A stretch of DNA of 64,000 bases from NCBI RefSeq assembly GCF_001429285.1, contig NZ_LMJJ01000040.1:62035-126034 (forward strand). Reading direction: 5' to 3'. How positions within the stretch are numbered: the first letter of the stretch is position 1; every line of letters starts with the position of its first letter. Below, piece after piece: positions 1 to 64,000 of this stretch. A program made the position numbers and the translations under genes. The notes below the pieces were generated by a model. It had not been told where the DNA came from, did not search any database, and was given only the letters and a program-made list of their open reading frames with translations. This DNA comes from Ensifer sp. Root278. Lineage in GTDB: Bacteria; Pseudomonadota; Alphaproteobacteria; Rhizobiales; Rhizobiaceae.

Positions 1-2
1 CG

Positions 3-1085
3 ACTCTTCAGAATTTTGACGCGGAGATCGAGAAGACGAAAGGCGTCGTCGAACAGATGCGCGGCAAGCTCGAGCAATCCGGTGTCGTGCTGGAGCAATT
101 CGCCAAGGCCGAGACCAAGCTCGGCGACGTCAACTTCGACATCGAGAACGCCCGCATCCAGGATGTGATCAACCAGCAGAAGGTGATGGAAGCCAACATT
201 GCCGACCTGATCATCGGCCTTGAAGATGCGACCAATGTCTTCGGCTCCGAATTCGAGAGCATGAAGAACTATACCGGCTATGAGAAGTTCATCGGCATCT
301 TCTCCAAGCAGAAGATGCAGCGCATGCGCACCGACCGCGTGCGTAACATGTCGCTTGCCGGCAACCTGCAGGAGCTGCTGTCGAAATCCGACATGATCGT
401 CGGCATTCTCAAGGAGCAGAAGTCGATCCTCGACCAGCGCTACAAGACCTCGGAGCAGAGCTTGATCCAGGTGATCGAGCGCCGCAAGGGTACGATGGCG
501 AACCTCGAAGAGGTGCAGAAGCGCATCGAGGAACTGAACCCCCTGCTGCTCGACATCGAAAACCGCATTGCCGCCTCCACGGAGCAGAAGGTCCGCACCG
601 AGCTCGAAGGCGAACGCTCGGCGCTTGCCACCGAATACAACGAGAAGCAGGCCAAGGAACAGGAGCTGCTCGCCGAGAGCCAGACGCTCGAACGCTACAC
701 CGCGATGTTCCAGACCTTCGTCGATTCGCTCAACAACCAGATCGCCGCGCAGAACACGCTGATCAACAAGCTGACGATCGATACCGAACAGCGCATCGTG
801 CTCTACAAGGCGCTGGAAGACTCCTTGAAGACGGCTGCCCAGCAGGATGTCGCCCACAAGATCAACACGCTCGGCAGCCAGGTCGACACCGCCGCCGAAG
901 AGACGATGGCCGGCATCGGTGCCGCTGCGCAGCGCCATATCGGCGATCTCCTCGAAATGCATGAAAAGAACATGCTTTCGACGCAGGATATCCAGCGCCG
1001 CAAGAAGCTGGCGGACGACGCCTTTGCCCGTCGCTTCCAGGCTGTCATGGACAAGCACAACACTGCCAACTACGTGAAGCAGTGA
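3..1085 (+). CDS. Coiled-coil protein of unknown function, 5'-truncated by the window edge
   Basis: The reading frame is open from the first complete codon at position 3, so the true start lies upstream. The 360 visible codons are rich in Glu, Gln, Lys, Ala and Leu, with long heptad-like stretches and no membrane segment, so this is a soluble, mostly helical coiled-coil protein. The general architecture recalls TelA-type (toxic-anion-resistance) helical proteins, but I do not see a diagnostic motif and do not assign it. It heads a five-gene run, with 58 nt to the next gene, that contains an AAA+ ATPase and a membrane-anchored protein. A scaffold or adaptor role for that ATPase is an inference only. 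Confidence 0.75.
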   Translation, partial: TLQNFDAEIEKTKGVVEQMRGKLEQSGVVLEQFAKAETKLGDVNFDIENARIQDVINQQKVMEANIADLIIGLEDATNVFGSEFESMKNYTGYEKFIGIFSKQKMQRMRTDRVRNMSLAGNLQELLSKSDMIVGILKEQKSILDQRYKTSEQSLIQVIERRKGTMANLEEVQKRIEELNPLLLDIENRIAASTEQKVRTELEGERSALATEYNEKQAKEQELLAESQTLERYTAMFQTFVDSLNNQIAAQNTLINKLTIDTEQRIVLYKALEDSLKTAAQQDVAHKINTLGSQVDTAAEETMAGIGAAAQRHIGDLLEMHEKNMLSTQDIQRRKKLADDAFARRFQAVMDKHNTANYVKQ

Positions 1086-1143
1086 TCGGCAGGCGAATGA
1101 TCGGAACCGAGTTTGCCGTCTGGCACGCGCCACGGGGATTTGC

Positions 1144-2292
1144 ATGAAAGTCGCGGCTTCATCCGCTGTCGCACAATATTTCGCGTCGATCCACGCCGCA
1201 CTCGCCGGGCTCGAGCTCTTTCTCGGCGACCGCAACTCGCCGCTCTATCGCAACACCGTCGTCGGCGAAGTGATCGTCCCCTATCTCGGCCGGTTGAAGG
1301 CGTCGATCGACTGCTGGGAGAACCGCATCGGCTTCGTCGATCAGTTCCGGATCTCGCGCGCCGAAAGCGGTTTTCCGGTGTTCCAGAACGTGCTGGAACT
1401 GGAGAACGATCGCCAGACGGCGGCAAAGCGCCTCGCCGACATTCCCACGGCCGATGCGCTGAGGGACGAGATGGTCGATTTCATCCTCCGTCAGAAGGCC
1501 TTTCCCGAGGCGTTGCAGACGCGCATCGCCGAGCGGCTCTATCTGGAGCAGATCGGCAAGGGTGAGATCTTCTCGCCCTTTATCTTGCCGGAGACCATCC
1601 GCGTCGCCGTCAATTCCAAGACGATGCGTCCCTATTACATCGTGAGCTGGGGCGCCTTCGACGGCGCCAATACCCTGCCGATGGTCTACATGGCGACGAT
1701 CGAGGATTCCTCCGAGAAGATCGTCGAGATGCTGGTGACCGAGGACGGCAAGCTCAATCCGCAGGTCGAGATCCCGTTGCCGGTTGGTGGTTTGCTCAAT
1801 CCAGATCTCGCCAGCCGCTTCGACGATTTCGCCTCCAAGAACAGCAGCTATTCGCTGACCCCGGTGACGATCGCGACCAATCTCGACAAGGATTTTGACG
1901 AGCTCCATCCGAAGCAGCTGCGCCGCATCGTGCTCGGCCCGTTCTATTCTGCCGGGATCACCGAGAACAATGCGCGCATCAACGACATCCTCTCCAAGGT
2001 GCGAAAGACCGAGAATGCCTGGCTTCTGACCTGGACCGTGCAGGAGGTCTTCTCCAAGGCCGAAAGGCCCGCCAAACGCGGCTTCTGGTCATCGACGCCG
2101 GCGCAGGAGGAGTTCCACATCGATACCGCCAATCTGGAAGCGGCGCGCATGGGTGTCTCCTCCTACGAGAAGCACGCGCTGGTGCCGCACGACGCCTATC
2201 AGGCGCTCTATGCCGCCGGCGAGGCCGAACAGGTGTTCGGCGACTACAAGGTCCACGTCATTTCCGGCAACCAGGTCGTAAGCGAGGTTTGA
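1144..2292 (+). CDS. Conserved hypothetical protein of the AAA-ATPase operon
   Basis: A 382-residue soluble protein with no signal peptide or membrane segment and no motif I recognise. The ATG at 1144 gives an N-terminus beginning MKVAASSAVAQY. The first ~130 residues look helical. The rest is mixed and includes aromatic stretches such as RPYYIVSWGAFDG. Its TGA stop (2290-2292) lies 2 nt before the ATG of the downstream ATPase gene, so the two are almost certainly co-transcribed and probably translationally coupled. Function is unknown. A substrate or regulatory partner of the ATPase is the simplest guess from context. Confidence 0.8.
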   Translation: MKVAASSAVAQYFASIHAALAGLELFLGDRNSPLYRNTVVGEVIVPYLGRLKASIDCWENRIGFVDQFRISRAESGFPVFQNVLELENDRQTAAKRLADIPTADALRDEMVDFILRQKAFPEALQTRIAERLYLEQIGKGEIFSPFILPETIRVAVNSKTMRPYYIVSWGAFDGANTLPMVYMATIEDSSEKIVEMLVTEDGKLNPQVEIPLPVGGLLNPDLASRFDDFASKNSSYSLTPVTIATNLDKDFDELHPKQLRRIVLGPFYSAGITENNARINDILSKVRKTENAWLLTWTVQEVFSKAERPAKRGFWSSTPAQEEFHIDTANLEAARMGVSSYEKHALVPHDAYQALYAAGEAEQVFGDYKVHVISGNQVVSEV

Positions 2293-2294
2293 CG

Positions 2295-4214
2295 ATGACA
2301 CTCAATACGGGGCTGACGACGCTGCACGAGGACGACATCGCCAAGCATCAGGCGGTGGCGCAGGGGCTGGTGACGAAGCTCATCATTCTGGAGCGCGAGG
2401 ATGCATCCGCCGGGACGACGCTTGCCGGCACCGGCCGCCGCTTCGTCTCGACGGTTTCGACCGGTGGCCAGCGGCGCACACGCGAAGTCGAGCTGACCAA
2501 GACCATTCAGTCAGTGCGCCAAGGCGATCCGATGTTGTCGCCGGCCCAGCACGCCGTGCTTTATCGCACACGCCGCGGTATTCAGGTGGCGCTCGCCGTG
2601 GCCGACGTCTTTGCGCGGCAGACAAACCTCGAGCAACTGCAGGCGAAAAACGCCACATCGCCGCTCGGAGGAGATGAGGCCAACCAGTTCAAGGCGCTGC
2701 TTTCGGCGTCTGCCTATGTCGCCGCGTTTACGCTTGCCGCCTATCTCGGCTCGACGCTTTCAGGTGAGGGCGAGCCGGTGGACGATGCGGTCGAGCCCGA
2801 CTTTCTGTTCGACACGCCGCAGGACGCATTGAAGAGCCTCATCTCGGCGCTCGACCACGGCATTGCCGGGGCGCCTGACGATCTGGCGCTGACCGCCCGG
2901 GCGCGCGCCTTTTCGCGCGTGGCAGTCGAGGGGTTGATCGCGCGCAAGGCGCGGTTCACTGGACTGCAGAGCTTCGAGACCGTGCATATCCGGCTCGACC
3001 AGGACGATTTCACGCTGAACGGCTTCGATGTCGCACCGGGCCAGAAGCGCAAGCCGCTGGTGATGACCTTCAAGAAGCCCGAGGAGATCATCGGCAACCA
3101 CATTGCCAAGTACCAGGCGTTGAAGCTTGCCAAGATGCTGATGGCCTATGACTTCGACCGGCAGATGAACCCCTTCGTCGAGCTTGGCGGCTTCCTCTTC
3201 ACCTTCATCGGCGACGGCATGCCGGGCACCGGCAAGACGATCCTGATCCAGATGCTCGCCGGCATGCTCAACGAATATTGCGAGATTGCCGGCTACGCCT
3301 TCCATTACGAGAATTTCGGCGTTGACCAGATCTCCTCCTATCAGGGCAAATCGGGCCAGAACTGCAAGGAGTTCGTCAACAACGTCATCAACCCGCGCGC
3401 GATCGGCTTCGGCACGATCGACGATGTCGACCAGGTGGCGGCGAAGCGCTCCGACGATCGCGCTTCCGCCGGCCAGCATGAGGTGACGGCGGTGCTGATG
3501 GAGAGCTTCGCCGGTGCTTCGACGGTGGTGCGCGGCAATTGCACCTTCGGCATGTTCTCCAACTACCCTGAGAATGTCGACGATGCGCTGCGCCAGCGCG
3601 CCGGCGCCCGCTGGCTGGTCGACGGGCCGCAGACGGAAGACGATTATATCGACATCTTCGCGCTGCTCGTCGGCAAGAACCACAAGATCCCGCTCGGCGA
3701 ACACCAATTGTTCGAGGGGCAGGAGATCAAGCGGGCCGTGTCGCAATCCTATGCCGAGCACGCGCGGCCGAAGGAGGATGGCCTCATCGCCGTCTGGGAG
3801 CGTTACCAGAAGGAACGCGGCACGCTCGCCTCGCTCGCCGATGTCGGCGCCTATCTGCACATGATCAAGGAGGCCGAGCCGCGTTTTACCGGCCGCGCGA
3901 TCAAGAACATCACCGATGCGATCAAGCTGCGCGCCATGGACGTCGAGCTGCCGGATGACTGGTTCAGGGATGCCGGCTCGTTCATGCACAAGGGCTATGA
4001 CGAGAAGAAAACGATGATCGAGGCGCTACGCGGCCCGATCACCATCGAGATGGTGCTGCAGGAGATCAACCGCTACGCCGACAGCGAATTCCGCTACACC
4101 GACAAATCCGACGATGCTGCCGTCACCGACATCATCCGTCGCGAGCGTCAGCGCGAAAAGGCGATCCACGAGATCGAGGCGATGAAGCGCGACGGCCGGT
4201 GGCAGGGGTTATGA
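2295..4214 (+). CDS. AAA+ family ATPase of the unknown five-gene operon
   Basis: A 639-residue protein with one AAA+ module. The Walker A motif GDGMPGTGKT is at about residues 306-315 and the Walker B-like GTIDDVD at about 373-379. A pore-loop-like YENFGVDQ follows Walker A. A sensor-1/arginine-finger segment (FSNYPENVDDALRQR) resembles the second region of homology of classical AAA proteins. About 300 N-terminal residues have no recognised domain. I chose ATG 2295, 7 nt after a GAGG motif, over an in-frame TTG at 2289. It probably acts as an ATP-driven remodelling motor. Its substrate is unknown, and its tight packing with neighbours suggests a dedicated complex. Confidence 0.85.
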   Translation: MTLNTGLTTLHEDDIAKHQAVAQGLVTKLIILEREDASAGTTLAGTGRRFVSTVSTGGQRRTREVELTKTIQSVRQGDPMLSPAQHAVLYRTRRGIQVALAVADVFARQTNLEQLQAKNATSPLGGDEANQFKALLSASAYVAAFTLAAYLGSTLSGEGEPVDDAVEPDFLFDTPQDALKSLISALDHGIAGAPDDLALTARARAFSRVAVEGLIARKARFTGLQSFETVHIRLDQDDFTLNGFDVAPGQKRKPLVMTFKKPEEIIGNHIAKYQALKLAKMLMAYDFDRQMNPFVELGGFLFTFIGDGMPGTGKTILIQMLAGMLNEYCEIAGYAFHYENFGVDQISSYQGKSGQNCKEFVNNVINPRAIGFGTIDDVDQVAAKRSDDRASAGQHEVTAVLMESFAGASTVVRGNCTFGMFSNYPENVDDALRQRAGARWLVDGPQTEDDYIDIFALLVGKNHKIPLGEHQLFEGQEIKRAVSQSYAEHARPKEDGLIAVWERYQKERGTLASLADVGAYLHMIKEAEPRFTGRAIKNITDAIKLRAMDVELPDDWFRDAGSFMHKGYDEKKTMIEALRGPITIEMVLQEINRYADSEFRYTDKSDDAAVTDIIRRERQREKAIHEIEAMKRDGRWQGL

Positions 4215-4230
4215 TGGGAAGAGCTGACCG

Positions 4231-5520
4231 ATGAAACGCTTGCTCGAAGCCGAGCTCATCTATGGACGGCTGCTCGATGTCTCCGAGCCGCACCTGATCG
4301 CGCGTTACAACAAGGCACTCGAAGGCTTCGGCCTGCGCCCGACGGCGTTGACGGCGTTCAGCATCGACATGACCGGGTTTTCGCCCGAAATCGCTGACGA
4401 ACTGGGTGACCGTGATTATCTCGATCCGAACCGGGTCAACCGCCGGTTCATCATCATGACACCGGATCAGGCGGAGCTGCCGGTCGTGCATACGAGCTTC
4501 TCCAATACGGCGGCGCTGATGCACGAATTCTTCAACGCCAACGGCCGCGCGATCAATGCGATCACGATCAAGGACGCGCTCTACGGCGAGATCGAGGATT
4601 CGGTTTCGGTCGTCGACGACATCGACGACCTGCTGTCGATCAACGAGGTGCGTTTCCGGGTGCTGTCGGCCGAGGACATGCTCGGCAAGGCCGCCGAACT
4701 CAGGGGCCTCGTCGACCGGCTGAAGAAAGTGCCGACGGCCTGGGCCGACGACGAGATGCTGAACCGCATGGTCGAGCTTGCCAAGCTCACCGGCGATATC
4801 CGCCAGAATGCGCTGGTGCCGGACCAGCTCGTCTTCCGCCACGAAGCCTTCTGGGCCAATCATTTCGGGGGCGTCTATGTCTTTCTCGACGACAAGACGA
4901 CGACCGTGATCTGCGACCCCTCGGTCCCCGGCTTCCGCCGCTCGCGGCCATGGCAGGTCAGCTATATCGCCATCAACGATCATGCCCGGATCTACGACTT
5001 CCTCGCCTCGACCAAGCGGCTGCAATTGCCACAGGCGTCCTGGGTGGAGGAGTCGGGGCTCTATCAGCACCGGGCCGACATGATCGTGCGCGGGCTGATC
5101 GACGAAATTGACCCGACGGCCGATCTCGCCAATGCCGACCGGATCTGGCTGCAGACCTGGATGCACCGCAATGCGGCTGTCGTCGCGAGGGACGGGGCCT
5201 ATCCGTTCCTGCAGGAGATGATCCGCATGGTTGCCGCGACCGGCACGATCAAGATGCAGGACGTGGCGCCGGCGAACCGCTTCATGCTGGTGCGCGCAGC
5301 ACCCACCCATCCCGACCAGTGGCTGGTCAACCGACTGATTTCCCAGCTCGTGCCCCGCGATTTCGTCTCGCGCTTCGTCTTCGACAAGCAGGGTTTCTAC
5401 GACGCCTACGAGCGCTATGGCGAAAGCTTCAAGGCCTATGTTGTGGCGACGCTGACGGGTTCATATCTCAAGGACAAGGCGGCCTTCCGCCACAAGCTTT
5501 ACGGCCTCAGAGAGGAATAG
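4231..5520 (+). CDS. Conserved hypothetical protein of the AAA-ATPase operon
   Basis: A 429-residue soluble protein without signal peptide, membrane segment or recognised motif. It starts 16 nt after the ATPase gene and ends 3 nt before the DUF2333-type gene, so it belongs to the same transcription unit. The composition is acidic to neutral, with many aromatic residues and alternating predicted helices and strands. Phrases such as LPVVHTSFSNTAALMHEFFN suggest a globular enzyme-like fold, but I cannot name a family. Its fixed place between an ATPase and a membrane-anchored protein makes it a candidate bridging component. Confidence 0.8.
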   Translation: MKRLLEAELIYGRLLDVSEPHLIARYNKALEGFGLRPTALTAFSIDMTGFSPEIADELGDRDYLDPNRVNRRFIIMTPDQAELPVVHTSFSNTAALMHEFFNANGRAINAITIKDALYGEIEDSVSVVDDIDDLLSINEVRFRVLSAEDMLGKAAELRGLVDRLKKVPTAWADDEMLNRMVELAKLTGDIRQNALVPDQLVFRHEAFWANHFGGVYVFLDDKTTTVICDPSVPGFRRSRPWQVSYIAINDHARIYDFLASTKRLQLPQASWVEESGLYQHRADMIVRGLIDEIDPTADLANADRIWLQTWMHRNAAVVARDGAYPFLQEMIRMVAATGTIKMQDVAPANRFMLVRAAPTHPDQWLVNRLISQLVPRDFVSRFVFDKQGFYDAYERYGESFKAYVVATLTGSYLKDKAAFRHKLYGLREE

Positions 5521-5523
5521 GAC

Positions 5524-6747
5524 ATGTTCGATCCGATCGTTGCGTTTTTCCAGCGGGTCTTTACCGCGATCGGCCGCGGCATAGGTCTCGCCGTTGCCTG
5601 GCTGCTCTGGCCGTTCGTCGCGGCCGGTAACTGGTATCGGCAGCGGAGCTGGATCATCAAAGGACCAATCGGCATCGTTCTGCTCGGCCTCATCTTCCTC
5701 TACGGCTATTTCATCTGGCAGACGCAGGCCTGGACGAACTTCGATCCTGACTATGTCGAGCGTTACAAGCTGGCCGAGCACAAGGTGCCGGCGGGCTCGC
5801 CGAAGAGCGGCCCGGGCGCGACGACCGGCCAATCGACGACCGGTGCGGCGGCAACCAACCTTGCGGCGGCGGCTGCACCGCAGACCGAATCGACACCGGA
5901 GGCGCTGGCGGTGGTGCAATTGCCTGCCGGTACCGTGTGCCAGACCTCGGCAATCGTCGATGTCGCCGCCGACCTTATCGATTACAATGTCAACGAGAAT
6001 GCGTGGATATCGTCGATGCTGCTCTACAAGCTCGGTTTCTTCGGGCTTGACTGGGACGACACGCCCTGGCTCGACAACAAGGCGTCGTTCCAGCGCGGCA
6101 TCAACCAGGCGGTGCGCCGCACCTCGGTCGAGCTGGTCGATTCGCTTGGTCGCGTGCGCGGCACGTCCGGCATCAACAGCGACCTGCAGAGTGCGCGCGG
6201 CAATATCCAGTTCGATGAGGAGACCTGGTATTTCGGCCTGAACCCCTTTGGCCCGAAGACGCCGACGCCGAGCTTCTACCGGGCGGCGATGAAGGACCTC
6301 AGGGCCTTCAACATCTCGCTCGGCAAATGCGAAGCGATCTTCGACGGCCGCTCCGACAACCTCGTCGAATTCCTCGACCGTGTTGCCAACGATCTCGGCA
6401 ACACCTCGGCGATCATTCGCGAACGGTCGGAAAACCACAATGGCGGCTGGTTCGACACGCGCGCCGACGACCGCTTCTGGTTCGCCTATGGCCAGCTCTA
6501 CGGTTATTACGGCATTCTGTCGGCCGCCGGCGCCGACTTCGACAACGTCGTTGCCCAGCGCGGCCTGACGCCGATCTGGACGGAGACGATCAAGCAACTG
6601 CGCGCCGCATTGCGCATCCAGCCGCTGATCATCTCCAACGGCGAGGAGGCCGGCTGGATCATGCCGACGCATCTGGCGACGATGGGCTTCTATACGCTGA
6701 GGGTACGCTCGAACATCGTCGAAATGCGCGATATCCTCGCCCGATAG
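5524..6747 (+). CDS. DUF2333-family membrane-anchored protein
   Basis: A 407-residue protein. The N-terminal ~65 residues carry a hydrophobic helix (about 17-34) and a clear transmembrane segment near residues 46-65 (GPIGIVLLGLIFLYGYFIW). An Ala/Thr/Gly-rich linker (~85-125) follows, then a soluble domain of ~280 residues, probably periplasmic. The domain order and phrases such as NENAWISSMLLYKLGFFGLDWDD fit the DUF2333 family, for which I know no function. It is the last gene of the five-gene run, so it probably tethers the complex to the inner membrane. I saw no strong terminator directly after it. Confidence 0.8.
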   Translation: MFDPIVAFFQRVFTAIGRGIGLAVAWLLWPFVAAGNWYRQRSWIIKGPIGIVLLGLIFLYGYFIWQTQAWTNFDPDYVERYKLAEHKVPAGSPKSGPGATTGQSTTGAAATNLAAAAAPQTESTPEALAVVQLPAGTVCQTSAIVDVAADLIDYNVNENAWISSMLLYKLGFFGLDWDDTPWLDNKASFQRGINQAVRRTSVELVDSLGRVRGTSGINSDLQSARGNIQFDEETWYFGLNPFGPKTPTPSFYRAAMKDLRAFNISLGKCEAIFDGRSDNLVEFLDRVANDLGNTSAIIRERSENHNGGWFDTRADDRFWFAYGQLYGYYGILSAAGADFDNVVAQRGLTPIWTETIKQLRAALRIQPLIISNGEEAGWIMPTHLATMGFYTLRVRSNIVEMRDILAR

Positions 6748-6808
6748 GGCGGAACGGCAAGGTGGCGCCTGAACTTCCGGGCGCTGCCGCAAACCTTACT
6801 TGAGTTAA

Positions 6809-6854
6809 AGCGGGATGCGGGCCGAAAACCGCAGACACGTTTCCTCATCCCGCT
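6809..6854. repeat. Rhizobial intergenic palindromic repeat, copy A
   Basis: The outer inverted repeat AGCGGGAT (6809-6816) / ATCCCGCT (6847-6854) encloses a GC-rich inner stem (GCGG...CCGC) and a CACG(T)TTTCCTC segment. A closely related copy sits at 10989-11036. Short mosaic palindromes of this kind are common between genes in Rhizobiaceae. It lies in the 171-nt gap upstream of fhs and could also act as a transcript-end hairpin for the upstream operon. Confidence 0.7.
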
Positions 6855-6918
6855 CCGGCATCGCGAACTGCGCCTTGAAAGGCGTGGACGAAAAACGACC
6901 CTGGGGAGGGGACATGTC

Positions 6919-8598
6919 ATGACCGAGGTTAAGTCCGATATCGAGATTGCGCGTGCGGCGAAGAAAAAGCCGATCCTGGAGATAGGGGCGGCACTCGGCA
7001 TCCCAGCGGAAGATCTGCTACCCTACGGCCACGACAAGGCGAAGATCGGTGCCGATTTCATCGCCCGCCAGCGCGAAAAGAAGAACGGCCACCTGATCCT
7101 GGTGACGGCGATCAATCCGACGCCGGCCGGCGAAGGCAAGACGACGACGACAGTCGGCCTCGGCGACGGGCTCAACCGCATCGGCAAGAAGGCGATCGTC
7201 TGCATCCGCGAGGCGTCGCTCGGCCCCTGCTTTGGCATCAAGGGCGGAGCCGCCGGCGGCGGTTACGCACAGGTGGTGCCCATGGAGGACATGAACCTCC
7301 ATTTCACCGGCGATTTCCACGCCATTACTTCAGCGCACAATCTGCTCGCGGCGCTGCTCGACAATCACATCTACTGGGGCAACGAGCAGAATGTCGACAT
7401 CCGCCGCATCGCCTGGCGTCGCGTTATGGACATGAACGACCGGGCACTGCGCAGCATTGTCGGGCCGCTCGGTGGTGTCGCGAATGGTTATCCGCGCGAG
7501 ACCGGTTTCGACATCACCGTTGCATCCGAGGTCATGGCCATCCTCTGCCTGGCAACCGATCTGAAGGATCTCGAGAAGCGCCTCGGCAATATCATCGTCG
7601 GCAACCGACGCGACAAGAGCCCGGTGTTTGCGCGTGACATCAAGGCCGATGGCGCGATGGCGGTGCTGCTCAAGGACGCGATGCAGCCGAACCTGGTGCA
7701 GACATTGGAAAACAATCCGGCCTTCGTGCATGGTGGTCCCTTCGCCAACATCGCCCATGGCTGCAATTCGGTGATCGCCACGACGACGGCGCTGAAGCTC
7801 GCCGACTATGTGGTCACCGAAGCCGGCTTCGGCGCCGATCTCGGTGCGGAAAAATTCTTCGACATCAAGTGCCGCAAGGCGGGGCTGAAGCCCGATGCCG
7901 CGGTGATCGTCGCCACCGTCAGGGCGATCAAGATGAATGGCGGCGTCAAGAAGGACGATCTCGGCAAGGAAAACCTGGAGGCCCTGCGCAAGGGCTGCGC
8001 CAACCTTGGCCGGCATGTGCAGAACGTCAAGAAGTTCGGCGTTCCCGCGATCGTCGCGATCAACCACTTCACCTCCGACACCGAGGCCGAGATTCAGGCG
8101 ATCAAGGACTATGTGACGACACTCGGTGCCGACGCCGTGCTCTGCCGGCATTGGGCCGAGGGGTCGGCGGGAATCGAAGAACTGGCGCGCAAGGTGGCGG
8201 ATCTGGCCGAGGGCGGCCATTCGCAGTTCTCGCCGCTCTATCCGGATGACATGCCGCTCTTCCACAAGATCGAAACTATCGCCAAGGACATCTATCATGC
8301 GAGCGAAGTGATCGCCGACAAGTCGGTGCGCGATCAACTGCACACCTGGGAGAACCAGGGCTATGGCCACCTGCCGATCTGCATGGCCAAGACGCAATAT
8401 TCCTTCTCGACCGACCCGAACCTGCGCGGCGCGCCGAGTGGCCATGCGGTGCCGATCCGCGAGGTGCGGCTTGCGGCCGGCGCCGGTTTTATCGTGGTCA
8501 TCACCGGCGAGATCATGACCATGCCCGGCCTTCCCAAAGTGCCGTCGTCGGAGAAGATCTTCCTGAACGAGCAGGGTTACATCGAGGGGCTGTTCTAG
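6919..8598 (+). CDS. fhs: Formate-tetrahydrofolate ligase
   Basis: A 559-residue, full-length formyl-THF synthetase. It makes 10-formyl-THF from formate, THF and ATP in the cytoplasm, feeding purine and fMet-tRNA synthesis and C1 assimilation. The family's ATP-binding segment [12 protein letters not shown] is at residues 67-78. The conserved [25 protein letters not shown] region follows at about 97-120. The ATG at 6919 opens [14 protein letters not shown]. The gene stands alone between an upstream intergenic palindrome and a strong hairpin terminator at 8624, so it is probably monocistronic. Confidence 0.97.
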
Positions 8599-8623
8599 AG
8601 CGACCGACCGGCCTGATCGAAAC

Positions 8624-8665
8624 AACGCCGCGCATCCGGCGGGATGCGCGGCGTTGTCGTGTTTT
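8624..8665 (+). terminator. Rho-independent terminator of fhs
   Basis: A perfect 14-bp stem (8624-8637 with 8642-8655) with a 4-nt loop is followed by GTCGTGTTTT. It starts 26 nt after the fhs stop codon. It may also serve the convergent DUF1993 gene. Confidence 0.9.
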
Positions 8666-8698
8666 GCATTTGCCTTGTCTTGGCTTCCGGAACGGACG

Positions 8699-9208
8699 TT
8701 AGGCAGTGAGGCTGAGGAAGTCGGCCTTGCCGATCGAGGCGCCCTTGTGGCGCAGGATGTCGTAGGCCGTCGTCAGGTGGAAATAGAAGTTTGGCAGAAC
8801 GAATCTCAACAGATACTCTTCGCCCGTGAGCGTCACTTTCAGGGTCGGGAAGTTGAGGACGACCTCACGGCTGCCGCTATCTTCCAGGTCGACGGGGCGC
8901 ACAGTTTCAAGAAAAGCAACCGTATTGGCGATGCGCTGACGCAGTTCGTCCAGGGTCTTTTCCTCGTCCGGAAAACGGGGAACCTCGATCGAAGTCAGGC
9001 GGCCGACCAGACCCTTGCTCGTGTCGCTCACACGCTGCACCTGGCCGGCAAGCGTCAGCATGTCCGGCGCCAGCCGGGCATTGACGAGATCATCGGGGGA
9101 GATGCCGTTGTCGCGCGCATAAGCCTCGGCCTTGTCGAGCAGTTTGGTGAGCACACCAAGGCCGCGAATGAATGCGGGAATGGAGAGCTGGTAGATCGTC
9201 AATGCCAT
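8699..9208 (-). CDS. DUF1993 family protein
   Basis: A 169-residue soluble protein that begins MALTIYQLSIPAFIRGL, the typical N-terminus of DUF1993 proteins (helical, DinB-like four-helix bundle). ATG 9208 is preceded by a good AAGGAAA ribosome site. Longer upstream frames lack support. The role is unknown. DinB/DUF1993 folds often bind metal through histidines, but a triad is not obvious here. The gene is convergent with fhs and appears monocistronic. Confidence 0.85.
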   Translation of the reverse strand: MALTIYQLSIPAFIRGLGVLTKLLDKAEAYARDNGISPDDLVNARLAPDMLTLAGQVQRVSDTSKGLVGRLTSIEVPRFPDEEKTLDELRQRIANTVAFLETVRPVDLEDSGSREVVLNFPTLKVTLTGEEYLLRFVLPNFYFHLTTAYDILRHKGASIGKADFLSLTA

Positions 9209-9439
9209 GACACATTTCCTTGAGACTGGGCGCAAAACGGGTGGATTTTCCTCATGCCTGTATTTGGGAGCCGGGGTGCCGTCCTGCAAGGCGCGCCGAC
9301 CGGTATCTTTATGGTTACGAGGCTGGCGGGAGGCGACTGAACTTGGGCCTGCGGCTCTGGCCAGGACATGGGGTCTCGTGCATTGATCGGAGGCGACCTT
9401 TGCGCGACACGCAAGGCGTACGCCGCTGTAGCAGACACA

Positions 9440-9904
9440 ATGGACACCGCCATGACGCCCCAGGATTTGCAGACCTATCTTCACGCCCATATCCCGCTTT
9501 CGGCGGCGATGCAGGTTCAGGTGGAGGACGTAGCGGAAGACCATATCCTGCTCTCGGCGCCCCTGGCACCCAACATCAATCACCGCGAGACGGTGTTCGG
9601 CGGCAGCGCCTCGGCGCTATCGATCCTGTCGGCTTGGTCGCTCCTGCATGTGCGGTTGCGCAAAAGCGGCGTGGCTGCGCGCCTGGTGATCCAGAGCAAC
9701 CGCATGGACTATCTAAAGCCGGTGGCCGGTGCCTTTTCGGCTCGCTCGTCGCTAGCGAATGCCGGGCAATGGCCGAGCTTTCTGCGATTGCTCGAACGGC
9801 GGGGCAGGGCGCGGGCCGTGGTCGTTGCCGACCTGCTTGACGGTGGAGAGGTGGCCGGGCGTTTCGAGGGCGAGTTTGTCGCCCTCGGCTATGGCAATGA
9901 CTGA
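9440..9904 (+). CDS. Putative thioesterase, YiiD C-terminal (hotdog) type
   Basis: A 154-residue single-domain protein. The stretch NHRETVFGGSASALSILSAWS matches the GxxFGGS...GW pattern of YiiD_C-type hotdog thioesterases, and MDYLKPVAGAF resembles the conserved YLxPV segment. It probably hydrolyses an acyl-CoA or acyl-ACP in the cytoplasm; the substrate is unknown. ATG 9440 is preferred because the homologous domain begins at once. ATG 9452 and an upstream in-frame ATG at 9368 are alternatives, and no strong ribosome site separates them. Confidence 0.75.
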   Translation: MDTAMTPQDLQTYLHAHIPLSAAMQVQVEDVAEDHILLSAPLAPNINHRETVFGGSASALSILSAWSLLHVRLRKSGVAARLVIQSNRMDYLKPVAGAFSARSSLANAGQWPSFLRLLERRGRARAVVVADLLDGGEVAGRFEGEFVALGYGND

Positions 9905-9934
9905 GTTGCGGCGACCGGGCCAGGTGATCCCCGC

Positions 9935-10855
9935 CTAGCGGCAATAGCGATAGTCGTTGCGCCGATCGATCACGTCGAGATGCAGGTGGGTTTCGTGGGC
10001 GGCGTCGCTGCCGGGATCGAGCACAGTCTTGAAATACAGACAGGCCGAGGCGGTGACCGCGCGCTGGAAGGCGCCGTCCATCGTGCCATCCTCGTCGCGC
10101 GGTTGGATGGCGATCGTCGTTCCGTCGCTCAAGCGGAAGGACGCGATGTCGACGGCGTTGCCGTGGGCATGTTCGGAGATCTTGCCTGACGTTGCATTGT
10201 TGCGCAGGCGGCAGATATAGGTCGACGCCTGGTTCAGCGCCTTGATCTTGATGTTCTTGTCGAAGGCGACCTCGGCAGCCGGCTGGGCCGCTTCCTTTGT
10301 CCAGCGTGCCAGCGCCAGCGCCGTTTCGCACCGCATCACTCCCTTCGGCGCGAGCGTAACGTCGGGCAGAATGCTGGTGACCTCCAGTGGCTTGTCGATG
10401 CCGCAGCCCTTGCCGTCGTCGATGCGCTTGGCTTCGACAAACGTCGCGCCAACCGCTTTCAGGTCGGCGAGGCACTTGGCATATTCGGCAGCATTCTCCG
10501 TCTCGACCGGTGGATAGACGATTGGCGCCGGTGCGGGCTCGGCATCCTTCTTCTCGTCGGCGCGCTGGTCCTTTTCGTCCGCCGGCAGCTTCTTGTCCTT
10601 TGTCGATTGCTCGTCTCCATCCGCCTGCTTCGGCTGCGGAACGGGCTGTTCGCCGTTGGCTGCCGTCGGCCCTTTCTCCGTCGCGCCCTTGCCGTCGTCC
10701 GCCGGTGCCGCCGGCTTCTTGTCGGGTGTGGGAACAGCCTCTTCCGCTCCTGCATCCGTCGGCGGCTTTTCTATCGGGATGGGGCCGTGTTTCGGCAGGC
10801 TGGCGCCCGTCAGGATCAGGAGTGACAGCAGGATCAAGGGGAAAGAGCGACGCAT
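9935..10855 (-). CDS. Extensin-family (Extensin_C) periplasmic protein
   Basis: A 306-residue exported protein. A hydrophobic signal segment (MRRSFPLILLSLLILTGA) leads a low-complexity linker rich in Pro, Ala, Lys, Asp and Glu (~25-115), followed by a C-terminal Extensin_C domain. That domain shows SEHAHGNAVDIASF and HETHLHLD, the His/Asp pattern shared with VanY/M15-type peptidases. It therefore probably binds or trims peptidoglycan in the periplasm. Four Cys residues in the domain may form disulphides. The gene is divergent from shmR and convergent with the thioesterase gene. Confidence 0.85.
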   Translation of the reverse strand: MRRSFPLILLSLLILTGASLPKHGPIPIEKPPTDAGAEEAVPTPDKKPAAPADDGKGATEKGPTAANGEQPVPQPKQADGDEQSTKDKKLPADEKDQRADEKKDAEPAPAPIVYPPVETENAAEYAKCLADLKAVGATFVEAKRIDDGKGCGIDKPLEVTSILPDVTLAPKGVMRCETALALARWTKEAAQPAAEVAFDKNIKIKALNQASTYICRLRNNATSGKISEHAHGNAVDIASFRLSDGTTIAIQPRDEDGTMDGAFQRAVTASACLYFKTVLDPGSDAAHETHLHLDVIDRRNDYRYCR

Positions 10856-10988
10856 CCAGTACCTTTCTCACTGCCCGCGCGGCGGGCTTTGAGCGGAGGG
10901 AACGCGCAGAACCGGATCTGGTTTCATGAGATCGCGATGTTTTGGTTGGAATCGACCAAATCATAAACGTGACCGATTCCAATAAATT

Positions 10989-11036
10989 AGAGCGGGATGC
11001 GGGCGGAAGGCCGCATGCACTTTTCCTCGTCCGCTC
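10989..11036. repeat. Rhizobial intergenic palindromic repeat, copy B
   Basis: Close relative of the element at 6809-6854, with the same AGAGCGGGATGCGGGC head, inner GCGG/CCGC arms and TTTTCCTC before the closing arm. One base is missing in the closing arm (GTCCGCTC in place of ATCCCGCTC), so this copy has decayed slightly. It lies in the 399-nt gap between the extensin gene and shmR. The rest of that gap holds the shmR control region. Confidence 0.7.
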
Positions 11037-11118
11037 CAACTCTCCGGCAAAAGCGTTGCAGTTCGGCAACGCCTCGAATTGGCACGACCCCACAAATTGT
11101 GGGGAGTATCTTTGTATG

Positions 11119-11147
11119 TTGACAATTATACTCATGTTTTTTATGCG
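11119..11147 (+). promoter_or_regulatory. shmR promoter with IRO-like (RirA) operator
   Basis: TTGACA at 11119-11124 is a perfect -35. TATGCG at 11142-11147 is a possible -10 at 17 nt. Overlapping the -35 is TGA (11120-11122), nine bases, TCA (11132-11134). This is the TGA-N9-TCA form of the iron-responsive operator bound by RirA in rhizobia. RirA repression of haem-uptake genes in iron-replete cells is established for S. meliloti; its action here is inferred. The spacing would let the regulator block RNA polymerase directly. Confidence 0.6.
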
Positions 11148-11254
11148 GCATAAATGAGGCGACGACATGTCGCAACGCCCAGAACGCGCCCAGCCAGCCC
11201 CTTGAGTTTGCCGCTCAACAGCAAGCCCGGCCTCGAACCTCAAAGGATTGGTCC

Positions 11255-13360
11255 ATGCTCACCCGGCATCGTCGCCAGGCCCTGTTGGCTTGCACGACAA
11301 CTCTTGCAATTTCAGTCGCTACCGTCGCATTCGCCCAGAGTTCGACAAACCAGGCAAAGCCGGAAGAGAAAAAGGCCGAGGAGACCAAGAAGGGCGAAAC
11401 CTACCTGTCGCCGATCGTTGCCAAGGGCTCACGCACCGCTGACCCCTATGCGAAGGCCGGCCCGGTCAGTGTCGTCACGTCCGACCAGATCGACCTGCAA
11501 TCCGGTCTCGAGACCGACGACCTGCTGCGCGGCGTTCCCGGCACGTCAACCGCCAACAACCCGCAGAACCCGGGCGTCGCCGTCAACATCCGTGGCTTCG
11601 AGGGTTCCGGCCGCGTCAACATGATGATCGACGGTGTGCGCCAGAACTTCCGCTTCACCGGCCATGAAGCCCAGGGCCTTGCCTATTTCGATCCGGCATT
11701 CCTTTCCGAGATCGACGTCACCCGCGGTGCCGTCACCGGTGTCGGCGGCGGTGCTTTGGCCGGTTCGGTCAACTTCAAGACCTACGACGTCGAAGACCTG
11801 ATCCAGGACGGCAAGAACTACGGCGGCATCGCTTCTGCCACCTACGGCAGCAACGAGGCCGGCTGGTCGGAATCTTTGATCGGTGCCTATCGTTTCAACG
11901 ACGTCTTCTCGGTGCTCGGCGGCATCAGCAAGGCTGATCCCGGCAACTACGACAACGGCAACGGCGTAACGGTGCCTTACACCGAGGAAGACCTGCTTTC
12001 CGGCCTGTTGAAGTTCGAGGTGACTCCGGATCAGGACCACACCTTCAAGCTCACCGGCATCACCTATGACAACGACTTCTTCGCGAACTCCTACTTCCAG
12101 AACGTGAAGAACCAGACCGTTTCGGCCAGCTATTCCTACACGCCGGACAACGAACTCATCGATTTCCGGGCCAATGCCTATTGGAACCGGCTGAAGATGA
12201 AGTACGACACCGATGTTCGCGGTGGCGGCACGGCGGCCGGTCGCCGCATCACCGACACGGGCAAGGGCTTCGATATCTCGAACACCTCGCTGTTCGATCT
12301 CGGTGAGGTTGCCGTCCGGGCGAACTACGGCGTCGAATATTTCCGCGACGACTATGACGTCATCAACAGCACGGCGCGCCCGTCTGGCGGCGTCAACGGC
12401 AGCGGCACCAATGCCACGACCGGCGTCTTCAGCAACACGACCTTCACCTATGGTATCGTCGATCTGACGGCCGGCCTGCGGTGGGATCACTTCAGCCTCG
12501 ATGGTTCCGGCGCCGTGGTGCGAGGCAACCCGATCGGCCTGCCGGCGGGTCCCTACACGGTCGACAAGTCCGACGGCCGTCTCAATCCGAGCGTCACGGT
12601 CGCGCTCAACCCGACGGACTGGTTCCAGCCCTACGTGACCTACGCCGAGACCTCGCGTTCGCCGACCGTCAACGAGACCTTCGCCGGCGGCACGCACCCG
12701 GGTACGACCGGCCAGTCGTTCTTCCCCAATCCGTTCCTCGAGCCTGAAATCTCGAAGGGCTGGGAAATCGGCGCGAACTTCACCTTCGACGGGCTGCTCG
12801 ATCCCAGCGACAGCCTGCGTGTGAAGGCGAACTACTTCCACAACCGCATCGACAACTACATCACCGCAGCGCTGCTGGGTGGTGGTCGCCAGATCTTCTT
12901 CGTCAACAATCCCGGCACCTCGACGGTGCAGGGCTTCGAACTCCAGGCGGCCTACGATGCCGGCTATGTCTTCGGTGATCTCGCCTACACCTACACCGAC
13001 AGCAATTTGCCTTCCCAGGTGAACGGGTTCGGTGTCCAGAGCTACCTGCCTGATAACATCATCAGCGCAACGCTCGGTGCGCGCTTCCTCGAAGACCAGC
13101 GCCTGACGGTCGGCACGCGGCTCTATGCGGTGTCGAACGCATTCGTCGGCGAGATCAACCGCACGCCGCCGAACGTTCCGGGCTATGGCCTCGTCGACCT
13201 CTTCGCGAACTACAAGTTCGAGAACGGCTTCGAGGTGACGGCGACGGTGACGAACCTGTTCGACAAGACCTACACGCCGTCGTCGAGCACGATTGCAGGC
13301 AGCACGATCGATACGGGCCGCGGCCGCACCTTCCTGGTTACGGCGAAGGCGAAGTTCTGA
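11255..13360 (+). CDS. shmR: TonB-dependent haem/haemoglobin outer-membrane receptor, ShmR-like
   Basis: A 701-residue outer-membrane protein that should import haem with TonB energy. A signal peptide of about 27 residues (ending AFAQ) and a Lys/Glu-rich segment with a TonB-box-like ETYLSPIVAKG precede the plug domain (VVTSDQIDLQS, GVAVNIRGFEG, VNMMIDGVRQNFRF) and a C-terminal 22-strand barrel. The last residue is Phe, as expected for barrel assembly. Adjacent trpE(G) on the same strand matches the S. meliloti shmR neighbourhood. The IRO-like box upstream indicates iron control, and a terminator lies 23 nt downstream. Confidence 0.9.
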   Translation: MLTRHRRQALLACTTTLAISVATVAFAQSSTNQAKPEEKKAEETKKGETYLSPIVAKGSRTADPYAKAGPVSVVTSDQIDLQSGLETDDLLRGVPGTSTANNPQNPGVAVNIRGFEGSGRVNMMIDGVRQNFRFTGHEAQGLAYFDPAFLSEIDVTRGAVTGVGGGALAGSVNFKTYDVEDLIQDGKNYGGIASATYGSNEAGWSESLIGAYRFNDVFSVLGGISKADPGNYDNGNGVTVPYTEEDLLSGLLKFEVTPDQDHTFKLTGITYDNDFFANSYFQNVKNQTVSASYSYTPDNELIDFRANAYWNRLKMKYDTDVRGGGTAAGRRITDTGKGFDISNTSLFDLGEVAVRANYGVEYFRDDYDVINSTARPSGGVNGSGTNATTGVFSNTTFTYGIVDLTAGLRWDHFSLDGSGAVVRGNPIGLPAGPYTVDKSDGRLNPSVTVALNPTDWFQPYVTYAETSRSPTVNETFAGGTHPGTTGQSFFPNPFLEPEISKGWEIGANFTFDGLLDPSDSLRVKANYFHNRIDNYITAALLGGGRQIFFVNNPGTSTVQGFELQAAYDAGYVFGDLAYTYTDSNLPSQVNGFGVQSYLPDNIISATLGARFLEDQRLTVGTRLYAVSNAFVGEINRTPPNVPGYGLVDLFANYKFENGFEVTATVTNLFDKTYTPSSSTIAGSTIDTGRGRTFLVTAKAKF

Positions 13361-13383
13361 TAGGATCAGATCAACTCCAGTCG

Positions 13384-13411
13384 GGCGGCTCGCAAGAGCC
13401 GCCTCTTTTTT
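13384..13411 (+). terminator. Rho-independent terminator of shmR
   Basis: Perfect 8-bp stem GGCGGCTC/GAGCCGCC with a GCAA tetraloop, followed by TCTTTTTTT. It separates shmR from the trp leader promoter. Confidence 0.92.
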
Positions 13412-13446
13412 TGATCGATCCGTGATATCCGGCGCGGCTTTCCCGC

Positions 13447-13483
13447 TTGCGCAAGGCATCAACCCACGCTAACACTTTCGCCC
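13447..13483 (+). promoter_or_regulatory. Promoter of trpL-trpE(G)
   Basis: TTGCGC at 13447-13452, a 17-nt spacer and TAACAC at 13470-13475 predict a start at about 13482-13484, on or next to the A of the trpL ATG. No Shine-Dalgarno sequence precedes that ATG, which agrees with a leaderless trpL. Confidence 0.6.
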
Positions 13484-13528
13484 ATGGAAAATGCACGCAA
13501 CATTTCGACCTGGTGGTGGGCTCGCTGA
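13484..13528 (+). CDS. trpL: trp operon leader peptide with three consecutive Trp codons
   Basis: The 14-codon ORF encodes MENARNISTWWWAR and then TGA. The three tandem Trp codons are the sensor of a classical attenuator: ribosome stalling during Trp shortage favours the antiterminator and lets transcription enter trpE(G). It is very similar in length and ending to the S. meliloti trpL peptide. In that species the terminated leader RNA (rnTrpL) and the peptide also have reported trans roles. The ORF is too short for routine gene callers. No ribosome site precedes it. Confidence 0.9.
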   Translation: MENARNISTWWWAR

Positions 13529-13563
13529 AGCGGCCTTGACCAGTCATGCGTGATTGAGAGATG

Positions 13564-13596
13564 AAGCCGCCCGGAGATTTCGAGGCGGCTTTTTTC
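13564..13596 (+). terminator. trp attenuator terminator
   Basis: AAGCCGCC (13564-13571) pairs with GGCGGCTT (13584-13591), and TTTT follows. It lies 36 nt after the trpL stop and 45 nt before trpE(G). The 13529-13563 segment includes AGTCATGCGTGATT, a weak hairpin that can form competing pairings, as needed for an attenuator. Confidence 0.85.
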
Positions 13597-13640
13597 ATGT
13601 TTGGGCCGCTCAAGGACCGGGCTTTTACGGAGCGAGGCGA

Positions 13641-15830
13641 ATGGCAACGGTAATTCTCGAGGGCGGAGCGGAGAGCTACACCGCCAAAGGCGGCATCGTG
13701 GTGACGCGCAGGCGACGCGAAGCCTCCTATACGCAGGCGATCGCGAGCTATGTGGACAAGCTCGATGAACGCCGCGGCGCGGTGTTTTCCTCCAACTATG
13801 AATATCCCGGCCGCTACACCCGTTGGGACACGGCCGTCGTCGATCCGCCGCTCGGCATTTCCTCGTTCGGCCGCGCGCTCTGGATCGAAGCCTATAACGA
13901 CCGTGGCGAAGTGCTGCTGTCGATCATCGCCGAGCACCTGAAGACAGTCGCGGACATCACCCTCGGCGCCTCGACCAGCCGCCGCCTCGATCTGACGATC
14001 AATCAGCCTGACCGCGTCTTCACCGAGGAAGAGCGCTCGAAGATGCCGACGGTGTTCAGCGTGCTGCGCGCCGTCACCAATCTCTTCCATTCGGCCGAGG
14101 ACGCGAGCCTCGGCCTTTATGGCGCCTTCGGCTACGATCTCGCCTTCCAGTTCGACGCGATCGACCTGAAGCTCAAGCGTCCCGACGACCAGCGCGACAT
14201 GGTGCTGTTCCTGCCGGACGAGATCCTCGTCGTCGACCACTATGCCGCCAAGGCCTGGATCGACCGCTACGATTTCGCCAAGGATGGCAAGACGACCGAA
14301 GGCAAGGCGGACGAGATCGCGAGCGAACCATTCCAGACAGTCGACAGCATCCCGCCGCATGGCGACCATCGCCCCGGCGAATACGCCGAGCTCGTCGTCA
14401 AGGCGAAGGAGAGCTTCCGCCGTGGCGATCTGTTCGAAGTGGTGCCCGGCCAGAAGTTCTTCGAGCGCTGCGAGAGCAAGCCTTCGGAAATCTCCAATCG
14501 GCTGAAGGCGATCAATCCGTCGCCCTATTCCTTCTTCATCAATCTCGGAAACCAGGAATATCTGGTCGGCGCTTCGCCGGAAATGTTCGTTCGCGTTTCC
14601 GGCCGCCGCATCGAGACCTGCCCGATCTCGGGTACGATCAAGCGCGGCGACGACCCGATCGCCGACAGCGAGCAGATACTGAAGCTCTTGAATTCCAAGA
14701 AGGACGAATCCGAGCTCACCATGTGCTCGGACGTCGACCGCAACGACAAGAGCCGCGTCTGCGTGCCCGGCTCGGTCAAGGTCATCGGCCGCCGCCAGAT
14801 CGAGATGTATTCGCGCCTGATCCACACGGTCGACCATATCGAAGGGCGGCTGCGCGACGATATGGATGCCTTCGACGGCTTCCTCAGTCACGCCTGGGCG
14901 GTGACGGTCACCGGTGCGCCGAAGCTTTGGGCCATGCGCTTTATCGAAAGCCATGAGAAGAGCCCGCGTGCATGGTATGGTGGCGCGATCGGCATGGTCG
15001 GCTTCAACGGCGACATGAACACGGGCCTGACGCTGCGCACGATCCGCATCAAGGACGGCATCGCCGAGGTCAGGGCAGGGGCGACGCTGCTCTACGATTC
15101 AAACCCGGAAGAAGAAGAAGCCGAAACCGAACTGAAGGCCTCCGCCATGATCGCTGCCATTCGCGATGCGAAATCCGCCAACGCCGGCAAGGCAAGCCGC
15201 GACGTTGCGGCGGTCGGCGCCGGCGTCAACATCCTGCTCGTCGACCACGAAGACAGCTTCGTTCATACGCTCGCGAACTATTTCCGCCAGACTGGGGCAA
15301 CCGTCACGACGGTACGCACGCCGGTCGCGGAAGAGATCTTCGATCGCGTCAAGCCGGATCTCGTCGTGCTTTCGCCAGGACCCGGCAATCCGAAAGATTT
15401 CGACTGCAGGGCAACGATCAAGAAGGCGCGGGCCCGCGAACTGCCGATTTTCGGCGTCTGCCTCGGTCTGCAGGCGCTTGCCGAAGCCTATGGCGGGGAC
15501 CTGCGCCAACTCGCGATCCCGATGCACGGCAAGCCGTCGCGCATCCGCGTGCTGGAACCGGGCATCGTCTTCTCCGGTCTCGGCAAGGAAGTGACCGTCG
15601 GGCGCTACCACTCGATCTTCGCCGATCCGTCGAGCTTGCCTAACGACTTCATGATTACAGCTGAAAGCGAAGACGGCACGATCATGGGTATCGAGCACAC
15701 CAAGGAACCGGTGGCTGCAGTGCAGTTTCACCCGGAATCGATCATGACGCTTGGCGGCGACGCCGGCATGCGGATGATCGAGAACGTCGTGGCGCATCTT
15801 GCCAAGCGCGCCAAGATCAAGGCCGCCTGA
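13641..15830 (+). CDS. trpE(G): Fused anthranilate synthase, component I plus glutamine amidotransferase
   Basis: A 729-residue bifunctional enzyme that converts chorismate and glutamine to anthranilate, the first step of Trp synthesis. Residues ~1-520 form the TrpE chorismate-binding domain, including [12 protein letters not shown] and [21 protein letters not shown]. Residues ~530-729 form the TrpG class-I amidotransferase, with nucleophile Cys607 in [12 protein letters not shown] and the FHPES His/Glu pair near the C-terminus. ATG 13641 follows GAGCGAGGCGA and gives [13 protein letters not shown], the rhizobial start; an ATG at 13554 is rejected because it lies inside the attenuator. The gene is controlled by trpL attenuation. 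Confidence 0.97.
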
Positions 15831-15888
15831 GCATTCCCGCATTCGGGCGATGCTGACGTTGGGAAGATCTTGACGATATTGAAGAACC

Positions 15889-15924
15889 AAGGGGCCGCTT
15901 CCGTCATGGAGGTGGCCCTTTTTG
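15889..15924 (+). terminator. Terminator after trpE(G)
   Basis: AAGGGGCC (15889-15896) pairs with GGCCCTTT (15914-15921) with one G-U. The loop can extend the stem (GCTTCC/GGAGGT), and a T run follows. The convergent LysR gene ends 4 nt beyond it. Confidence 0.75.
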
Positions 15925-15927
15925 TTC

Positions 15928-16854
15928 CTACCGTGTCGCCTGAATGGCTGGCGCGCGCTCGCAGCGATCGGCAAAAAGCCGCTCGCCCAGGAAATCGACG
16001 AACACGCGCACCTTTGGCGATAGATGGCGGTTTGACAGCCAGAGGAGGTGAAACTGTCCGGGAGCGTCGAGATAGGCGTCGAGCACCGTGCGGAGCCGGC
16101 CGTCACTGAGTGGCTGGCGCGCGAGGAAATCCGGCAGGCAGCCGATGCCGAGACCGCTGAGGACGGCGCCGCTGAGCGCCTCCATGTTGTTGCTGGTGAG
16201 CACGGTCTTGATCTGCGGTCCGGGTCCGTCTGAGGGCATGGCGATCGGCCATTCCTGCAGCTTCCGGCTGTTGGGAAAACGGAAGCGGATCGCATGGTGC
16301 CCGTCGAGGTCACGCGGGCATTCGGGTGTGCCGTGCCGATCGAGATAGGCGGGGGCGGCGCAGAGCAGAAGCTGGAACGGTCGCAGCGCCCGGGTCATCA
16401 GCCGGGAATCCGGCAGCACGCCGCTGCGGACGGCGACGCCGACTTCCTCGTCGATCAGATCGACGATGCGATCGTTGAAGTCGAGGTCGAGCTCGATTTC
16501 GGGGTGGCGCCGCACGAACTCCGGCAGCACCGGCAGCAGCAAATGGTAGCTGACGATCGGCACGCTGACGCGCAACCGACCGCGTGGAACGGCCACGGCC
16601 TCGGCCAATGAGGCTTCGGCATCGTCGAGGTCGTCGAGGATGCGGCGGCAGCGCTCGTGAAAGAGGCGTCCCTCCTCGGTCAGCCGGATACTACGGGTCG
16701 AGCGCTGCAGCAGGCGCACGCCGAGCTGCTTTTCGAGAGCAGTGACTGCCTTGCCGACCGCGGAGGCGGACAGGCCGAGCACGCGCCCAGCGGCGACGAA
16801 GCTGCCGAGATCGGCGGTGCGCACGAAGGCGGTCAATCCACTCAGGCGATCCAT
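15928..16854 (-). CDS. LysR-family transcriptional regulator
   Basis: A 308-residue LysR protein. The N-terminal winged HTH spans ~1-60 (FVRTADLGSFVAAGRVLGLSASAVGKAVTALEKQLGVRLLQR), and a LysR-substrate domain begins at about residue 90. ATG 16854 gives the usual MDRLSGLTAFVRTA start. It is divergent from an MFS exporter gene with about 175 bp between start codons, the standard layout in which a LysR protein controls its divergent neighbour and itself. The effector is unknown. Confidence 0.92.
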   Translation of the reverse strand: MDRLSGLTAFVRTADLGSFVAAGRVLGLSASAVGKAVTALEKQLGVRLLQRSTRSIRLTEEGRLFHERCRRILDDLDDAEASLAEAVAVPRGRLRVSVPIVSYHLLLPVLPEFVRRHPEIELDLDFNDRIVDLIDEEVGVAVRSGVLPDSRLMTRALRPFQLLLCAAPAYLDRHGTPECPRDLDGHHAIRFRFPNSRKLQEWPIAMPSDGPGPQIKTVLTSNNMEALSGAVLSGLGIGCLPDFLARQPLSDGRLRTVLDAYLDAPGQFHLLWLSNRHLSPKVRVFVDFLGERLFADRCERAPAIQATR

Positions 16855-17031
16855 TGCTGACTTCCTATTCGAGCGTTCTGTTCCGGTATGCCTGTCCTCT
16901 TGGCACAATTCTCAGCCGATTATGGCGAAACTATCCTGCATTCGTCAATCGATGCCCAAGCGGCGGACGTCCAGCTGCAGGTTTCCAGGAAGTCTGTGTG
17001 GGTATCTCCTTTGCTCCAACGGATGGACGAT

Positions 17032-18606
17032 ATGAGAGAAAAGTTCAAAGACGGGCGCGGACGCCGGTTCGTGCTGCTCGCGGTTTGCTGCGCGGCGGCC
17101 GCGATGCCGCTCACCTTCACGGGACCAGCCGTGGCGTTGCCGGCGATCAGCCGCAGCCTCGGCGCCGATCCGATCGCGCTCAATTGGGTCACCAATGCCT
17201 TCATGCTGACCTTCGGCAGTTCGCTGATGGCGGCAGGCGCAGTTGCCGACAGTTTCGGTCGCAAGCGCGTCTTCCTCGGCGGTCTTGCCGCGTTCCTGCT
17301 GTTCTCTGCTGCTCTGGCATTCGCCGGCAATATCGTCTGGTTCGACGTGTTGCGAGCGCTTCAAGGGATAGGGGCAGCCGCCGCCTTCTCCGGCGGCATG
17401 GCCTCGCTCGCCCAGGAGTTCGAAGGAAACGAGCGGCTGAGAGCCTTCAGCCTCGTTGGCGCCAGCTTCGGCGTCGGCCTCGCCTTCGGGCCAATCGCCT
17501 CGGGCCTGATGGTCGAGGCCTTCGGGTGGCCCGCGATCTTCCTGCTCGTCGTTGCTCTTGCTGGCCTGGCGCTGGCACTCGGAGCGGTTTTCATGCGGGA
17601 GACGTGGGATCCGGATGCCACCGGCCTCGACTGGAAGGGAGCTGCGAGTTTCACCGCGGCGCTGACTGCGCTCACCTTCGGCATTTTGCAGGCACCGGAA
17701 AGCGGCTGGAGCCACCCGCTCGTGGTCGCCATGTTCGCGGCCTCCGTACTTTTCTTTCTGGCCTTCTGGCGGATCGAGCGGTCGGTCGCGCGGCCCATGC
17801 TCGATCTGACGCTTTTTCGCTATCCACGCTTCGTCGGCGTGCAATTGCTTGCGGCAGCTCCCGCCTATGGCTTCGTCGTCCTACTCATCCTGCTTCCCGT
17901 GCGTTTCATCGGTATCGAGGGCATGAGCGCGGTCTCAGGTGGCCAGATGATGATCGCGATGTCTGCGCCGCTTCTGATCCTGCCAATTGCCGCAGGCCTG
18001 TTGACGCGCTGGTTCACGCCGGCAGCGATCTGTGGAGCGGGCTTGCTGTTCTCGGCGGCAGGGCTCTTCTGGCTAAGCCGGTTTCCGGTGGGTTCCGAGC
18101 CGACCGTGCTGCTCGCACCTCTGCTGCTGATAGGACTTGGCATCAGCCTGCCTTGGGGGCTGATGGACGGGCTTGCCGTCAGCGTCGTGCCGAAGGAGCG
18201 CGCGGGCATGGCGACGGGGATCTTCAGCACCACGCGTGTCGCAGGCGAGGGGGTTGCGCTCGCGATCGTGAGCGCAGTTCTCTCCGCGCTCACCGCTTCG
18301 AACCTGGGGCCGGAGGCCGGCGCGAATGCCGCTGCAATGGCCCAGCGCGTCGTGACTGGCAACCTTACGGACGCAGCGCTGCTTGCACCGCAGACATCGC
18401 ACGTCGTTCTCCTCCACGCCTATGGCGATGCGTTCAGTGCCTTGCTTTGGCTGCTGACTGGCATCACGGTTGCGACCGCAGCCGTCGTGTTCTTCTTCAT
18501 TGGCCGGGGTAGCAAGGTTGCCGACGGCGACGAAATCGAAGCCAAGCTGTTGGCCCTCGAGGTCATTGCCTGCGGAGAAACCGGAGCCAGCCGAACCAAG
18601 CTTTGA
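17032..18606 (+). CDS. MFS transporter, DHA2-like drug-efflux type
   Basis: A 524-residue inner-membrane protein with about 14 hydrophobic segments, the size and count of DHA2-type H+-coupled drug exporters. The motif-A-like AGAVADSFGRKRVFLGG lies between TM2 and TM3, and VASFGVGLAFGPIASG-type Gly-rich motif C occurs near TM5. ATG 17032 (MREKFKDGRGRRF) or ATG 17023 are the plausible starts; an upstream frame extension from 16888 lies in the regulatory gap and is unlikely. The divergent LysR gene is its probable regulator. The substrate cannot be told from sequence. Confidence 0.88.
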   Translation: MREKFKDGRGRRFVLLAVCCAAAAMPLTFTGPAVALPAISRSLGADPIALNWVTNAFMLTFGSSLMAAGAVADSFGRKRVFLGGLAAFLLFSAALAFAGNIVWFDVLRALQGIGAAAAFSGGMASLAQEFEGNERLRAFSLVGASFGVGLAFGPIASGLMVEAFGWPAIFLLVVALAGLALALGAVFMRETWDPDATGLDWKGAASFTAALTALTFGILQAPESGWSHPLVVAMFAASVLFFLAFWRIERSVARPMLDLTLFRYPRFVGVQLLAAAPAYGFVVLLILLPVRFIGIEGMSAVSGGQMMIAMSAPLLILPIAAGLLTRWFTPAAICGAGLLFSAAGLFWLSRFPVGSEPTVLLAPLLLIGLGISLPWGLMDGLAVSVVPKERAGMATGIFSTTRVAGEGVALAIVSAVLSALTASNLGPEAGANAAAMAQRVVTGNLTDAALLAPQTSHVVLLHAYGDAFSALLWLLTGITVATAAVVFFFIGRGSKVADGDEIEAKLLALEVIACGETGASRTKL

Positions 18607-18642
18607 CAAGAGGGGCCCAATCGCTCATATGCTTAGCGATAG

Positions 18643-18675
18643 ACCGCCTGCGCGAAATTCGCGCGGGCGGTTTTG
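18643..18675 (+). terminator. Terminator after the MFS gene
   Basis: Long stem ACCGCC-T-GCGCGAA / TTCGCGC-G-GGCGGT with a very small loop, followed by TTTT. It separates the MFS gene from the CDF promoter. Confidence 0.85.
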
Positions 18676-18695
18676 CGTTTCAATGGGCTTGCGTT

Positions 18696-18710
18696 TGCAA
18701 CTCGTTTGCA
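18696..18710 (+). promoter_or_regulatory. Candidate Mur/Fur-type operator upstream of the CDF gene
   Basis: TGCAA-CTCGT-TTGCA is a perfect 5-bp inverted repeat with a 5-nt spacer. It sits within an 11-nt near-tandem direct repeat (CGTTTGCAACT, CGTTTGCATCT). TGCAA/TTGCA arms resemble the manganese-responsive sequences bound by the Fur-like Mur protein of rhizobia. It ends 21 nt before the start codon. The match is by eye, and the assignment is an inference. Confidence 0.4.
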
Positions 18711-18731
18711 TCTGCATAGGGAATGATAAAA

Positions 18732-19649
18732 ATGTCTGCGTCCGACAACAGAACCGTCCTGCGGCTTGCCTTTTGGGGCATTCCGCTGTCTCTGGCCGTG
18801 CTGGGGCTGAAGCTTCTTGCCTGGTGGCTCACCGGCTCGGTGGCCCTTTTGTCCGATGGTCTCGAATCCACGGTCAACGTGATCGCTGCAGTGATCGCCT
18901 ATCTGATGATCGGTTATGCTTCCAAGCCGGCGGATGCCGGCCATCCCTTTGGCCACCATAAGGCGGAGTATTTTTCAGCCGTCATCGAAGGCGTGCTGAT
19001 CGTCGTTGCAGCTCTTTTGATCGTCTGGGAAGCGGTGCCGGCGATCATGGCGCCGGTGGTGATGGAAGCGCCGGCTCTGGGCCTGGCGATCAACTTCGCC
19101 GCGGGTGTCGTCAACGCCATCTGGGCCTATGTGCTGATCACAGCCGGCCGCAACCATCGCTCGCCGGCGCTGAGTGCCGATGGTCACCATATCCTGTCGG
19201 ATGTCGTCACCTCGATCGGCGTTCTCGTCGGCCTCGTGCTTGCCATCGCGACCGGCTACGCGATCCTCGACCCCCTGCTCGCCGTCGTCGTCGCCTGCAA
19301 CATCCTCTTCCAGGGCTGGATGGTGATCTCGCGTTCGATCGATGGATTGATGGACCGGGCGGTTTCGGTGGAAGAGGAAGAGGCGATCAAGCAGGCGATC
19401 GCCGCCAATGCCGCGGGGTCGCTCGGCGTGCACGATCTCAAGACCCGTCAGGCCGGTCCGGCCATCTTTGTGGACTTCCACATGGTCGTGCCGGAAGCGA
19501 TGCCGGTCGGCGAGGCGCACGATATCTGCGACCGGATCGAGGATGCGATCCGTGTGGTGCATCCGGGCGCCAGGATAGCGATCCATGTGGAGCCGGAGGG
19601 CGAGAAGGCGCACGGCGTGCGCGTCAAGACGACGTCAGCGCGCCATTGA
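18732..19649 (+). CDS. Cation diffusion facilitator, probable Mn2+/Fe2+ exporter (SmYiiP-like)
   Basis: A 305-residue CDF antiporter with six predicted membrane helices and a C-terminal cytoplasmic domain. Metal-site motifs are visible: LLSDGLEST in TM2, GHPFGHHKAEYF in the loop and DGHHILSDV in TM5. The His/Asp arrangement fits Mn2+/Fe2+-preferring members. In S. meliloti the CDF gene next to trpE(G), SMc02724 (SmYiiP), has been shown to export Mn2+, and the neighbourhood is similar here except for an inserted LysR/MFS pair. ATG 18732 is chosen over ATG 18723 because AGGGA at 18718-18722 is properly spaced only for the former. Confidence 0.88.
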   Translation: MSASDNRTVLRLAFWGIPLSLAVLGLKLLAWWLTGSVALLSDGLESTVNVIAAVIAYLMIGYASKPADAGHPFGHHKAEYFSAVIEGVLIVVAALLIVWEAVPAIMAPVVMEAPALGLAINFAAGVVNAIWAYVLITAGRNHRSPALSADGHHILSDVVTSIGVLVGLVLAIATGYAILDPLLAVVVACNILFQGWMVISRSIDGLMDRAVSVEEEEAIKQAIAANAAGSLGVHDLKTRQAGPAIFVDFHMVVPEAMPVGEAHDICDRIEDAIRVVHPGARIAIHVEPEGEKAHGVRVKTTSARH

Positions 19650-19800
19650 AAACACAAACGGCCGATATCGCTTGAACTGCGAGAAGATTTCCTTCTTAAG
19701 GCAGTTCTGATTTAAGGGCCGCAAACGGGGCGGGTCGGCGAGGGCGCAAGCCGGTATCGACCGAACCCACGCGCGGATGTTCTCACGGAGCAACAGGCAA

Positions 19801-20265
19801 ATGAGCAAGACTGACGTATCTGGCCTCTCGCAATTGGGCGCGAAGGTCGACCTGCCGCAAAGCCCGGAAGAGGCGGTGCTGGAGCGGGTGCCGAGCGGCA
19901 ACAAGGGCAAGGACTATCTGGTGCGCTTCACCGCGCCGGAGTTCACCTCGCTCTGCCCGATGACCGGGCAGCCGGATTTCGCCCATATCGTCATCGACTA
20001 TGTGCCGGATGAGTGGCTGGTGGAATCGAAGTCGCTGAAACTGTTCCTGCACTCCTTCCGCAACCACGGCGCCTTTCACGAGGACTGCACCATCGAGATC
20101 GCCCAGCGGCTGGTCTCGCTGCTTTCGCCACGCTGGCTCCGCATCGGCGCCTATTGGTACCCGCGTGGCGGTATCCCGATCGACGTCTTCTGGCAGACCG
20201 GCAAGCCGCCGGAGGGCCTGTGGCTGCCCGATCAGGGCGTGCCGACCTATCGCGGTCGCGGGTAA
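19801..20265 (+). CDS. queF: NADPH-dependent 7-cyano-7-deazaguanine reductase
   Basis: A 154-residue unimodular QueF (YkvM type). It reduces preQ0 to preQ1 on the route to queuosine-modified tRNA. Key residues are visible: catalytic Cys52 in [11 protein letters not shown] with Asp59, the substrate motif ESKSLK at 75-80, and [10 protein letters not shown] at 85-94. The MSKTDVSG start at 19801 is preferred over an in-frame ATG at 19777. I looked for a preQ1 riboswitch in the 151-nt upstream gap and saw none. Confidence 0.95.
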
Positions 20266-20285
20266 GGGAAAAAGCGGGGTCTCCG

Positions 20286-20801
20286 CTACGGCTTGAAAGC
20301 CCGGCGTTGGCGCCAGGCATCAGCGATGCGCGCGGCAACCTGATCGGTTGGTTCGTGCGTATCCACTTCGAGGTCGTAGTTGCAGTGGGCATGCGTCTTG
20401 AGGTGAAACCGGGCTTCACCGATCGTGCGATCGCCGCGCTCGCGACGCTCAAGGTCTTCGATAGGCGCATGAACGCCGATCCAGAAGACGTCCAGATGTG
20501 CTGTCAGTTTTCTGATCTCGTCGGACCAGCTTTTCTCCTCGACGATATGCTCGACGATCAGATCGTTGCCGGCCCCGGCGAAAGCCGCAATCGAGCGGTG
20601 AAATCCGTCGAAGAACCTGTTGCGTTCGCCGCGCATCCCATGGTGCATGCCACGCTTGAGCACCCGAAAGCCGGCGTCGGCAAGCTGATCTGACGCATAG
20701 TAGCAGAAGGGCTCCGGGAGGATTTCCCGGAGCGCCTTTGCCAGCGTGGATTTTCCGGAACTGGACGTGCCGTTCAGAAAGATAATGCGTCCGTGCTGCA
20801 C
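20286..20801 (-). CDS. Chloramphenicol phosphotransferase-like P-loop kinase
   Basis: A 171-residue P-loop protein with Walker A GTSSSGKST at residues 11-19, right after the first strand, and HIVEEKSW plus ERRERGDR motifs further on. These resemble the CPT family, which in Streptomyces phosphorylates chloramphenicol. Homologues in non-producers probably act on other small molecules, so resistance should not be assumed. The gene is convergent with queF and lies 11 nt upstream of hupE on the same strand, so the two may be co-transcribed. Confidence 0.8.
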   Translation of the reverse strand: MQHGRIIFLNGTSSSGKSTLAKALREILPEPFCYYASDQLADAGFRVLKRGMHHGMRGERNRFFDGFHRSIAAFAGAGNDLIVEHIVEEKSWSDEIRKLTAHLDVFWIGVHAPIEDLERRERGDRTIGEARFHLKTHAHCNYDLEVDTHEPTDQVAARIADAWRQRRAFKP

Positions 20802-20812
20802 GTTTCCTGATC

Positions 20813-21391
20813 TCAGCCGAAGATCAGGGCTGCACCCGCAACTGCAGTCAGCCCGCCGAGGATGCGCGCCAGCACGTTGCCGCCGGAAAGGCGCTGAAGG
20901 GCGATGCCGAGACCGATGCCGGCTACATGAAGCGCTGCGGTCGCGCCAATGAAGCCGACCGAGAAGGCGAGTGCCCCGGCGCTGCCAAGCTCACCGCCAT
21001 GGGCGTGGCCGTGGAAGAGGGCAAAGACGCCGACGATGGCCGCCGATGCAGCGGTGTCGAGGCGCACCGCCATGGCGACGAGCAGGCCGAGTGCGACCAC
21101 AGAGGCCAAGATCGCCGGCTCGACGAAGGGCAGTCCGACGCCGGCCATGGCGAGCGCGAAGCCCGCCGCCATCATGGAGACGAAGGCCGTCGGCACGATC
21201 CACAGTGCCCGGCCGCCAATCTGGGCGGCCCAGAGGCCGACGGCGACCATGACGAGGATATGGTCGAGGCCGAAGAGCGGATGCGAGAAGCCGGCCGCAA
21301 ACGAGCCGTTTTCTTCCGGGTTGAGGTGGGCGAAGGCCGGAGCGGCGGAAGCGATCAGCGCCGCGGCAGCAATCAGGATGCGTCTGTTCAT
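20813..21391 (-). CDS. hupE: HupE/UreJ family metal permease
   Basis: A 192-residue membrane protein with a cleavable signal-like N-terminus (ending APAFAHLNPEE) and about six hydrophobic helices. The HupE signature HPLFGLDHILVMVAVGLWA occurs at about 37-55 and the His-rich FHGHAHGGE at about 126-134. HupE/UreJ proteins are Ni2+ or Co2+ uptake permeases, usually near hydrogenase or urease genes. No nickel enzyme is encoded nearby, so the metal is open. ATG 21391 is chosen because it starts the signal peptide. I saw no cobalamin riboswitch upstream. Confidence 0.88.
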   Translation of the reverse strand: MNRRILIAAAALIASAAPAFAHLNPEENGSFAAGFSHPLFGLDHILVMVAVGLWAAQIGGRALWIVPTAFVSMMAAGFALAMAGVGLPFVEPAILASVVALGLLVAMAVRLDTAASAAIVGVFALFHGHAHGGELGSAGALAFSVGFIGATAALHVAGIGLGIALQRLSGGNVLARILGGLTAVAGAALIFG

Positions 21392-21629
21392 GCGTGTCCC
21401 CATGGATCGGCGAGGCCTGGGAGGATGGCCCCGTTCTGAATGTTTGGCGCGGTTGATTTTATTGGCCTTTGTCCACCTGTCTATACGGCATTTGGCGGTA
21501 GGTGTTTTTACCATAAGCGAAGTGCGCCTTGCCGCTTTGTCGCCGCTTCGGTTTGTTGCATTGTCTTCGGCGTCGAGTCGCATTATCTGACTTTGACTGA
21601 AGACTTCATGAGACGCCGGAGAAACACGG

Positions 21630-22217
21630 ATGTACGACAACGACGACGAGGACGACAAGAAGACCGAATTGCCGCTCGGCAAGGAAACGGAGGCGAACCT
21701 TTTCAAGTCGCGTTCGATTTTCATCTACGGCACGATCACCCAGGAACTGGCGCAGAAAGTGTGCTCGCAGCTCGTGGCGCTTGCGTCGGCCAGCGATGAG
21801 GACATCCGTCTCTTCGTCAGTTCGCCGGGCGGCCACGTTGAATCCGGCGACAGCATTCACGACATGATCAAGTTCGTGAAGCCGAAGGTCTGGACGATCG
21901 GCACCGGCTGGGTCGCATCCGCCGGCGCGCTGATTTATGTCGGCGTTCCCAAGGAGCGTCGCCTTTGCCTGCCGAACACCCGCTTCCTGCTTCACCAACC
22001 GTCGGGCGGCACCCGCGGCATGGCTTCGGACATCGAGATCCAGGCACGCGAAATCATCAAGATGAACGAGCGCCTCAACAAGATCTTCTCCGAAGCGACC
22101 GGCCAGACGGTCGAAAAGATCGCCAAGGACACCGAGCGCGATTACTGGCTGTCGGCTGAAGAGGCCAAGAGCTATGGTCTCGTGTCGCGCATCATCACCT
22201 CGGCTGCGGACATCTGA
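21630..22217 (+). CDS. clpP: ATP-dependent Clp protease proteolytic subunit (accessory ClpP paralogue)
   Basis: A 195-residue ClpP with the full catalytic triad at the usual positions: Ser97 in GWVASAGA, His122 in FLLHQP and Asp171 in TERDYW. The N-terminus is unusual, an acidic stretch ([13 protein letters not shown]) before the core. No clpX or clpA is adjacent, whereas rhizobial housekeeping clpP normally sits with clpX. This is therefore probably one of the extra ClpP paralogues known in Rhizobiales. It has its own terminator, and hupE is divergent from it. Confidence 0.92.
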
Positions 22218-22241
22218 GTTCGCTTCAGCCGAACGGATATG

Positions 22242-22276
22242 AAGGGCACCGGCATCGCGGCGGTGCCCTTTTCTTT
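22242..22276 (+). terminator. Rho-independent terminator of clpP
   Basis: Perfect 10-bp stem AAGGGCACCG (22242-22251) / CGGTGCCCTT (22261-22270), loop of 9 nt, then TTCTTTT. Confidence 0.9.
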
Positions 22277-22303
22277 TGCAGCGACCTGCGCGCATTGTGC
22301 CGC

Positions 22304-22340
22304 TTGCTCCGGTTCGGCAAGCCGTGTATAGGCTTTGACC
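22304..22340 (+). promoter_or_regulatory. Promoter of the leu leader and leuA
   Basis: TTGCTC at 22304-22309, a 17-nt spacer and TATAGG at 22327-22332. The expected start is about 22339-22341, at the A of the leader-peptide ATG. Confidence 0.6.
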
Positions 22341-22466
22341 ATGACCAAGGCTGACGCATATCGGATCGCCTCGATCCCCGCCGGACACGATGACAATCGT
22401 GCGCCGTCGCGCGCCTTCGCATCGCTTCTTCTTCTCGGCCTTACTCGCGGTTGCCGGGTTCGCTGA
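22341..22466 (+). CDS. Candidate leu leader peptide with a Leu-codon run
   Basis: A 41-codon ORF starting MTKADAYRIAS and ending SLLLLGLTRGCRVR, then TGA. Codons at 22425-22442 are CTT CTT CTT CTC GGC CTT: five Leu codons in six, immediately before a basic tail. The leuA start is 160 nt downstream and a 7-bp-clamped hairpin begins at the stop codon. This is the layout of a leucine-sensing attenuator leader peptide. The ATG coincides with the predicted transcription start and lacks a Shine-Dalgarno. I have not matched it to a published leader; the call rests on codon content and position. The symbol leuL would be natural. Confidence 0.7.
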   Translation: MTKADAYRIASIPAGHDDNRAPSRAFASLLLLGLTRGCRVR

Positions 22467-22626
22467 GGAGCGCCCGGCGGCCGAAAAGCCACGCCGGCGG
22501 ATGCTCCTCGACCCCCATAGAGTTTTAGGACAAAGGCGCGCCCGCCGCGGCATTTGCCATCGCAATCCGGTCCCCGATCGGTTATGGCAATGCTGCCAGA
22601 GCGCTCAGTGATGAAGAGAAGCTGCA
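22465..22626 (+). promoter_or_regulatory. Structured leuA leader RNA (candidate attenuator)
   Basis: GAGGAGC (22465-22471, overlapping the leader stop codon) pairs with GCTCCTC (22503-22509), and CCGGCG/CGCCGG pair inside it. Further on, GCATTTGCCAT and ATGGCAATGC form a second, bulged stem close to leuA. No clear T run follows either stem, so the termination step could be Rho-dependent or translational. No other gene is seen in the 409-nt clpP-leuA gap. Confidence 0.5.
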
Positions 22627-24336
22627 ATGATCCAGAAGTCCCATTCCATCAAGAACGGCATGCCGGAAGCGTCGGTGAAGTATCAGCCTTACCCGCAGAT
22701 CGCACTCACCGACCGCACCTGGCCGTCGAAGACGATCACCAAGGCGCCGATCTGGTGCTCGGTTGACCTGCGCGACGGTAACCAGTCGCTGATCGACCCG
22801 ATGGGTCACGATCGCAAGGCCCGCATGTTCCAGCTGCTGCTCGACATGGGCTTCAAGGAAATCGAGATCGGCTTCCCCTCGGCCTCGCAGACCGACTTCG
22901 ACTTTGCCCGCTGGTGCATCGAGGAGGGCAACGTCGCCAAGGACGTGTCGCTGCAGGTGCTGGTGCAGTGCCGGCCCGAGTTGATCACCCGCACCTTCGA
23001 AGCGCTCGAGGGCGCCCACCAGCCGATCGTGCATTTCTACAATTCCACCAGTGAATTGCAGCGCCGCGTGGTCTTCGCCAAGGACGTCGCCGGCATCAAG
23101 CAGATTGCCACCGACGCTGCCAAGATGATCACCGACATGGCAGCCAAGGCCGGTGGCGGCTACCGCTTCGAGTATTCGCCCGAGAGCTTTACCGGCACCG
23201 AACTCGAAGTGGCGCTGGAGATCTGCAATGCGGTCACCGAAATCGTCAAGCCGACTCCCGAAAACAAGCTGATCCTGAACCTGCCCTCGACCGTCGAGAT
23301 GGCGACGCCGAACATCTATGCCGACCAGATCGAATGGATGTGCCGCAACCTCGACAACCGCGAAAACCTGATCATCTCGCTGCACCCGCACAACGACCGC
23401 GGCACCGGCATTGCCGCCACCGAGCTCGGCCTGATGGCTGGCGCCGACCGCGTCGAAGGCACGCTGTTCGGCAATGGCGAGCGCACCGGCAACGTCGACG
23501 TCGTCACCCTGGCGCTGAACATGTTCACGCAAGGCGTCGACCCGCAGCTCGACTGCTCGGACATCGAGCGGATCAAGGAAGTCTACGAATACTCCAACCA
23601 GATGGTCATTCCGGAGCGCCATCCATACGTCGGCGAGCTGGTCTATACGGCCTTCTCTGGTTCGCACCAGGACGCGATCAACAAAGGCATGAAGGCGATC
23701 AAGACGGCCAACAAGCCGCTCTGGGAAGTGCCGTATCTGCCAATTGATCCGCGCGACGTCGGCCGTTCCTACGAGGCGATCATCCGCATCAACTCGCAGT
23801 CGGGCAAGGGCGGCATCGCCTACATCCTGCAGGAGGATTACGGCATCAACCTGCCGCGCAACCTCCAGGTCGAGTTCCGCGAAGACATCCAGCGCATTAC
23901 CGACGAGGAAGGCAAGGAGGTGCCCTCCAGGCGCATCCACGAGCGCTTCATCGAGCGCTATGTCGAGCAGCCGGGCGCGCGCATCAAGTTCGTCGATCAC
24001 CACACCTATCCGGTCGGCGAGCACAAGGGCGTGCGCGTGGTGGCCGCCGAGATCACCGACAATGGCGAGGTGAAGCGCATCGAAGGCAAGGGCACCGGCC
24101 CGATCGACGGCTTCATCAACGCGCTGTCGATCTACCTCGGCATCGATCTTTCGGTCGCTGACTATTCCGAGCACTCACTGCAGCACGGCTCCAACGCGGC
24201 GGCCATCGCCTATGTCGAGATGGAGCATCCGGGCGGAAAACTGTTCGGTGCCGGTATCAATACCAACATCGTTGCCGCCTCGCTCGAAGCGATCGTGTCG
24301 GCGGCGAACCGCGTTCTGGAAATGAAGCGCGGCTGA
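22627..24336 (+). CDS. leuA: 2-isopropylmalate synthase
   Basis: A 569-residue long-form LeuA. It condenses acetyl-CoA and 2-oxoisovalerate in the first committed step of Leu synthesis. The DRE-TIM barrel signature VDLRDGNQSL is at about 42-51, and the metal/His motif SLHPHNDRGTG with the GNGERTGN loop follows. The C-terminal ~130 residues form the LeuA dimer/allosteric domain that binds leucine for feedback inhibition (GKGTGPIDGFINAL). ATG 22627 follows GAAGAGAAG. The gene stands alone, between its leader region and a terminator. Confidence 0.96.
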   Translation: MIQKSHSIKNGMPEASVKYQPYPQIALTDRTWPSKTITKAPIWCSVDLRDGNQSLIDPMGHDRKARMFQLLLDMGFKEIEIGFPSASQTDFDFARWCIEEGNVAKDVSLQVLVQCRPELITRTFEALEGAHQPIVHFYNSTSELQRRVVFAKDVAGIKQIATDAAKMITDMAAKAGGGYRFEYSPESFTGTELEVALEICNAVTEIVKPTPENKLILNLPSTVEMATPNIYADQIEWMCRNLDNRENLIISLHPHNDRGTGIAATELGLMAGADRVEGTLFGNGERTGNVDVVTLALNMFTQGVDPQLDCSDIERIKEVYEYSNQMVIPERHPYVGELVYTAFSGSHQDAINKGMKAIKTANKPLWEVPYLPIDPRDVGRSYEAIIRINSQSGKGGIAYILQEDYGINLPRNLQVEFREDIQRITDEEGKEVPSRRIHERFIERYVEQPGARIKFVDHHTYPVGEHKGVRVVAAEITDNGEVKRIEGKGTGPIDGFINALSIYLGIDLSVADYSEHSLQHGSNAAAIAYVEMEHPGGKLFGAGINTNIVAASLEAIVSAANRVLEMKRG

Positions 24337-24342
24337 TCAACA

Positions 24343-24380
24343 AAAACGCCGCGTGCCCTCAATGGACGGGCGGCGTTTTC
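24343..24380 (+). terminator. Rho-independent terminator of leuA
   Basis: Perfect 10-bp stem AAAACGCCGC (24343-24352) / GCGGCGTTTT (24370-24379). The A and T arms make it bidirectional in principle, although the convergent gene ends 70 nt further on. Confidence 0.88.
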
Positions 24381-24448
24381 GATCAATCGTTGAGACAGGG
24401 CAGTCGCAGCTCGGCATGACGGCGTCATGCCGACGCGCCGGTCGCCTG

Positions 24449-24829
24449 TTATGCCTGCCGCGCCTTGCGGTTGGCGTAGCGCCGGTCGCGTTCGGCCTTG
24501 CGAGCGGCCTCGTCCTCGATCACGCGCGAAATGCGGCTCCGGTCAGCGGCCTCGCGTGCCTCGGTCTCGGCTCTAGCAGCGGCTGCGATGGCGGCCTCGC
24601 GCTCTGCCGCCTCGGCCTGCAAACGCTCGCGCTCCTCGGCCTTCGCCCGTTCGCGACCAGCGCGCCGTTCCTCGCGGGCCGCAGCGACTGCCTGACGCTC
24701 GGCCTGGCGGGCGAGCTGGGTCGGTTCTGCGGCTTCCTTTGCCGCGCGGTAGGCTTCAAGAAGCGCTTTCTTCGCATCGGCAGCGGCGCTGCGACGGTCG
24801 GTGAGTTCACTGTTTCTGATGTTTCTCAA
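24449..24829 (-). CDS. DUF6481-type highly charged helical protein
   Basis: A 126-residue protein composed almost entirely of Ala, Glu, Arg, Lys and Gln, predicted as one long charged helix. The start MRNIRNSELTDRRSAAADAK and the RRYANRKARQ tail resemble the rhizobial DUF6481 family, of unknown function. There is no membrane or signal segment. It lies 37 nt downstream of another small charged protein gene on the same strand, so they may be one unit. The strongly biased composition makes distant homology searches unreliable. Confidence 0.75.
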   Translation of the reverse strand: MRNIRNSELTDRRSAAADAKKALLEAYRAAKEAAEPTQLARQAERQAVAAAREERRAGRERAKAEERERLQAEAAEREAAIAAAARAETEAREAADRSRISRVIEDEAARKAERDRRYANRKARQA

Positions 24830-24866
24830 GTCTCTCTTCCAGTTGAGGTGTCACCCTGACTGAAGG

Positions 24867-25091
24867 TCAGGTTTTTCTGACGCGTTTCGAAATGGGGGCG
24901 GCAGCACCCGCCAGACGATCTTGCAATTCCTTCGCCAGGCGTGCTTCGCGCAGGCGCGAGGTCTTCTCTTCGCGTGCCTGCACGATGGCGTCGAGTTCCT
25001 CGACTGCGCTGCCTCGGGCAAAAAATTGCGATTGCTCCTTGGCAAAGGCAATCTCGGCCCGCTGGCGCGATTTGGTGTGGGTCTCTGTCAT
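24867..25091 (-). CDS. Small charged hypothetical protein
   Basis: 74 residues, starting MTETHTKSRQRAEIAFAKEQ and rich in Arg, Lys, Glu and Ala, probably helical. ATG 25091 is chosen over a longer in-frame start at 25247, because the longer form would run through the cspA terminator. I do not recognise a named family, though similar short proteins are common in rhizobia. It lies between cspA and the DUF6481-type gene on the same strand. Confidence 0.65.
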   Translation of the reverse strand: MTETHTKSRQRAEIAFAKEQSQFFARGSAVEELDAIVQAREEKTSRLREARLAKELQDRLAGAAAPISKRVRKT

Positions 25092-25184
25092 GGGGGATCC
25101 CGATCTTACAGGCGCGTCGACGGCAGTCACGTCATTCCCGATGTGCAACGCAGTCGCGGGAACGTGCATTCGATGCGCGGAAAT

Positions 25185-25212
25185 AAAAAAGGCCAGGCAT
25201 ATTGCCTGACCT
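25185..25212 (-). terminator. Rho-independent terminator of cspA
   Basis: On the minus strand, GGTCAGGCA and TGCCTGGCC (25211 down to 25191) form a 9-bp stem with one G-U and a 3-nt loop, followed by TTTTTT. It lies 64 nt beyond the cspA stop. Confidence 0.85.
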
Positions 25213-25275
25213 TGATGGGTATCATGCTCTCGGCAGTGCCAGTACATCCGTGGTCAAGGGAGAGCCGATACCGAT

Positions 25276-25485
25276 TCAGGCCGCCTGAAGGTTGCAGGCC
25301 GACATCTTGCCCGACTTGTTGTCGCGCTCCATGTCGTAGGAGACTTTCTGGCCTTCGACGATTTCGCGCATGCCAGCGCGTTCGACGGCGGAGATGTGGA
25401 CGAAGGCGTCCGGGCCGCCGTTGTCAGGCTGAATGAAGCCGAAGCCCTTGGTGGAATTAAACCATTTAACTGTGCCGGTGGTCAT
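25276..25485 (-). CDS. cspA: Cold-shock domain protein
   Basis: A 69-residue single cold-shock domain (OB fold) that binds single-stranded RNA/DNA. Both nucleic-acid motifs are present: RNP1-like KGFGFIQ at about 13-19 and RNP2-like DAFVHIS at about 27-33. ATG 25485 (MTTGTVKWFN) is the family start; an in-frame ATG five codons earlier is less likely. A predicted sigma70 promoter at 25631-25659 implies a 5' leader of about 140 nt, typical of thermoregulated csp mRNAs. Confidence 0.96.
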   Translation of the reverse strand: MTTGTVKWFNSTKGFGFIQPDNGGPDAFVHISAVERAGMREIVEGQKVSYDMERDNKSGKMSACNLQAA

Positions 25486-25630
25486 GAAGAACCCTCTCAT
25501 AGCATATTGAACGACCGCGACGCGGGAGCGCTGCGGATGGTGATAGCGATTTTTGAAAGGAAGGTTCGTTCAGGGCGCAGTTGCTAGATGCGCGGTAACC
25601 AAAGCTTAGCAAGCAAATATCGATTTGTCA

Positions 25631-25659
25631 GAGATAGAGGTAAAGTATTGCAATGTCAA
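25631..25659 (-). promoter_or_regulatory. Promoter of cspA
   Basis: On the minus strand, TTGACA (25659-25654), a 17-nt spacer and TATCTC (25636-25631). It predicts a start near 25624. The remaining gap up to the anti-sigma gene (25660-25964) is AT-richer than its surroundings and holds one strong hairpin (25880-25912) and no convincing gene. Confidence 0.65.
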
Positions 25660-25879
25660 CCTTTGGTTTTTTCTTGCCGATTTTTGCCAATTTTGCGGGA
25701 GCTGTGACGCTCCAATTCGGACTCAATATTTGACCATGGCGATATGTGTATTTTGCGACGTGGGCGCAGGTGTAACCGTTTGGTTGCCTACACAAATTTC
25801 TGCTTGATCCAAATATGGGCGCAGGAATTATGCTCTCTGCCGAGCCGCGGCCGATGTCTGCTTTTCATGGCAGCGAAAT

Positions 25880-25912
25880 CCGCCTTGGCAACTGGTGTTG
25901 CCAAGGGGGCGG
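25880..25912. repeat. Strong intergenic hairpin
   Basis: CTTGGCAAC (25884-25892) and GTTGCCAAG (25897-25905) form a perfect 9-bp stem with a TGGT loop. CCGCC/GGCGG extend it with a 2-nt bulge. No T run on either strand. It lies 53 nt past the anti-sigma gene stop on the minus strand, so it may protect or end that transcript. Confidence 0.6.
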
Positions 25913-25964
25913 CTCCAGAATTTTCGTGTTGGTTGCGGCAAAGCCAAGCTTTGAAGGCGTGAAC

Positions 25965-26792
25965 TCAGATCGTCGCGGCGGCGGCCTCGGCGATATCCTG
26001 CATCCCGACATGGGCGGAAGGGCCGACGAGCACGAAGGAGGCGCCACCTCTCTGCCAGGAGACCATGCCGAGATCATCGCGGATGCTCTCGTCAAAATCG
26101 TTCGACTGCGGGCCGGTGGTATTCTTGAGGAAGCAGATCGCGAAGATCTCGCCCTCAGTGCTGCGGTAAACGAGCTGTGCCACGGGTTTGCCGTTCGCCA
26201 CCAGCAGACGGGCGCCTTCGAAGGTCAGGCCCTTGCCGCCAAGCTGCGGAATCTTGAAGGGAACGCCGACGCTGGACGCAAGCCAGGTCTCGATCTTGGG
26301 GGCCTCGGAGGCGGGAACCTCGACGAGATGCTCTTTCTGGCGCGAATAGACGCGGTGGTAGTCGGCGATATCGTCCAGCCAACCGCGCGCCGCTGCCACT
26401 TCGGCCGGTTCGCCCACATTGTTTGCCGTGCCGATGACGAAGCCGGCCGAACCGCCGAGCAGCATCAGTGCAACCGATGCGGCAAGCACGCGCGGCCAGA
26501 TGCGCACGTTTCTGACGTTGGCGGCTGTCGCCGTCACGCGTTCGGTTTTGGGGCTGACACCGGGACCCTGCTTGATCTGTCGCACCAGGGCCAGCGGCAC
26601 GGGATCGTGCAGAAAATCCTCAAAAGCCGTATCGCCGAAGCTGCTGCCGGCTTTCAGCTTTTCGAACAAAGCCTTGGCGTCGTCGTCGCGGGCGAGAAGC
26701 GCGTCGAGTTCATTTCGTTCCGCTTCGCCGATCTCACCGTCGATATAGGCGGATAGGCGAACTTCGAGTGCGTGACCCTTTGTCTGTTGCAA
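25965..26792 (-). CDS. Transmembrane anti-sigma factor
   Basis: A 275-residue inner-membrane protein. It has a ~95-residue cytoplasmic N-terminal part (VRLSAYIDGEIGEAERNELDALL, typical of anti-sigma domains), one membrane helix at about 98-122 and a ~150-residue periplasmic domain. The zinc ligands HxxxCxxC are absent. The start is TTG 26792, supported by AGGAGGG eight nt upstream inside the end of the sigma gene. It should hold the upstream ECF sigma factor inactive until an envelope signal arrives. Two Cys residues at most are visible in the periplasmic part, so redox sensing is not evident. Confidence 0.85.
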   Translation of the reverse strand: MQQTKGHALEVRLSAYIDGEIGEAERNELDALLARDDDAKALFEKLKAGSSFGDTAFEDFLHDPVPLALVRQIKQGPGVSPKTERVTATAANVRNVRIWPRVLAASVALMLLGGSAGFVIGTANNVGEPAEVAAARGWLDDIADYHRVYSRQKEHLVEVPASEAPKIETWLASSVGVPFKIPQLGGKGLTFEGARLLVANGKPVAQLVYRSTEGEIFAICFLKNTTGPQSNDFDESIRDDLGMVSWQRGGASFVLVGPSAHVGMQDIAEAAAATI

Positions 26793-26795
26793 CGG

Positions 26796-27314
26796 TCAGG
26801 CCCTCCTTTCGGTATTCTCGGAGATCATGGCGGCAAGCCTGAGGCGCGCCGTCGACAGCCTGCTCATGACAGTGCCGATCGGAATGCCGAGGATGTCGGC
26901 CGTCTCGCGGTAGCTATGGCCTTCGACGTTGACCAGCAGGAACACGCTCGCCAGGCCCTCGGGCATCGAGAGGATCATCTTCTGCAACTGGTTGGCGTAG
27001 ACGGCCTTTTCGGCCGAAGCCTCGATGCTGAGCTCGTCCTGGCCGAGCGCATCGACCGTGCCGCTGCCGGCGCGGACCTTGCGCTTGCGAATCTCGTCGA
27101 CCCAGAGGTTGCGCGTCATCGCGTAGACCCAGCTTTCCAGCCGGCCCTCTCCGTTCCACAGGTGGCTGCGCGTGATCGCGCGCTCGCAGGCTTCCTGGAC
27201 GAGGTCGTCGGCATCATTGGCGTTGCGCGTCAGCGTCATCGCGAACCGACGCAATTTGGGCAGGAGGCTGACCAAGTCGCGTCTGAAGTCCTTCGTTTCT
27301 GCCGCTGGACGCAT
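26796..27314 (-). CDS. ECF-family RNA polymerase sigma factor
   Basis: A 172-residue sigma70-family ECF factor. Region 2 (RRFAMTLTRNANDADDLVQEACERAI, then WVYAMTRNLWVDEIRKRK) recognises the -10. Region 4 (GHSYRETADILGIPIGTVMSRLSTARLRL) recognises the -35. ATG 27314 (MRPAAETKDF) gives a normal ECF length; a longer frame from 27461 adds residues without homology. It is immediately followed, 3 nt later, by a transmembrane anti-sigma gene with a TTG start, so sigma and anti-sigma are translationally linked. I could not identify an autoregulatory ECF promoter with confidence. Confidence 0.92.
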   Translation of the reverse strand: MRPAAETKDFRRDLVSLLPKLRRFAMTLTRNANDADDLVQEACERAITRSHLWNGEGRLESWVYAMTRNLWVDEIRKRKVRAGSGTVDALGQDELSIEASAEKAVYANQLQKMILSMPEGLASVFLLVNVEGHSYRETADILGIPIGTVMSRLSTARLRLAAMISENTERRA

Positions 27315-27695
27315 TGCTCTTCCAAATGAAACGTGCCGGATCGTGCATTTATTCGCGGTGCGAGGCACGAGCCGGATGATATGAAACATTTGCCCCTTAG
27401 TCTGCAAGGGAAGTGCCGGAACGGAAAGCAAATTCTGCTGCTTCATAGCGTCTTTTCCCAAAAAGCTTTTGCTTGCCGGCCGCCGTTAACCAAGGGCTTC
27501 GTTACCGTAAACTGCACCCGCGCCCCGAGATCGCGTCAAAGTTCGGCCCGAATCTGGCCGGACCTCATCGCACAACTGCAAGTCGATGTCGGGGACACGC
27601 CAATGAACGCACAGCATCGTAGCAAGAGAATGAATGCCGCCCGGATCGGGGGCGGCCGATGGGGCCGAGCCCAGCTTCGACGAGGAGCCATGGCT
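27315..27695. other. 381-nt divergent intergenic region
   Basis: Lies between the sigma factor gene and the lipoprotein gene and must hold both promoters. An in-frame ATG at 27603 could lengthen the lipoprotein, but that would bury its signal peptide. I see no RNA gene, terminator or repeat here. Confidence 0.4.
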
Positions 27696-28547
27696 ATGCG
27701 CATTGGTGCGGTGGTTCCGCTGCTTGCGGGGCTTGCCGCATGCCAGAGCGCTCAGGTCATGGAAACCGGATCGCTATCGTCCTACAAGGATTTCGTCGCC
27801 AGCGACGGGATGGTGACCAAGACGAAGTATCGGGTGGATGCCGCCTCGACCAAGAACGTGAAGACGGTGCACGTGATCCCGACGACCTTCGCTTCCAATG
27901 CCGATCTCGACAAGCTTGGAGATCCGCAGAAGAAACTGGTGGCGACGGCGATCGACCGGTCGCTCTGCGAAGCACTGAGTGCGCAGTTCGATATCGTGCC
28001 GATATCGAAGCCGGCGGATATGGCCGTGCGCTCCGTGATCAGCAAGGTCAAATCGACAAATGCCGTTGTTGCGGGCGTGTCGACCGTCACCTCGGCGGTC
28101 GCTCCCGTTCCGGTTCCGCGCATTCCGATCGGTCTCGGAAGTCTCGCAGTCGAGGCGGAGGCTTTCGACGCGCGGGGCAAGCAGATCGCCGGGCTGACAT
28201 GGGCGCGCGGTGCCAACATCCTCACCAATGGTTCCCGCGCATCGACGGCAGCCGACGCCTTTGAGCTTGCCGGAGATTTTTCGGGCGATTTCAGTGCGTT
28301 GCTGGAAAAATCGGGTGACCCGATGAAATCCGATTTCGAACTGCCTTCGATGAAGAACGTCAAGAACAGCGTCGCCTATGCGGTGACCGGCAAGCCCTCA
28401 GATCCCGATTGTGCTGTTTTCGGGAAAGGATCCGGTCTCGGCGGCATCGCCGGTGGTGCTCTCGGTCTGCCGCCGGAATGGTCGGAGAAGAAGAACGAGA
28501 GCGCGCCCATTGCAAGCGGCAGCAGCGGGGGCGCAAAGAAGGGATAG
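27696..28547 (+). CDS. DUF3313-type lipoprotein
   Basis: A 283-residue putative lipoprotein. The signal peptide ends in the lipobox LAAC (GAVVPLLAGLAACQSAQ), so the mature protein should begin at that Cys, lipidated and probably at the outer membrane. The middle contains a DUF3313-like beta-rich domain with VPVPRIPIGLGSLAVEAEAFDARGKQ. The C-terminus is Gly/Ser/Lys-rich and disordered. ATG 27696 is favoured because GAGGAG lies 8 nt upstream; ATG 27690 is 2 codons earlier. Being divergent from the sigma/anti-sigma pair makes it a possible target of that sigma factor. Confidence 0.75.
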   Translation: MRIGAVVPLLAGLAACQSAQVMETGSLSSYKDFVASDGMVTKTKYRVDAASTKNVKTVHVIPTTFASNADLDKLGDPQKKLVATAIDRSLCEALSAQFDIVPISKPADMAVRSVISKVKSTNAVVAGVSTVTSAVAPVPVPRIPIGLGSLAVEAEAFDARGKQIAGLTWARGANILTNGSRASTAADAFELAGDFSGDFSALLEKSGDPMKSDFELPSMKNVKNSVAYAVTGKPSDPDCAVFGKGSGLGGIAGGALGLPPEWSEKKNESAPIASGSSGGAKKG

Positions 28548-28643
28548 ACAGCCAATGCCGGCGCGTCTCTTGCGCGCTCGGCGCTCTGTCGTTTGGCGCT
28601 GCGATCGAGGCGGCGCCGGGCGCCGCCCCGTGCTCCCGTCGGG

Positions 28644-29195
28644 TCAGTACTGGCGGACGCCGCCAAGCGATTGCAGCAACGCGCGGTAGGCCCAGGTGTT
28701 CTCTCCGCCACGATCGCGGATCTCGACGAGCTGTACGCGTGCTTCCTCGACGTGTCCCTGTTCGATCAGCGCCTGGCCCATGTAGGAGCGCGCGAGAATG
28801 TAGTTCTCGTCGGCCTGGAGCGCGCGCTTGTAGTACTGCATGCCGAGTTCCATGCGGCCGGCCTTGCGGTTGGAATAGCCGAGATAGTTGAGGACGCGGG
28901 CGCTCTTCTGGTCCTTGACCGCGCCGAGTACCTTGATGGAATTTTCATACTGGCCGGCATAGGCGAGCTCGCGGGCGGCCTGGAACAGGATATCGTCGCT
29001 GAGGTCGCTTTTCTTGGCGTTGACGCAGGCATTCTTCTTTGCGTCCCACACCTTGCCATCCGTGCATTCGCTGGTCGTCTTGGTCTTCTTGGGCGGTTCG
29101 CTGGTGTCTTCGCCGGCTGCCATCACGGCCTGCGCCATGAAGCTGGTTGCGCCGGCCACAATCAGGGCGCCAAGCAGGGCCTTTCGGTACATCAT
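28644..29195 (-). CDS. Exported tetratricopeptide-repeat protein
   Basis: A 183-residue protein with an N-terminal signal peptide (MMYRKALLGALIVAGATSFMAQAVMAAG), a Lys/Thr-rich segment with two Cys (SECTDGKVWDAKKNACV) and about three TPR-like helical repeats at ~85-170 (RVLNYLGYSNRKAGRMELGMQYYKRAL). It should act in the periplasm as a protein-protein interaction module. The start is ATG 29195 or 29192 behind GGGAG. No operon partner is close. The Cys pair may form a disulphide. Confidence 0.82.
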   Translation of the reverse strand: MMYRKALLGALIVAGATSFMAQAVMAAGEDTSEPPKKTKTTSECTDGKVWDAKKNACVNAKKSDLSDDILFQAARELAYAGQYENSIKVLGAVKDQKSARVLNYLGYSNRKAGRMELGMQYYKRALQADENYILARSYMGQALIEQGHVEEARVQLVEIRDRGGENTWAYRALLQSLGGVRQY

Positions 29196-29430
29196 GCCAT
29201 CTCCCGTTCTTCGCGCATGCCCTTGAAAGCCCGCGCGTCGTTTCAAAATGATCGCGTGTCCTTGACGCTCCGAAAGGAGGTGAGCCGCCGTCGGGCGGCT
29301 TCAGCCACGAAGCATGCCAGAAGACAATGCACACCACCAGCGGGCGGCGCACGACTGGGGTATGACGCATGAATGCGGGAAAATATTCGCCGGGCGATGA
29401 ATATTCTGCGAAGTGGCCCGCCTGACGGCT

Positions 29431-30333
29431 TCAGAAACGCGTCGTTTCGGCGAGTGTCACCGTCGTTGCATCGCCGTTCAGCGCATAGCGTTCGCGCGTC
29501 AGCTGCCAATTGCCCGGCTCGCCGGTGATGGTGAAGAGGTTATAGGCTGCTGGCGGCTTGTGGCCGCCCGGGCCTTGCGAGGCCGAGGCGATGCCAACGA
29601 CCGGGACCGGTGCATTCTGGCCCTTCAGCCAGTAGACGGTGTTGAGATGGGTGTGGCCATGGATCACGAGCTCCGCACCGCCCGAGGAAATCGTCGCGGC
29701 GAAACGGCGGATGCCGATCATGCGCTTGTGCATCGAGGCCGCGCCGCGGATCGGCGGGTGGTGGATCATGACGATGCGAAAGAGGCCCGCTTCGCCGGCG
29801 GCCCGCAGCATGTTGACGGTCGCGCGTGCCTGCCGCTGGCCGAAATAGCCGCTTGCGGCAAAGGGGGGCGTTGCGACAGCGGTCGAGCAGCCGATCAGCG
29901 CGACCGGTCCGCGCACCCGCATATAGGGAAAGCAACGGTGCCGGTCGTGCCAATGAGCCGGCGCATCGTCGCCCCGCATGTAGGGATACCAGGCACGGGT
30001 GGTCTTTTCGTAGGCGCCCGGCACATAGGCGTCATGGTTGCCCGGAACGATGGAAATGTTCTCCGGCTTGCCGGCATCCGTCAGCCATTCGGTCACTGCC
30101 TTGATCTCAAGCGAAGACGCGAGGTTCACGAGATCGCCTGTCATCGCCAGATGGTCAGGATCCTTCTTCTCGATATCCGCCAGCAGCGTGTCGAGCGTGC
30201 CGGTAAAGAGATGCCGGCTGCGGTTGCGGTGCCAGTTGACGAAACCGGTGATGCGCTTCGACGCGAGCTCCCTTAAGGACAATTCGGGCAGGGGCCCGAG
30301 ATGGACATCGGAGATATGGGCAAGTTTGAACAT
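29431..30333 (-). CDS. Calcineurin-like metallophosphoesterase
   Basis: A 300-residue metallophosphoesterase with all five signature blocks: DVH near residue 9, GDLVN, GNHD, HHPP and GHTH. These ligate a dinuclear metal centre. Members hydrolyse cyclic nucleotides, phospholipids or phosphoproteins; the substrate here is unknown. There is no signal peptide, so it is cytoplasmic. It is divergent from a Nudix gene with 47 bp between starts, so both promoters must overlap. Confidence 0.92.
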   Translation of the reverse strand: MFKLAHISDVHLGPLPELSLRELASKRITGFVNWHRNRSRHLFTGTLDTLLADIEKKDPDHLAMTGDLVNLASSLEIKAVTEWLTDAGKPENISIVPGNHDAYVPGAYEKTTRAWYPYMRGDDAPAHWHDRHRCFPYMRVRGPVALIGCSTAVATPPFAASGYFGQRQARATVNMLRAAGEAGLFRIVMIHHPPIRGAASMHKRMIGIRRFAATISSGGAELVIHGHTHLNTVYWLKGQNAPVPVVGIASASQGPGGHKPPAAYNLFTITGEPGNWQLTRERYALNGDATTVTLAETTRF

Positions 30334-30380
30334 CGCCCCCGTCTAGCGCATATTCCGGCCGAGGGGAATCAGGTCGCCCG

Positions 30381-30914
30381 ATGAATCGCGTGCGGGCCGA
30401 AAACATGGGAAGGACGAGACGACTGAACGAGGAACGGCCACCGGAGATGCGGCGCTGGTATCTCCGGCTCCTGATGCGGCTCGCGCATGGCTATTACGCC
30501 CTTGCGCGCGGCATGACGATCGGCGTTCGCGCTGCCTGTTTCGATGACGAGGGCCGGGTTTTTCTCGTGCGCCATTCCTATCTGCCGGGCTGGCACCTGC
30601 CGGGTGGGGGGCTCGATCGCGACGAAGCCTCGATTAACGGGCTGCTGCGGGAGCTGCGCGAAGAGGGAAACCTGGAGGCAACGGCGCCGCCGGTGCTCAT
30701 CCAGGTCTACTACAACAGGCGCACGAGCCGCCGCGACCATGTCGTCTTCTACCGCTGCGACGGCGTCAGGCAGACCACGCCGAAGACACCGGATCTGGAG
30801 ATCGCCGCGAGCGGCTTCTTCACGCTCGATGCGCTGCCGGAGGATACCACGCCGGCGACGCGTCGCCGGCTTGCGGAACTCGCCGGCAGCGCTGCCTTCG
30901 ACATTCACTGGTAG
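30381..30914 (+). CDS. Nudix hydrolase with a variant Nudix box
   Basis: A 177-residue Nudix protein. The Nudix box reads GGLDRDEASINGLLRELREEGNL, with the catalytic REL-x-EE in place, but the conserved Gly after EEx is Asn. A ~45-residue N-terminal extension precedes the Nudix fold and includes a hydrophobic helix (LMRLAHGYYALARG). The substrate, a nucleoside diphosphate linked to X, cannot be named. The variant Gly is outside the metal ligands, so activity is likely. Confidence 0.88.
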   Translation: MNRVRAENMGRTRRLNEERPPEMRRWYLRLLMRLAHGYYALARGMTIGVRAACFDDEGRVFLVRHSYLPGWHLPGGGLDRDEASINGLLRELREEGNLEATAPPVLIQVYYNRRTSRRDHVVFYRCDGVRQTTPKTPDLEIAASGFFTLDALPEDTTPATRRRLAELAGSAAFDIHW

Positions 30915-30942
30915 AGGCGGTCCAGCCGCTCGAACAATCGGT

Positions 30943-31920
30943 CTACAGCCTCTCGCGTCCGTGCGGGGAGGTGAGGTCGAGCACCGGACCCACTGGCACG
31001 ACGCCGGTCGGGTTGATGGTCGTGTGGCTGCGGTAGTAGTGCTCCTTGATGTGGCGCATATCGACGGTCTCGGCCACGCCCGGGACCTGGTAAAGCTCCC
31101 GGAGGTAACCTTGCAGGTTCGGATAGTCGGCGATCCGGCGGATGTTGCACTTGAAGTGGCCGACATAGACCGGATCGAAACGCACCAGCGTGGTGAACAG
31201 GCGCCAGTCGGCCTCGGTGAGGCGGCTGCCGGTCAGATAGCGATGCGACGCGAGGCGTTCTTCCAGCTTGTCGAGCCGGGAAAAGAGCGCGGTGACGCTC
31301 TCCTCGTAGGCGGCCTGCGTGGTGGCAAAGCCCGCCTTGTAAACCCCGTTGTTGACGTCGTTGTAGACGTCGGCATTCAACGCATCGATTTCGGCGCGCA
31401 GTTCTTCCGGGTAGAAGTCGGTCGTCGAGCCGGTCAGCCCGTCGAAGGCGGAATTGAACATGCGGATGATCTCGGAGGATTCGTTCGAGACGATGGTGTT
31501 TTGCTGCTTGTCCCAGAGAATCGGTACGGTCACGCGGCCGGAATAGTGGGCATCGGCGCGGGTATAGATCTGCCACAGCGCCTTCGATCCGAAGAGATGG
31601 TCGCCAGTGCCGATGCCGCCGTCCTTGAACTCCCAGCCCTGGGCGAGCATGAGCGGATCGACGACCGAAACGGAAATGAGGTCCTCCAGCTTCTTCAGCT
31701 TGCGGAAGATCAGCGTGCGGTGCGCCCAGGGGCAGGCGAGCGAAACATAGAGATGATAGCGACCGGCCTCCGCCTTGAAACCGCCGTCGCCGCTAGGTCC
31801 CGCGGATCCGTCTGCCGTGACCCAGTTGCGAAACTGCGAAGCGCTGCGCTTGAAATGGCCGTTCGTTGCGACGGTATCGTACCAGACGTCCTGCCAGACG
31901 CCGTCCACTAATCTACCCAT
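30943..31920 (-). CDS. yqjG: Glutathionyl-hydroquinone reductase (YqjG/ECM4-type GST)
   Basis: A 325-residue xi-class glutathione transferase that reduces glutathionyl-hydroquinones by Cys chemistry. The catalytic Cys63 lies in SLACPWAHRTLI, the same position as in E. coli YqjG. The N-terminal thioredoxin fold runs to about residue 165 and includes the NESSEIIRM motif. The helical C-terminal domain has the family YLTGSRLTEADWRLF. The gene is convergent with the Nudix gene and probably has its own promoter in the 259-nt gap before the next gene. Confidence 0.93.
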   Translation of the reverse strand: MGRLVDGVWQDVWYDTVATNGHFKRSASQFRNWVTADGSAGPSGDGGFKAEAGRYHLYVSLACPWAHRTLIFRKLKKLEDLISVSVVDPLMLAQGWEFKDGGIGTGDHLFGSKALWQIYTRADAHYSGRVTVPILWDKQQNTIVSNESSEIIRMFNSAFDGLTGSTTDFYPEELRAEIDALNADVYNDVNNGVYKAGFATTQAAYEESVTALFSRLDKLEERLASHRYLTGSRLTEADWRLFTTLVRFDPVYVGHFKCNIRRIADYPNLQGYLRELYQVPGVAETVDMRHIKEHYYRSHTTINPTGVVPVGPVLDLTSPHGRERL

Positions 31921-32011
31921 CTTGAAATCTCCTTCGTGATCCTTGCGCTCATAGATAGCGCTTCCAGCGGCGTCCGATAGATGGCGAAATCCGAACAGTG
32001 CGTTTTAGACT

Positions 32012-32039
32012 TTGACAGCGGGCATTTTTCTGATATCGG
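32012..32039 (+). promoter_or_regulatory. Possible promoter for the GNAT gene
   Basis: TTGACA at 32012-32017, a 16-nt spacer and TATCGG at 32034-32039. It would drive the small ORF at 32112 and the GNAT gene at 32180. Confidence 0.45.
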
Positions 32040-32111
32040 CGATCTCACAACTTTTTTCGTGTTGGAAGAAACCGCACTGATGATGTTCTCGGGAAACCTG
32101 CGACGACGCTG

Positions 32112-32183
32112 ATGCTGCCAACGCCCGCTTCGGGCGAAGCCATCCCTATGTCTGTTCGCATGCCTGGTTTCTCGATCCCATGA
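32112..32183 (+). CDS. Possible 23-codon upstream ORF coupled to the GNAT gene
   Basis: ATG at 32112 opens MLPTPASGEAIPMSV and ends with TGA at 32181-32183, overlapping the GNAT ATG as ATGA. Overlap of this type often couples translation. No strong ribosome site precedes it and no homology is known, so it may be chance. Confidence 0.25.
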   Translation: MLPTPASGEAIPMSVRMPGFSIP

Positions 32184-32725
32184 AAAAGCACGATCTCGTC
32201 TACCTGACCGAAGACGCGTCCCATGACGCAGCCATCGAAATCATCAATGAAGAAGCCTTCGGCCCCGGCCGGTTTGCCCGGGCGGCCGCGCGCATCCGCG
32301 AGCAAGGGCCGCATGATCGGTCGCTGTCCTTCATCTGTGCCGACAACGGCGAGACCATCGCTTCGGTCAGGATGACGCCTGTGATGGCAGGATCGATCAA
32401 GGGCCATCTGCTTGGGCCGCTGGCCGTACGGCCGTCGCACAAGAACATGGGTATCGGCCGGGAGCTCGTGCGCATCGCCGTCGAAGCGGCGCGGCGGCAG
32501 GGTTCGGAGGCGGTGATCCTCGTTGGCGATCCGCCCTATTATCAGCCGCTCGGTTTCGAGAAGGTGCGCTACGGTGCGCTCGAATTTCCGGGACCGGTCG
32601 ATCCCGCCCGCGTGCTCGTCGTGCCGATGGCCGAGGGCGTGCATGCTGGCCTTGCCGGCACCATCGGCTGGCGGGACGATGCGGTGGCATCCGCCGTGCC
32701 GCTCGAGCTGCAGCTCGCGGTCTGA
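32180..32725 (+). CDS. GNAT-family N-acetyltransferase (YhbS-like)
   Basis: A 181-residue acetyltransferase of the COG3153 kind. The acetyl-CoA pyrophosphate loop appears as VRPSHKNMGIGRELVRIAVE (the R/QxxGxG/A pattern is partly altered to KNMGIG). The GDPPYYQPLGFEK motif is typical for the subgroup. The substrate is unknown. ATG 32180 overlaps the stop of a 23-codon upstream ORF. The gene ends 4 nt before a palindromic repeat. Confidence 0.88.
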   Translation: MKKHDLVYLTEDASHDAAIEIINEEAFGPGRFARAAARIREQGPHDRSLSFICADNGETIASVRMTPVMAGSIKGHLLGPLAVRPSHKNMGIGRELVRIAVEAARRQGSEAVILVGDPPYYQPLGFEKVRYGALEFPGPVDPARVLVVPMAEGVHAGLAGTIGWRDDAVASAVPLELQLAV

Positions 32726-32729
32726 GACC

Positions 32730-32818
32730 AGAGCATCCCGCTTTCAGGTGGAAGGATGCTCTAGATCCAAAGTGCTAGAGCGTCCTTTGTGCGTTCAATT
32801 GAACGCACCGCGTTCTAG
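32730..32818. repeat. Double palindromic intergenic repeat
   Basis: First arm pair AGAGCATCC (32730-32738) / GGATGCTCT (32754-32762). Second unit 32775-32818, with outer CTAGAGCG / CGCGTTCTAG around the perfect 16-bp palindrome GCGTTCAATTGAACGC (32791-32806). The unit resembles the abundant Sinorhizobium intergenic palindromes. It fills the gap between two convergent GNAT genes and includes the stop codon of the minus-strand one, so it probably ends both transcripts. Confidence 0.75.
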
Positions 32819-33237
32819 CTGGCGGCGAGCGATTTCTTCAGGAAGACCCGGGTGCGGCCGATGGGGAAATCGGCCAGTTCACCGAAGGCCCGGTAACCCT
32901 GGCGTTCGTAGGCGCGCCGGGCCTGCGGGTTGAAGGTATCGATCCAGGCACTGTGGCAGCCGCGGCGTCGAGCTTCGTCTTCCGCCGCCTGAAGCAGCTT
33001 GCCGGCAAGGCCCTGGCCACGAAGATCCTCCGGCAGCCACAGCCACTGCACGAAGAGCCAGCCCCAGCCGGTGTAGCCGTTCAAGCCACCGCGTTGCCCC
33101 TTCGCCTGGGGACCGCCGACGAGAATGGCGAGCGGTCGCCGCTCCGACGGGCCGACATCGGCGGCATTGAAGGCCGTGAGGCCATTGCCGATCGCTTCCA
33201 GCGCCTCGGCCGGAGGCGCGTCCGTTACCTCGAACAT
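32815..33237 (-). CDS. GNAT-family N-acetyltransferase
   Basis: A 140-residue GNAT enzyme with the acetyl-CoA-binding motif LPEDLRGQGLAGKLLQAAEDEARRRG (RGQGLAG) and a NPQARRAYERQGYRAFGEL C-terminal motif. ATG 33237 is 10 nt after the previous gene and gives MFEVTDAPPAEALE. A longer frame from 33393 lies inside that gene. It is the last gene of the MoxR-cluster run, so it may be co-expressed with it. The substrate is unknown. Confidence 0.88.
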   Translation of the reverse strand: MFEVTDAPPAEALEAIGNGLTAFNAADVGPSERRPLAILVGGPQAKGQRGGLNGYTGWGWLFVQWLWLPEDLRGQGLAGKLLQAAEDEARRRGCHSAWIDTFNPQARRAYERQGYRAFGELADFPIGRTRVFLKKSLAAS

Positions 33238-33247
33238 CGAAAACCTT

Positions 33248-33721
33248 TCACGCACGGCGCATGCTGAAGACGTCGAGGCGATCCTCGCCCACGTCCTTTT
33301 CATCGAGCCGCCAGCCGAGGCGCTCGTAGAAGGCGCGCTTGCCGGGAAGGGCGCAGAGATGCACGGCCTCCGCGCCGGAATCGAGCGCCGCACGGGCGGC
33401 CTTCAGCACGATGTCGCCGCCGATGCCGGTGCCGCGGAACGGCGGGTCGACCCAGACGGCCGCCACCCAAGGGGTGAGATCCGGCCGCTCCTCGAGGTCC
33501 GAGGCGATCACCGAGGCGGTGCCGACGAAGCGATCTCCGGCGTGCGCCACCAGGCAAAGGGATTCTGCATCTTCGGTGAGGCTCTCCTGCAGCAGGCAGG
33601 TAATATGGCTCAGAGGAAAGCCCTGCGGTTCCCACCAGGCGCGCCAGATGCGGTCGGCCACGGCATCGAAGAAATGTGGTGTGTCGCGAAGGTCGCTGAC
33701 GACGACGGTCCGTTCGGTCAT
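33248..33721 (-). CDS. GNAT-family N-acetyltransferase coupled to the MoxR cluster
   Basis: A 157-residue GNAT protein. The motif VWVDPPFRGTGIGGDIVLKAA (RGTGIG) binds acetyl-CoA, and RAFYERLGWR is the usual C-terminal helix. Its ATG at 33721 overlaps the TGA of the upstream vWA-like gene (ATGA), so it is translationally coupled to the MoxR - DUF58 - DUF4159 run. The substrate is unknown. Confidence 0.88.
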   Translation of the reverse strand: MTERTVVVSDLRDTPHFFDAVADRIWRAWWEPQGFPLSHITCLLQESLTEDAESLCLVAHAGDRFVGTASVIASDLEERPDLTPWVAAVWVDPPFRGTGIGGDIVLKAARAALDSGAEAVHLCALPGKRAFYERLGWRLDEKDVGEDRLDVFSMRRA

Positions 33722-35787
33722 CGTCCCTCGCGATACCAGGTGGCGGAGATCAGGAAGAGCAGTGCCGCAAGCCCGAGGAGGCCGGTAAACAGCGGCAGCG
33801 AGTTGATGCCCTTCAGCACGGTTTCGTCGGTCATGCGGATCGAGAGGCGCTGGTCGTCGGCCGAGCGTATCGAGCCCCTGACCGGCAGGACCGTGGGCAG
33901 ATCGAGCGGCCCGTCGGCGCTTGCGAGACGCCGCACCAGTCCCTTGGTCTTCTCCGCCCACGGGCGCAACTTGTCCTCGGTCGAGATCGCCGCCTTGAAC
34001 TCGGGCGCATTGGGATCGCCGACATGGGCAAGGGCCGTGAGTTCACCATTGGCCATCTCGAACAGACCGGTCTCGGTCGTGGCGAGTTCTGCCGAATAGA
34101 GACCCGGCTGGCGCTCCGTCAACTTCACGTCCTGCTTTTGACCCGAGGGTGAGACGAGCGAAACGGGACCCGGGTCGCCGTCGATCGTCTGACGGGTGAT
34201 TTCCAGCGTGCGGCCCCGGGCGCGTGCCGTCAGCGCCTCTTCCTCGAGCGAGGGCTCCTGCATCAGCCAATGGGCGGTGCGGCGATAGAGCGAGACATGC
34301 GGACCGCCGCCTTCGAAGCCGCGAGCCCAAAGCCAGCCCTGGTCGGAGAGCAACATGGCAACGCGGCCCTTGCCCACACGGTTGAGCACGAGCAACGGCT
34401 TGCCATCGGCTGCTTCCATCACCGTATTGCCCTCAGGCCTGTCGACATCGACCGTGCGGAACCAGCGGCCCCAGTGCGGCGGCTCGCTATCGGAGCCTTC
34501 GAGGCCGCGGGTTACCGGATGTTTCTTCCCTTCCTCCGACAGGCGGGGGAAGAAGGCCTTCTCGTTCATCACACCCGTGGGCGCGGCCGGAAGCACGGCC
34601 GAGAGCGGCGTTGCGGCGATCGAATCGTCGCCGGCATGTTCCGGCCCGGCGGCAATCAGAAGCGCGCCGCCGTTCTCCACATATTGCGCGATGTTGTCGT
34701 AGTAGAGGATCGGCAGCAGGCCGCGATGCTGGTAGCGGTCGAGGATGATCAGGTCGAACTCGTTGATCTTGTCGACGAACAGCTCACGCGTCGGGAAGGC
34801 GATCAGCGACAGTTCGTTGATCGGCGTACCGTCCTGCTTTTCCTGCGGACGCAGAATGGTGAAGTGCACGAGATCGACCGCGGCGTCGGATTTCAGAAGG
34901 TTGCGCCAGGCACGCTCACCGGCGTGGGGTTCACCGGACACAAGCAGCACGCGCAGGTTCTCGCGAATGCCGTCGAGCACGTGGACCGCACGGTTGTTGG
35001 TCGTGGTCACTTCGCCCGGAACCGCATCCACCGCAAATTCGAGCACGTTGTTGCCGCCGCGCGTAACCTTGAAGCTGAAGGGAACGTCGGTGCCCGGCTC
35101 GGCCCGTTCCCGGGCGATTTCGTTGCCGTTGAGGCGGATGCTGACTTCCGCGGTCCCGCCGGGTGCGGCGCCGTCGTCGACAACCCGGAACGAGAGCTTC
35201 TGCTCTTCGCCGACGATGCCGAAGCGCGGGGGATTGATGAGCTCGACGCGCCGGTCGAACTCATCAGGCTTGCCGGTGATCAGGCCATGAACCGGGGCGT
35301 CGAAACCCAGTTTGCGGCTGACGTCGGGCACGTCGTGGATCTGGCCATCGGTCACGAAGATGGCGCCGCCGATGCGCGCTGGCGGAACATCGGAGAGCGC
35401 TGTCGCGAGTGTGGTGAAGAGGTTGGTCGCCGGCGAGACGCTCGCCGGATCGGACTTGGCCTCGACGATGCGCGGCTCGATGAGCGGTATCGCCGCCAGT
35501 CGCGCCTTCAGGCCCTCGATCGCACGATCGGTCTGCTCGGTGCGGTCGCCATTCTGCTGGCTCTGGCTGCGGTCAACGACGATCGCGACGATCGTCGAGA
35601 GCGGGTCACGCAGTTCGACGAAGATGGAAGGATTGGCGATCGCCAAGGCGAGTGCGGCCAAGGCGAGGGCGCGCAGCCAGGCGCCGCGTATCTTTCGCCA
35701 TAGGCCGTAGCCGATGAACAGCGCCGCGACGACCAGAAGCGGCACGAAGAACATCAGTGGAAGCAGCGGAGCAAAACCATAAGTCAT
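33718..35787 (-). CDS. Membrane protein with vWA-like and amidotransferase-like domains
   Basis: A 689-residue protein with two N-terminal membrane helices (~8-30 and 38-55) and a C-terminal helix (~663-685). Between them lies a vWA-like segment with an intact MIDAS start (VVDRSQSQ, DxSxS) at about 72-78. A middle region (~280-420) resembles class-I glutamine-amidotransferase folds (RVLLVSGEPHAGERAW, ENGGALLIAAGPEH) but lacks a catalytic Cys-His-Glu set I can see. It is periplasm-facing by inference. The gene starts 10 nt after the DUF4159 gene. Confidence 0.8.
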   Translation of the reverse strand: MTYGFAPLLPLMFFVPLLVVAALFIGYGLWRKIRGAWLRALALAALALAIANPSIFVELRDPLSTIVAIVVDRSQSQQNGDRTEQTDRAIEGLKARLAAIPLIEPRIVEAKSDPASVSPATNLFTTLATALSDVPPARIGGAIFVTDGQIHDVPDVSRKLGFDAPVHGLITGKPDEFDRRVELINPPRFGIVGEEQKLSFRVVDDGAAPGGTAEVSIRLNGNEIARERAEPGTDVPFSFKVTRGGNNVLEFAVDAVPGEVTTTNNRAVHVLDGIRENLRVLLVSGEPHAGERAWRNLLKSDAAVDLVHFTILRPQEKQDGTPINELSLIAFPTRELFVDKINEFDLIILDRYQHRGLLPILYYDNIAQYVENGGALLIAAGPEHAGDDSIAATPLSAVLPAAPTGVMNEKAFFPRLSEEGKKHPVTRGLEGSDSEPPHWGRWFRTVDVDRPEGNTVMEAADGKPLLVLNRVGKGRVAMLLSDQGWLWARGFEGGGPHVSLYRRTAHWLMQEPSLEEEALTARARGRTLEITRQTIDGDPGPVSLVSPSGQKQDVKLTERQPGLYSAELATTETGLFEMANGELTALAHVGDPNAPEFKAAISTEDKLRPWAEKTKGLVRRLASADGPLDLPTVLPVRGSIRSADDQRLSIRMTDETVLKGINSLPLFTGLLGLAALLFLISATWYREGR

Positions 35788-35797
35788 CGATCAGCCC

Positions 35798-38623
35798 TCA
35801 CTGCCCAAGCCTCTGGAGGAGGTCCGGCACATGAACCTGATCGGACTTATAGTTGCCGGTCAGCATGTACATCATGATGTTGACGCCCGCCCGATAGGCG
35901 TATTCGCGCTGCATTTCGTCCGGCGGTACCGTCGGCAGAAGCGGCGCGCCGTTGGCGTCGACAGCCCAGGCGCCGGCAAAGTCGTTGCCGGTGATCATGA
36001 TCGGCGTGACGCCATCGCCGCCGCGCACCGGTCGGTTGCTCTGCTCCTCGGCGTCATGGGGGGCGGCTTCCACCCACAACTGGCTCTCGGTGTAACGCCC
36101 GGGAAAATTCGAAAGTAGGTAGAAGGCCTTTGTCAGCACGTGGTCGGAGGGCACCGGTTCCAGCGGCGGAATGTCGAGGCCGTTCAGCATCTCCTGCAGC
36201 CGCTGCACATTGGGGCTGTCGCCCGCCGCCGAAGGCGTGAGCGAGGAGAACTGGTCGCGCGTGTCGAAGAGCACGGTCCCGCCATTGCGCATATAGGCGT
36301 CGATCCGGCTCATCACTCTGCTGCTCGGCATCGGCGCCGTGGCGGATACCGGCCAATAGATGATCGGGTAGAACGCCAGCTCGTCCTGTTCCAGATCGAC
36401 GCCAACGGGGGCGCCCGGTTCCAGGGCTGTGCGATAGGTCAGGTAGTTGCTGAGGCCCAGGAGGCCCTGTTCCGACAATCGATCGACCTCGGCCTCGCCG
36501 GTGATGACATAGGCGAGGTGGGTCGTGTCGAGGCGTTGCAGTGTCTGCGCGTCGCTTGGCTGGCTATCCTGCGCGTGAACAATCGTGGGTGCCAGGGCAG
36601 CAAGGCCAAGGGTGGCAAGGCCAAGGGTTGCAAGCACGGCTGCCGTGGCGGCGCCGCCGGCAGCGCGGCGGCGCAATCCTGTGAGGCCGCCCGCCATGGA
36701 AAGCACGATCAACGTGTCGATCAGGAAAAGCATCAGCGCGAGCCCGAAGAGATAGGGCCGGATCGAGAACGGGCGCACGCCTTCCAGCCCTTCCGCGCGT
36801 TCGCTGACGAGACTGCCTCTGATCGGAGCGATGCTGCCGCCATCGGGGAGAAGATTGTTGGCAACGAAACCCTCTTCAGAGCCGTAGAGGCCGGGCGGTG
36901 TGTCTGCGGAAACAATCGGCGCAACTCCGGGGGCGATCTCAAGCGGCCGGGCGCTGCCCGTCTCGGTGGTCAGTTCGCCCCGGGCGTTTACCAGGCGATA
37001 GGGCGGCAGGGTCTGCGCCTTGCTTGTCTGGTCACCGGCAATGCCGCCGGCACGTGAAAGCTGGATGGACCGGCGCAGCATGTCGACGAAGGAGCCTGAA
37101 ATCGGCAGGTTCGACCAGCCCGGGTCGGCGCTCACGTGGAAGAGCACGATGCGTCCACGTCCGCGTTCGGCTGTCGTGACCAGCGGCGTGCCATCGGCGA
37201 GGTTGGCCCAGGTCCGTTCGGCAAGGTCCGGTGTCGGCTGCGCCAGAACCTGGCGTTTGACAAGGACATCGCGCGGATGCTCGAGACCGGCAAAGGGGCT
37301 GGAAGATGGGTAGTCGGCAAGCGGCTGCGGCTCTGACCAGGAGAGCGCGCCGTCGAGGGACCGTTCGCCCTGCCTGAGCATGACGGGGACGAGCGGGTCG
37401 TCGGCAGGCGCGCCGGCCAGCCTCGGGCCGGCAAAGCGAACGAGCATGCCGCCATTCTCCAGCCAGCGCGTCACCAGCGGATAGCTTTCGTCCGGCAACC
37501 GGCCGACGTCGGCCATGACCAGGATCGACGGATTTTGAGCGAGAAGTTCGGCAATCGCCTTGCCGATCGCTTCCTCTCGCGGCTCGATCAGGTCGGCGTG
37601 AGGTTCGAGCGCCCGCTTGATGTAATAGAGCGGTGAAAGCAGCGGCTGCGACTGGTGAACCTCGCCGCTCAGCAGCGCCACGCGACGACGGCGATTGCCA
37701 TCGTCGAGCAGGTGGATGCCGCCGGCTGTCGCCTGGCCCTCGATCGTCAGACGTGCGAAATCGTTGCGCAGCTCGAAGGGGGCCCTCAACAGGGCATTCG
37801 CTGCCGTGGCGCCTGAGGCGAAGCGGAGTTCGCCTTCGGCAATGGCGGTGCCGCGCGCGTCGCGGGCAAAGACGTAATAGGCGCGTGGCTCGCCAAGCGG
37901 CAGCCGCGATGCCGTGACCCGCATGCCTTCGTTTTCGTTGGTCGCGGATGTCAGCGCGATGGCGCTTTCCGCATTGCCTTCGATCCGGCGGACGTTGGCC
38001 GCGCCGATCTCCGCGACTTGGCGCATCGTCTGACCGTCCCCAGCCTCGATCCCGTCACTGAGGAACGCAAGCGTGCCAGGCGGCGAGTTCGCGAGGGCGG
38101 CTTTCATGGCGGCAAGCGCCCGATCGCGCGCGGCCGGCAGCGGTTGCGGCTGCGCCGCGGCCAGCCGGTCTCGCGCGGTGGTGGCGGAAGCCGGGGTCGC
38201 ATCGTGCTGTCGATCGGTCGTGAAGACGATCGAAACCGGCAGATCCTTCGCCTCCGCATCGTCGATGAGCGCATTGGCGGCCTCGACCCGCCGATCCCAA
38301 TCGGAGACCGTCGCCCAGCTGTTGTCGATGACGAGCGCCAGCGGGCCAGCGGAGGAAAGCGTGTTCTGCCGCGGGTTGAACACCGGATCGGCGATCGCCA
38401 GGATCACCGCCGCGGCCATCAGCATGCGCAGCAGCGTCAGCCACCAGGGGCTTTGCGCCGGGGTTTCCTCGCGCTTCATCACGGACGCCAGGATGCGCAG
38501 CGGCGGGAAGACTTCGGCCGCGGGCCTTGGCGGCGTCATGCGCAGCAGCCACCAGATGACGGGCAGGGCAACGAGGGCGGCGAGGATGGCGGGATTGGTG
38601 AACAGGAAGGGCAAGCTGCTCAT
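35798..38623 (-). CDS. DUF4159 protein with BatA-like N-terminus
   Basis: A 941-residue membrane protein. Residues ~1-90 form the BatA-like N-terminal double-helix region (FTNPAILAALVALPVIWWLL). A vWA-like domain follows with a degraded MIDAS (LVIDNSWAT in place of DxSxS). A middle soluble region runs to ~620, then two membrane helices (~625-690) and a C-terminal DUF4159 domain (~720-941, WPVSATAPMPSSRVMSRIDAYMRNGGTVLFDTRDQ). The ATG overlaps the stop of the DUF58 gene (ATGA). Its role is unknown. Bat/MoxR clusters are linked to envelope stress and to assembly of metalloenzymes. Confidence 0.85.
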   Translation of the reverse strand: MSSLPFLFTNPAILAALVALPVIWWLLRMTPPRPAAEVFPPLRILASVMKREETPAQSPWWLTLLRMLMAAAVILAIADPVFNPRQNTLSSAGPLALVIDNSWATVSDWDRRVEAANALIDDAEAKDLPVSIVFTTDRQHDATPASATTARDRLAAAQPQPLPAARDRALAAMKAALANSPPGTLAFLSDGIEAGDGQTMRQVAEIGAANVRRIEGNAESAIALTSATNENEGMRVTASRLPLGEPRAYYVFARDARGTAIAEGELRFASGATAANALLRAPFELRNDFARLTIEGQATAGGIHLLDDGNRRRRVALLSGEVHQSQPLLSPLYYIKRALEPHADLIEPREEAIGKAIAELLAQNPSILVMADVGRLPDESYPLVTRWLENGGMLVRFAGPRLAGAPADDPLVPVMLRQGERSLDGALSWSEPQPLADYPSSSPFAGLEHPRDVLVKRQVLAQPTPDLAERTWANLADGTPLVTTAERGRGRIVLFHVSADPGWSNLPISGSFVDMLRRSIQLSRAGGIAGDQTSKAQTLPPYRLVNARGELTTETGSARPLEIAPGVAPIVSADTPPGLYGSEEGFVANNLLPDGGSIAPIRGSLVSERAEGLEGVRPFSIRPYLFGLALMLFLIDTLIVLSMAGGLTGLRRRAAGGAATAAVLATLGLATLGLAALAPTIVHAQDSQPSDAQTLQRLDTTHLAYVITGEAEVDRLSEQGLLGLSNYLTYRTALEPGAPVGVDLEQDELAFYPIIYWPVSATAPMPSSRVMSRIDAYMRNGGTVLFDTRDQFSSLTPSAAGDSPNVQRLQEMLNGLDIPPLEPVPSDHVLTKAFYLLSNFPGRYTESQLWVEAAPHDAEEQSNRPVRGGDGVTPIMITGNDFAGAWAVDANGAPLLPTVPPDEMQREYAYRAGVNIMMYMLTGNYKSDQVHVPDLLQRLGQ

Positions 38624-39540
38624 AGCTGGCCCCCGTGCGTCGCGCGTCCCGGCATGCCGGAGAGATAGGTATGCACGGCGACGAGCGCCTCCGAGGCGGG
38701 CCGGTCGGTTCTGTGCGGGGTGAAGGTCCAGCCGAGGTGGCGGAGCGTCACGCCCAGGCTGTCGCGGCGGCCGACATAGGCGCGCTGATAGTCCTCGCGC
38801 AGCACTTCGGCGCTGCCGGCCGTCAACTTCTCGCCGGTCTCCGGGTCGGTGAATTCGGTGCGGCCGCTATAGGGAAACACCTCTTCCGCAGGGTCGGCGA
38901 TCTCGACCACATGGCCGCGCAAACCCCGGCGTGCCAGCGGGCCGAGGCGGTCCATGATCTTTTCCGCCGGATCGAGAAAATCGCCGATCAGCACGAGATC
39001 GCTGGCGCTGCGGATCATCCCGGTATTGGGGAGGCCTTCCGCAAGCGGGCTCAGCATGATTGCGGTCGCCAGCCGTTCGGCGGCATTGCGGGCCGAGATC
39101 GGCTCCATGATGCCGGGGCAGCCGATGCGTTCGCCAGAGCGCGCGAGGATCTCGGCGAGCGCCAGCATCAGCACGAGCGCGCGGCTCTCCTTGGAGACGG
39201 CGCCGATCCTCGACTTGTACATCATCGACGGGGAAAGATCCGCCCACAGCCAGATGGTGTGCGCGGCCTCCCATTCGCGGTCGCGGACATAGGTGTGGTC
39301 GTCGCGCGCCGAGCGGCGCCAGTCGATGCGCGACAGGCTCTCGCCGTCGCTGTAGGGCCGGAACTGCCAGAAATTCTCGCCAATGCCGCGCTTGCGCCGG
39401 CCATGCCAGCCGGAAATCACGGTATTGGCGATCCGCCGTGCTTCGACCAGGCAATCGGGAACGAGCATGGCGCGCTGTTGCGCGCGGGAAAGTACTTCAC
39501 CAGCAGGAGTACGCGAGACTATGTGCCCGACGGTGGCCAT
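38620..39540 (-). CDS. DUF58 domain protein (vWA-like)
   Basis: A 306-residue soluble protein with the DUF58 signature FRPYSDGESLSRIDWRRSARDDHTYVR and then a vWA-like fold whose MIDAS reads ADLSPSMM (DxSxS intact). DUF58 proteins are standard partners of MoxR AAA+ ATPases. The gene starts 3 nt after moxR and overlaps the DUF4159 gene by 4 nt, so the three are surely co-expressed. The molecular substrate is unknown. Confidence 0.92.
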   Translation of the reverse strand: MATVGHIVSRTPAGEVLSRAQQRAMLVPDCLVEARRIANTVISGWHGRRKRGIGENFWQFRPYSDGESLSRIDWRRSARDDHTYVRDREWEAAHTIWLWADLSPSMMYKSRIGAVSKESRALVLMLALAEILARSGERIGCPGIMEPISARNAAERLATAIMLSPLAEGLPNTGMIRSASDLVLIGDFLDPAEKIMDRLGPLARRGLRGHVVEIADPAEEVFPYSGRTEFTDPETGEKLTAGSAEVLREDYQRAYVGRRDSLGVTLRHLGWTFTPHRTDRPASEALVAVHTYLSGMPGRATHGGQL

Positions 39541-39543
39541 TCG

Positions 39544-40557
39544 TCAGCCTCTGGCCTGTTTCACCAGATCGGCGATGACGTCGCGCACGGTCATGCCTTC
39601 GGCGCGGGCAGCGAAAGTGAGCGCCATGCGGTGCTGAAGCACGGGCTCGGCAAGCGCCAGGATGTCGTCGATCGACGGCGCCAGGCGCCCGTCGTAAAGC
39701 GCGCGGGCGCGGGCGCAGAGCATCAGCGCCTGGCCGGCGCGTGGGCCGGGACCCCAGGCAACGTTCTTGTCGGTCGCGGCATTGCCGTTGCCCGGACGGG
39801 CGGAGCGCACGAGCGACAGGATCGCGTCGACCACCTTTTCCCCGATCGGCATCTGTCGGATGAGGGCCTGGATCTGCTGCAGCCGCGCTGCATCGATGAC
39901 CGGGTGAGCGGTTGCTTCGCTGACACCTGTGGTCTCAAGCAGGATCTGCCGCTCGGCCGCAAGGTCGGGATAGCCGACATCGACCTGCATCAGAAAGCGG
40001 TCGAGCTGCGCCTCGGGCAGGGGATAGGTGCCCTCCTGCTCCAGCGGGTTCTGGGTGGCAAGCACGTGGAAGGGCGCCGGCAGGTCCTTGCGGGCGCCTG
40101 CCACGGTGATGTGATACTCCTGCATCGCCTGCAGCAGCGCCGATTGCGTGCGCGGCGAGGCGCGGTTGATTTCGTCGGCCATCAGCAATTGCGTGAATAT
40201 CGGGCCGGGAATGAAGCGGAACGAGCGATGGCCGGCCGCATCCTGGTCCATGACTTCCGAGCCGAGGATGTCGGAGGGCATCAGGTCGGGCGTGAACTGC
40301 ACGCGGCTGGAATCAAGGCCGAGGACCGTGCCGAGCGTGGCGACGAGCTTCGTCTTGGCAAGACCGGGAACGCCGACGAGCAGGGCATGGCCGCCGGAGA
40401 GAACGGCGAGCAGGGTCTGCTCGACAACACTTTCCTGGCCGAAAATAACCTTGCCGACTTCCGCACGCACCCGGGCGATTTCGCCGAGTGCGCTTTCGGC
40501 CGCGGCGACAATCGTCTTCTCGTCGATCGCGTCGGCCGCGCCCTTCATGACAGTCAT
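39544..40557 (-). CDS. moxR: MoxR-family AAA+ ATPase
   Basis: A 337-residue AAA_3/MoxR ATPase. Walker A is LLVGVPGLAKTKLV (GxxGxxKT) and Walker B LLMADEINRA, with the sensor-1 LATQNPLEQEGTYPLPEAQLDRF block that is diagnostic of MoxR. The C-terminal AAA lid follows. MoxR ATPases act as chaperones for metal insertion or assembly, often with vWA partners, and three vWA-like proteins follow here. It is divergent from the DUF1285 gene with a 171-nt shared control region. Confidence 0.94.
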   Translation of the reverse strand: MTVMKGAADAIDEKTIVAAAESALGEIARVRAEVGKVIFGQESVVEQTLLAVLSGGHALLVGVPGLAKTKLVATLGTVLGLDSSRVQFTPDLMPSDILGSEVMDQDAAGHRSFRFIPGPIFTQLLMADEINRASPRTQSALLQAMQEYHITVAGARKDLPAPFHVLATQNPLEQEGTYPLPEAQLDRFLMQVDVGYPDLAAERQILLETTGVSEATAHPVIDAARLQQIQALIRQMPIGEKVVDAILSLVRSARPGNGNAATDKNVAWGPGPRAGQALMLCARARALYDGRLAPSIDDILALAEPVLQHRMALTFAARAEGMTVRDVIADLVKQARG

Positions 40558-40728
40558 GGTCGTACTCCCCGGTCGCCCGTTGTTAAACCGAATCGCCCTA
40601 TACCGGGATTTCAGTTGCCAAATTCCAATTTAGACCCTACCGGACGGCTGACAAGTCGGCGCCGACGCACTATCTCGTGACATATCAAAGGTCTCGATCT
40701 GAAAATCGTGGTCAAACGGGACGGAACA

Positions 40729-41352
40729 ATGGCAGAAGCCGAAATTCAGCAAACCGGCGATGCCGCCGGACTGGCGGCACTGATTGCGCGTGCTGCGGGG
40801 CAGACCGGCGAAAAGGCGCGCGGCCTGCCGCCGGTGGACCGCTGGAATCCGCCGTTCTGCGGCGACATCGACATGGAGATCCGCGCCGACGGCACCTGGT
40901 TCTATCTCGGCACACCGATCGGCCGGCAGCCCTTGGTCAGGCTGTTTTCCACCGTTTTGCGCAAGGACGAGGATGGGCGCACCTATCTCGTGACCCCTGT
41001 GGAAAAGGTCGGCATCCGCATCGTCGATGCGCCGTTCGTGGCCGTCGAAATGAGCATGACCGAGGGAGAACAGGGCCAGGGCCTGACCTTCCGCACCAAT
41101 GTCGGCGATGTGGTCGAAGCCGGGCCGGAGCATCCGCTGCGCTTCGTCATCCACGGCGAGAACCGGGAGCTGAAACCATATCTGCATGTGCGCGGGCGCC
41201 TGGAGGCGCTGGTCTCCCGGCCCGTCATGTACGAAATCGTCGAACTCGGTGAGACGCAGCAAGTCGATGGCACCGAGATGTTCTGCGTGCGCTCGGGCGG
41301 CGCCGTCTTCCCGATCATGCCGGCGGCAGAGCTGGAAGCGCTGTCGCGATGA
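40729..41352 (+). CDS. DUF1285 family protein
   Basis: A 207-residue soluble protein. The segment WNPPFCGDIDMEIRADGTWFYLGTPIGRQPLVRLFSTVLRK is the conserved core of DUF1285. Function unknown. ATG 40729 behind GGGACGGA is preferred over GTG 40708. Its stop overlaps the ATG of the CoA pyrophosphatase gene (ATGA), and that gene overlaps cca in the same way. The three therefore form one translationally coupled operon, divergent from moxR. Confidence 0.88.
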   Translation: MAEAEIQQTGDAAGLAALIARAAGQTGEKARGLPPVDRWNPPFCGDIDMEIRADGTWFYLGTPIGRQPLVRLFSTVLRKDEDGRTYLVTPVEKVGIRIVDAPFVAVEMSMTEGEQGQGLTFRTNVGDVVEAGPEHPLRFVIHGENRELKPYLHVRGRLEALVSRPVMYEIVELGETQQVDGTEMFCVRSGGAVFPIMPAAELEALSR

Positions 41353-41981
41353 ACCGGCATCTCTTCTCCGCTGACGAATTCCGTCGACGTGCGCTGACCC
41401 AGATGGGCGGACCGGTGGAAACCTCCTGGCGCGACCATGGCGATTTCCTGCTCAATCCGGGCATCGTGCCCTATCTGGAGACGCTGCATCTGAAGGATGC
41501 CGCAGTGCTCGTGCCCGTCGTCGACGATGGCGACGATGCCAGCGTCATCCTGACCCAGCGCACGGCGAGCCTGCGCAAGCATTCCGGCCAGGTTGCCTTT
41601 CCCGGCGGGGCCGTCGACCCCGAGGACCGTTCCGTCGAAGTGGCGGCGCTGCGCGAAGCGCAGGAGGAGATCGGCCTCGATCCGCGCTTCGTCGAAACCA
41701 TCGGTCGGCTGCCGCACTACATGGCCATGTCCGGTTTCCGGATTACTCCGGTGCTGGCAGTGGTCAAGCCCGGCTTCGAACTGATCGCCAATCCGGACGA
41801 GGTCGAAAGCGTCTTCGAGGTGCCGCTGTCCTTCCTGATGAACCCGAGCAATCACGCCCGCGGTCGCGGGCATTGGCAGGGCGAGGAGCGGCATTTCTAT
41901 CGAATGCCCTATGGTGATCGCAACATCTGGGGTATCACCGCCGGCATTCTCCGCATGCTCTATGAAAGGCTTTACGCATGA
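41349..41981 (+). CDS. CoA pyrophosphatase, Nudix family (NudL-like)
   Basis: A 210-residue Nudix hydrolase. The NuCoA motif (ILTQRTASLRKHSGQVAFPGG) and a full Nudix box (GGAVDPEDRSVEVAALREAQEEIGL) run together, which identifies the coenzyme A diphosphatase subgroup. These cleave CoA to 4'-phosphopantetheine and 3',5'-ADP. It is coupled by ATGA overlaps to both neighbours. Pairing with cca is frequent in alphaproteobacteria, with no proven functional link. Confidence 0.92.
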   Translation: MNRHLFSADEFRRRALTQMGGPVETSWRDHGDFLLNPGIVPYLETLHLKDAAVLVPVVDDGDDASVILTQRTASLRKHSGQVAFPGGAVDPEDRSVEVAALREAQEEIGLDPRFVETIGRLPHYMAMSGFRITPVLAVVKPGFELIANPDEVESVFEVPLSFLMNPSNHARGRGHWQGEERHFYRMPYGDRNIWGITAGILRMLYERLYA

Positions 41982-43237
41982 CTTCCGTTGCCGGCGAAGG
42001 CTGGTTTTCATCGCCCTCTCTCCGCCGTGTTTTCGAGGTCCTGAACGTCGAGGGCGGCGAGGTCCGGGTCGTCGGCGGCGCGGTGCGCAACAGCCTGATG
42101 GGGCTGCCGGCCGGCGACATCGATATGGCGACCACCTGGCGGCCGGACGAAGTGTTCGAGCGGGCGAAGGCGGCAGGCATCAAGGTGGTGCCGACAGGCA
42201 TCGATCATGGCACCGTTACGCTCGTCATCGACGGAACGCCCTATGAAGTCACGACGCTCCGGCGTGACGTTTCGACCGATGGCCGCCGCGCGGAAGTCGC
42301 TTTCGGCAGCGACTGGAAGGCGGATGCCGAACGGCGGGATTTCACCATCAATGCACTTTACGCCAACGACCACGGCGACGTGTTCGACGATGTCGGCGGG
42401 CTCTCGGACATCGAGACGCGCACGCTGCGTTTCATCGGCGATGCTTCAGAGCGGGTTGCCGAGGACTATCTGCGCATTCTGCGTTTCTTCCGCTTCTTCG
42501 CCCACTACGGCAGCGGCAGGCCGGATGCCGAGGGCCTGCGCGCCTGTGCCAGGGCGCGCTCGAAGCTTGCAACGCTTTCGGCCGAGCGGGTCTGGGCCGA
42601 AACAAAGAAGTTGCTTTCCGCCGCCGATCCCGGCCGCGCGCTGCTGTGGATGCGCCAAGCCGGTGTGCTCACCGAAATTCTGCCGGAAACGGAAAAATGG
42701 GGCATCGACGCGATCCCGGATATCGTTGCCGCCGAGCGCGCCTTTGGCTGGGCACCGGATCCGCTTCTGCGCCTGGCCGCGATCGTACCGCCGGACGAAG
42801 AGCGCCTGGAGGCAATGGCGGAGCGTCTGCGTCTGTCGAAAGCGGAAGCTGCCTATTTCAACCGCTGGGCCAAGGCGCCGGCGGTCCCCGCGACCACCGT
42901 CGATACGGCCTTCGATCGGTTGCTCTATCGTCATGGCGTGGAGGGGATTGTCATAGGGCTGCGGCTGGCGCTGGCGACGGCACGGCGCAAGTCGGAAGGC
43001 GACCCGGCGCTTTTGTCCGAGACCGCGTCACTGCGCCGGCTGCTGGCACGCGCCGAGGCCTGGAAGCGGCCGAGCTTCCCGCTGAATGGCGGCGACGTGC
43101 TGAAGGCCGGCGTTGCGGCCGGCCCGCGCGTGGGCGAAATCCTCGGGGAGCTCGAAAATCTCTGGATCGAGCGCAACTTCAGTCTCGACCGGGCAAACCT
43201 CATCGCCCGGCTCGAAGCCATGGTGCAGCCGGACTAA
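41978..43237 (+). CDS. cca: CCA tRNA nucleotidyltransferase
   Basis: A 419-residue class-II nucleotidyltransferase that should add or repair the 3' CCA end of tRNAs. The catalytic GG...D-x-D is seen as VVGGAVRNSLMGLPAGDIDMAT at about 26-47. ERRDFTINALYAN and RVAEDYLRILRFFRFF carry the template-amino-acid and neck motifs. Poly(A) polymerases share this fold, but the length and the RRDFTINAL block favour CCA addition. It is the last gene of the DUF1285 operon. Confidence 0.92.
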   Translation: MTSVAGEGWFSSPSLRRVFEVLNVEGGEVRVVGGAVRNSLMGLPAGDIDMATTWRPDEVFERAKAAGIKVVPTGIDHGTVTLVIDGTPYEVTTLRRDVSTDGRRAEVAFGSDWKADAERRDFTINALYANDHGDVFDDVGGLSDIETRTLRFIGDASERVAEDYLRILRFFRFFAHYGSGRPDAEGLRACARARSKLATLSAERVWAETKKLLSAADPGRALLWMRQAGVLTEILPETEKWGIDAIPDIVAAERAFGWAPDPLLRLAAIVPPDEERLEAMAERLRLSKAEAAYFNRWAKAPAVPATTVDTAFDRLLYRHGVEGIVIGLRLALATARRKSEGDPALLSETASLRRLLARAEAWKRPSFPLNGGDVLKAGVAAGPRVGEILGELENLWIERNFSLDRANLIARLEAMVQPD

Positions 43238-43238
43238 T

Positions 43239-43282
43239 CGGACGGCTAGCGCCGCCTTGGCCGGACGGCTACGCCGCCTTGG
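43239..43282. repeat. Short tandem duplication
   Basis: CGGACGGCTAGCGCCGCCTTGG (43239-43260) is followed by the same unit minus one G (43262-43282). The second unit contains the stop codon and last codons of the minus-strand DUF1059 gene, so the first is a duplicated copy of that gene's 3' end. Confidence 0.8.
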
Positions 43283-43454
43283 ATTCGTCGGTGATCCGGG
43301 CCTTGATGTTGTCGATCATGTTTTCGCGAATAACCGTCTCGCCGTGCGTTTCGCGCATGTGCTCGACGGCGCGGCGCACGATTTCGGCATCGTTGTCGGC
43401 GCGCGTGTGCCATTCGCAACCCGGGACGAGGGAACCGCATTCAAACAGGCGCAT
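43269..43454 (-). CDS. DUF1059 small protein
   Basis: 61 residues, MRLFECGSLVPGCEWHTRADND at the start, with two Cys and a His in a CxxxxxxxC-x-x-H arrangement that is characteristic of DUF1059. It may bind metal, but function is unknown. ATG 43454 is followed at once by the conserved motif. The stop lies inside a short tandem repeat. Convergent with cca and divergent from apt. Confidence 0.85.
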   Translation of the reverse strand: MRLFECGSLVPGCEWHTRADNDAEIVRRAVEHMRETHGETVIRENMIDNIKARITDESKAA

Positions 43455-43649
43455 GGTGCTTCCTTCCCTGTCTAAAGTTTGATGCGAGAGCGCGGCGCGC
43501 CGGTCGGGCGACCGCACGATTAGAGTAGCATCAACCCCCAAGGGCGGCCAATTGTTCCCGCCGACGACGCGAGAAGAAACCGTTATAGACAAAGAGGCCG
43601 ATGGTGTTATGGGTTTGCGGTAACAAGAGACGCAAAGGCCCTTTTGCCC

Positions 43650-44192
43650 ATGACCACCGTTCAATCGGAACTGATCTCCGCCATCCGGAACATTCCTGAT
43701 TATCCGAAGCCGGGCGTGATGTTTCGCGATATCACCACGCTGCTCGGCAATCCGCGCGCATTCCGCCGTGCGATCGATGAGCTGGTGCATCCCTACGCCG
43801 GTACCAAGATCGACAAGATCGCCGGCATCGAAGCGCGCGGTTTCATCCTCGGTGGCGCGATTGCACACCAGCTTTCTTCCGGCTTCGTTCCGATCCGCAA
43901 GAAGGGCAAGCTGCCGCACGACACCGTGCGCATCGCCTACAGCCTGGAATACGGCGTCGACGAAATGGAGATGCACAAGGACGCCATCAAGCCGGGCGAG
44001 AAGGTGATTCTCGTCGACGATCTGATTGCGACCGGCGGGACGGCGGAAGCGGCCACCAAGCTTCTGAAGCAGATGGGCGCCGATATCGTCGCCGCCTGCT
44101 TCGTCATCGATCTCCCCGATCTCGGTGGACGCAAGAAGCTCGAAGCGCTCGGCGTCAATGTCCGCACGCTGATCGAATTCGAAGGCCACTGA
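43650..44192 (+). CDS. apt: Adenine phosphoribosyltransferase
   Basis: A 180-residue purine-salvage enzyme that makes AMP from adenine and PRPP. The PRPP loop [16 protein letters not shown] is at about 123-138, and the adenine-binding FRDITTLL and [12 protein letters not shown] blocks are present. ATG 43650 is preferred over an in-frame TTG two codons earlier. The gene is monocistronic by spacing. Confidence 0.96.
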
Positions 44193-44261
44193 TCCTGACG
44201 GGCGATAGCGGCATTGCGGATCGAAATCCGCGCGTTCCGCACCGGATCATTTTCGATCGCT

Positions 44262-44474
44262 TCAGAGGCGATTGATCGTCCGCAACATCAGCTGAACTTC
44301 ACGCTGTGTGGCGGGTGGCAGTGTCTCTACTTCCTTTTGCCAAAACTGTTCGGCTTCCGGAGGCTCGTCTTCCCAACTTCTGACGGATGTCTCGTTATCG
44401 TCGATCACGACACGGCGATGGCCGCCAAGACGCAGATAGGCGTCCGCCAGTTCACAGACATGGGTTTTTTCCAT
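44262..44474 (-). CDS. Small hypothetical protein
   Basis: 70 residues (MEKTHVCELADAYLRLGGHR...), soluble, acidic in the middle and ending LMLRTINRL. GGGAG sits 8 nt before ATG 44474; a GTG at 44483 is less likely. No family recognised. It lies alone between apt and the MaoC pair. Confidence 0.6.
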   Translation of the reverse strand: MEKTHVCELADAYLRLGGHRRVVIDDNETSVRSWEDEPPEAEQFWQKEVETLPPATQREVQLMLRTINRL

Positions 44475-44628
44475 GGCCAACACTCCCGTTTCCTTGATGC
44501 AAGGCGGGCATCCCGCACGGGGTAAGTGACAGTCGGCACCGCGCTTTGTCTGGTGCTGATTTTACGCGCAAACCGCGCTGGAATTAAGATGTCTCTGGAG
44601 GTGCGTCGCCCGAAGGCGGCGCTCGTTG

Positions 44629-45099
44629 CTACACGAACTCGATTACCTTGCTCTCAAAGCGGATCACCGCCTCGCCGTGCTGGTTGTCGCCTTCGCACAG
44701 GATCGTGTTGATCCGCCAGCCGGGTTTCGAGGTGAGCGAGCGGCTTTCGAGGAAGGTCACGAAATAGGTGACCGTGTCGCCGGCATAGACCGGCTTCAAC
44801 CATTTGAGATCGCGAAAACCGGGCGAGGGGCCGAGGTTCGGCGCACGCAGACCCTCGGCGGCGAGCCGGCGCTGCTCGTTCCTCCAGAAGCGGACGAAGC
44901 ATTGCATCCATCCGGCGCTGGTATGCCAGCCCGATGCGCAAAGCCCGCCGAACAGCGAATGCCGTGCCGCTTCCTCATCGAGATGAAAAGGCTGCGGGTC
45001 GAAGTCGCGGGCGAAGCGGATGATGTCTTCGGCCGTGAAGGTCAGGCTGCCGATGGCGGTCCTGGCCCTGGCGGCGTAAAATTCTTCCATCGTCATCAT
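44629..45099 (-). CDS. MaoC-like hotdog dehydratase, second of a coupled pair
   Basis: A 156-residue hotdog protein. RFARDFDPQPFHLDEEAAR carries the Asp/His hydratase-2 dyad of MaoC enzymes, and GLCASGWHTSAGWM is the following helix. It probably hydrates an enoyl-CoA. ATG 45099 overlaps the TGA of the upstream MaoC gene (TGATG). The pair is about 40 percent alike by eye and may form a heterodimer, as two-subunit MaoC hydratases do. Substrate unknown. Confidence 0.88.
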   Translation of the reverse strand: MMTMEEFYAARARTAIGSLTFTAEDIIRFARDFDPQPFHLDEEAARHSLFGGLCASGWHTSAGWMQCFVRFWRNEQRRLAAEGLRAPNLGPSPGFRDLKWLKPVYAGDTVTYFVTFLESRSLTSKPGWRINTILCEGDNQHGEAVIRFESKVIEFV

Positions 45100-45551
45100 C
45101 AGGCTTGCCCCTTCTCGCGGCAGCGAAAGAGAACGGTGCATTCGGAGACCGCCACGGGCTCACCCGCCTGGTTGGTGATTTCGTTGCGGAATTTGACGAT
45201 GCCGAGATCGGGCTTCGAATTCGACCGCCGCGCCTCGAGCACGAGGCTGAAGCCATTGAGGATATCGCCGGCGATGACCGGCTTCCTCCAGTCCATGAAG
45301 TCGATGCCGGGCGACCCTTGAGACGTCGAATTGCCCATGAAGGCGTCGAGCATCATGCGCATGCCGACGGCGCTGGTGTGCCAGCCGGACGCGGCAAGGC
45401 CGCCAAGAATGCTGCGTTTTCCCGCTTCCTCATCGAGATGCATCGGCTGCTGGTCGAACTCACTGGCGAAGGCGATCATCTCCGCCGGCTTCATCTCGAC
45501 CGGCGTGTAGTCGAAACGGCGCCCTTCGGAAAAATCCTCGAAATACAGCAT
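45099..45551 (-). CDS. MaoC-like hotdog dehydratase, first of a coupled pair
   Basis: A 150-residue hotdog protein with AFASEFDQQPMHLDEEAGK, where Asp and His of the hydratase-2 motif are kept, and GLAASGWHTSAVGMRMM. ATG 45551 gives MLYFEDFSEGRRF; a longer frame from 45668 lacks homology. It is translationally coupled to the next MaoC gene. No other lipid-metabolism gene is near, so the pathway is not shown by context. Confidence 0.88.
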   Translation of the reverse strand: MLYFEDFSEGRRFDYTPVEMKPAEMIAFASEFDQQPMHLDEEAGKRSILGGLAASGWHTSAVGMRMMLDAFMGNSTSQGSPGIDFMDWRKPVIAGDILNGFSLVLEARRSNSKPDLGIVKFRNEITNQAGEPVAVSECTVLFRCREKGQA

Positions 45552-45733
45552 GCTTGAGTTGTCCCGTCTGATTTGCTGCCGTCTACCTACTGCATAATTT
45601 ATCGAAGCGGAATCCATTTGAGCGGATCTGTTGCGAGGCAGCGCGGGCTGAATTTCCAGGTTGCGCATGCCGGACGTTCATGCAACCACCTGTCTAGCTG
45701 CCGCATCCGCCGGCGCTTGATCGAGGAGCATTC

Positions 45734-46840
45734 GTGACCGAACTGAACAGAGCGCTCGCAGGCGCTGCCGAAAAAGGGATCATCTCAGCGAACCAGGTGA
45801 GAGATCTGGAAGCCTATCTTGCGGACCGCGGCATGATCTTCGGGCCGACGGCGCCGGATGCCGCCGCGGAGCGACATGACGCTGCGCTTGATGCGCGTGC
45901 AGCCGAAGACAGCGAGCAGCCGCGGTTCGTGCGGGGATTTCACGATATCCTGATCACCATCGGCGTCATTGTCGTGCTGATCGGCCTTTGGGGTCTGGGT
46001 GGTCCGTTCGCAACGCTGCCGGTCATTCTCGTTCTTGCCGAAATCCTGGTGCGACGCCAGCGGCTGGCACTGCCGTCGGTGGCGCTGACGGTCGCGCTCG
46101 TGCATTGGGTCGGAACGACGTCGCTGATGTTCGTGAGCGAGCAGGAGGATGCCTGGAAACCGCTGATCTTTGCACTCGCCTACCTATCGGCGTTCCCGAT
46201 CCCGCTGGGCCTGTTCTACTGGCGCTATCGTGTGCCACTGGCGCTGGCCGGATTGATGGTATCGATCGCACTCGTCTGCGTGGTCGCGATCCTTCTTGCC
46301 CTCGAGAAGATCTTGGGGATCGACCTTGCCAACGAAGACCATTTCATGCTTCTCGCGCTCACCGTTCTTGTTGGAGCCTTGGGCCTTTTTGCGGCCGCCA
46401 TGCGCTACGACGTTTCCGATCCACAGCGTGAGACCGCGCGCTCCGATACGGCATTCTGGCTGCACCTGGCCGCAGCACCGGCATTGCTCTACGCACTGAT
46501 GGGCCTGGTTTTCCTGTCGAACGGTGGCAGCACCTGGTGGGACGGTCAGGCCGGCTTCGGCCAAGCGGTTGCCGCGATCCTGATCGTTGCGGCCTTCATG
46601 CTGGTCGGGCTGGTCATCGACCGGCGTGCGTTCGTCACGTCGGGGCTGGTGTCGCTCGGGGGCGCGGTGTGGACGATGCTGAGCCAGACCGGCGCGTCGC
46701 TCGACAGCTACGTCTTCGTCGCCTTCGCGGTGGTCGGCGTGACCGTACTCTTCATCGGCATCTTCTGGCAGCGGTTGCGCCGCATGGTCATGGACCTGCT
46801 ACCGCAAACGATAACGGCGCGGTTGCATGCCGCGCCGTGA
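45734..46840 (+). CDS. Polytopic membrane protein (DUF2157-like)
   Basis: A 368-residue protein starting at GTG 45734 behind GAGGAG. A ~75-residue cytoplasmic N-terminus is followed by about nine hydrophobic helices. The overall plan resembles DUF2157 proteins, but I see no diagnostic motif. Function unknown. The 3' end forms a strong GC hairpin that includes the stop codon, and it is convergent with ychF. Confidence 0.75.
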   Translation: MTELNRALAGAAEKGIISANQVRDLEAYLADRGMIFGPTAPDAAAERHDAALDARAAEDSEQPRFVRGFHDILITIGVIVVLIGLWGLGGPFATLPVILVLAEILVRRQRLALPSVALTVALVHWVGTTSLMFVSEQEDAWKPLIFALAYLSAFPIPLGLFYWRYRVPLALAGLMVSIALVCVVAILLALEKILGIDLANEDHFMLLALTVLVGALGLFAAAMRYDVSDPQRETARSDTAFWLHLAAAPALLYALMGLVFLSNGGSTWWDGQAGFGQAVAAILIVAAFMLVGLVIDRRAFVTSGLVSLGGAVWTMLSQTGASLDSYVFVAFAVVGVTVLFIGIFWQRLRRMVMDLLPQTITARLHAAP

Positions 46841-46915
46841 TACCGAGTTCTCTGCGTGCGCTGCACCGTTGCAGCGCACCTTGTCTCTTTGATCTTGCGC
46901 CTGCTACGCAAGATC
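46815..46915. terminator. Three successive hairpins between convergent genes
   Basis: ACGGCGCGG/CCGCGCCGT (46815-46839), GCGCTGCA/TGCAGCGC (46858-46877) and GATCTTGCG/CGCAAGATC (46891-46915) are all perfect stems. None has a long T run. Together they fill the 88-nt gap and are likely to end or stabilise both convergent transcripts. Confidence 0.6.
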
Positions 46916-46928
46916 GCCGCGCCACGTC

Positions 46929-48032
46929 TTACGTGTTGAAGCGGAAGTGGATGACGTCGCCGTCCTGGACGACGTATTCCTTGCCTTCGTCGCGCGCCTT
47001 GCCGGCTTCCTTGGCGCCCACTTCGCCGCCGAGCGTGATGTAATCCTCGTAGGCGATCGTGTTGGCACGGATGAATCCGCGCTCGAAGTCGGTGTGGATG
47101 ACGCCGGCCGCCTGCGGTGCCTTGGTGCCGCGCTGGATCGTCCAGGCGCGGGTTTCCTTGGGGCCGACGGTGAAGTAGGTGATGAGGTCGAGCAGCTTGT
47201 AGCCGGCGCGGATCAGACGGTCGAGACCGGCTTCTTCTAGGCCGAGCGCGCTCAGGAACTCCTTGGATTCTTCTTCCGGCAGCTGTGCCACTTCGGATTC
47301 GATCGCCGCCGAGATCACGACGCTTTCGGCCCCCTGCGCCTTTGCCATTTCGGCAACCGCGCGGGTGTGTTCGTTGCCGTCGACCGCATCGCTTTCCGCG
47401 ACGTTGCAGACGTAGAGCACCGGATGGGCGGTCAGGAGGTTGAGGCTCTGCAGAATGCGCAGTTCTTCGGCATCGAGCTTGGCAAGCAGCGTGCGTACCG
47501 GCTTGCCGTCCTGCAGCAGCTTCAGCGAGGCTTCCATGATCGGAAGCTGCGCCATGGAGTCCTTGTCCTTGCCGCCGGCGCGCTTGCGGGTCTGCTCGGT
47601 GCGGCGCTCAAGGCTGTCGAGGTCGGCGAGCATCAGCTCGGTCTCGATCGTCTCGGCATCTGCGACCGGGTGGATGCGGCCTTCGACGTGGGTGATGTCA
47701 TCATCCTCGAAGCAGCGCAGCACATGCACGACAGCATCCACTTCGCGGATGTTGGCGAGGAACTGATTGCCGAGGCCTTCGCCCTTCGACGCGCCACGCA
47801 CGAGGCCGGCGATGTCGACGAAGGAGATGCGCGTCGGGATGATTTCCTTCGACTTGGCAATGTCGGCAAGCTTGCGCATGCGCGGGTCCGGCACCGCCAC
47901 TTCGCCGGTGTTCGGCTCGATGGTGCAGAAGGGATAGTTGGCCGCCTGAGCGGCCGCCGTCTTGGTGAGTGCGTTGAAGAGCGTGGACTTGCCGACGTTC
48001 GGCAGCCCGACAATACCGCATTTGAAGCCCAT
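46929..48032 (-). CDS. ychF: Redox-regulated ATPase YchF (Obg-family, OLA1-like)
   Basis: A 367-residue universally conserved P-loop protein that prefers ATP over GTP and associates with ribosomes. G1 is GLPNVGKST (residues 9-17), switch region [21 protein letters not shown] follows, and the altered G4 is NVAE in place of NKxD, the hallmark of YchF. The C-terminal TGS domain ends [15 protein letters not shown]. The rplY-pth-ychF genes lie together in many rhizobia; here they are separated. Confidence 0.96.
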
Positions 48033-48218
48033 GGGGTCTCGTCCGTATCCTTAAATTCCGTTGGCGTGGCTATGCGGGAAGGGCGCTTCCTGGTCAAGGG
48101 TGGACACCCCGTTCACGGTAAATAAGGGGCTTGCGCCGTTGAACGCGCGGTATTTGGGCCCGCATATGCCCTCAGAAATCCGCCGGCCCGTCGCGGCGAA
48201 AAATCTGAGGAGCCCACA

Positions 48219-48785
48219 TTGATCGATCAGAAATTCATGTTCCCGCGCGTGCCGGTGGCGGTCGTCGATATCGGCGACACGCTTGAAGCCCTGCTGATCC
48301 GTTCCATGCTGGAGAGCCTTGGCGCCGTCGTCACGCTGCATCTGCCGGGGACACCCGCGGACTTCCTGACCTTGATCGCCGGCGGCGAACTCGTGCATCA
48401 GCATGTGGTCATCTGCGGTCACGGCGACGAAAATGGTTTCGTCTTCGGAGAATACTGCGAAGGCATCGACACATCGATGCTGGTCGACGGTAGCCTGCCG
48501 CCTTCAGTCGTTGCCGAGCATGCCAGGCTCGGCGGCAAGATCGTTCTCAGCACCTGCTGCGAGACCGGCGGCACGGCGTACGGCGATGCCTTTGTCGGGG
48601 CGGGTGGCGCAGCCCTCTATGTCGCCCCCGATGGTTCGCCCGAAGGGGCCGATGCGCCGCTCTTCGTGCATTGCTTCTATCATGCGCTTCTTGCACGCAA
48701 GCAGACGCCCGAGGCGGCACTGGAGCACGCCCGCTCCTATGACGAGGCGGCGTCGATGTTCGTCGGGCACTGGCCGGCCAACTGA
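48219..48785 (+). CDS. Small protein with caspase/CHAT-like His and Cys motifs
   Basis: 188 residues from TTG 48219, which has GAGGAG six nt upstream; ATG 48237 is too far from it. After a Rossmann-like start (VAVVDIGDTLEALLI) come VVICGHGDENGF, with a candidate catalytic His, and KIVLSTCCETGGTAYGDAF, with a candidate catalytic Cys, followed by a hydrophobic strand. This order (strand-H-G, then strand-S-x-C-ET-G) matches caspase-fold and CHAT peptidases. The protein is stand-alone, with no adaptor domain. Function is not known, and proteolysis is inferred. Confidence 0.75.
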   Translation: MIDQKFMFPRVPVAVVDIGDTLEALLIRSMLESLGAVVTLHLPGTPADFLTLIAGGELVHQHVVICGHGDENGFVFGEYCEGIDTSMLVDGSLPPSVVAEHARLGGKIVLSTCCETGGTAYGDAFVGAGGAALYVAPDGSPEGADAPLFVHCFYHALLARKQTPEAALEHARSYDEAASMFVGHWPAN

Positions 48786-48981
48786 CCGACGTGACTGCCG
48801 CCCCTGCTTTTGCTTGATCGGTGCGCCCGCCCGTAGGATAGTGCGTGCGCATACGGCGCCGCACGTCTCTTGAGACGCACTAAGGTCGCTGTAACATTTA
48901 GATCTGCTTCACGATTTTGTCCCTAAATCGGTTCTGGTTTAAGGAATTTCCGTTCTTTCTGTCATCAACGGGGTGGTTCCG

Positions 48982-49293
48982 ATGAGTGACAACGAGGTTG
49001 CCAGAAAAGTCAAAGTGAAGGTCAAGCCGAAGCTCGAACGGCCGAAGCTTTACAAGGTTATGTTGCTCAATGACGATTATACGCCGCGCGAGTTCGTCGT
49101 CGGCGTGCTCAAGGCCGTGTTCCATATGAGCGAGGAGGCCGGCTACCGCGTGATGATGACGGCGCACAAGATGGGCACTTCGGTGGTCGTCGTCTGTGTG
49201 CGCGACATTGCGGAAACCAAGGCCAAGGCGGCGACCGATCTTGCCAAGGAAGCGGGTTTTCCGCTGCTCTTCACCACCGAACCCGAGGAATAG
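48982..49293 (+). CDS. clpS: ATP-dependent Clp protease adaptor ClpS
   Basis: 103 residues. ClpS delivers N-end-rule substrates to ClpA. The binding pocket motif LLNDDYTPREFVVGVL and the AHKMGTSVVVV segment are typical. The N-terminal KVKVKVKPKLERPKLYKV tail is Lys-rich. ATG 48982 is preferred over GTG 48973. No clpA is adjacent. Rhizobia often have two clpS genes; this may be the second, clpS2, type. Confidence 0.93.
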   Translation: MSDNEVARKVKVKVKPKLERPKLYKVMLLNDDYTPREFVVGVLKAVFHMSEEAGYRVMMTAHKMGTSVVVVCVRDIAETKAKAATDLAKEAGFPLLFTTEPEE

Positions 49294-49335
49294 CGAGCGG
49301 TCGGCACGAAGGATGGCGGGGGTCGCCGGTTCGCT

Positions 49336-49635
49336 TTATGTTTTCTTATGTAGACGAAGCGGCTTGCTTGCTTCCCGCTTGATCGTGCCCTTGGCTTCGA
49401 GATCGAGCTGAACCGCCTTCAGCCACCAGCCGGCCTTTGCACCCTCGGGGAAAAGGTCCTGCGGCAACAACGGCAATAGCCGCTCCTTCGCTTCCGCGAC
49501 GGTCAGCCCCGGTGTGACCGGCAGGACCGCGAGCAGGGCTTCGCGCATTGCCTCGTACTTTACCCGGTCGACACGGTATTTGTGGCCGGGCGAGACGATG
49601 TTTTCGATCTCGATCTTCTCAGCCTGAGATGCCAT
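49336..49635 (-). CDS. Small hypothetical protein (DUF6958-like)
   Basis: 99 residues starting MASQAEKIEIENIVSPGHKYRVDR, helical with a C-terminal basic tail. The start resembles the DUF6958 family seen in rhizobia, but I hold that loosely. Its ATG 49635 lies inside the end of the GFA-type gene (17-nt overlap), so both are co-transcribed. Confidence 0.75.
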   Translation of the reverse strand: MASQAEKIEIENIVSPGHKYRVDRVKYEAMREALLAVLPVTPGLTVAEAKERLLPLLPQDLFPEGAKAGWWLKAVQLDLEAKGTIKREASKPLRLHKKT

Positions 49636-50179
49636 TGGCCTCACCTTTCACATAGTCGATCCTGGGCGCCTTGAATCCCATGGCCGCCCAGGCGGTCAAA
49701 AGCCGCCACATGAAGCGGCCCGAATGCGTCTTGTAACTCGGCAGTGTGTCGTTGAACTCGACGCCTGCCTTGCGATCTTTCGTCATGGTCCGCATTTCGA
49801 GCGGCGGCTGTTCGTCCGGGGCGAAACGCTGATTGTAGACGCTCAACCAGTGGCCGTCTTTGAATTCGAGGAACATGGCGGCGTTGCAGCAACTCGCGAT
49901 CACCCTTCGCGTCGGCGCCTCGGGTGTCAACCGATGCTCGCGCAAAAGCTCGCTGCCCCTGATGCAGCGGATCCTGTCCTTCCGGTAGAGCGCGAAGCGC
50001 GTCGAACCGTCGGCTTCCAGCACAGGCGACGCTTCGGGCAGGGCCTCGAAGCGCTCGCCGGCGGTGCGGCAGCTGCTGCAATAGCAGGCGGCGCCGACAA
50101 TCGGCTCGCCGACGGCTTCAAAGGCAACCTGACCGCAGCGACAGGCGGCAATCCGAATTCTTGCTTGTGGTTTCACCAT
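49619..50179 (-). CDS. GFA-like zinc protein
   Basis: A 186-residue protein with CRCGQVAFEA near the N-terminus and ACYCSSCRTAG, the C-x-C / C-x-x-C zinc motif of the GFA (glutathione-dependent formaldehyde-activating) fold. Another Cys pair (ASCCNAAMF) completes the second site. Most GFA homologues do not act on formaldehyde, so the substrate is open. ATG 50179 fits; the longer start at 50203 overlaps the operator region. It is divergent from the TetR gene with an operator between. Confidence 0.85.
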   Translation of the reverse strand: MVKPQARIRIAACRCGQVAFEAVGEPIVGAACYCSSCRTAGERFEALPEASPVLEADGSTRFALYRKDRIRCIRGSELLREHRLTPEAPTRRVIASCCNAAMFLEFKDGHWLSVYNQRFAPDEQPPLEMRTMTKDRKAGVEFNDTLPSYKTHSGRFMWRLLTAWAAMGFKAPRIDYVKGEANGISG

Positions 50180-50204
50180 GGCCCTCTCCCGATATCGTCT
50201 CACT

Positions 50205-50226
50205 AACTAGACTGTACCGTCCAGTT
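50205..50226. promoter_or_regulatory. TetR-type operator
   Basis: A 22-bp interrupted palindrome, AACTnGACnGTACnGTCnAGTT, with 18 of 22 positions symmetric. It lies between the divergent GFA and TetR genes, and such spaced palindromes are typical TetR/AcrR sites. Confidence 0.75.
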
Positions 50227-50299
50227 TGATTTGTCCATCCGACTGGCCTATTGTGTGGGGCAGATGATTTGTGACGTGCAGCAAGGCGGAGGGGCAGAA

Positions 50300-50929
50300 T
50301 TGAGCAACGGCGCAAAGACGCGCATGGAGCGTACCCGCAAGGGGATCGTGGCGGCGGCAAGCGATCTCTTCCTGAAACACGGCTTTCTCGGCACGAACAT
50401 GGATGAGATCGCGGCGACCGCGGAAGTGTCGAAGCAAACCGTCTATTCCCATTTCCAGAGCAAGGAGGCGTTGTTTCTGGAGGTCGTGCGCAGCATGACG
50501 GGCGGCGCCGGCGATGAGTTCCAGGAGCAGGTCGCCGACCCGGATGGCGATGAGCCGATCGAAGAATTTCTGCTCGACTATGCCACCCAGCTGCTGGCGA
50601 TCGTGATGACGCCGCGGCTGATGCAGGTGCGGCGCCTGGTGATTGCCGAGGTCGAGCGCTTTCCGCAGCTTGGCGAAGCCCTGCACGAGCGCGGGCCGAT
50701 GCGCTCGATCAGGCGGCTTGCCGTCGCCTTCAAGCGCTATAGCGAGAAGGGCGACATCCGGGTGAGGGATGTGCAGGTCGCTGGCGGCTTCTTCAACTGG
50801 CTCGTCATGGGTGGACCGGTAAATGATGCCATGCTGCTCGGCGACGGCGCCATTCCGGCGCCGGAGGTTCTGCAGGCCCATGCGGCCGAGGCGGTGCGGA
50901 TTTTTCTGGCAGCGCATAGGGCCGCCTAG
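50300..50929 (+). CDS. TetR/AcrR-family transcriptional repressor
   Basis: A 209-residue regulator. The N-terminal HTH (IVAAASDLFLKHGFLGTNMDEIAATAEVSKQTVYSHFQSKEALF) spans ~15-58, and the ligand-binding domain resembles TetR_C members. TTG 50300 follows GGAGGGG by 5 nt. ATG 50264 and TTG 50231 are alternative starts. The operator at 50205-50226 probably mediates autoregulation and control of the GFA-DUF6958 pair. Ligand unknown. Confidence 0.88.
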   Translation: MSNGAKTRMERTRKGIVAAASDLFLKHGFLGTNMDEIAATAEVSKQTVYSHFQSKEALFLEVVRSMTGGAGDEFQEQVADPDGDEPIEEFLLDYATQLLAIVMTPRLMQVRRLVIAEVERFPQLGEALHERGPMRSIRRLAVAFKRYSEKGDIRVRDVQVAGGFFNWLVMGGPVNDAMLLGDGAIPAPEVLQAHAAEAVRIFLAAHRAA

Positions 50930-50979
50930 GCGTTCGGGTCTCTTTCTGGTTCGCGGCTATCCGTTTGATGCGGAAGACG

Positions 50980-51963
50980 TCAGGGCGCCTTGCTCACCGG
51001 TGAGGACGCATTCCACCATTTGAGCACGCGCATCGCCTTGAGTGTCACCCACCGCGACGGTACGTCGGCTCCGTCGTCGACATCGAACCACACCCGTCCG
51101 GCGGGGCTCCAGTCGAGCGGCCAGGTGCCGTTGTCCAGGCGTCGCGCAGAAAGGTGATCGATCGCTTCGCCGAGGCGCGGGTCGGGCGCGGCGGCGGTCC
51201 GGAGCACCGATTGCCGGAAATAGTCGAGTGCGCGCAGGATGTCGTAGTGCCAGCGGTTCGGGTGGCAGAGGCAAAGAAACCGATTGCTCGCCGGTTCGCC
51301 GGTGCTCAGGCGGCGGAAGAGGTGGCGCTTGAGGAGATAGTCCTCACCACCCTCCCGCGCCGCCTTGGACTGCGGTGTGCCGCCGGTCGCCCTTTCGAAC
51401 TCCAGCAATCCTTCGAGCACATTGATGGTGCTTGCAAAGGACGAGCAAACTGAACCGTTCGCCCGCTCGCAGTTCCAGCCACCATCGGGCTGCCGTTCGC
51501 CAACGAGCCTTTCGACGATGGGTGCGATGTCGACGCCGAAATAGGCGCCGTCAGCCACGGTTCGCCCGTTGATGCACTCCTCGACCTCGCCTTGCCAATA
51601 GGGCTGGCCGCCTTCGTCCCAGCGGGCGTTGGCGCCGATCAGTTCAACGGTTTGCCTGGCCCGATCCGATGATGGGTCGAGGCCGAATTCCCGGAGCTGC
51701 GACAGCGAAAAGCACGTGGCCGTCCAGGGCTGACCGCGCTCGGACCACTCGCGCGCGTCAAAACCAGCCGGAATAAAGGCGCCGCCCGCCCATTGGCCGT
51801 CGTCGTCCTGATGCGAAAGCAGTCTGGCGCCCCAGCCTTCGGTCTCCACCTTGGCTCGCTCGGCCCTCCACACAGGTTCCGGGGCATCCAGCAGGTCACG
51901 CATCACTTGCCAGCGGATCGAAGGATCCGAAGCGAGAAGCCAGTCAATCACCGGGTGGCTCAT
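50980..51963 (-). CDS. Squalene-cyclase/prenyltransferase-like alpha-barrel protein
   Basis: A 327-residue soluble protein with three QW-like repeats: HQDDDGQW, RQPDGGW and RLDNGTW, the hallmark of the alpha/alpha barrel shared by terpene cyclases and protein prenyltransferases. It is about half the size of a squalene-hopene cyclase and lacks the DxDD catalytic block, so cyclase activity is doubtful. It follows no partner gene. The function is unknown. Confidence 0.75.
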   Translation of the reverse strand: MSHPVIDWLLASDPSIRWQVMRDLLDAPEPVWRAERAKVETEGWGARLLSHQDDDGQWAGGAFIPAGFDAREWSERGQPWTATCFSLSQLREFGLDPSSDRARQTVELIGANARWDEGGQPYWQGEVEECINGRTVADGAYFGVDIAPIVERLVGERQPDGGWNCERANGSVCSSFASTINVLEGLLEFERATGGTPQSKAAREGGEDYLLKRHLFRRLSTGEPASNRFLCLCHPNRWHYDILRALDYFRQSVLRTAAAPDPRLGEAIDHLSARRLDNGTWPLDWSPAGRVWFDVDDGADVPSRWVTLKAMRVLKWWNASSPVSKAP

Positions 51964-52033
51964 AGGGCGTGCTCCAGGCCGGTCTTCAAAGCCGACCTGA
52001 GCGAAAACTAGCGCTCGCTCCGGAAACGGGAAG

Positions 52034-52753
52034 CTAGTCGCCCTTCGAACCGAACATCTTCTTCAGCATGTCGGCCATCGGGCCGGTTGCCGGCAGCTTC
52101 TTTGGCTGGGCGGAATTGCGCGCCTGGTGGATGTGCGATTGCGCGCCCTGCTTCTTCGGGGTTTCGGGCTTGTCCGCTTCCGGCTTGCCGCCGGTCGCGA
52201 GCGCGATCTTGTTCAGAAGCTGGGAATCCTCGCCGCGCACCAGCATGTCGGCATTGTCGGCGATGGCGTCGAGCAGCGGTATCAGCCAGGCTTGGTCGGC
52301 CTTGGCGAAATCGCCGAGAACGTGGGCGTGAACGAGGTCCTTGACGCCGGGATGGCCGATGCCCAGGCGCAGGCGGCGATACTCCTTGCCGCAATGGGCA
52401 TCGATCGACTTGATGCCGTTGTGGCCGCCATGGCCGCCGCCGACCTTGAGCCGCGCCTTGGCGGCCGGCAGGTCGAGTTCGTCATAGATGACGGTGATGT
52501 CCTTTGGCTGCAGCTTGTAGAAGCGCATGGCCTCACCGACCGCTTCGCCGGAGAGGTTCATGAAGGTCTGCGGCTTCATCAGGAGCACGCGTTCGCCGCC
52601 GATCTCGCCTTCGGCGATCTCGGCCTTGAATTTCTTCGACCAGGAAGAAAAGCCGTGCCGGCGGTGAATGACGTCGACCGCCATGAAGCCGATATTGTGC
52701 CGGTTGGTGGCGTATTTCGAACCTGGATTGCCAAGCCCTACGATGATCAGCAT
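52034..52753 (-). CDS. pth: Peptidyl-tRNA hydrolase
   Basis: A 239-residue Pth that recycles stalled peptidyl-tRNAs. The [19 protein letters not shown]-terminus carries the catalytic His, and the [11 protein letters not shown] and [14 protein letters not shown] blocks are conserved. A ~45-residue Pro/Lys/Gln-rich tail beyond the catalytic core is typical of rhizobial Pth. ATG 52753 is the family start. rplY is 3.5 kb upstream, separated by two signal-related genes. Confidence 0.95.
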
Positions 52754-52820
52754 GTCGTCACGCGTCGATGATTTCGGGGTGGGGCCATCCAAAATCATCG
52801 TGCCCGGGGGAAGTCAACGC

Positions 52821-53555
52821 TTATTTCTCGGCGCGCAGGCTGGCATTTGGCGTGAGGCCGTAGTGCTTGAAGATTTCGTCCTGGGTGCCGTTGCCGACCA
52901 ACCGGTCCAGTTCGCGCTGCATCGCGGCGACGGTTGCCCGCGATACATCGCGGTGGCAGGCGATGCCGTAGAGCTTGCCTTCAAGCACCAGCGCCGCCTC
53001 GACCGGTTTGCCCTCGGCCCGCATGCTCTGGAAGGTTTTCTCTGACGTCATCAGCAGATCGACGCGTCCGGCGATCAGCTTCTTCACGCTCGAATCGAGG
53101 TTTGCGGCATAGTCGATCTTCGGAAAGTCGTGGTCCCTGAGATAGGTTGCGGAAAAATCCTCGCGCTGGGTGCCTACGGTGTACTGACGTGCTGCTTCCA
53201 GCGAAGCCGGTGCTATGTTTGAGCCGGCGTGGCGAACCATAACCATATGATCGACCAGCAGAGGTTCGACCCATAGAAACTTCTTGTCGCGTTCGGCGTC
53301 GTGGCCGGTGGTGAAAACGCAATAGGCAGGATCGGTTTCGGCCAGCATGAAGGCCCGCGCCCAGGGCAGAACCTCGATCGTGTAAGGCTGTTTCAGCCGC
53401 TCCATGATCCGCTTGACCTGGTCTACCGCAGCACCGCTCGGACCGTTCTCGGTCGAAAAATTGTAAGGGGGGTACTCCTCGGTGACGAACTTGATCGTCT
53501 GTGCCTCAGCGGTCGTGAAGAGACCGAGGAAAAATATTGGGACCAGCGCCTTCAC
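52821..53555 (-). CDS. Periplasmic solute-binding protein (family 3)
   Basis: A 244-residue exported protein. GTG 53555, behind GGAGG, starts a signal peptide (VKALVPIFFLGLFTTAEAQ). The mature part is a type-2 periplasmic binding fold with FVTEEYPPYNF, typical of family-3 amino-acid-binding proteins. No permease or ATPase is near. It sits 95 nt downstream of the GGDEF-EAL gene on the same strand, which suggests a sensing role. Ligand unknown. Confidence 0.85.
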   Translation of the reverse strand: MKALVPIFFLGLFTTAEAQTIKFVTEEYPPYNFSTENGPSGAAVDQVKRIMERLKQPYTIEVLPWARAFMLAETDPAYCVFTTGHDAERDKKFLWVEPLLVDHMVMVRHAGSNIAPASLEAARQYTVGTQREDFSATYLRDHDFPKIDYAANLDSSVKKLIAGRVDLLMTSEKTFQSMRAEGKPVEAALVLEGKLYGIACHRDVSRATVAAMQRELDRLVGNGTQDEIFKHYGLTPNASLRAEK

Positions 53556-53650
53556 GTGCTTTCCTCCTTTTGCTGCATGCCTTGCGGTATCCGTGCGGTG
53601 CTGCCGCGTCCCGAACCTCCATGGGAGAGCGCGACCGCTGGCAGCGAACA

Positions 53651-56068
53651 TCATGCCCGCCTGTCTGCCACCGCCGCCGTCTTTGCCTCCGAGTCGCTTT
53701 CCAGCATCTTCAGCATGCTGTCGATCTGCATCGGCCGGCTGAAGAGATAGCCCTGGCCGCAATCGACACCCAGCTTGCGCAGCAGCTGCCACTGCTCCTT
53801 CGTCTCGATGCCTTCGGCAACGACGGTGCAGCCCATCTGGTGCGAGATCGTGCGGATGCCCTTGATCAGCATGCGGCTCTTGCGGCGGATGTCGGCGGTG
53901 CCGGAACTCAGCGAACGGGTGAAGGACTGGTCGACCTTGACGATATCGACCGGGAAACGGTTGAGGTAGCTCAGCGATGAATAGCCGGTGCCGAAATCGT
54001 CGAGCGCGATCCGGCAGCCGAATTCGTTCAGTTGCTTCAGCACCGCGTGCACTTCCGGATTGTCGAGCATGAGGACGGCTTCGGTGATCTCGACGACGAT
54101 CCGGCTTGGCGAAATATGGTGCTTCAGGAGCAGTGCGGCGAGCTTGTGCGGCAGCGTCAGCTCGAATTGCAGCGGCGAGAAATTGACGGCTAGGTAGGTG
54201 TTCTGCGTGCCGTCCAGCTCGGAGATCGCAGCCAGATGGCGGATCGCCTTTTCGAGGATGTGGTCGCCTATGCGGGCGATCGTGCCGGTTTCCTCGGCAA
54301 TGCCGATGATCTTGCCGGGCGGCATCAGGCCCTTTTCCGGGTGGTTGAGGCGCATCAGCGCCTCGAAGCCGGCGATCTGTCCGTCGGCAAGGCTGACGAT
54401 CGGCTGCAGCCAGGCCTCGAAGTGGTCGTCCTTCAGCCCAGCCTCGATGCACTGTTCGATCTCATGGCGCTCGCGGGAAGCGTCGAGCATGCTGGCGTCA
54501 AACAGCTGCAGGCCGTTCTTGCCATCGTGCTTGCGCGCATACATGGCCATATCCGCCTTGAGCAGGAGGTCGGAGGCGTTTTCCGCATGGGCCGGGTAGA
54601 CCGAGATGCCGACGCTGGCGCTGACGAGCAGTTCGTTGCCGGCAATCGGCATCGGCTCGCGCAGTGCCGAAACGATGCGTTCGCCGATCTCGCTTGCGAG
54701 CGCAGCCGCGTCCCGGTCGGAAATCAGGATGGCGAATTCGTCTCCGCCGAGGCGGGCCATGATGTCGCCGGGGCTCAGCGCGTCACGGATGAGCTCGACC
54801 GTGTGGCGCAACACTTCGTCGCCGGCCGCATGGCCGAAATTGTCGTTGATCCATTTGAAGCGGTCGAGATCGATGAACAGGCAGCCAAGCTGCATGCCGC
54901 ATTCGTCGGCCTGCTGGATCGCGTCGTCGAGTGCCGCTTCGAACCCCTGGCGGTTGAGCAGGCCGGTGAGGTGGTCGGTGATCGCCTGGGTGTGGTTGCG
55001 GCTTTCCGCCTGCTTCAGCGCCGTGACATCGGTCATGACGGAGAGCGACAGGCTGCCTTCACCGGTCGCCTTCGTCTCCTGGATCAGCACCGTCATCAGC
55101 TGGCTATCCGTCTTGCGGAAAGGAACGGTGACCTCCCGGATCTCATGGTCGCCGACCGCGATCGTTTTGGCATGGCTGCGATAGGTTTCGTGCCAGTGCT
55201 GATCGATGAAATCGACGAAGTCGCGGCCGATGACGTCGTCCCGATCGTAACCGGTCGCCAGCAGCCAGTAGTCGCTGACGGCGAGCAGGCGTCCGTCGAC
55301 GTCGAGCGAGAACAGCATCGCGGGCGTCAGGTTGTAGATATCGGTGACGCGTTCGTGCGCATTCTTCAGTTCGGTCTCTTCGCGCTCGAGCCGGTCCTGC
55401 ATCTCGTTGAAATTGGCGGCAAGCGCGCCCATTTCGTCGTCGGAGGTCCAGTCGACCCGGTGGCGTGAGCCGAGCCGGCGCGTCGCCTCGATCGCCGCTG
55501 TCAGGCGCATCAGCGGGCGCATCACCGTGAAGCGATTGCCGACGAGGGCTGCGGCGAAGACGATTGCGACGGCGAAGAGCAGGATGGCGAGGATCGCCAG
55601 CTCGTCCTTGCTGAATTGCGACAGAAGGCCGGGCGTCGGCACTCTCACCTCGATGCGACCGATCTCCTTCATCCCATCCATGGACTGATAGGAAATGGGC
55701 AGGCTGAGGATCCGGTCCTTGGTGCCGGGCACAGCGCCGCCGAGCGGCATCTGGGCGAGGATCGAGCCGGTCTGGTCGCGGACGGTGACAGAGAGGATAT
55801 CGGTGCCGTTTATCAGCGATCGGGCGATGTGCTTTATGCCGTCGCTGTCGAAGTCCCAGATGGGTTTGCCCAGCGCCTCGGCGCTTGCGGCCATCAGCAG
55901 TTCGATGTTGTGAATCCGCTCGCGTGCGATGCGGTCGCTGGATATACTCAGGAAGAGAACGAGCAGAGGGGCAATGAAAACGAGCATTGCGCCACAGACA
56001 ATCGCAATAAATCGGTTCTCCACGGAATGCATCATCGGATGCACGCCTTGGAAGGTGCTGCCACGCAT
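53651..56068 (-). CDS. Membrane GGDEF-EAL dual-domain c-di-GMP enzyme with PAS
   Basis: An 805-residue inner-membrane protein. Two TM helices (~20-43 and 160-187) flank a periplasmic sensor, then HAMP, PAS (~250-365), GGDEF (residues 441-445, GGDEF intact) and EAL (residues 569-571, EALMRL). No RxxD inhibitory site precedes GGDEF (SPGD instead). The EAL domain keeps the NFSP, DDFGTGYSSL, KVDQSF and EGIET ligands, so both activities may exist. Start is ATG 56068 or ATG 56035. The binding-protein gene follows. Confidence 0.93.
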   Translation of the reverse strand: MRGSTFQGVHPMMHSVENRFIAIVCGAMLVFIAPLLVLFLSISSDRIARERIHNIELLMAASAEALGKPIWDFDSDGIKHIARSLINGTDILSVTVRDQTGSILAQMPLGGAVPGTKDRILSLPISYQSMDGMKEIGRIEVRVPTPGLLSQFSKDELAILAILLFAVAIVFAAALVGNRFTVMRPLMRLTAAIEATRRLGSRHRVDWTSDDEMGALAANFNEMQDRLEREETELKNAHERVTDIYNLTPAMLFSLDVDGRLLAVSDYWLLATGYDRDDVIGRDFVDFIDQHWHETYRSHAKTIAVGDHEIREVTVPFRKTDSQLMTVLIQETKATGEGSLSLSVMTDVTALKQAESRNHTQAITDHLTGLLNRQGFEAALDDAIQQADECGMQLGCLFIDLDRFKWINDNFGHAAGDEVLRHTVELIRDALSPGDIMARLGGDEFAILISDRDAAALASEIGERIVSALREPMPIAGNELLVSASVGISVYPAHAENASDLLLKADMAMYARKHDGKNGLQLFDASMLDASRERHEIEQCIEAGLKDDHFEAWLQPIVSLADGQIAGFEALMRLNHPEKGLMPPGKIIGIAEETGTIARIGDHILEKAIRHLAAISELDGTQNTYLAVNFSPLQFELTLPHKLAALLLKHHISPSRIVVEITEAVLMLDNPEVHAVLKQLNEFGCRIALDDFGTGYSSLSYLNRFPVDIVKVDQSFTRSLSSGTADIRRKSRMLIKGIRTISHQMGCTVVAEGIETKEQWQLLRKLGVDCGQGYLFSRPMQIDSMLKMLESDSEAKTAAVADRRA

Positions 56069-56212
56069 TTCATTTCGGATTCTCTTCAGTCTGAGCCCCA
56101 GTTTCCCCGACAGAAGAACATCATCAAAACCTTAAATGTTGCTGAAATCGCTTCGTGATAAATGATGAGACGCGATGCCGGCGCTGTGTGGCGAGAGGCC
56201 TGTGGACCAATG

Positions 56213-56245
56213 CAAAAAGCCCGCCCCAAACGAATGGGACGGGCT
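56213..56245 (-). terminator. Rho-independent terminator of rplY
   Basis: On the minus strand AGCCCGTCCCA pairs with TGGGGCGGGCT (56245 down to 56218, with one G-U), followed by TTTTT. It lies 51 nt beyond the rplY stop. Confidence 0.88.
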
Positions 56246-56295
56246 CTCGATGAAGTGCAGCGGGACTGGCTTTTCGCCAGTCACCCAAAAGCCAA

Positions 56296-56904
56296 TCAGG
56301 CTTCTGCTTCGCCTTCGGCTTCTTCCTTCACGCCACCGGCCGGAGCAACGATCGTTGCAATGGTGAAGTCGCGGTCGGTGATAACCGGGGTCGCGCCCTT
56401 CGGCAGCTTGATGTTGGAAATGTGAACGGCATCGCCGACCTTGAGGCCGGAGAGATCGACGCTGAGGAATTCCGGAATGTCGTTGGCCGAAACGTTGAGT
56501 TCGACTTCGTGGCGAACGATGTTCAGAACGCCGCCAGCCTTCAGGCCCGGGGACTTCTCTTCGTTTTCGAAGTGAACCGGAACTTCAACGGTAACCTGGC
56601 TGTCCTTGGAGACGCGCAGGAAGTCGACATGCATGGTGAAGTCACGGACCGGATCCAGCTGGTAGTCCTTCGGCAGGACGCGGATCTTTTCGCCGTTGAC
56701 GTCGATGACCGCGACGGTGGTCATGAAACCGCCGGCGTGGATCTTCATCGTCACTTCCTTGGTGGAGAGTGCGATGGAAAGGGGGGCCTGCTTGTCACCG
56801 TAGATGACAGCCGGGATAAGACCGTTGCGACGAAGTTCACGGGAGGACCCCTTACCAACCCGTTCGCGCGTCTCGGCCTTGAGCTCGTAAGTTGCGTGGC
56901 TCAT
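56296..56904 (-). CDS. rplY: 50S ribosomal protein L25 (CTC type)
   Basis: A 202-residue L25/CTC protein. The N-terminal ~95 residues form the 5S rRNA-binding L25 domain ([28 protein letters not shown]), and a C-terminal TL5-like domain follows, ending with a GEAEA acidic tail. ATG 56904 is the only plausible start. A strong terminator follows, so the downstream GGDEF-EAL gene must have its own promoter. Confidence 0.96.
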
Positions 56905-57060
56905 GGGTAGACCTTTCTATGTCTAAATCTGGAGAGCTCATCCGACATGGCGGATGAACCGAAGCCACATGGGCTTCATCCGCGTTGCCTCCAAGGGTGT
57001 CTACGCGGACGGGGCGGTGCATAGACGAGATCGGCTTGAAATGCAAGCTTTGCCGCGGGT

Positions 57061-58242
57061 TCAGGCCTTTTTCTGGGTAAGACGCGCAAGCGCCAGCATC
57101 AGCCCACCGGCAATCAGACCCCAGAAGGCCCCGGAAACACCGGCGAAACTGACGCCCGATGCCGTCACCAGAAAGGTGATGGCGGCCGCCTCGCGTGTCT
57201 TTGCCTCGGTGAAGGCGGCCATGGCGGAACTGGCGAAGGCGCCGACGAGCGCGAGGCCGGCCACCGCCTCGATCAGGATGGAAGGCGCAAGGCTGACGAA
57301 GGTGGTGACGGCGCCGGCAAGCAGCCCGAAGAGAATGTAGAAGGCGCCGGCATTGATCGCCGACCAGTAGCGTCGGTTGCGATCGGGATGGGAATCGCTT
57401 CCGGCGCACATGGCGGCGGTGATCGCCGCCAGATTGACCGCGTGGCCGCCGAACGGCGCGCTCAGCATGGAAAAGAGGCCGGTGGTCGCAAACAGCGGCC
57501 CGGGGGCGGGGTGATAGTCGTTGACCTTCAACACCGCGATGCCGGGGATGTTCTGCGAGGCCATGGTGACGATGAAGAGCGGCAGCGCAATGCTGACCAT
57601 GGCTGCGACATTGAACTGTGGGGTCACGAACTCGACGGTCGGCACCAGCGCCGAGGACAGGGTAGAGAAGGCGCCCGCCGGGACTTCGACGCCGAAGGCG
57701 ATGACGAGTACGAAAGCGACGAGCGCGGCCGGCACCGCATAGAGCTTGTTGACGCTGCCGACGACCGCCCAGGCGATGAGGATCGGCAAGCCGAGAAGCG
57801 GATTGAAGGCGATCGCCTTGACCGGCGCGAAGCAGAGGCTGAGCAACACCCCCGCGAGCATGGCATTGGCGAGCGGGGCAGGAATGCCCGAAACCAGGCG
57901 GCCGAGCGGTTTCCAGAGGCCGGCGACGACGACGAGCAGCCCACAGACGAGGAAGGCGCCGACGGCAGCGTTGAAGCCGCCTTCGACGACGCCCGCGCTC
58001 GCGAGCAGTGCGGCACCCGGCGTCGACCAGGCGATGCTGACCGGCAGCCGCGTGATGGCGCTGATGACAATCGCGCAGACGCCCATGGAGATCGACAACG
58101 CCATCAGCCCGGAGGCAGCCTGTGCTTCGCTGGCGCCGACTCCGGTCAGGCCGTGCAACACGACGGCGAAGGAACTGGCGAAGCCGACGAAGGCGATCAG
58201 CAGGCCCATGAAGAGGCTCTGGGGCGAGAAGTCACGAAACAT
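57061..58242 (-). CDS. benE: BenE-family benzoate/H+ symporter
   Basis: A 393-residue membrane protein with about 12 hydrophobic helices and the BenE features SIAWSTPGAALLASAG and PGPLFATTGLFSMLSAPFGGHAVNLAAITAA. Family members import benzoate with protons. No benzoate-degradation genes are near, so the substrate is only predicted. It is divergent from the GAF-Fis regulator with 249 bp between. Confidence 0.92.
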   Translation of the reverse strand: MFRDFSPQSLFMGLLIAFVGFASSFAVVLHGLTGVGASEAQAASGLMALSISMGVCAIVISAITRLPVSIAWSTPGAALLASAGVVEGGFNAAVGAFLVCGLLVVVAGLWKPLGRLVSGIPAPLANAMLAGVLLSLCFAPVKAIAFNPLLGLPILIAWAVVGSVNKLYAVPAALVAFVLVIAFGVEVPAGAFSTLSSALVPTVEFVTPQFNVAAMVSIALPLFIVTMASQNIPGIAVLKVNDYHPAPGPLFATTGLFSMLSAPFGGHAVNLAAITAAMCAGSDSHPDRNRRYWSAINAGAFYILFGLLAGAVTTFVSLAPSILIEAVAGLALVGAFASSAMAAFTEAKTREAAAITFLVTASGVSFAGVSGAFWGLIAGGLMLALARLTQKKA

Positions 58243-58491
58243 GGCGGCAACCGGCTGTTGTGGGGGTGAGTCGCGGCGATCTGATCCTTTCGCGTATCAC
58301 ATTCGGGCGCGCTGTCGATATCGGCCGCGTGATGCACCGATCAAACTCGCTGAGGGGGGCTGACCCTCGAACCTTCGTCTGGCTGGACCTTTGCGGAGAT
58401 CGTTGGCTATAGTGCCGCCCAAGCAGGTGCGCCGTTTGGGAGATCGGTCGCATCCGCCTTCCGCCGGTCGACGCTTTCAGGGAGGAAGCCG

Positions 58492-59448
58492 ATGCCTGCC
58501 GTCAGGGATCATTCGGAACTTGTCTATCGGGTCGCGCACCAGTCTTCGGCGGCGGCGAGCTCATCGGTGGCCGCGTCGTGGCGGCGCTGCATGACCCTGC
58601 ATAAGCTTGCTCCGGAGGAAGCCCGTACGCCGCTTCGGCTGTCGGACAGCGAGTTTCGCTCCGTCCGCGAGCGCTCCGGTGAGCTGCTGGCGGAGGCCGG
58701 CATCGAACTCGACCGGTTGTTTGCGACCGTCGGCAGGGCTGGCTGCTGCCTGCTCCTCACCGACAATGACGGCGTGGCGCTCGAGCGGCGCGGAGCGGTC
58801 GGCGACGACGCTGAATTTCGCGGCGTCGGGCTCTGGTCGGGAACGGTCTGGAGCGAGGCGAATGTGGGCACCAACGGCATCGGCACGGCGATCGCCGATG
58901 AGCGCGCCGTCGTCATCCAGCGCGATCAGCATTTCCTGAGCAGCAATATCGGCTTGAGCTGCGCGACCGCGCCGATCCGCGATCATCGCGGGCGATTGGC
59001 GGCGGCCATCGACATTTCAACCTGCCGTGACGATGCCTCCGAGATCACCATGTCGATCCTGTCGCAGGCGGTTCGTGACGCGGCCGCGCGCATCGAGGCC
59101 GGCCTCTTCCGTCGTGCCTTCGCCGGTGCGCGCATCGTGCTGGTGCCAGTGGATCGAGCCGGGCCGGCGCTCCTTGCCGTCGACCGCGACGACCTCGTGC
59201 TCGGTGCAACGCGTGCCGCACGGCAATGGCTCGACCTCGACGACCGGCGCATCGCCGCCGGGGTTCCGGCCTCCGACCTTCTTCGAGAGGACACGTCAGG
59301 CGATGCCGCCGAGCTTCCCGATGCGGAGCGCGCGGCGCTCCGGCGTGTTCTTTCCCGTGCCAGCGGCAACGTCTCCATGGCGGCCGAGCTGCTCGGCATC
59401 AGCCGCGCCACCCTTTACCGCAAGATGAAGCGGCTCCAGGTCAACTGA
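58492..59448 (+). CDS. GAF-Fis regulator, AcoR-like without AAA+ domain
   Basis: A 318-residue protein. The N-terminal GAF-type sensor domain (~60-210, GTVWSEANVGTNGIGTAIADERAVVIQRDQHFL) is typical of AcoR-like activators, and the C-terminal Fis-type HTH (AAELLGISRATLYRKMKRL) binds DNA. The central sigma54-activation AAA+ domain is missing; the join has no GAFTGA. It is followed by exaC on the same strand with a 373-nt gap. It probably controls exaC in response to an aldehyde or alcohol. Confidence 0.88.
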   Translation: MPAVRDHSELVYRVAHQSSAAASSSVAASWRRCMTLHKLAPEEARTPLRLSDSEFRSVRERSGELLAEAGIELDRLFATVGRAGCCLLLTDNDGVALERRGAVGDDAEFRGVGLWSGTVWSEANVGTNGIGTAIADERAVVIQRDQHFLSSNIGLSCATAPIRDHRGRLAAAIDISTCRDDASEITMSILSQAVRDAAARIEAGLFRRAFAGARIVLVPVDRAGPALLAVDRDDLVLGATRAARQWLDLDDRRIAAGVPASDLLREDTSGDAAELPDAERAALRRVLSRASGNVSMAAELLGISRATLYRKMKRLQVN

Positions 59449-59470
59449 TCTTCCTACCCATCTGAAGGCT

Positions 59471-59634
59471 GCCCCTCACCCTAACCCTCTCCCCGCAGAC
59501 GGGGAGAGGGGGCGTGGCCCCGAGCGGTCTTTGCGATTGTGGTGGCCCTGATCCTTGGGGGAATGGGGAGCATGCCGCTTGCCCCTTCTCCCCGTGACGA
59601 CGGGGAGAAGGTCCCGGCAGGGGGATGAGGGGCA
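59471..59634. repeat. Inverted pair of intergenic palindromic repeats
   Basis: GCCCCTCACCCTAACCCTCT begins unit 1 (59471-59513), with CTCTCCCC/GGGGAGAG arms. Unit 2 (59581-59634) is its near inverse, with CCTTCTCCCCGT/ACGGGGAGAAGG arms and a terminal GATGAGGGGC. Such elements are widespread between rhizobial genes. The rest of the 59449-59821 gap holds the palindrome at 59673 and presumably the exaC promoter. Confidence 0.75.
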
Positions 59635-59672
59635 AACGTTGACTGAAGCAACCGCAGACTTGCCGCCCAGTT

Positions 59673-59687
59673 TGCTGCACTGCAGCA
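59673..59687. promoter_or_regulatory. Perfect 15-bp palindrome upstream of exaC
   Basis: TGCTGCA-C-TGCAGCA, 134 nt before the exaC start. Distance and symmetry fit an upstream activator site for the GAF-Fis regulator. No -24/-12 element was seen. Assignment is an inference. Confidence 0.45.
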
Positions 59688-59821
59688 CGGTATCCAAGCC
59701 CGCCTGTCTCAATTCTGAAACACATCGCGTCGCTGGTGCTTGCGCCTCACTATCGAAGACGCACGTTCAGTCGCACCTTCCTTCTCACAGCCCCGTTGCT
59801 GGTTCTCAGGGAGGAAAGACC

Positions 59822-61330
59822 ATGTTGCATCAGAAGATCGTCGAAAGCCCATTCAGGCAGAAATACGGCAACTTCATCGGCGGCGAATGGCGCGAGCCGG
59901 TGGCCGGACGCTATTTCGACAACACGACGCCGGTGACCGGCGGCGTGCTTTGCCAGGTGGCGCGCTCGGACGTCGCCGATATCGAGCTGGCGCTCGACGC
60001 CGCCCACGCCGTCCGAGAGAAATGGGGCCGGACGTCTGCCGCCGAGCGCTCCAACATCCTGATGAAGATCGCGGGCCGCATGGAGGACAATCTCGAACTG
60101 CTGGCGCGGGCCGAAACCTTCGACAACGGCAAGCCGATCCGCGAGACCATGGCGGCCGACATTCCGCTTGCCATCGACCATTTCCGCTACTTCGCCGCCT
60201 GCATTCGTGCCCAGGAAGGCACGATCGGCGAGATCGACCACGACACGGTCGCCTATCACTTCCACGAACCGCTCGGCGTCGTCGGCCAGATCATCCCCTG
60301 GAATTTCCCGATCCTGATGGCCGCCTGGAAACTGGCTCCGGCGCTGGCCGCCGGCAATTGCGTCGTCCTGAAGCCGGCCGAACAGACGCCGGCCTCGATC
60401 CTCGTCTGGGCCGATCTCGTCGGTGATCTCTTGCCGGCGGGCGTGCTCAACATCGTCAACGGCTTCGGTCTTGAAGCCGGCAAGCCGCTCGCTACCAGCC
60501 CGCGCATCGCCAAGATCGCCTTTACCGGCGAAACGACCACCGGCCGGCTGATCATGCAATATGCCAGCCAGAACCTTATTCCGGTGACGCTGGAGCTCGG
60601 CGGCAAGTCGCCGAACATCTTCTTTGCCGACGTGCTCGCGGAGGATGACGATTACTTCGACAAGGCGCTCGAAGGCTTTGCCATGTTCGCGCTGAACCAG
60701 GGCGAGGTCTGCACCTGCCCGAGCCGCGCGCTGGTGCAGGAGAGCATCTATGACCGCTTCATGGAGCGGGCGGTGAAACGCGTCGAGGCGATCCGCCAGG
60801 GCAATCCGCTCGACAGCGCCACGATGATCGGCGCGCAGGCATCGAGCGAACAGCTCGAAAAGATCCTCTCCTACATCGACATCGGCCGCCAAGAAGGCGC
60901 CGAAGTGCTCACCGGCGGTGGCCGCAACGTGCTCGAAGGCGAACTGTCGGAAGGCTTCTACGTCAAGCCGACGGTTTTCCGCGGGCACAACAAAATGCGG
61001 GTCTTCCAGGAGGAGATCTTCGGGCCCGTGGTTTCGGTCACCACCTTCAAGACCGAGGCAGAAGCGCTGGAGATCGCCAACGACACGCTCTATGGCCTCG
61101 GTGCCGGTGTCTGGAGCCGTGATGCCAACCGTTGCTACCGCTTCGGCCGCGAAATCCAGGCCGGCCGCGTCTGGACCAATTGCTACCACGCCTATCCGGC
61201 GCATGCGGCCTTCGGCGGTTACAAGCAGTCCGGCATCGGCCGCGAGACCCATAAGATGATGCTCGATCACTACCAGCAGACGAAGAACATGCTGGTGAGC
61301 TACAGCCCGAAGGCGCTCGGCTTCTTCTGA
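59822..61330 (+). CDS. exaC: NAD-dependent aldehyde dehydrogenase (ExaC-like)
   Basis: A 502-residue class-3 ALDH that oxidises acetaldehyde and other aldehydes. The catalytic Cys297 is in [13 protein letters not shown]; the glutamate lies in [11 protein letters not shown] and the NAD-binding [11 protein letters not shown] motif is intact. ATG 59822 follows GGAGG; a longer frame from 59555 crosses repeats and is rejected. A GAF-Fis activator gene precedes it and a DUF779 gene follows, a common alphaproteobacterial arrangement. Confidence 0.94.
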
Positions 61331-61338
61331 TCGGACCC

Positions 61339-61405
61339 TGCCTTCCCCGCCGTCGGGGAGGGCAACAGAAGCCAGAGGGAAGGTAATCTCCACCTTTCCT
61401 CTGGC
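61339..61405 (+). repeat. Two strong hairpins between exaC and the DUF779 gene
   Basis: TGCCTTCCCCG/CGGGGAGGGCA (61339-61364) and GCCAGAGGGAAGGT/ACCTTTCCTCTGGC (61371-61405, one G-U). No T run follows. They may stabilise the upstream mRNA or attenuate read-through into the DUF779 gene. Confidence 0.65.
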
Positions 61406-61490
61406 TCGTGCGGCGGCTGAGGTGTGCTCTCCACCCGCGCCTCAGCCGACCAACATCAAACGATACGCAGTGGGAGCAGGGAGGCTTGCG

Positions 61491-61889
61491 ATGTCCGCCG
61501 AGGTGACAGGAACCATCGGGATCAACGAACCGCGCGTGCTTGCGACGGACGCAGCGCTCGATTTCATTGCCGAAATCCGGCGCGACCATCCGGATATCCT
61601 GTTTCACCAGTCCGGCGGCTGCTGCGATGGCTCGTCGCCGATGTGCTACCCGGCGGATGATTACATCGTCGGCGACAACGACGTGAAGCTCGGCGAGATC
61701 GGCGGCGTGCCGGTCTATATCAGCGCCAGCCAGTTCGAGGTCTGGAAGCACACGCAACTGATCATCGACGTGGTGCCGGGGCGGGGGGGCATGTTCTCGC
61801 TCGACAACGGGCGGGAAAAGCGATTTCTCACGCGGTCACGGCTGTTCAGCGGCGGCGAGGCTTGCGTCGTGGTCTTTCGCGGGCGCTGA
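61491..61889 (+). CDS. DUF779 family protein
   Basis: A 132-residue soluble protein with the DUF779 signature HQSGGCCDGSSPMC, a Cys-rich motif likely to bind metal. ATG 61491 follows GGGAGG. DUF779 genes usually accompany exaC-type aldehyde dehydrogenases, and the link is functional by association only. Its stop is 6 nt from that of the convergent LysR gene. Confidence 0.9.
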   Translation: MSAEVTGTIGINEPRVLATDAALDFIAEIRRDHPDILFHQSGGCCDGSSPMCYPADDYIVGDNDVKLGEIGGVPVYISASQFEVWKHTQLIIDVVPGRGGMFSLDNGREKRFLTRSRLFSGGEACVVVFRGR

Positions 61890-61895
61890 CGCGAC

Positions 61896-62801
61896 CTACT
61901 TCCGCTCCCGCGCGACCTTTGCCGTCAAATCGAGAAGGGCGCGCAGTTTGGGTTGGGTTTGGGCCTTGGCGGGGAAATAGATGAAGAGGCCTGGCGACCT
62001 CGGCAGGTAGGCTTCGAGCACCCGTTCAAGGCGCCCGCTTGCGACAGCGTCGCACACCGAAAGGTCCGGCAGGTAGGCAAGCCCGGTGCCGGCTTGCGCC
62101 ATCTCCACGAGCATCTGGAAATCGTTGACCGTCAGCCCGCCGGGTACGTCGACGGAAAAGTCGCGTCCCTCCCGCTCGAACTCCCAGCGGTAGATCGTGC
62201 CGGATGCCGGGTAGCGATAGCGGATCGCCTCGTGGCGTGTCAGCTCTTCGGGCGTTTGCGGCCGACCTTGTTTCACGAAGTAGGACGGCGAGCCGACCAC
62301 CGCCCAGGTGATGTCGGGCGTCAGCCGGACCGCGATCATATCCCGTTCGACCGCCTCGCCGATGCGGATGCCGGCATCGAAACCGCGCTCGGTGATATCG
62401 ACAGCCGCATCGTCGATCGAGATTTCCACCGAAACGTCCGGATAGGCCTGGCGGAAGCGCGGCAAAAGCGGCGTCAGCACCAGCGGGATCGCCATGCGCG
62501 GCACGGTCAGCCTGAGATTGCCCATGGGCCGGTCGCGAAAATCGCCGAGCAACTCATAGGCATCGGCGATCTCGGAGGCAGCAGGGCGCACGCGCTTCAG
62601 GAAGGCGCTACCGGCTTCGGTGAGGGCGACGCGCCGCGTGGTGCGGACGAAGAGCTGGAGACCGAGGCGGGCTTCGAGCGCCCTGATCGTCTGGCTGACG
62701 GCATTGGGCGTAACGCCGAGCGTCGCTGCCGCGGCTGTGAAGCTGCTGCTCTCGGCAACTGCCAGAAATTCTCTCAGTCCGTTGAAGGGGTCGTTTGCCA
62801 T
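61896..62801 (-). CDS. LysR-family transcriptional regulator
   Basis: A 301-residue LysR protein with HTH (FLAVAESSSFTAAAATLGVTPNAVSQTIRALEARLGLQLF) at ~10-58 and a LysR-substrate domain. ATG 62801 is chosen for the usual MANDPFNGLREF start, though its ribosome site is weak and ATG 62819 is possible. It is divergent from an aldo/keto reductase gene with 119 bp between, so it probably regulates that gene. Confidence 0.92.
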   Translation of the reverse strand: MANDPFNGLREFLAVAESSSFTAAAATLGVTPNAVSQTIRALEARLGLQLFVRTTRRVALTEAGSAFLKRVRPAASEIADAYELLGDFRDRPMGNLRLTVPRMAIPLVLTPLLPRFRQAYPDVSVEISIDDAAVDITERGFDAGIRIGEAVERDMIAVRLTPDITWAVVGSPSYFVKQGRPQTPEELTRHEAIRYRYPASGTIYRWEFEREGRDFSVDVPGGLTVNDFQMLVEMAQAGTGLAYLPDLSVCDAVASGRLERVLEAYLPRSPGLFIYFPAKAQTQPKLRALLDLTAKVARERK

Positions 62802-62920
62802 CCTTCGATTATGAAGCATTTCTTCCAAACCTATCAAGGTGACGGTAGTTTTTTGCGGCAATCAACTTTGGCATGGTGTTCCCAATTCGAACCTGCCTCT
62901 CGCAAAGGATGGAGAACGAC

Positions 62921-63949
62921 ATGCAATACACGACGCTTGGAAACACCGGTCTGGTGGTCTCGCGCTTTGCCTTCGGCGCCATGACCTTCACCGCCGGCGA
63001 TCGCAGCCTCGGCGCCGTCTACAAGACCGATGCCGAAGCGGCCGATGCCCTTGTGGGACAGGCGCTGGATGCCGGCATCAACTTCTTCGATACGGCCGAC
63101 GCCTATGCCTCCGGGCAGTCGGAACGCATCCTCGGCGAGGCGCTCAAGTCCCGTCGCGACGAGGTGGTGATCGCCACCAAGGTCGGCTTCCGCACCGGAA
63201 CGCCACTCAGCCAAGCCGGTCTTTCGCGCCGCCACATCCTCTGGTCGGTCGATCAGAGCCTGAAGCGTCTCGGCACCGACTGGATCGACGCCTACATCGT
63301 TCACAAGGAAGATCCCCGCACGCCGCTCGAGGAAACGCTTCTCGCGCTCGATGCGGTCGTTCGCTCCGGCAAGGTGCGCTACATTGGCTTTTCCAACTGG
63401 TCGGCCTGGAAGGTGGCGGCCGCGCTTGAGATCCAGAAGGCCAACGGCTTGGCTCCTTTCACCCATGGCCAGATGCATTATTCCTTGCTCGGCCGCGACG
63501 TGGAGCGTGACGTCATCCCGATGATGCAGCGCTACGGGTTGGGGCTGACTGTCTGGAGCCCGCTGGCATCGGGTTTTCTCTCGGGCAAATACACGCGCGA
63601 AAATCTCGGCGACCCCGACAACCGCTATTCCGGTTTCGACATCCTGCCCTTCGACAAGGAACAGGGCTTCAAGCTGGTCGAATGCATGCGCGGGATCGCC
63701 GATCAGCATGGGGCAAGCGTGGCGCAGGTGGCGATCGCCTGGCTGCTTTCGAAGAAAGCGGTGACGAGCGTGCTTCTCGGAGCCTCCAAGCCGCACCAGC
63801 TCAAGGACAATCTCGGCGCTGCGGATCTCGTTCTGACGGAAGCGGAGATCGCGACGCTCGACGCCGAGACGGTGCCGGTGCCTGTTTATCCGAACTGGTT
63901 CATCGACAACCTCGTCGACCAGCCGGTGGTGCAGGCGCTGGGCAGGTAA
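62921..63949 (+). CDS. Aldo/keto reductase
   Basis: A 342-residue NADPH-dependent oxidoreductase with a (beta/alpha)8 barrel. The catalytic tetrad is visible: Asp and Tyr in FFDTADAYASGQSE, Lys in VIATKVGF and His in AYIVHKEDP. The cofactor-binding VLLGASKPHQLKDN motif is near the C-terminus. ATG 62921 is supported by GGAG. Substrate unknown. The divergent LysR gene is its likely regulator. Confidence 0.93.
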   Translation: MQYTTLGNTGLVVSRFAFGAMTFTAGDRSLGAVYKTDAEAADALVGQALDAGINFFDTADAYASGQSERILGEALKSRRDEVVIATKVGFRTGTPLSQAGLSRRHILWSVDQSLKRLGTDWIDAYIVHKEDPRTPLEETLLALDAVVRSGKVRYIGFSNWSAWKVAAALEIQKANGLAPFTHGQMHYSLLGRDVERDVIPMMQRYGLGLTVWSPLASGFLSGKYTRENLGDPDNRYSGFDILPFDKEQGFKLVECMRGIADQHGASVAQVAIAWLLSKKAVTSVLLGASKPHQLKDNLGAADLVLTEAEIATLDAETVPVPVYPNWFIDNLVDQPVVQALGR

Positions 63950-63966
63950 TCGCATCCCACAAAGAA

Positions 63967-63998
63967 AAACGCCGGCGCGTTGGCGCCGGCGTTTATGA
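63967..63998 (+). terminator. Rho-independent terminator after the aldo/keto reductase
   Basis: Perfect 12-bp stem AAACGCCGGCGC (63967-63978) / GCGCCGGCGTTT (63983-63994) with a GTTG loop. The A and T arms make it potentially bidirectional. Confidence 0.88.
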
Positions 63999-64000
63999 AT

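Follow-up and report, generated by a model that had tools for sequence, protein, structure and literature searches.

The genes g1-g4, at the left edge of the window (the whole stretch of DNA analysed, 64,000 nucleotides from Ensifer sp. Root278), form an obligate four-gene core, which is joined by a fifth gene that is exchangeable. The core order g1-g2-g3-g4 and the strand are identical in all of the 101 loci compared (100 of 100 distinct ones), which had been selected by g3 or g4. Three separate searches of one class sample, with g1, g2 and g4, mark over the cut-off an identical 7 of 289 genomes. Other Alphaproteobacteria have the core as well, as do some Vibrio, and the copy on a Vibrio megaplasmid matches g1-g4 with E-values of 6e-96, 6e-78, 2e-203 and 2e-80. 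Distribution of the set is patchy across the sampled genomes; in the order sample g2 is found in 18 of 120 genomes, about one in seven. An exception to the co-occurrence is G771, which has no g2 match, yet g4 and DUF2333 adjoin on a 3.2-kb contig (L186), and the missing g2 is perhaps an assembly gap. Of the 25 other genomes whose matches exceed the DUF6638 cut-off, 20 were examined over wide stretches. Pfam, PADLOC and other profile searches matched the set to no known characterised complex, and the literature searched holds no published function for the core or its proteins. An earlier note had described an uncharacterised, dedicated AAA-based set, and this description stands; the neighbourhood is conserved, also outside the Alphaproteobacteria.

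The five open reading frames lie on a single strand with gaps of exactly 58, 2, 16 and 3 nt, as originally reported, and their coordinates were confirmed (Table 1). The ATG of g1 is at L003:11997, 4 nt to the left of window base 1, which gives the protein of 362 residues, while g3 starts at 2295 from an ATG, or at 2289 if a TTG is used. Further to the left, where the earlier note had pointed for more members, the ORFs match choline-transport and thymidine kinase genes, in the same annotated order in S. meliloti, and inspection of these ORFs by eye revealed no additional operon member. Promoter (0 sites vs 1.5 in shuffles) and terminator (8 vs 5.5) scans gave no usable signal over shuffles.

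Table 1. Features of the operon (positions in the window)
Feature	Position	Strand	Remark
g1	1..1085	+	Helical protein, 362 aa; stop at 1085; cut by the window edge
g1 residues 274-325	816..971	+	Proposed ring-gripped segment; 17 columns do not vary in core-associated g1 and Vibrio but are lost from AAA-less homologues
g2	1144..2292	+	382 aa, soluble; without a Pfam family
g3	2295..4214	+	Classical AAA ATPase by profile, 639 aa
g3 Walker A, GDGMPGTGKT, residues 306-315	3210..3239	+	Pattern in 102/102 copies
g3 pore-loop-1-like, SYQGKSGQN, residues 348-356	3336..3362	+	[SE]YQGKS in 102/102; placed by position
g3 Walker B, GFGTIDDVD, residues 371-379	3405..3431	+	Asp at the catalytic Glu position
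g4	4231..5520	+	DUF6638 protein, 429 aa
g5	5524..6747	+	407 aa, DUF2333 family; membrane partner specific to a clade
g5 transmembrane segment, residues 47-65	5662..5718	+	Hydropathy scan
g5 Cys139	5938..5940	+	Conserved together with Cys269 (6328-6330)

By its profile g3 belongs to the classical AAA family (Pfam AAA, PF00004, 1e-10, over the cut-off), with a variant Walker B site. About 290 residues precede the AAA domain, a hydropathy scan finds no transmembrane segment, and the Pfam scan at E<=1 gives AAA, AAA_3 and NPHP3_N only, with no peptidase model. The Walker A, pore-loop-like, sensor-1 Asn and arginine-finger patterns are present in 102 of 102 copies (101 distinct), in agreement with the AAA+ ATPase with Walker A, Walker B and pore-loop features noticed earlier; the motif SYQGKSGQN is presumably pore-loop-1. 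The Walker B site has D-D, not D-E, in all 102 copies (101 fit the pattern itself, and L084, the one that does not, has D-D as well). It aligns with the D-E of the i-AAA 5ubv, and FtsH of the same genome has a D-E Walker B. The invariant D-D suggests slow, switch-like hydrolysis.

In S. meliloti, counting from choX, g3 would be SMc02733. A search of the literature on SMc02729-02734 returned only SMc02733, in a ChvI DNA-binding screen, and none was found on SMc02728, SMc02735 or SMc02736. The SMc02733 fragment reported from that screen is intragenic (PMC3687685).

No Pfam family is over the cut-off for g1 or g2. The structure models of g2 and g4 are confident as single chains (pLDDT 89.3 and 86.4), and neither has a match among PDB folds at E<=0.001. 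For g2 the model predicts a helical N-terminal part and a mixed alpha/beta C-terminal part; it has no match in a viral structure library at E<=0.001 (best 8.6e-3), and a relationship to g4 was rejected by hhalign. The families of g4 (DUF6638, PF20343; 8e-77, 259.3 bits vs a gathering score of 27) and g5 (DUF2333, PF10095; 5e-18, 65.5 bits vs 22) are assigned over the curated cut-offs. Both families, like DUF1523 (PF07509), are of unknown function by their Pfam names, and no literature was found under the name DUF6638 or under the three Pfam numbers.

The membrane partner encoded by the fifth gene is exchanged between loci. It is DUF2333 in 86 of the 101 loci and DUF1523 in 15, and no locus has both (85 and 15 for the 100 distinct loci). 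DUF1523 downstream of g4 was identified by phmmer in the 15 loci, with three confirmed by Pfam, and these loci mostly carry a small second protein too. Loci with DUF2333 beside the core are nearly all Hyphomicrobiales by title; two MAGs, L094 and L096, are titled otherwise. Among the 120 order genomes DUF2333 is found in 24, and in 15 together with g2, always within 6 kb (Fisher 1.8e-10, a test that ignores shared ancestry); the other 9 have no g2 match. DUF2333 is also widespread in the class (85 of 289 genomes), and this spread, along with its replacement by DUF1523, rules it out as a core member, so that the single five-gene unit of the earlier note gives way to a core of four. The membrane partner is not always adjacent, since neither DUF2333 nor DUF1523 is near the Vibrio core copy or one R. 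leguminosarum plasmid core copy. The pair of Cys139 and Cys269 is present in 18 of 18 aligned g1-linked DUF2333 proteins and neither Cys in 12 of 12 stand-alone ones; g5 would have an outside domain, probably closed by a disulphide.

The g1 protein has no transmembrane segment, no Cys and a single Pro. The coiled coil that the earlier note gave for it is putative. The windowed heptad power of g1 was beaten by 8 of 300 shuffles, a measure that is not specific because g3 scores higher (0 of 300), and the periodicity over the whole length is inside the shuffle range. A g1 profile (A1) searched at the sequence level against the PDB, where PspA and Vipp1 chains are present, gave two matches at E-values of 1 or less, each of them a GCN4 fusion. 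TelA (PF05816) was the initial assumption for g1, from a resemblance, and was rejected. The hhalign probability is 0.2 of 100 (with only 7 diverse rows on the TelA side), and the best E-value of the g1 profile against the ORFs of TelA loci is 0.13. A search of the host genome for TelA was also negative at E<=0.001.

Two Rhizobiaceae loci, in G322 (L180) and on R. leguminosarum pSK03 (L194), have a g1 homologue (g1') and DUF2333 after tdk, with no g2-g4 between. Both genes of this AAA-less pair are under purifying selection, with dN/dS of about 0.19 for g1' and about 0.07 for g5. In g1' only 1 of 17 invariant columns is kept at about residues 274-325, vs 24 of 43 elsewhere, and the loss of this segment matches the absence of g2-g4 at the locus. 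The bounds were chosen after the alignment was viewed, and therefore all g1 windows were scanned with permutations; the scan picks 276-322 (16 of 17 lost), which 1 of 200 permutations match. Columns 181-240 of g1' are also poorly kept (2 of 7). The two g1' sequences are related (88.5% identical), so that the segment test represents one evolutionary event. These Rhizobiaceae are nature's version of the key experiment, retaining g1 and the membrane partner without g2-g4, and the natural deletion points to the part of g1 that a ring may grip, although g2 or g4, rather than g3, may be what this segment binds.

The reading favoured here, which is tentative but quite possibly correct, is that g1-g4 are one machine, in which a g3 ring acts on membrane-attached g1 via residues 274-325, with g2 and g4 as adaptors. 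As a classical AAA protein, g3 would form a hexameric ring, going by its family, and may thread or pull g1, an elongated helical cytoplasmic protein, at this segment. The g2 and g4 proteins would be dedicated to this ring, as its adaptors or regulators. The exchangeable partner would tie g1, and hence the ring, to the inner membrane; it would be DUF2333 in Hyphomicrobiales (g5, with one clear transmembrane segment and, by predicted topology, an outside domain) and DUF1523 elsewhere. The ring might then disassemble or reset the assembly of g1 with the membrane protein. As a guess, the physiological role is envelope maintenance or stress. Of the "dedicated membrane-linked remodelling machine" in the earlier note, the dedicated AAA-based set is retained and "remodelling" stays inferred. 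For genes that were a list of unknowns, this gives a model that can be tested and in which the interaction segment is defined.

A somewhat unlikely alternative is that g1 is itself an adaptor or regulator, which 274-325 docks onto the ring, and that g2-g4 act on another client, such as the membrane partner or an envelope protein. The same data link the segment with g2-g4 being present, but do not fix the direction. The g1'-DUF2333 pair also survives without a ring at the locus, and therefore has a job of its own. However, g1 is no less constant than g2 and g4, marking the same genomes of the class, and its invariant block appears long for a simple docking motif.

That the set is a chaperone or activase of an enzyme or membrane protein, modelled on CbbX and MoxR-type ATPases and with DUF2333 or DUF1523 as client, is quite improbable. 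An AAA ring with dedicated partners and no detected protease domain fits in outline, and partner exchange could mirror client exchange, but the supposed clients fall in different Pfam families and are absent near two core copies, and no VWA protein or enzyme is found as a partner among the five proteins. That the set serves defence or conflict, with an AAA effector module and accessory genes, is least probable: the patchy distribution, a PADLOC TRIP13 match to g3 (1.7e-6, to the AAA part only) and the toxin-antitoxin and DUF559 genes that many relatives carry between g3 and g4 are weighed against cargo that varies by locus and is lacking in the window, and against identical flanks (choline-transport/tdk genes and fhs) in the window, S. 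meliloti Ak57 and R. leguminosarum pSK03. (SPFH, toxin-antitoxin, PIN and DUF559 were each labelled from one Pfam-scanned example, and from phmmer too except for PIN.) A CBASS module of TRIP13/Pch2 with HORMA was rejected, as the operon has no HORMA or CD-NTase match and g1, g2, g4 and g5 give no PADLOC match up to 0.01. Phage origin was likewise rejected, with no phage record matching g3 at E<=1e-5 and no g4 relative on viral contigs in a close-relative search.

With FtsH, the i-AAA proteases and CDC48-type proteins, g3 shares the AAA cassette (CDC48 model 9e-6, below its cut-off; 5ubv i-AAA ATPase domain 9e-5). Unlike FtsH and i-AAA, it has no peptidase model, no transmembrane segment and D-D in place of their D-E, and it differs from all three in its long N-terminal region without a family and in partners without a recognised fold. 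What the proposed machine would share with ESCRT-III/Vps4 and the bacterial PspA/Vipp1 is the way of working, in which an AAA ring acts on a helical assembly linked to the membrane. By profile against PDB sequences, g1 is not detectably related to ESCRT-III, and g3 lacks the MIT domain of Vps4 (Pfam scan at E<=1, one sequence). One account describes it as unclear whether an ATPase acts for PspA or Vipp1 as Vps4 does (PMC8281802), and the set may bear on whether bacteria own dedicated ATPases for membrane-bound scaffolds. In its strongest form, which is considered unlikely, the set would be a counterpart of Vps4/ESCRT-III or NSF/SNAP in working mode, not ancestry: an AAA ring with a slow D-D Walker B and two adaptors of new fold would dismantle a membrane-bound helical g1 scaffold that is joined, through the inner membrane, to an outside domain of exchangeable type.

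Five plus-strand genes, g1 to g5, occupy the left end of the window; its contig measures 855 kb and the genome 7.1 Mb. The close packing claimed in the earlier note was reproduced, with gaps of 58, 2, 16 and 3 nt, and the start of g1 falls 4 nt outside the window's left edge. Over the Pfam cut-offs, g3 is an AAA ATPase (1e-10), g4 a DUF6638 protein (8e-77) and g5 a DUF2333 membrane protein (5e-18); g2 and the helical g1 have no Pfam family over cut-off. All NCBIfam matches fell under their cut-offs, those for g3 including CDC48 and PAN models, and PHROGs gave weak matches only (four for g3, one for g1). The nearest relatives fetched are Ensifer: E. adhaerens ST2 and E. sesbaniae each have a g3 96% identical to the window's.

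The genes g1-g4 form a core, present on the same strand and in the same order in 101/101 loci: the window's, 20 chosen by g4 and 80 chosen by g3 similarity (100 distinct, L046 being on the same contig as L088). Since these loci were selected by g3 or g4, the phyletic profile is a fairer test of linkage. Among 289 genomes of the class, g4 is over cut-off in seven, with an eighth (G210) under it, and g2 and g1 are each found in the identical seven. The phylum sample has g4 in 24 of 299 genomes, and a sample of another class has g2 in one of 184, the genome used as sample centre. One exception to perfect linkage was found in G771, which is without a g2 match and has g4 and DUF2333 adjoining each other on a 3.2-kb contig (L186). 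Four Vibrio plasmid records carry g3, and both regions examined have genes of matching size either side of it; in V. vulnificus, profiles identify g1-g4 in order (E 6e-96, 6e-78, 2e-203 and 2e-80). The phage records searched with g3 and the viral contigs searched with g4 gave no match. A diverged g1-g4 set lies on the Rhizobium megaplasmid pRlX5 of R. leguminosarum (L193), with neither DUF2333 nor DUF1523 in that stretch; an ORF next to this core resembles a sigma-70 factor by eye.

The core is followed by an exchangeable partner gene, g5 in the window. The earlier reading of five genes as one set stands for g1-g4 and fails for g5, which is swapped for DUF1523 in 15 loci by phmmer, backed by Pfam in three (7e-68, 2e-44 and 4e-67). 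DUF2333 follows g4 in the other 86/101 (85 distinct), and the two occur together in 0/101. A small protein, with two TM segments in the single copy scanned, accompanies DUF1523 in 13/15 loci. In a sample of 120 genomes from the window's order, 18 have g2, 24 have DUF2333 and 15 have both (Fisher 1.8e-10, shared ancestry ignored), and the two lie less than 6 kb apart in all 15, G809 via a partial g2 match at a contig end. Two of the three g2 genomes without DUF2333 have DUF1523 (L044, L189), and the third locus ends at the contig end (L188). DUF2333 is far wider than the core (85/289 class genomes). Three of the core's seven genomes are listed as carrying it, next to the core in the window's own genome and on a different contig from it in G179 and G283. 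The core was absent from all 12 stand-alone DUF2333 loci examined, drawn from those 85; six share an upstream gene order, made up in L162 of GlnD, MurJ and a TrpS-type synthetase. A large ORF adjoins stand-alone DUF2333 in L184, L187 and L192; that of L187 is DUF4175 (1e-246), and the others are similar by eye only.

Two loci have g1 and DUF2333 without the rest of the core. G322, of the same family as the window's host, has the thymidine kinase gene tdk, a diverged g1 (g1', 31% identical) and DUF2333 in a row (L180); its genome has no g4 or g2, and g3 is absent within the 18-kb stretch searched. On the R. leguminosarum plasmid pSK03 (L194), choV, choW, a gene for a choline-binding protein and tdk are followed by g1' (88.5% identical to that of L180), DUF2333 and, five genes beyond, formate-tetrahydrofolate ligase; this plasmid is not among the records with g3 or g2. 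The order in S. meliloti Ak57 is choV, choW, tdk, g1, g2, g3, an endonuclease gene, ISRm16, a 429-aa protein at g4's position, DUF2333 and formate-tetrahydrofolate ligase. Since pSK03 and Ak57 share these flanking genes, the flanks were retained and g2-g4 are missing from between them as one block. For the pair of AAA-less copies, dS and dN are 0.30 and 0.056 in g1', and 0.43 and 0.031 in DUF2333; both proteins look to have been kept by selection, and g1 and DUF2333 would appear to share a function at the tdk locus in the ring's absence.

Across 25 core-linked g1 proteins and that of Vibrio, 60 columns are invariant. The AAA-less g1' retains 1/17 of these in residues 274-325 versus 24/43 elsewhere (Fisher 3.5e-4), and a 22-residue gap falls mostly within this segment. 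Its bounds were chosen after the alignment was viewed; a subsequent scan over all windows selects 276-322, with 16/17 columns lost, and 1/200 permutations were equally extreme. Residues 241-273 retain 6/10 columns and 181-240 just 2/7. The loss counts as one evolutionary event, shared by two relatives. Read most simply, 274-325 would serve the g2-g3-g4 part.

Cys139 and Cys269 of g5 are both kept in 18/18 aligned g1-linked DUF2333 proteins (16 of the 86 operon copies plus L180 and L194), and neither is in 12/12 stand-alone copies, among which L173 has two Cys beyond residue 100, at other positions, and L165 a single one in that part. By contrast, each of the 86 operon copies has two or more Cys beyond residue 100. 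Because the pair is gained or lost jointly, a disulphide is suggested, which would place the domain outside the cytoplasm; the one clear TM, residues 47-65, fits this.

In relatives, the g3-g4 junction is a hotspot for same-strand inserts, none of which is in the window copy. By phmmer these are DUF559 endonuclease-like (26/101 loci), ParE-like toxin (10/101) and HigA-like HTH (15/101) proteins, with a DUF3825 protein in L034 alone; L038-L040 have another same-strand ORF family there, and the Ak57 junction also carries ISRm16. An SPFH/Band 7 gene, packed between g1 and g2 in 5/101 loci (L083, L093, L107, L115, L118), hints further at a membrane link.

Features located in the window and in related loci
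Locus	Coordinates	Strand	Feature	E value
L052	12018-12437	same as core	insert between g3 and g4	
L065	12161-12475	same as core	insert between g3 and g4	
L066	12220-12645	same as core	insert between g3 and g4	
L121	7185-7631		PIN protein between g3 and g4	
L034	8305-9126		DUF3825 protein between g3 and g4	1.8e-8
L083	7630-8580		SPFH/Band 7 gene between g1 and g2	3e-29 (Pfam)
window	13500-13595		RcsR1 small RNA	9e-19

AlphaFold2 models of g2 (pLDDT 89.3, pTM 0.87) and g4 (pLDDT 86.4, pTM 0.81) are confident and have no PDB match at E<=0.001. By sequence, g2 has weak PDB matches only (best 0.063) and g4 none up to E=5. Their folds may be new, or related to known ones only very distantly; a relationship between them was rejected by profile comparison.

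Given the observed co-occurrence, partner exchange, g2-g4 deletion and segment loss, the most likely mechanism, whose physical steps are all inferred, is that g3 forms a ring that would pull g1 via residues 274-325, with g2 and g4 as putative adaptors or regulators. DUF2333 or DUF1523 would tether g1 to the inner membrane, and ATP-driven release would reset the g1-membrane assembly. Alternatively, g1 may be an adaptor or regulator of the ring rather than its substrate. Activase and defence readings of g1-g4 are less likely than either.

The open-access text available gave no functional description of DUF6638, DUF2333, DUF1523 or nine S. meliloti locus tags. PMC5256989 mentions DUF2333, near a T6SS gene, as uncharacterised, and PMC3687685 lists an intragenic fragment of SMc02733, tentatively g3 by counting from choX, from a screen for ChvI binding. 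Comparison with ESCRT draws on PMC8281802 and PMC11746142.

Walker A, pore-loop-like, sensor-1 and arginine-finger patterns are present in 102/102 g3 sequences (the 101 loci plus Vibrio; 101 distinct), and neither a protease domain nor a TM was found in g3. Its Walker B has Asp at the catalytic Glu position in 102/102, unlike FtsH of the same genome, which has the usual D-E rather than D-D, and unlike the i-AAA protease 5ubv, where a Glu aligns to this Asp by profile alignment. The second AAA domain of NSF has a similar D-D and slow hydrolysis, a possible lead for g3.
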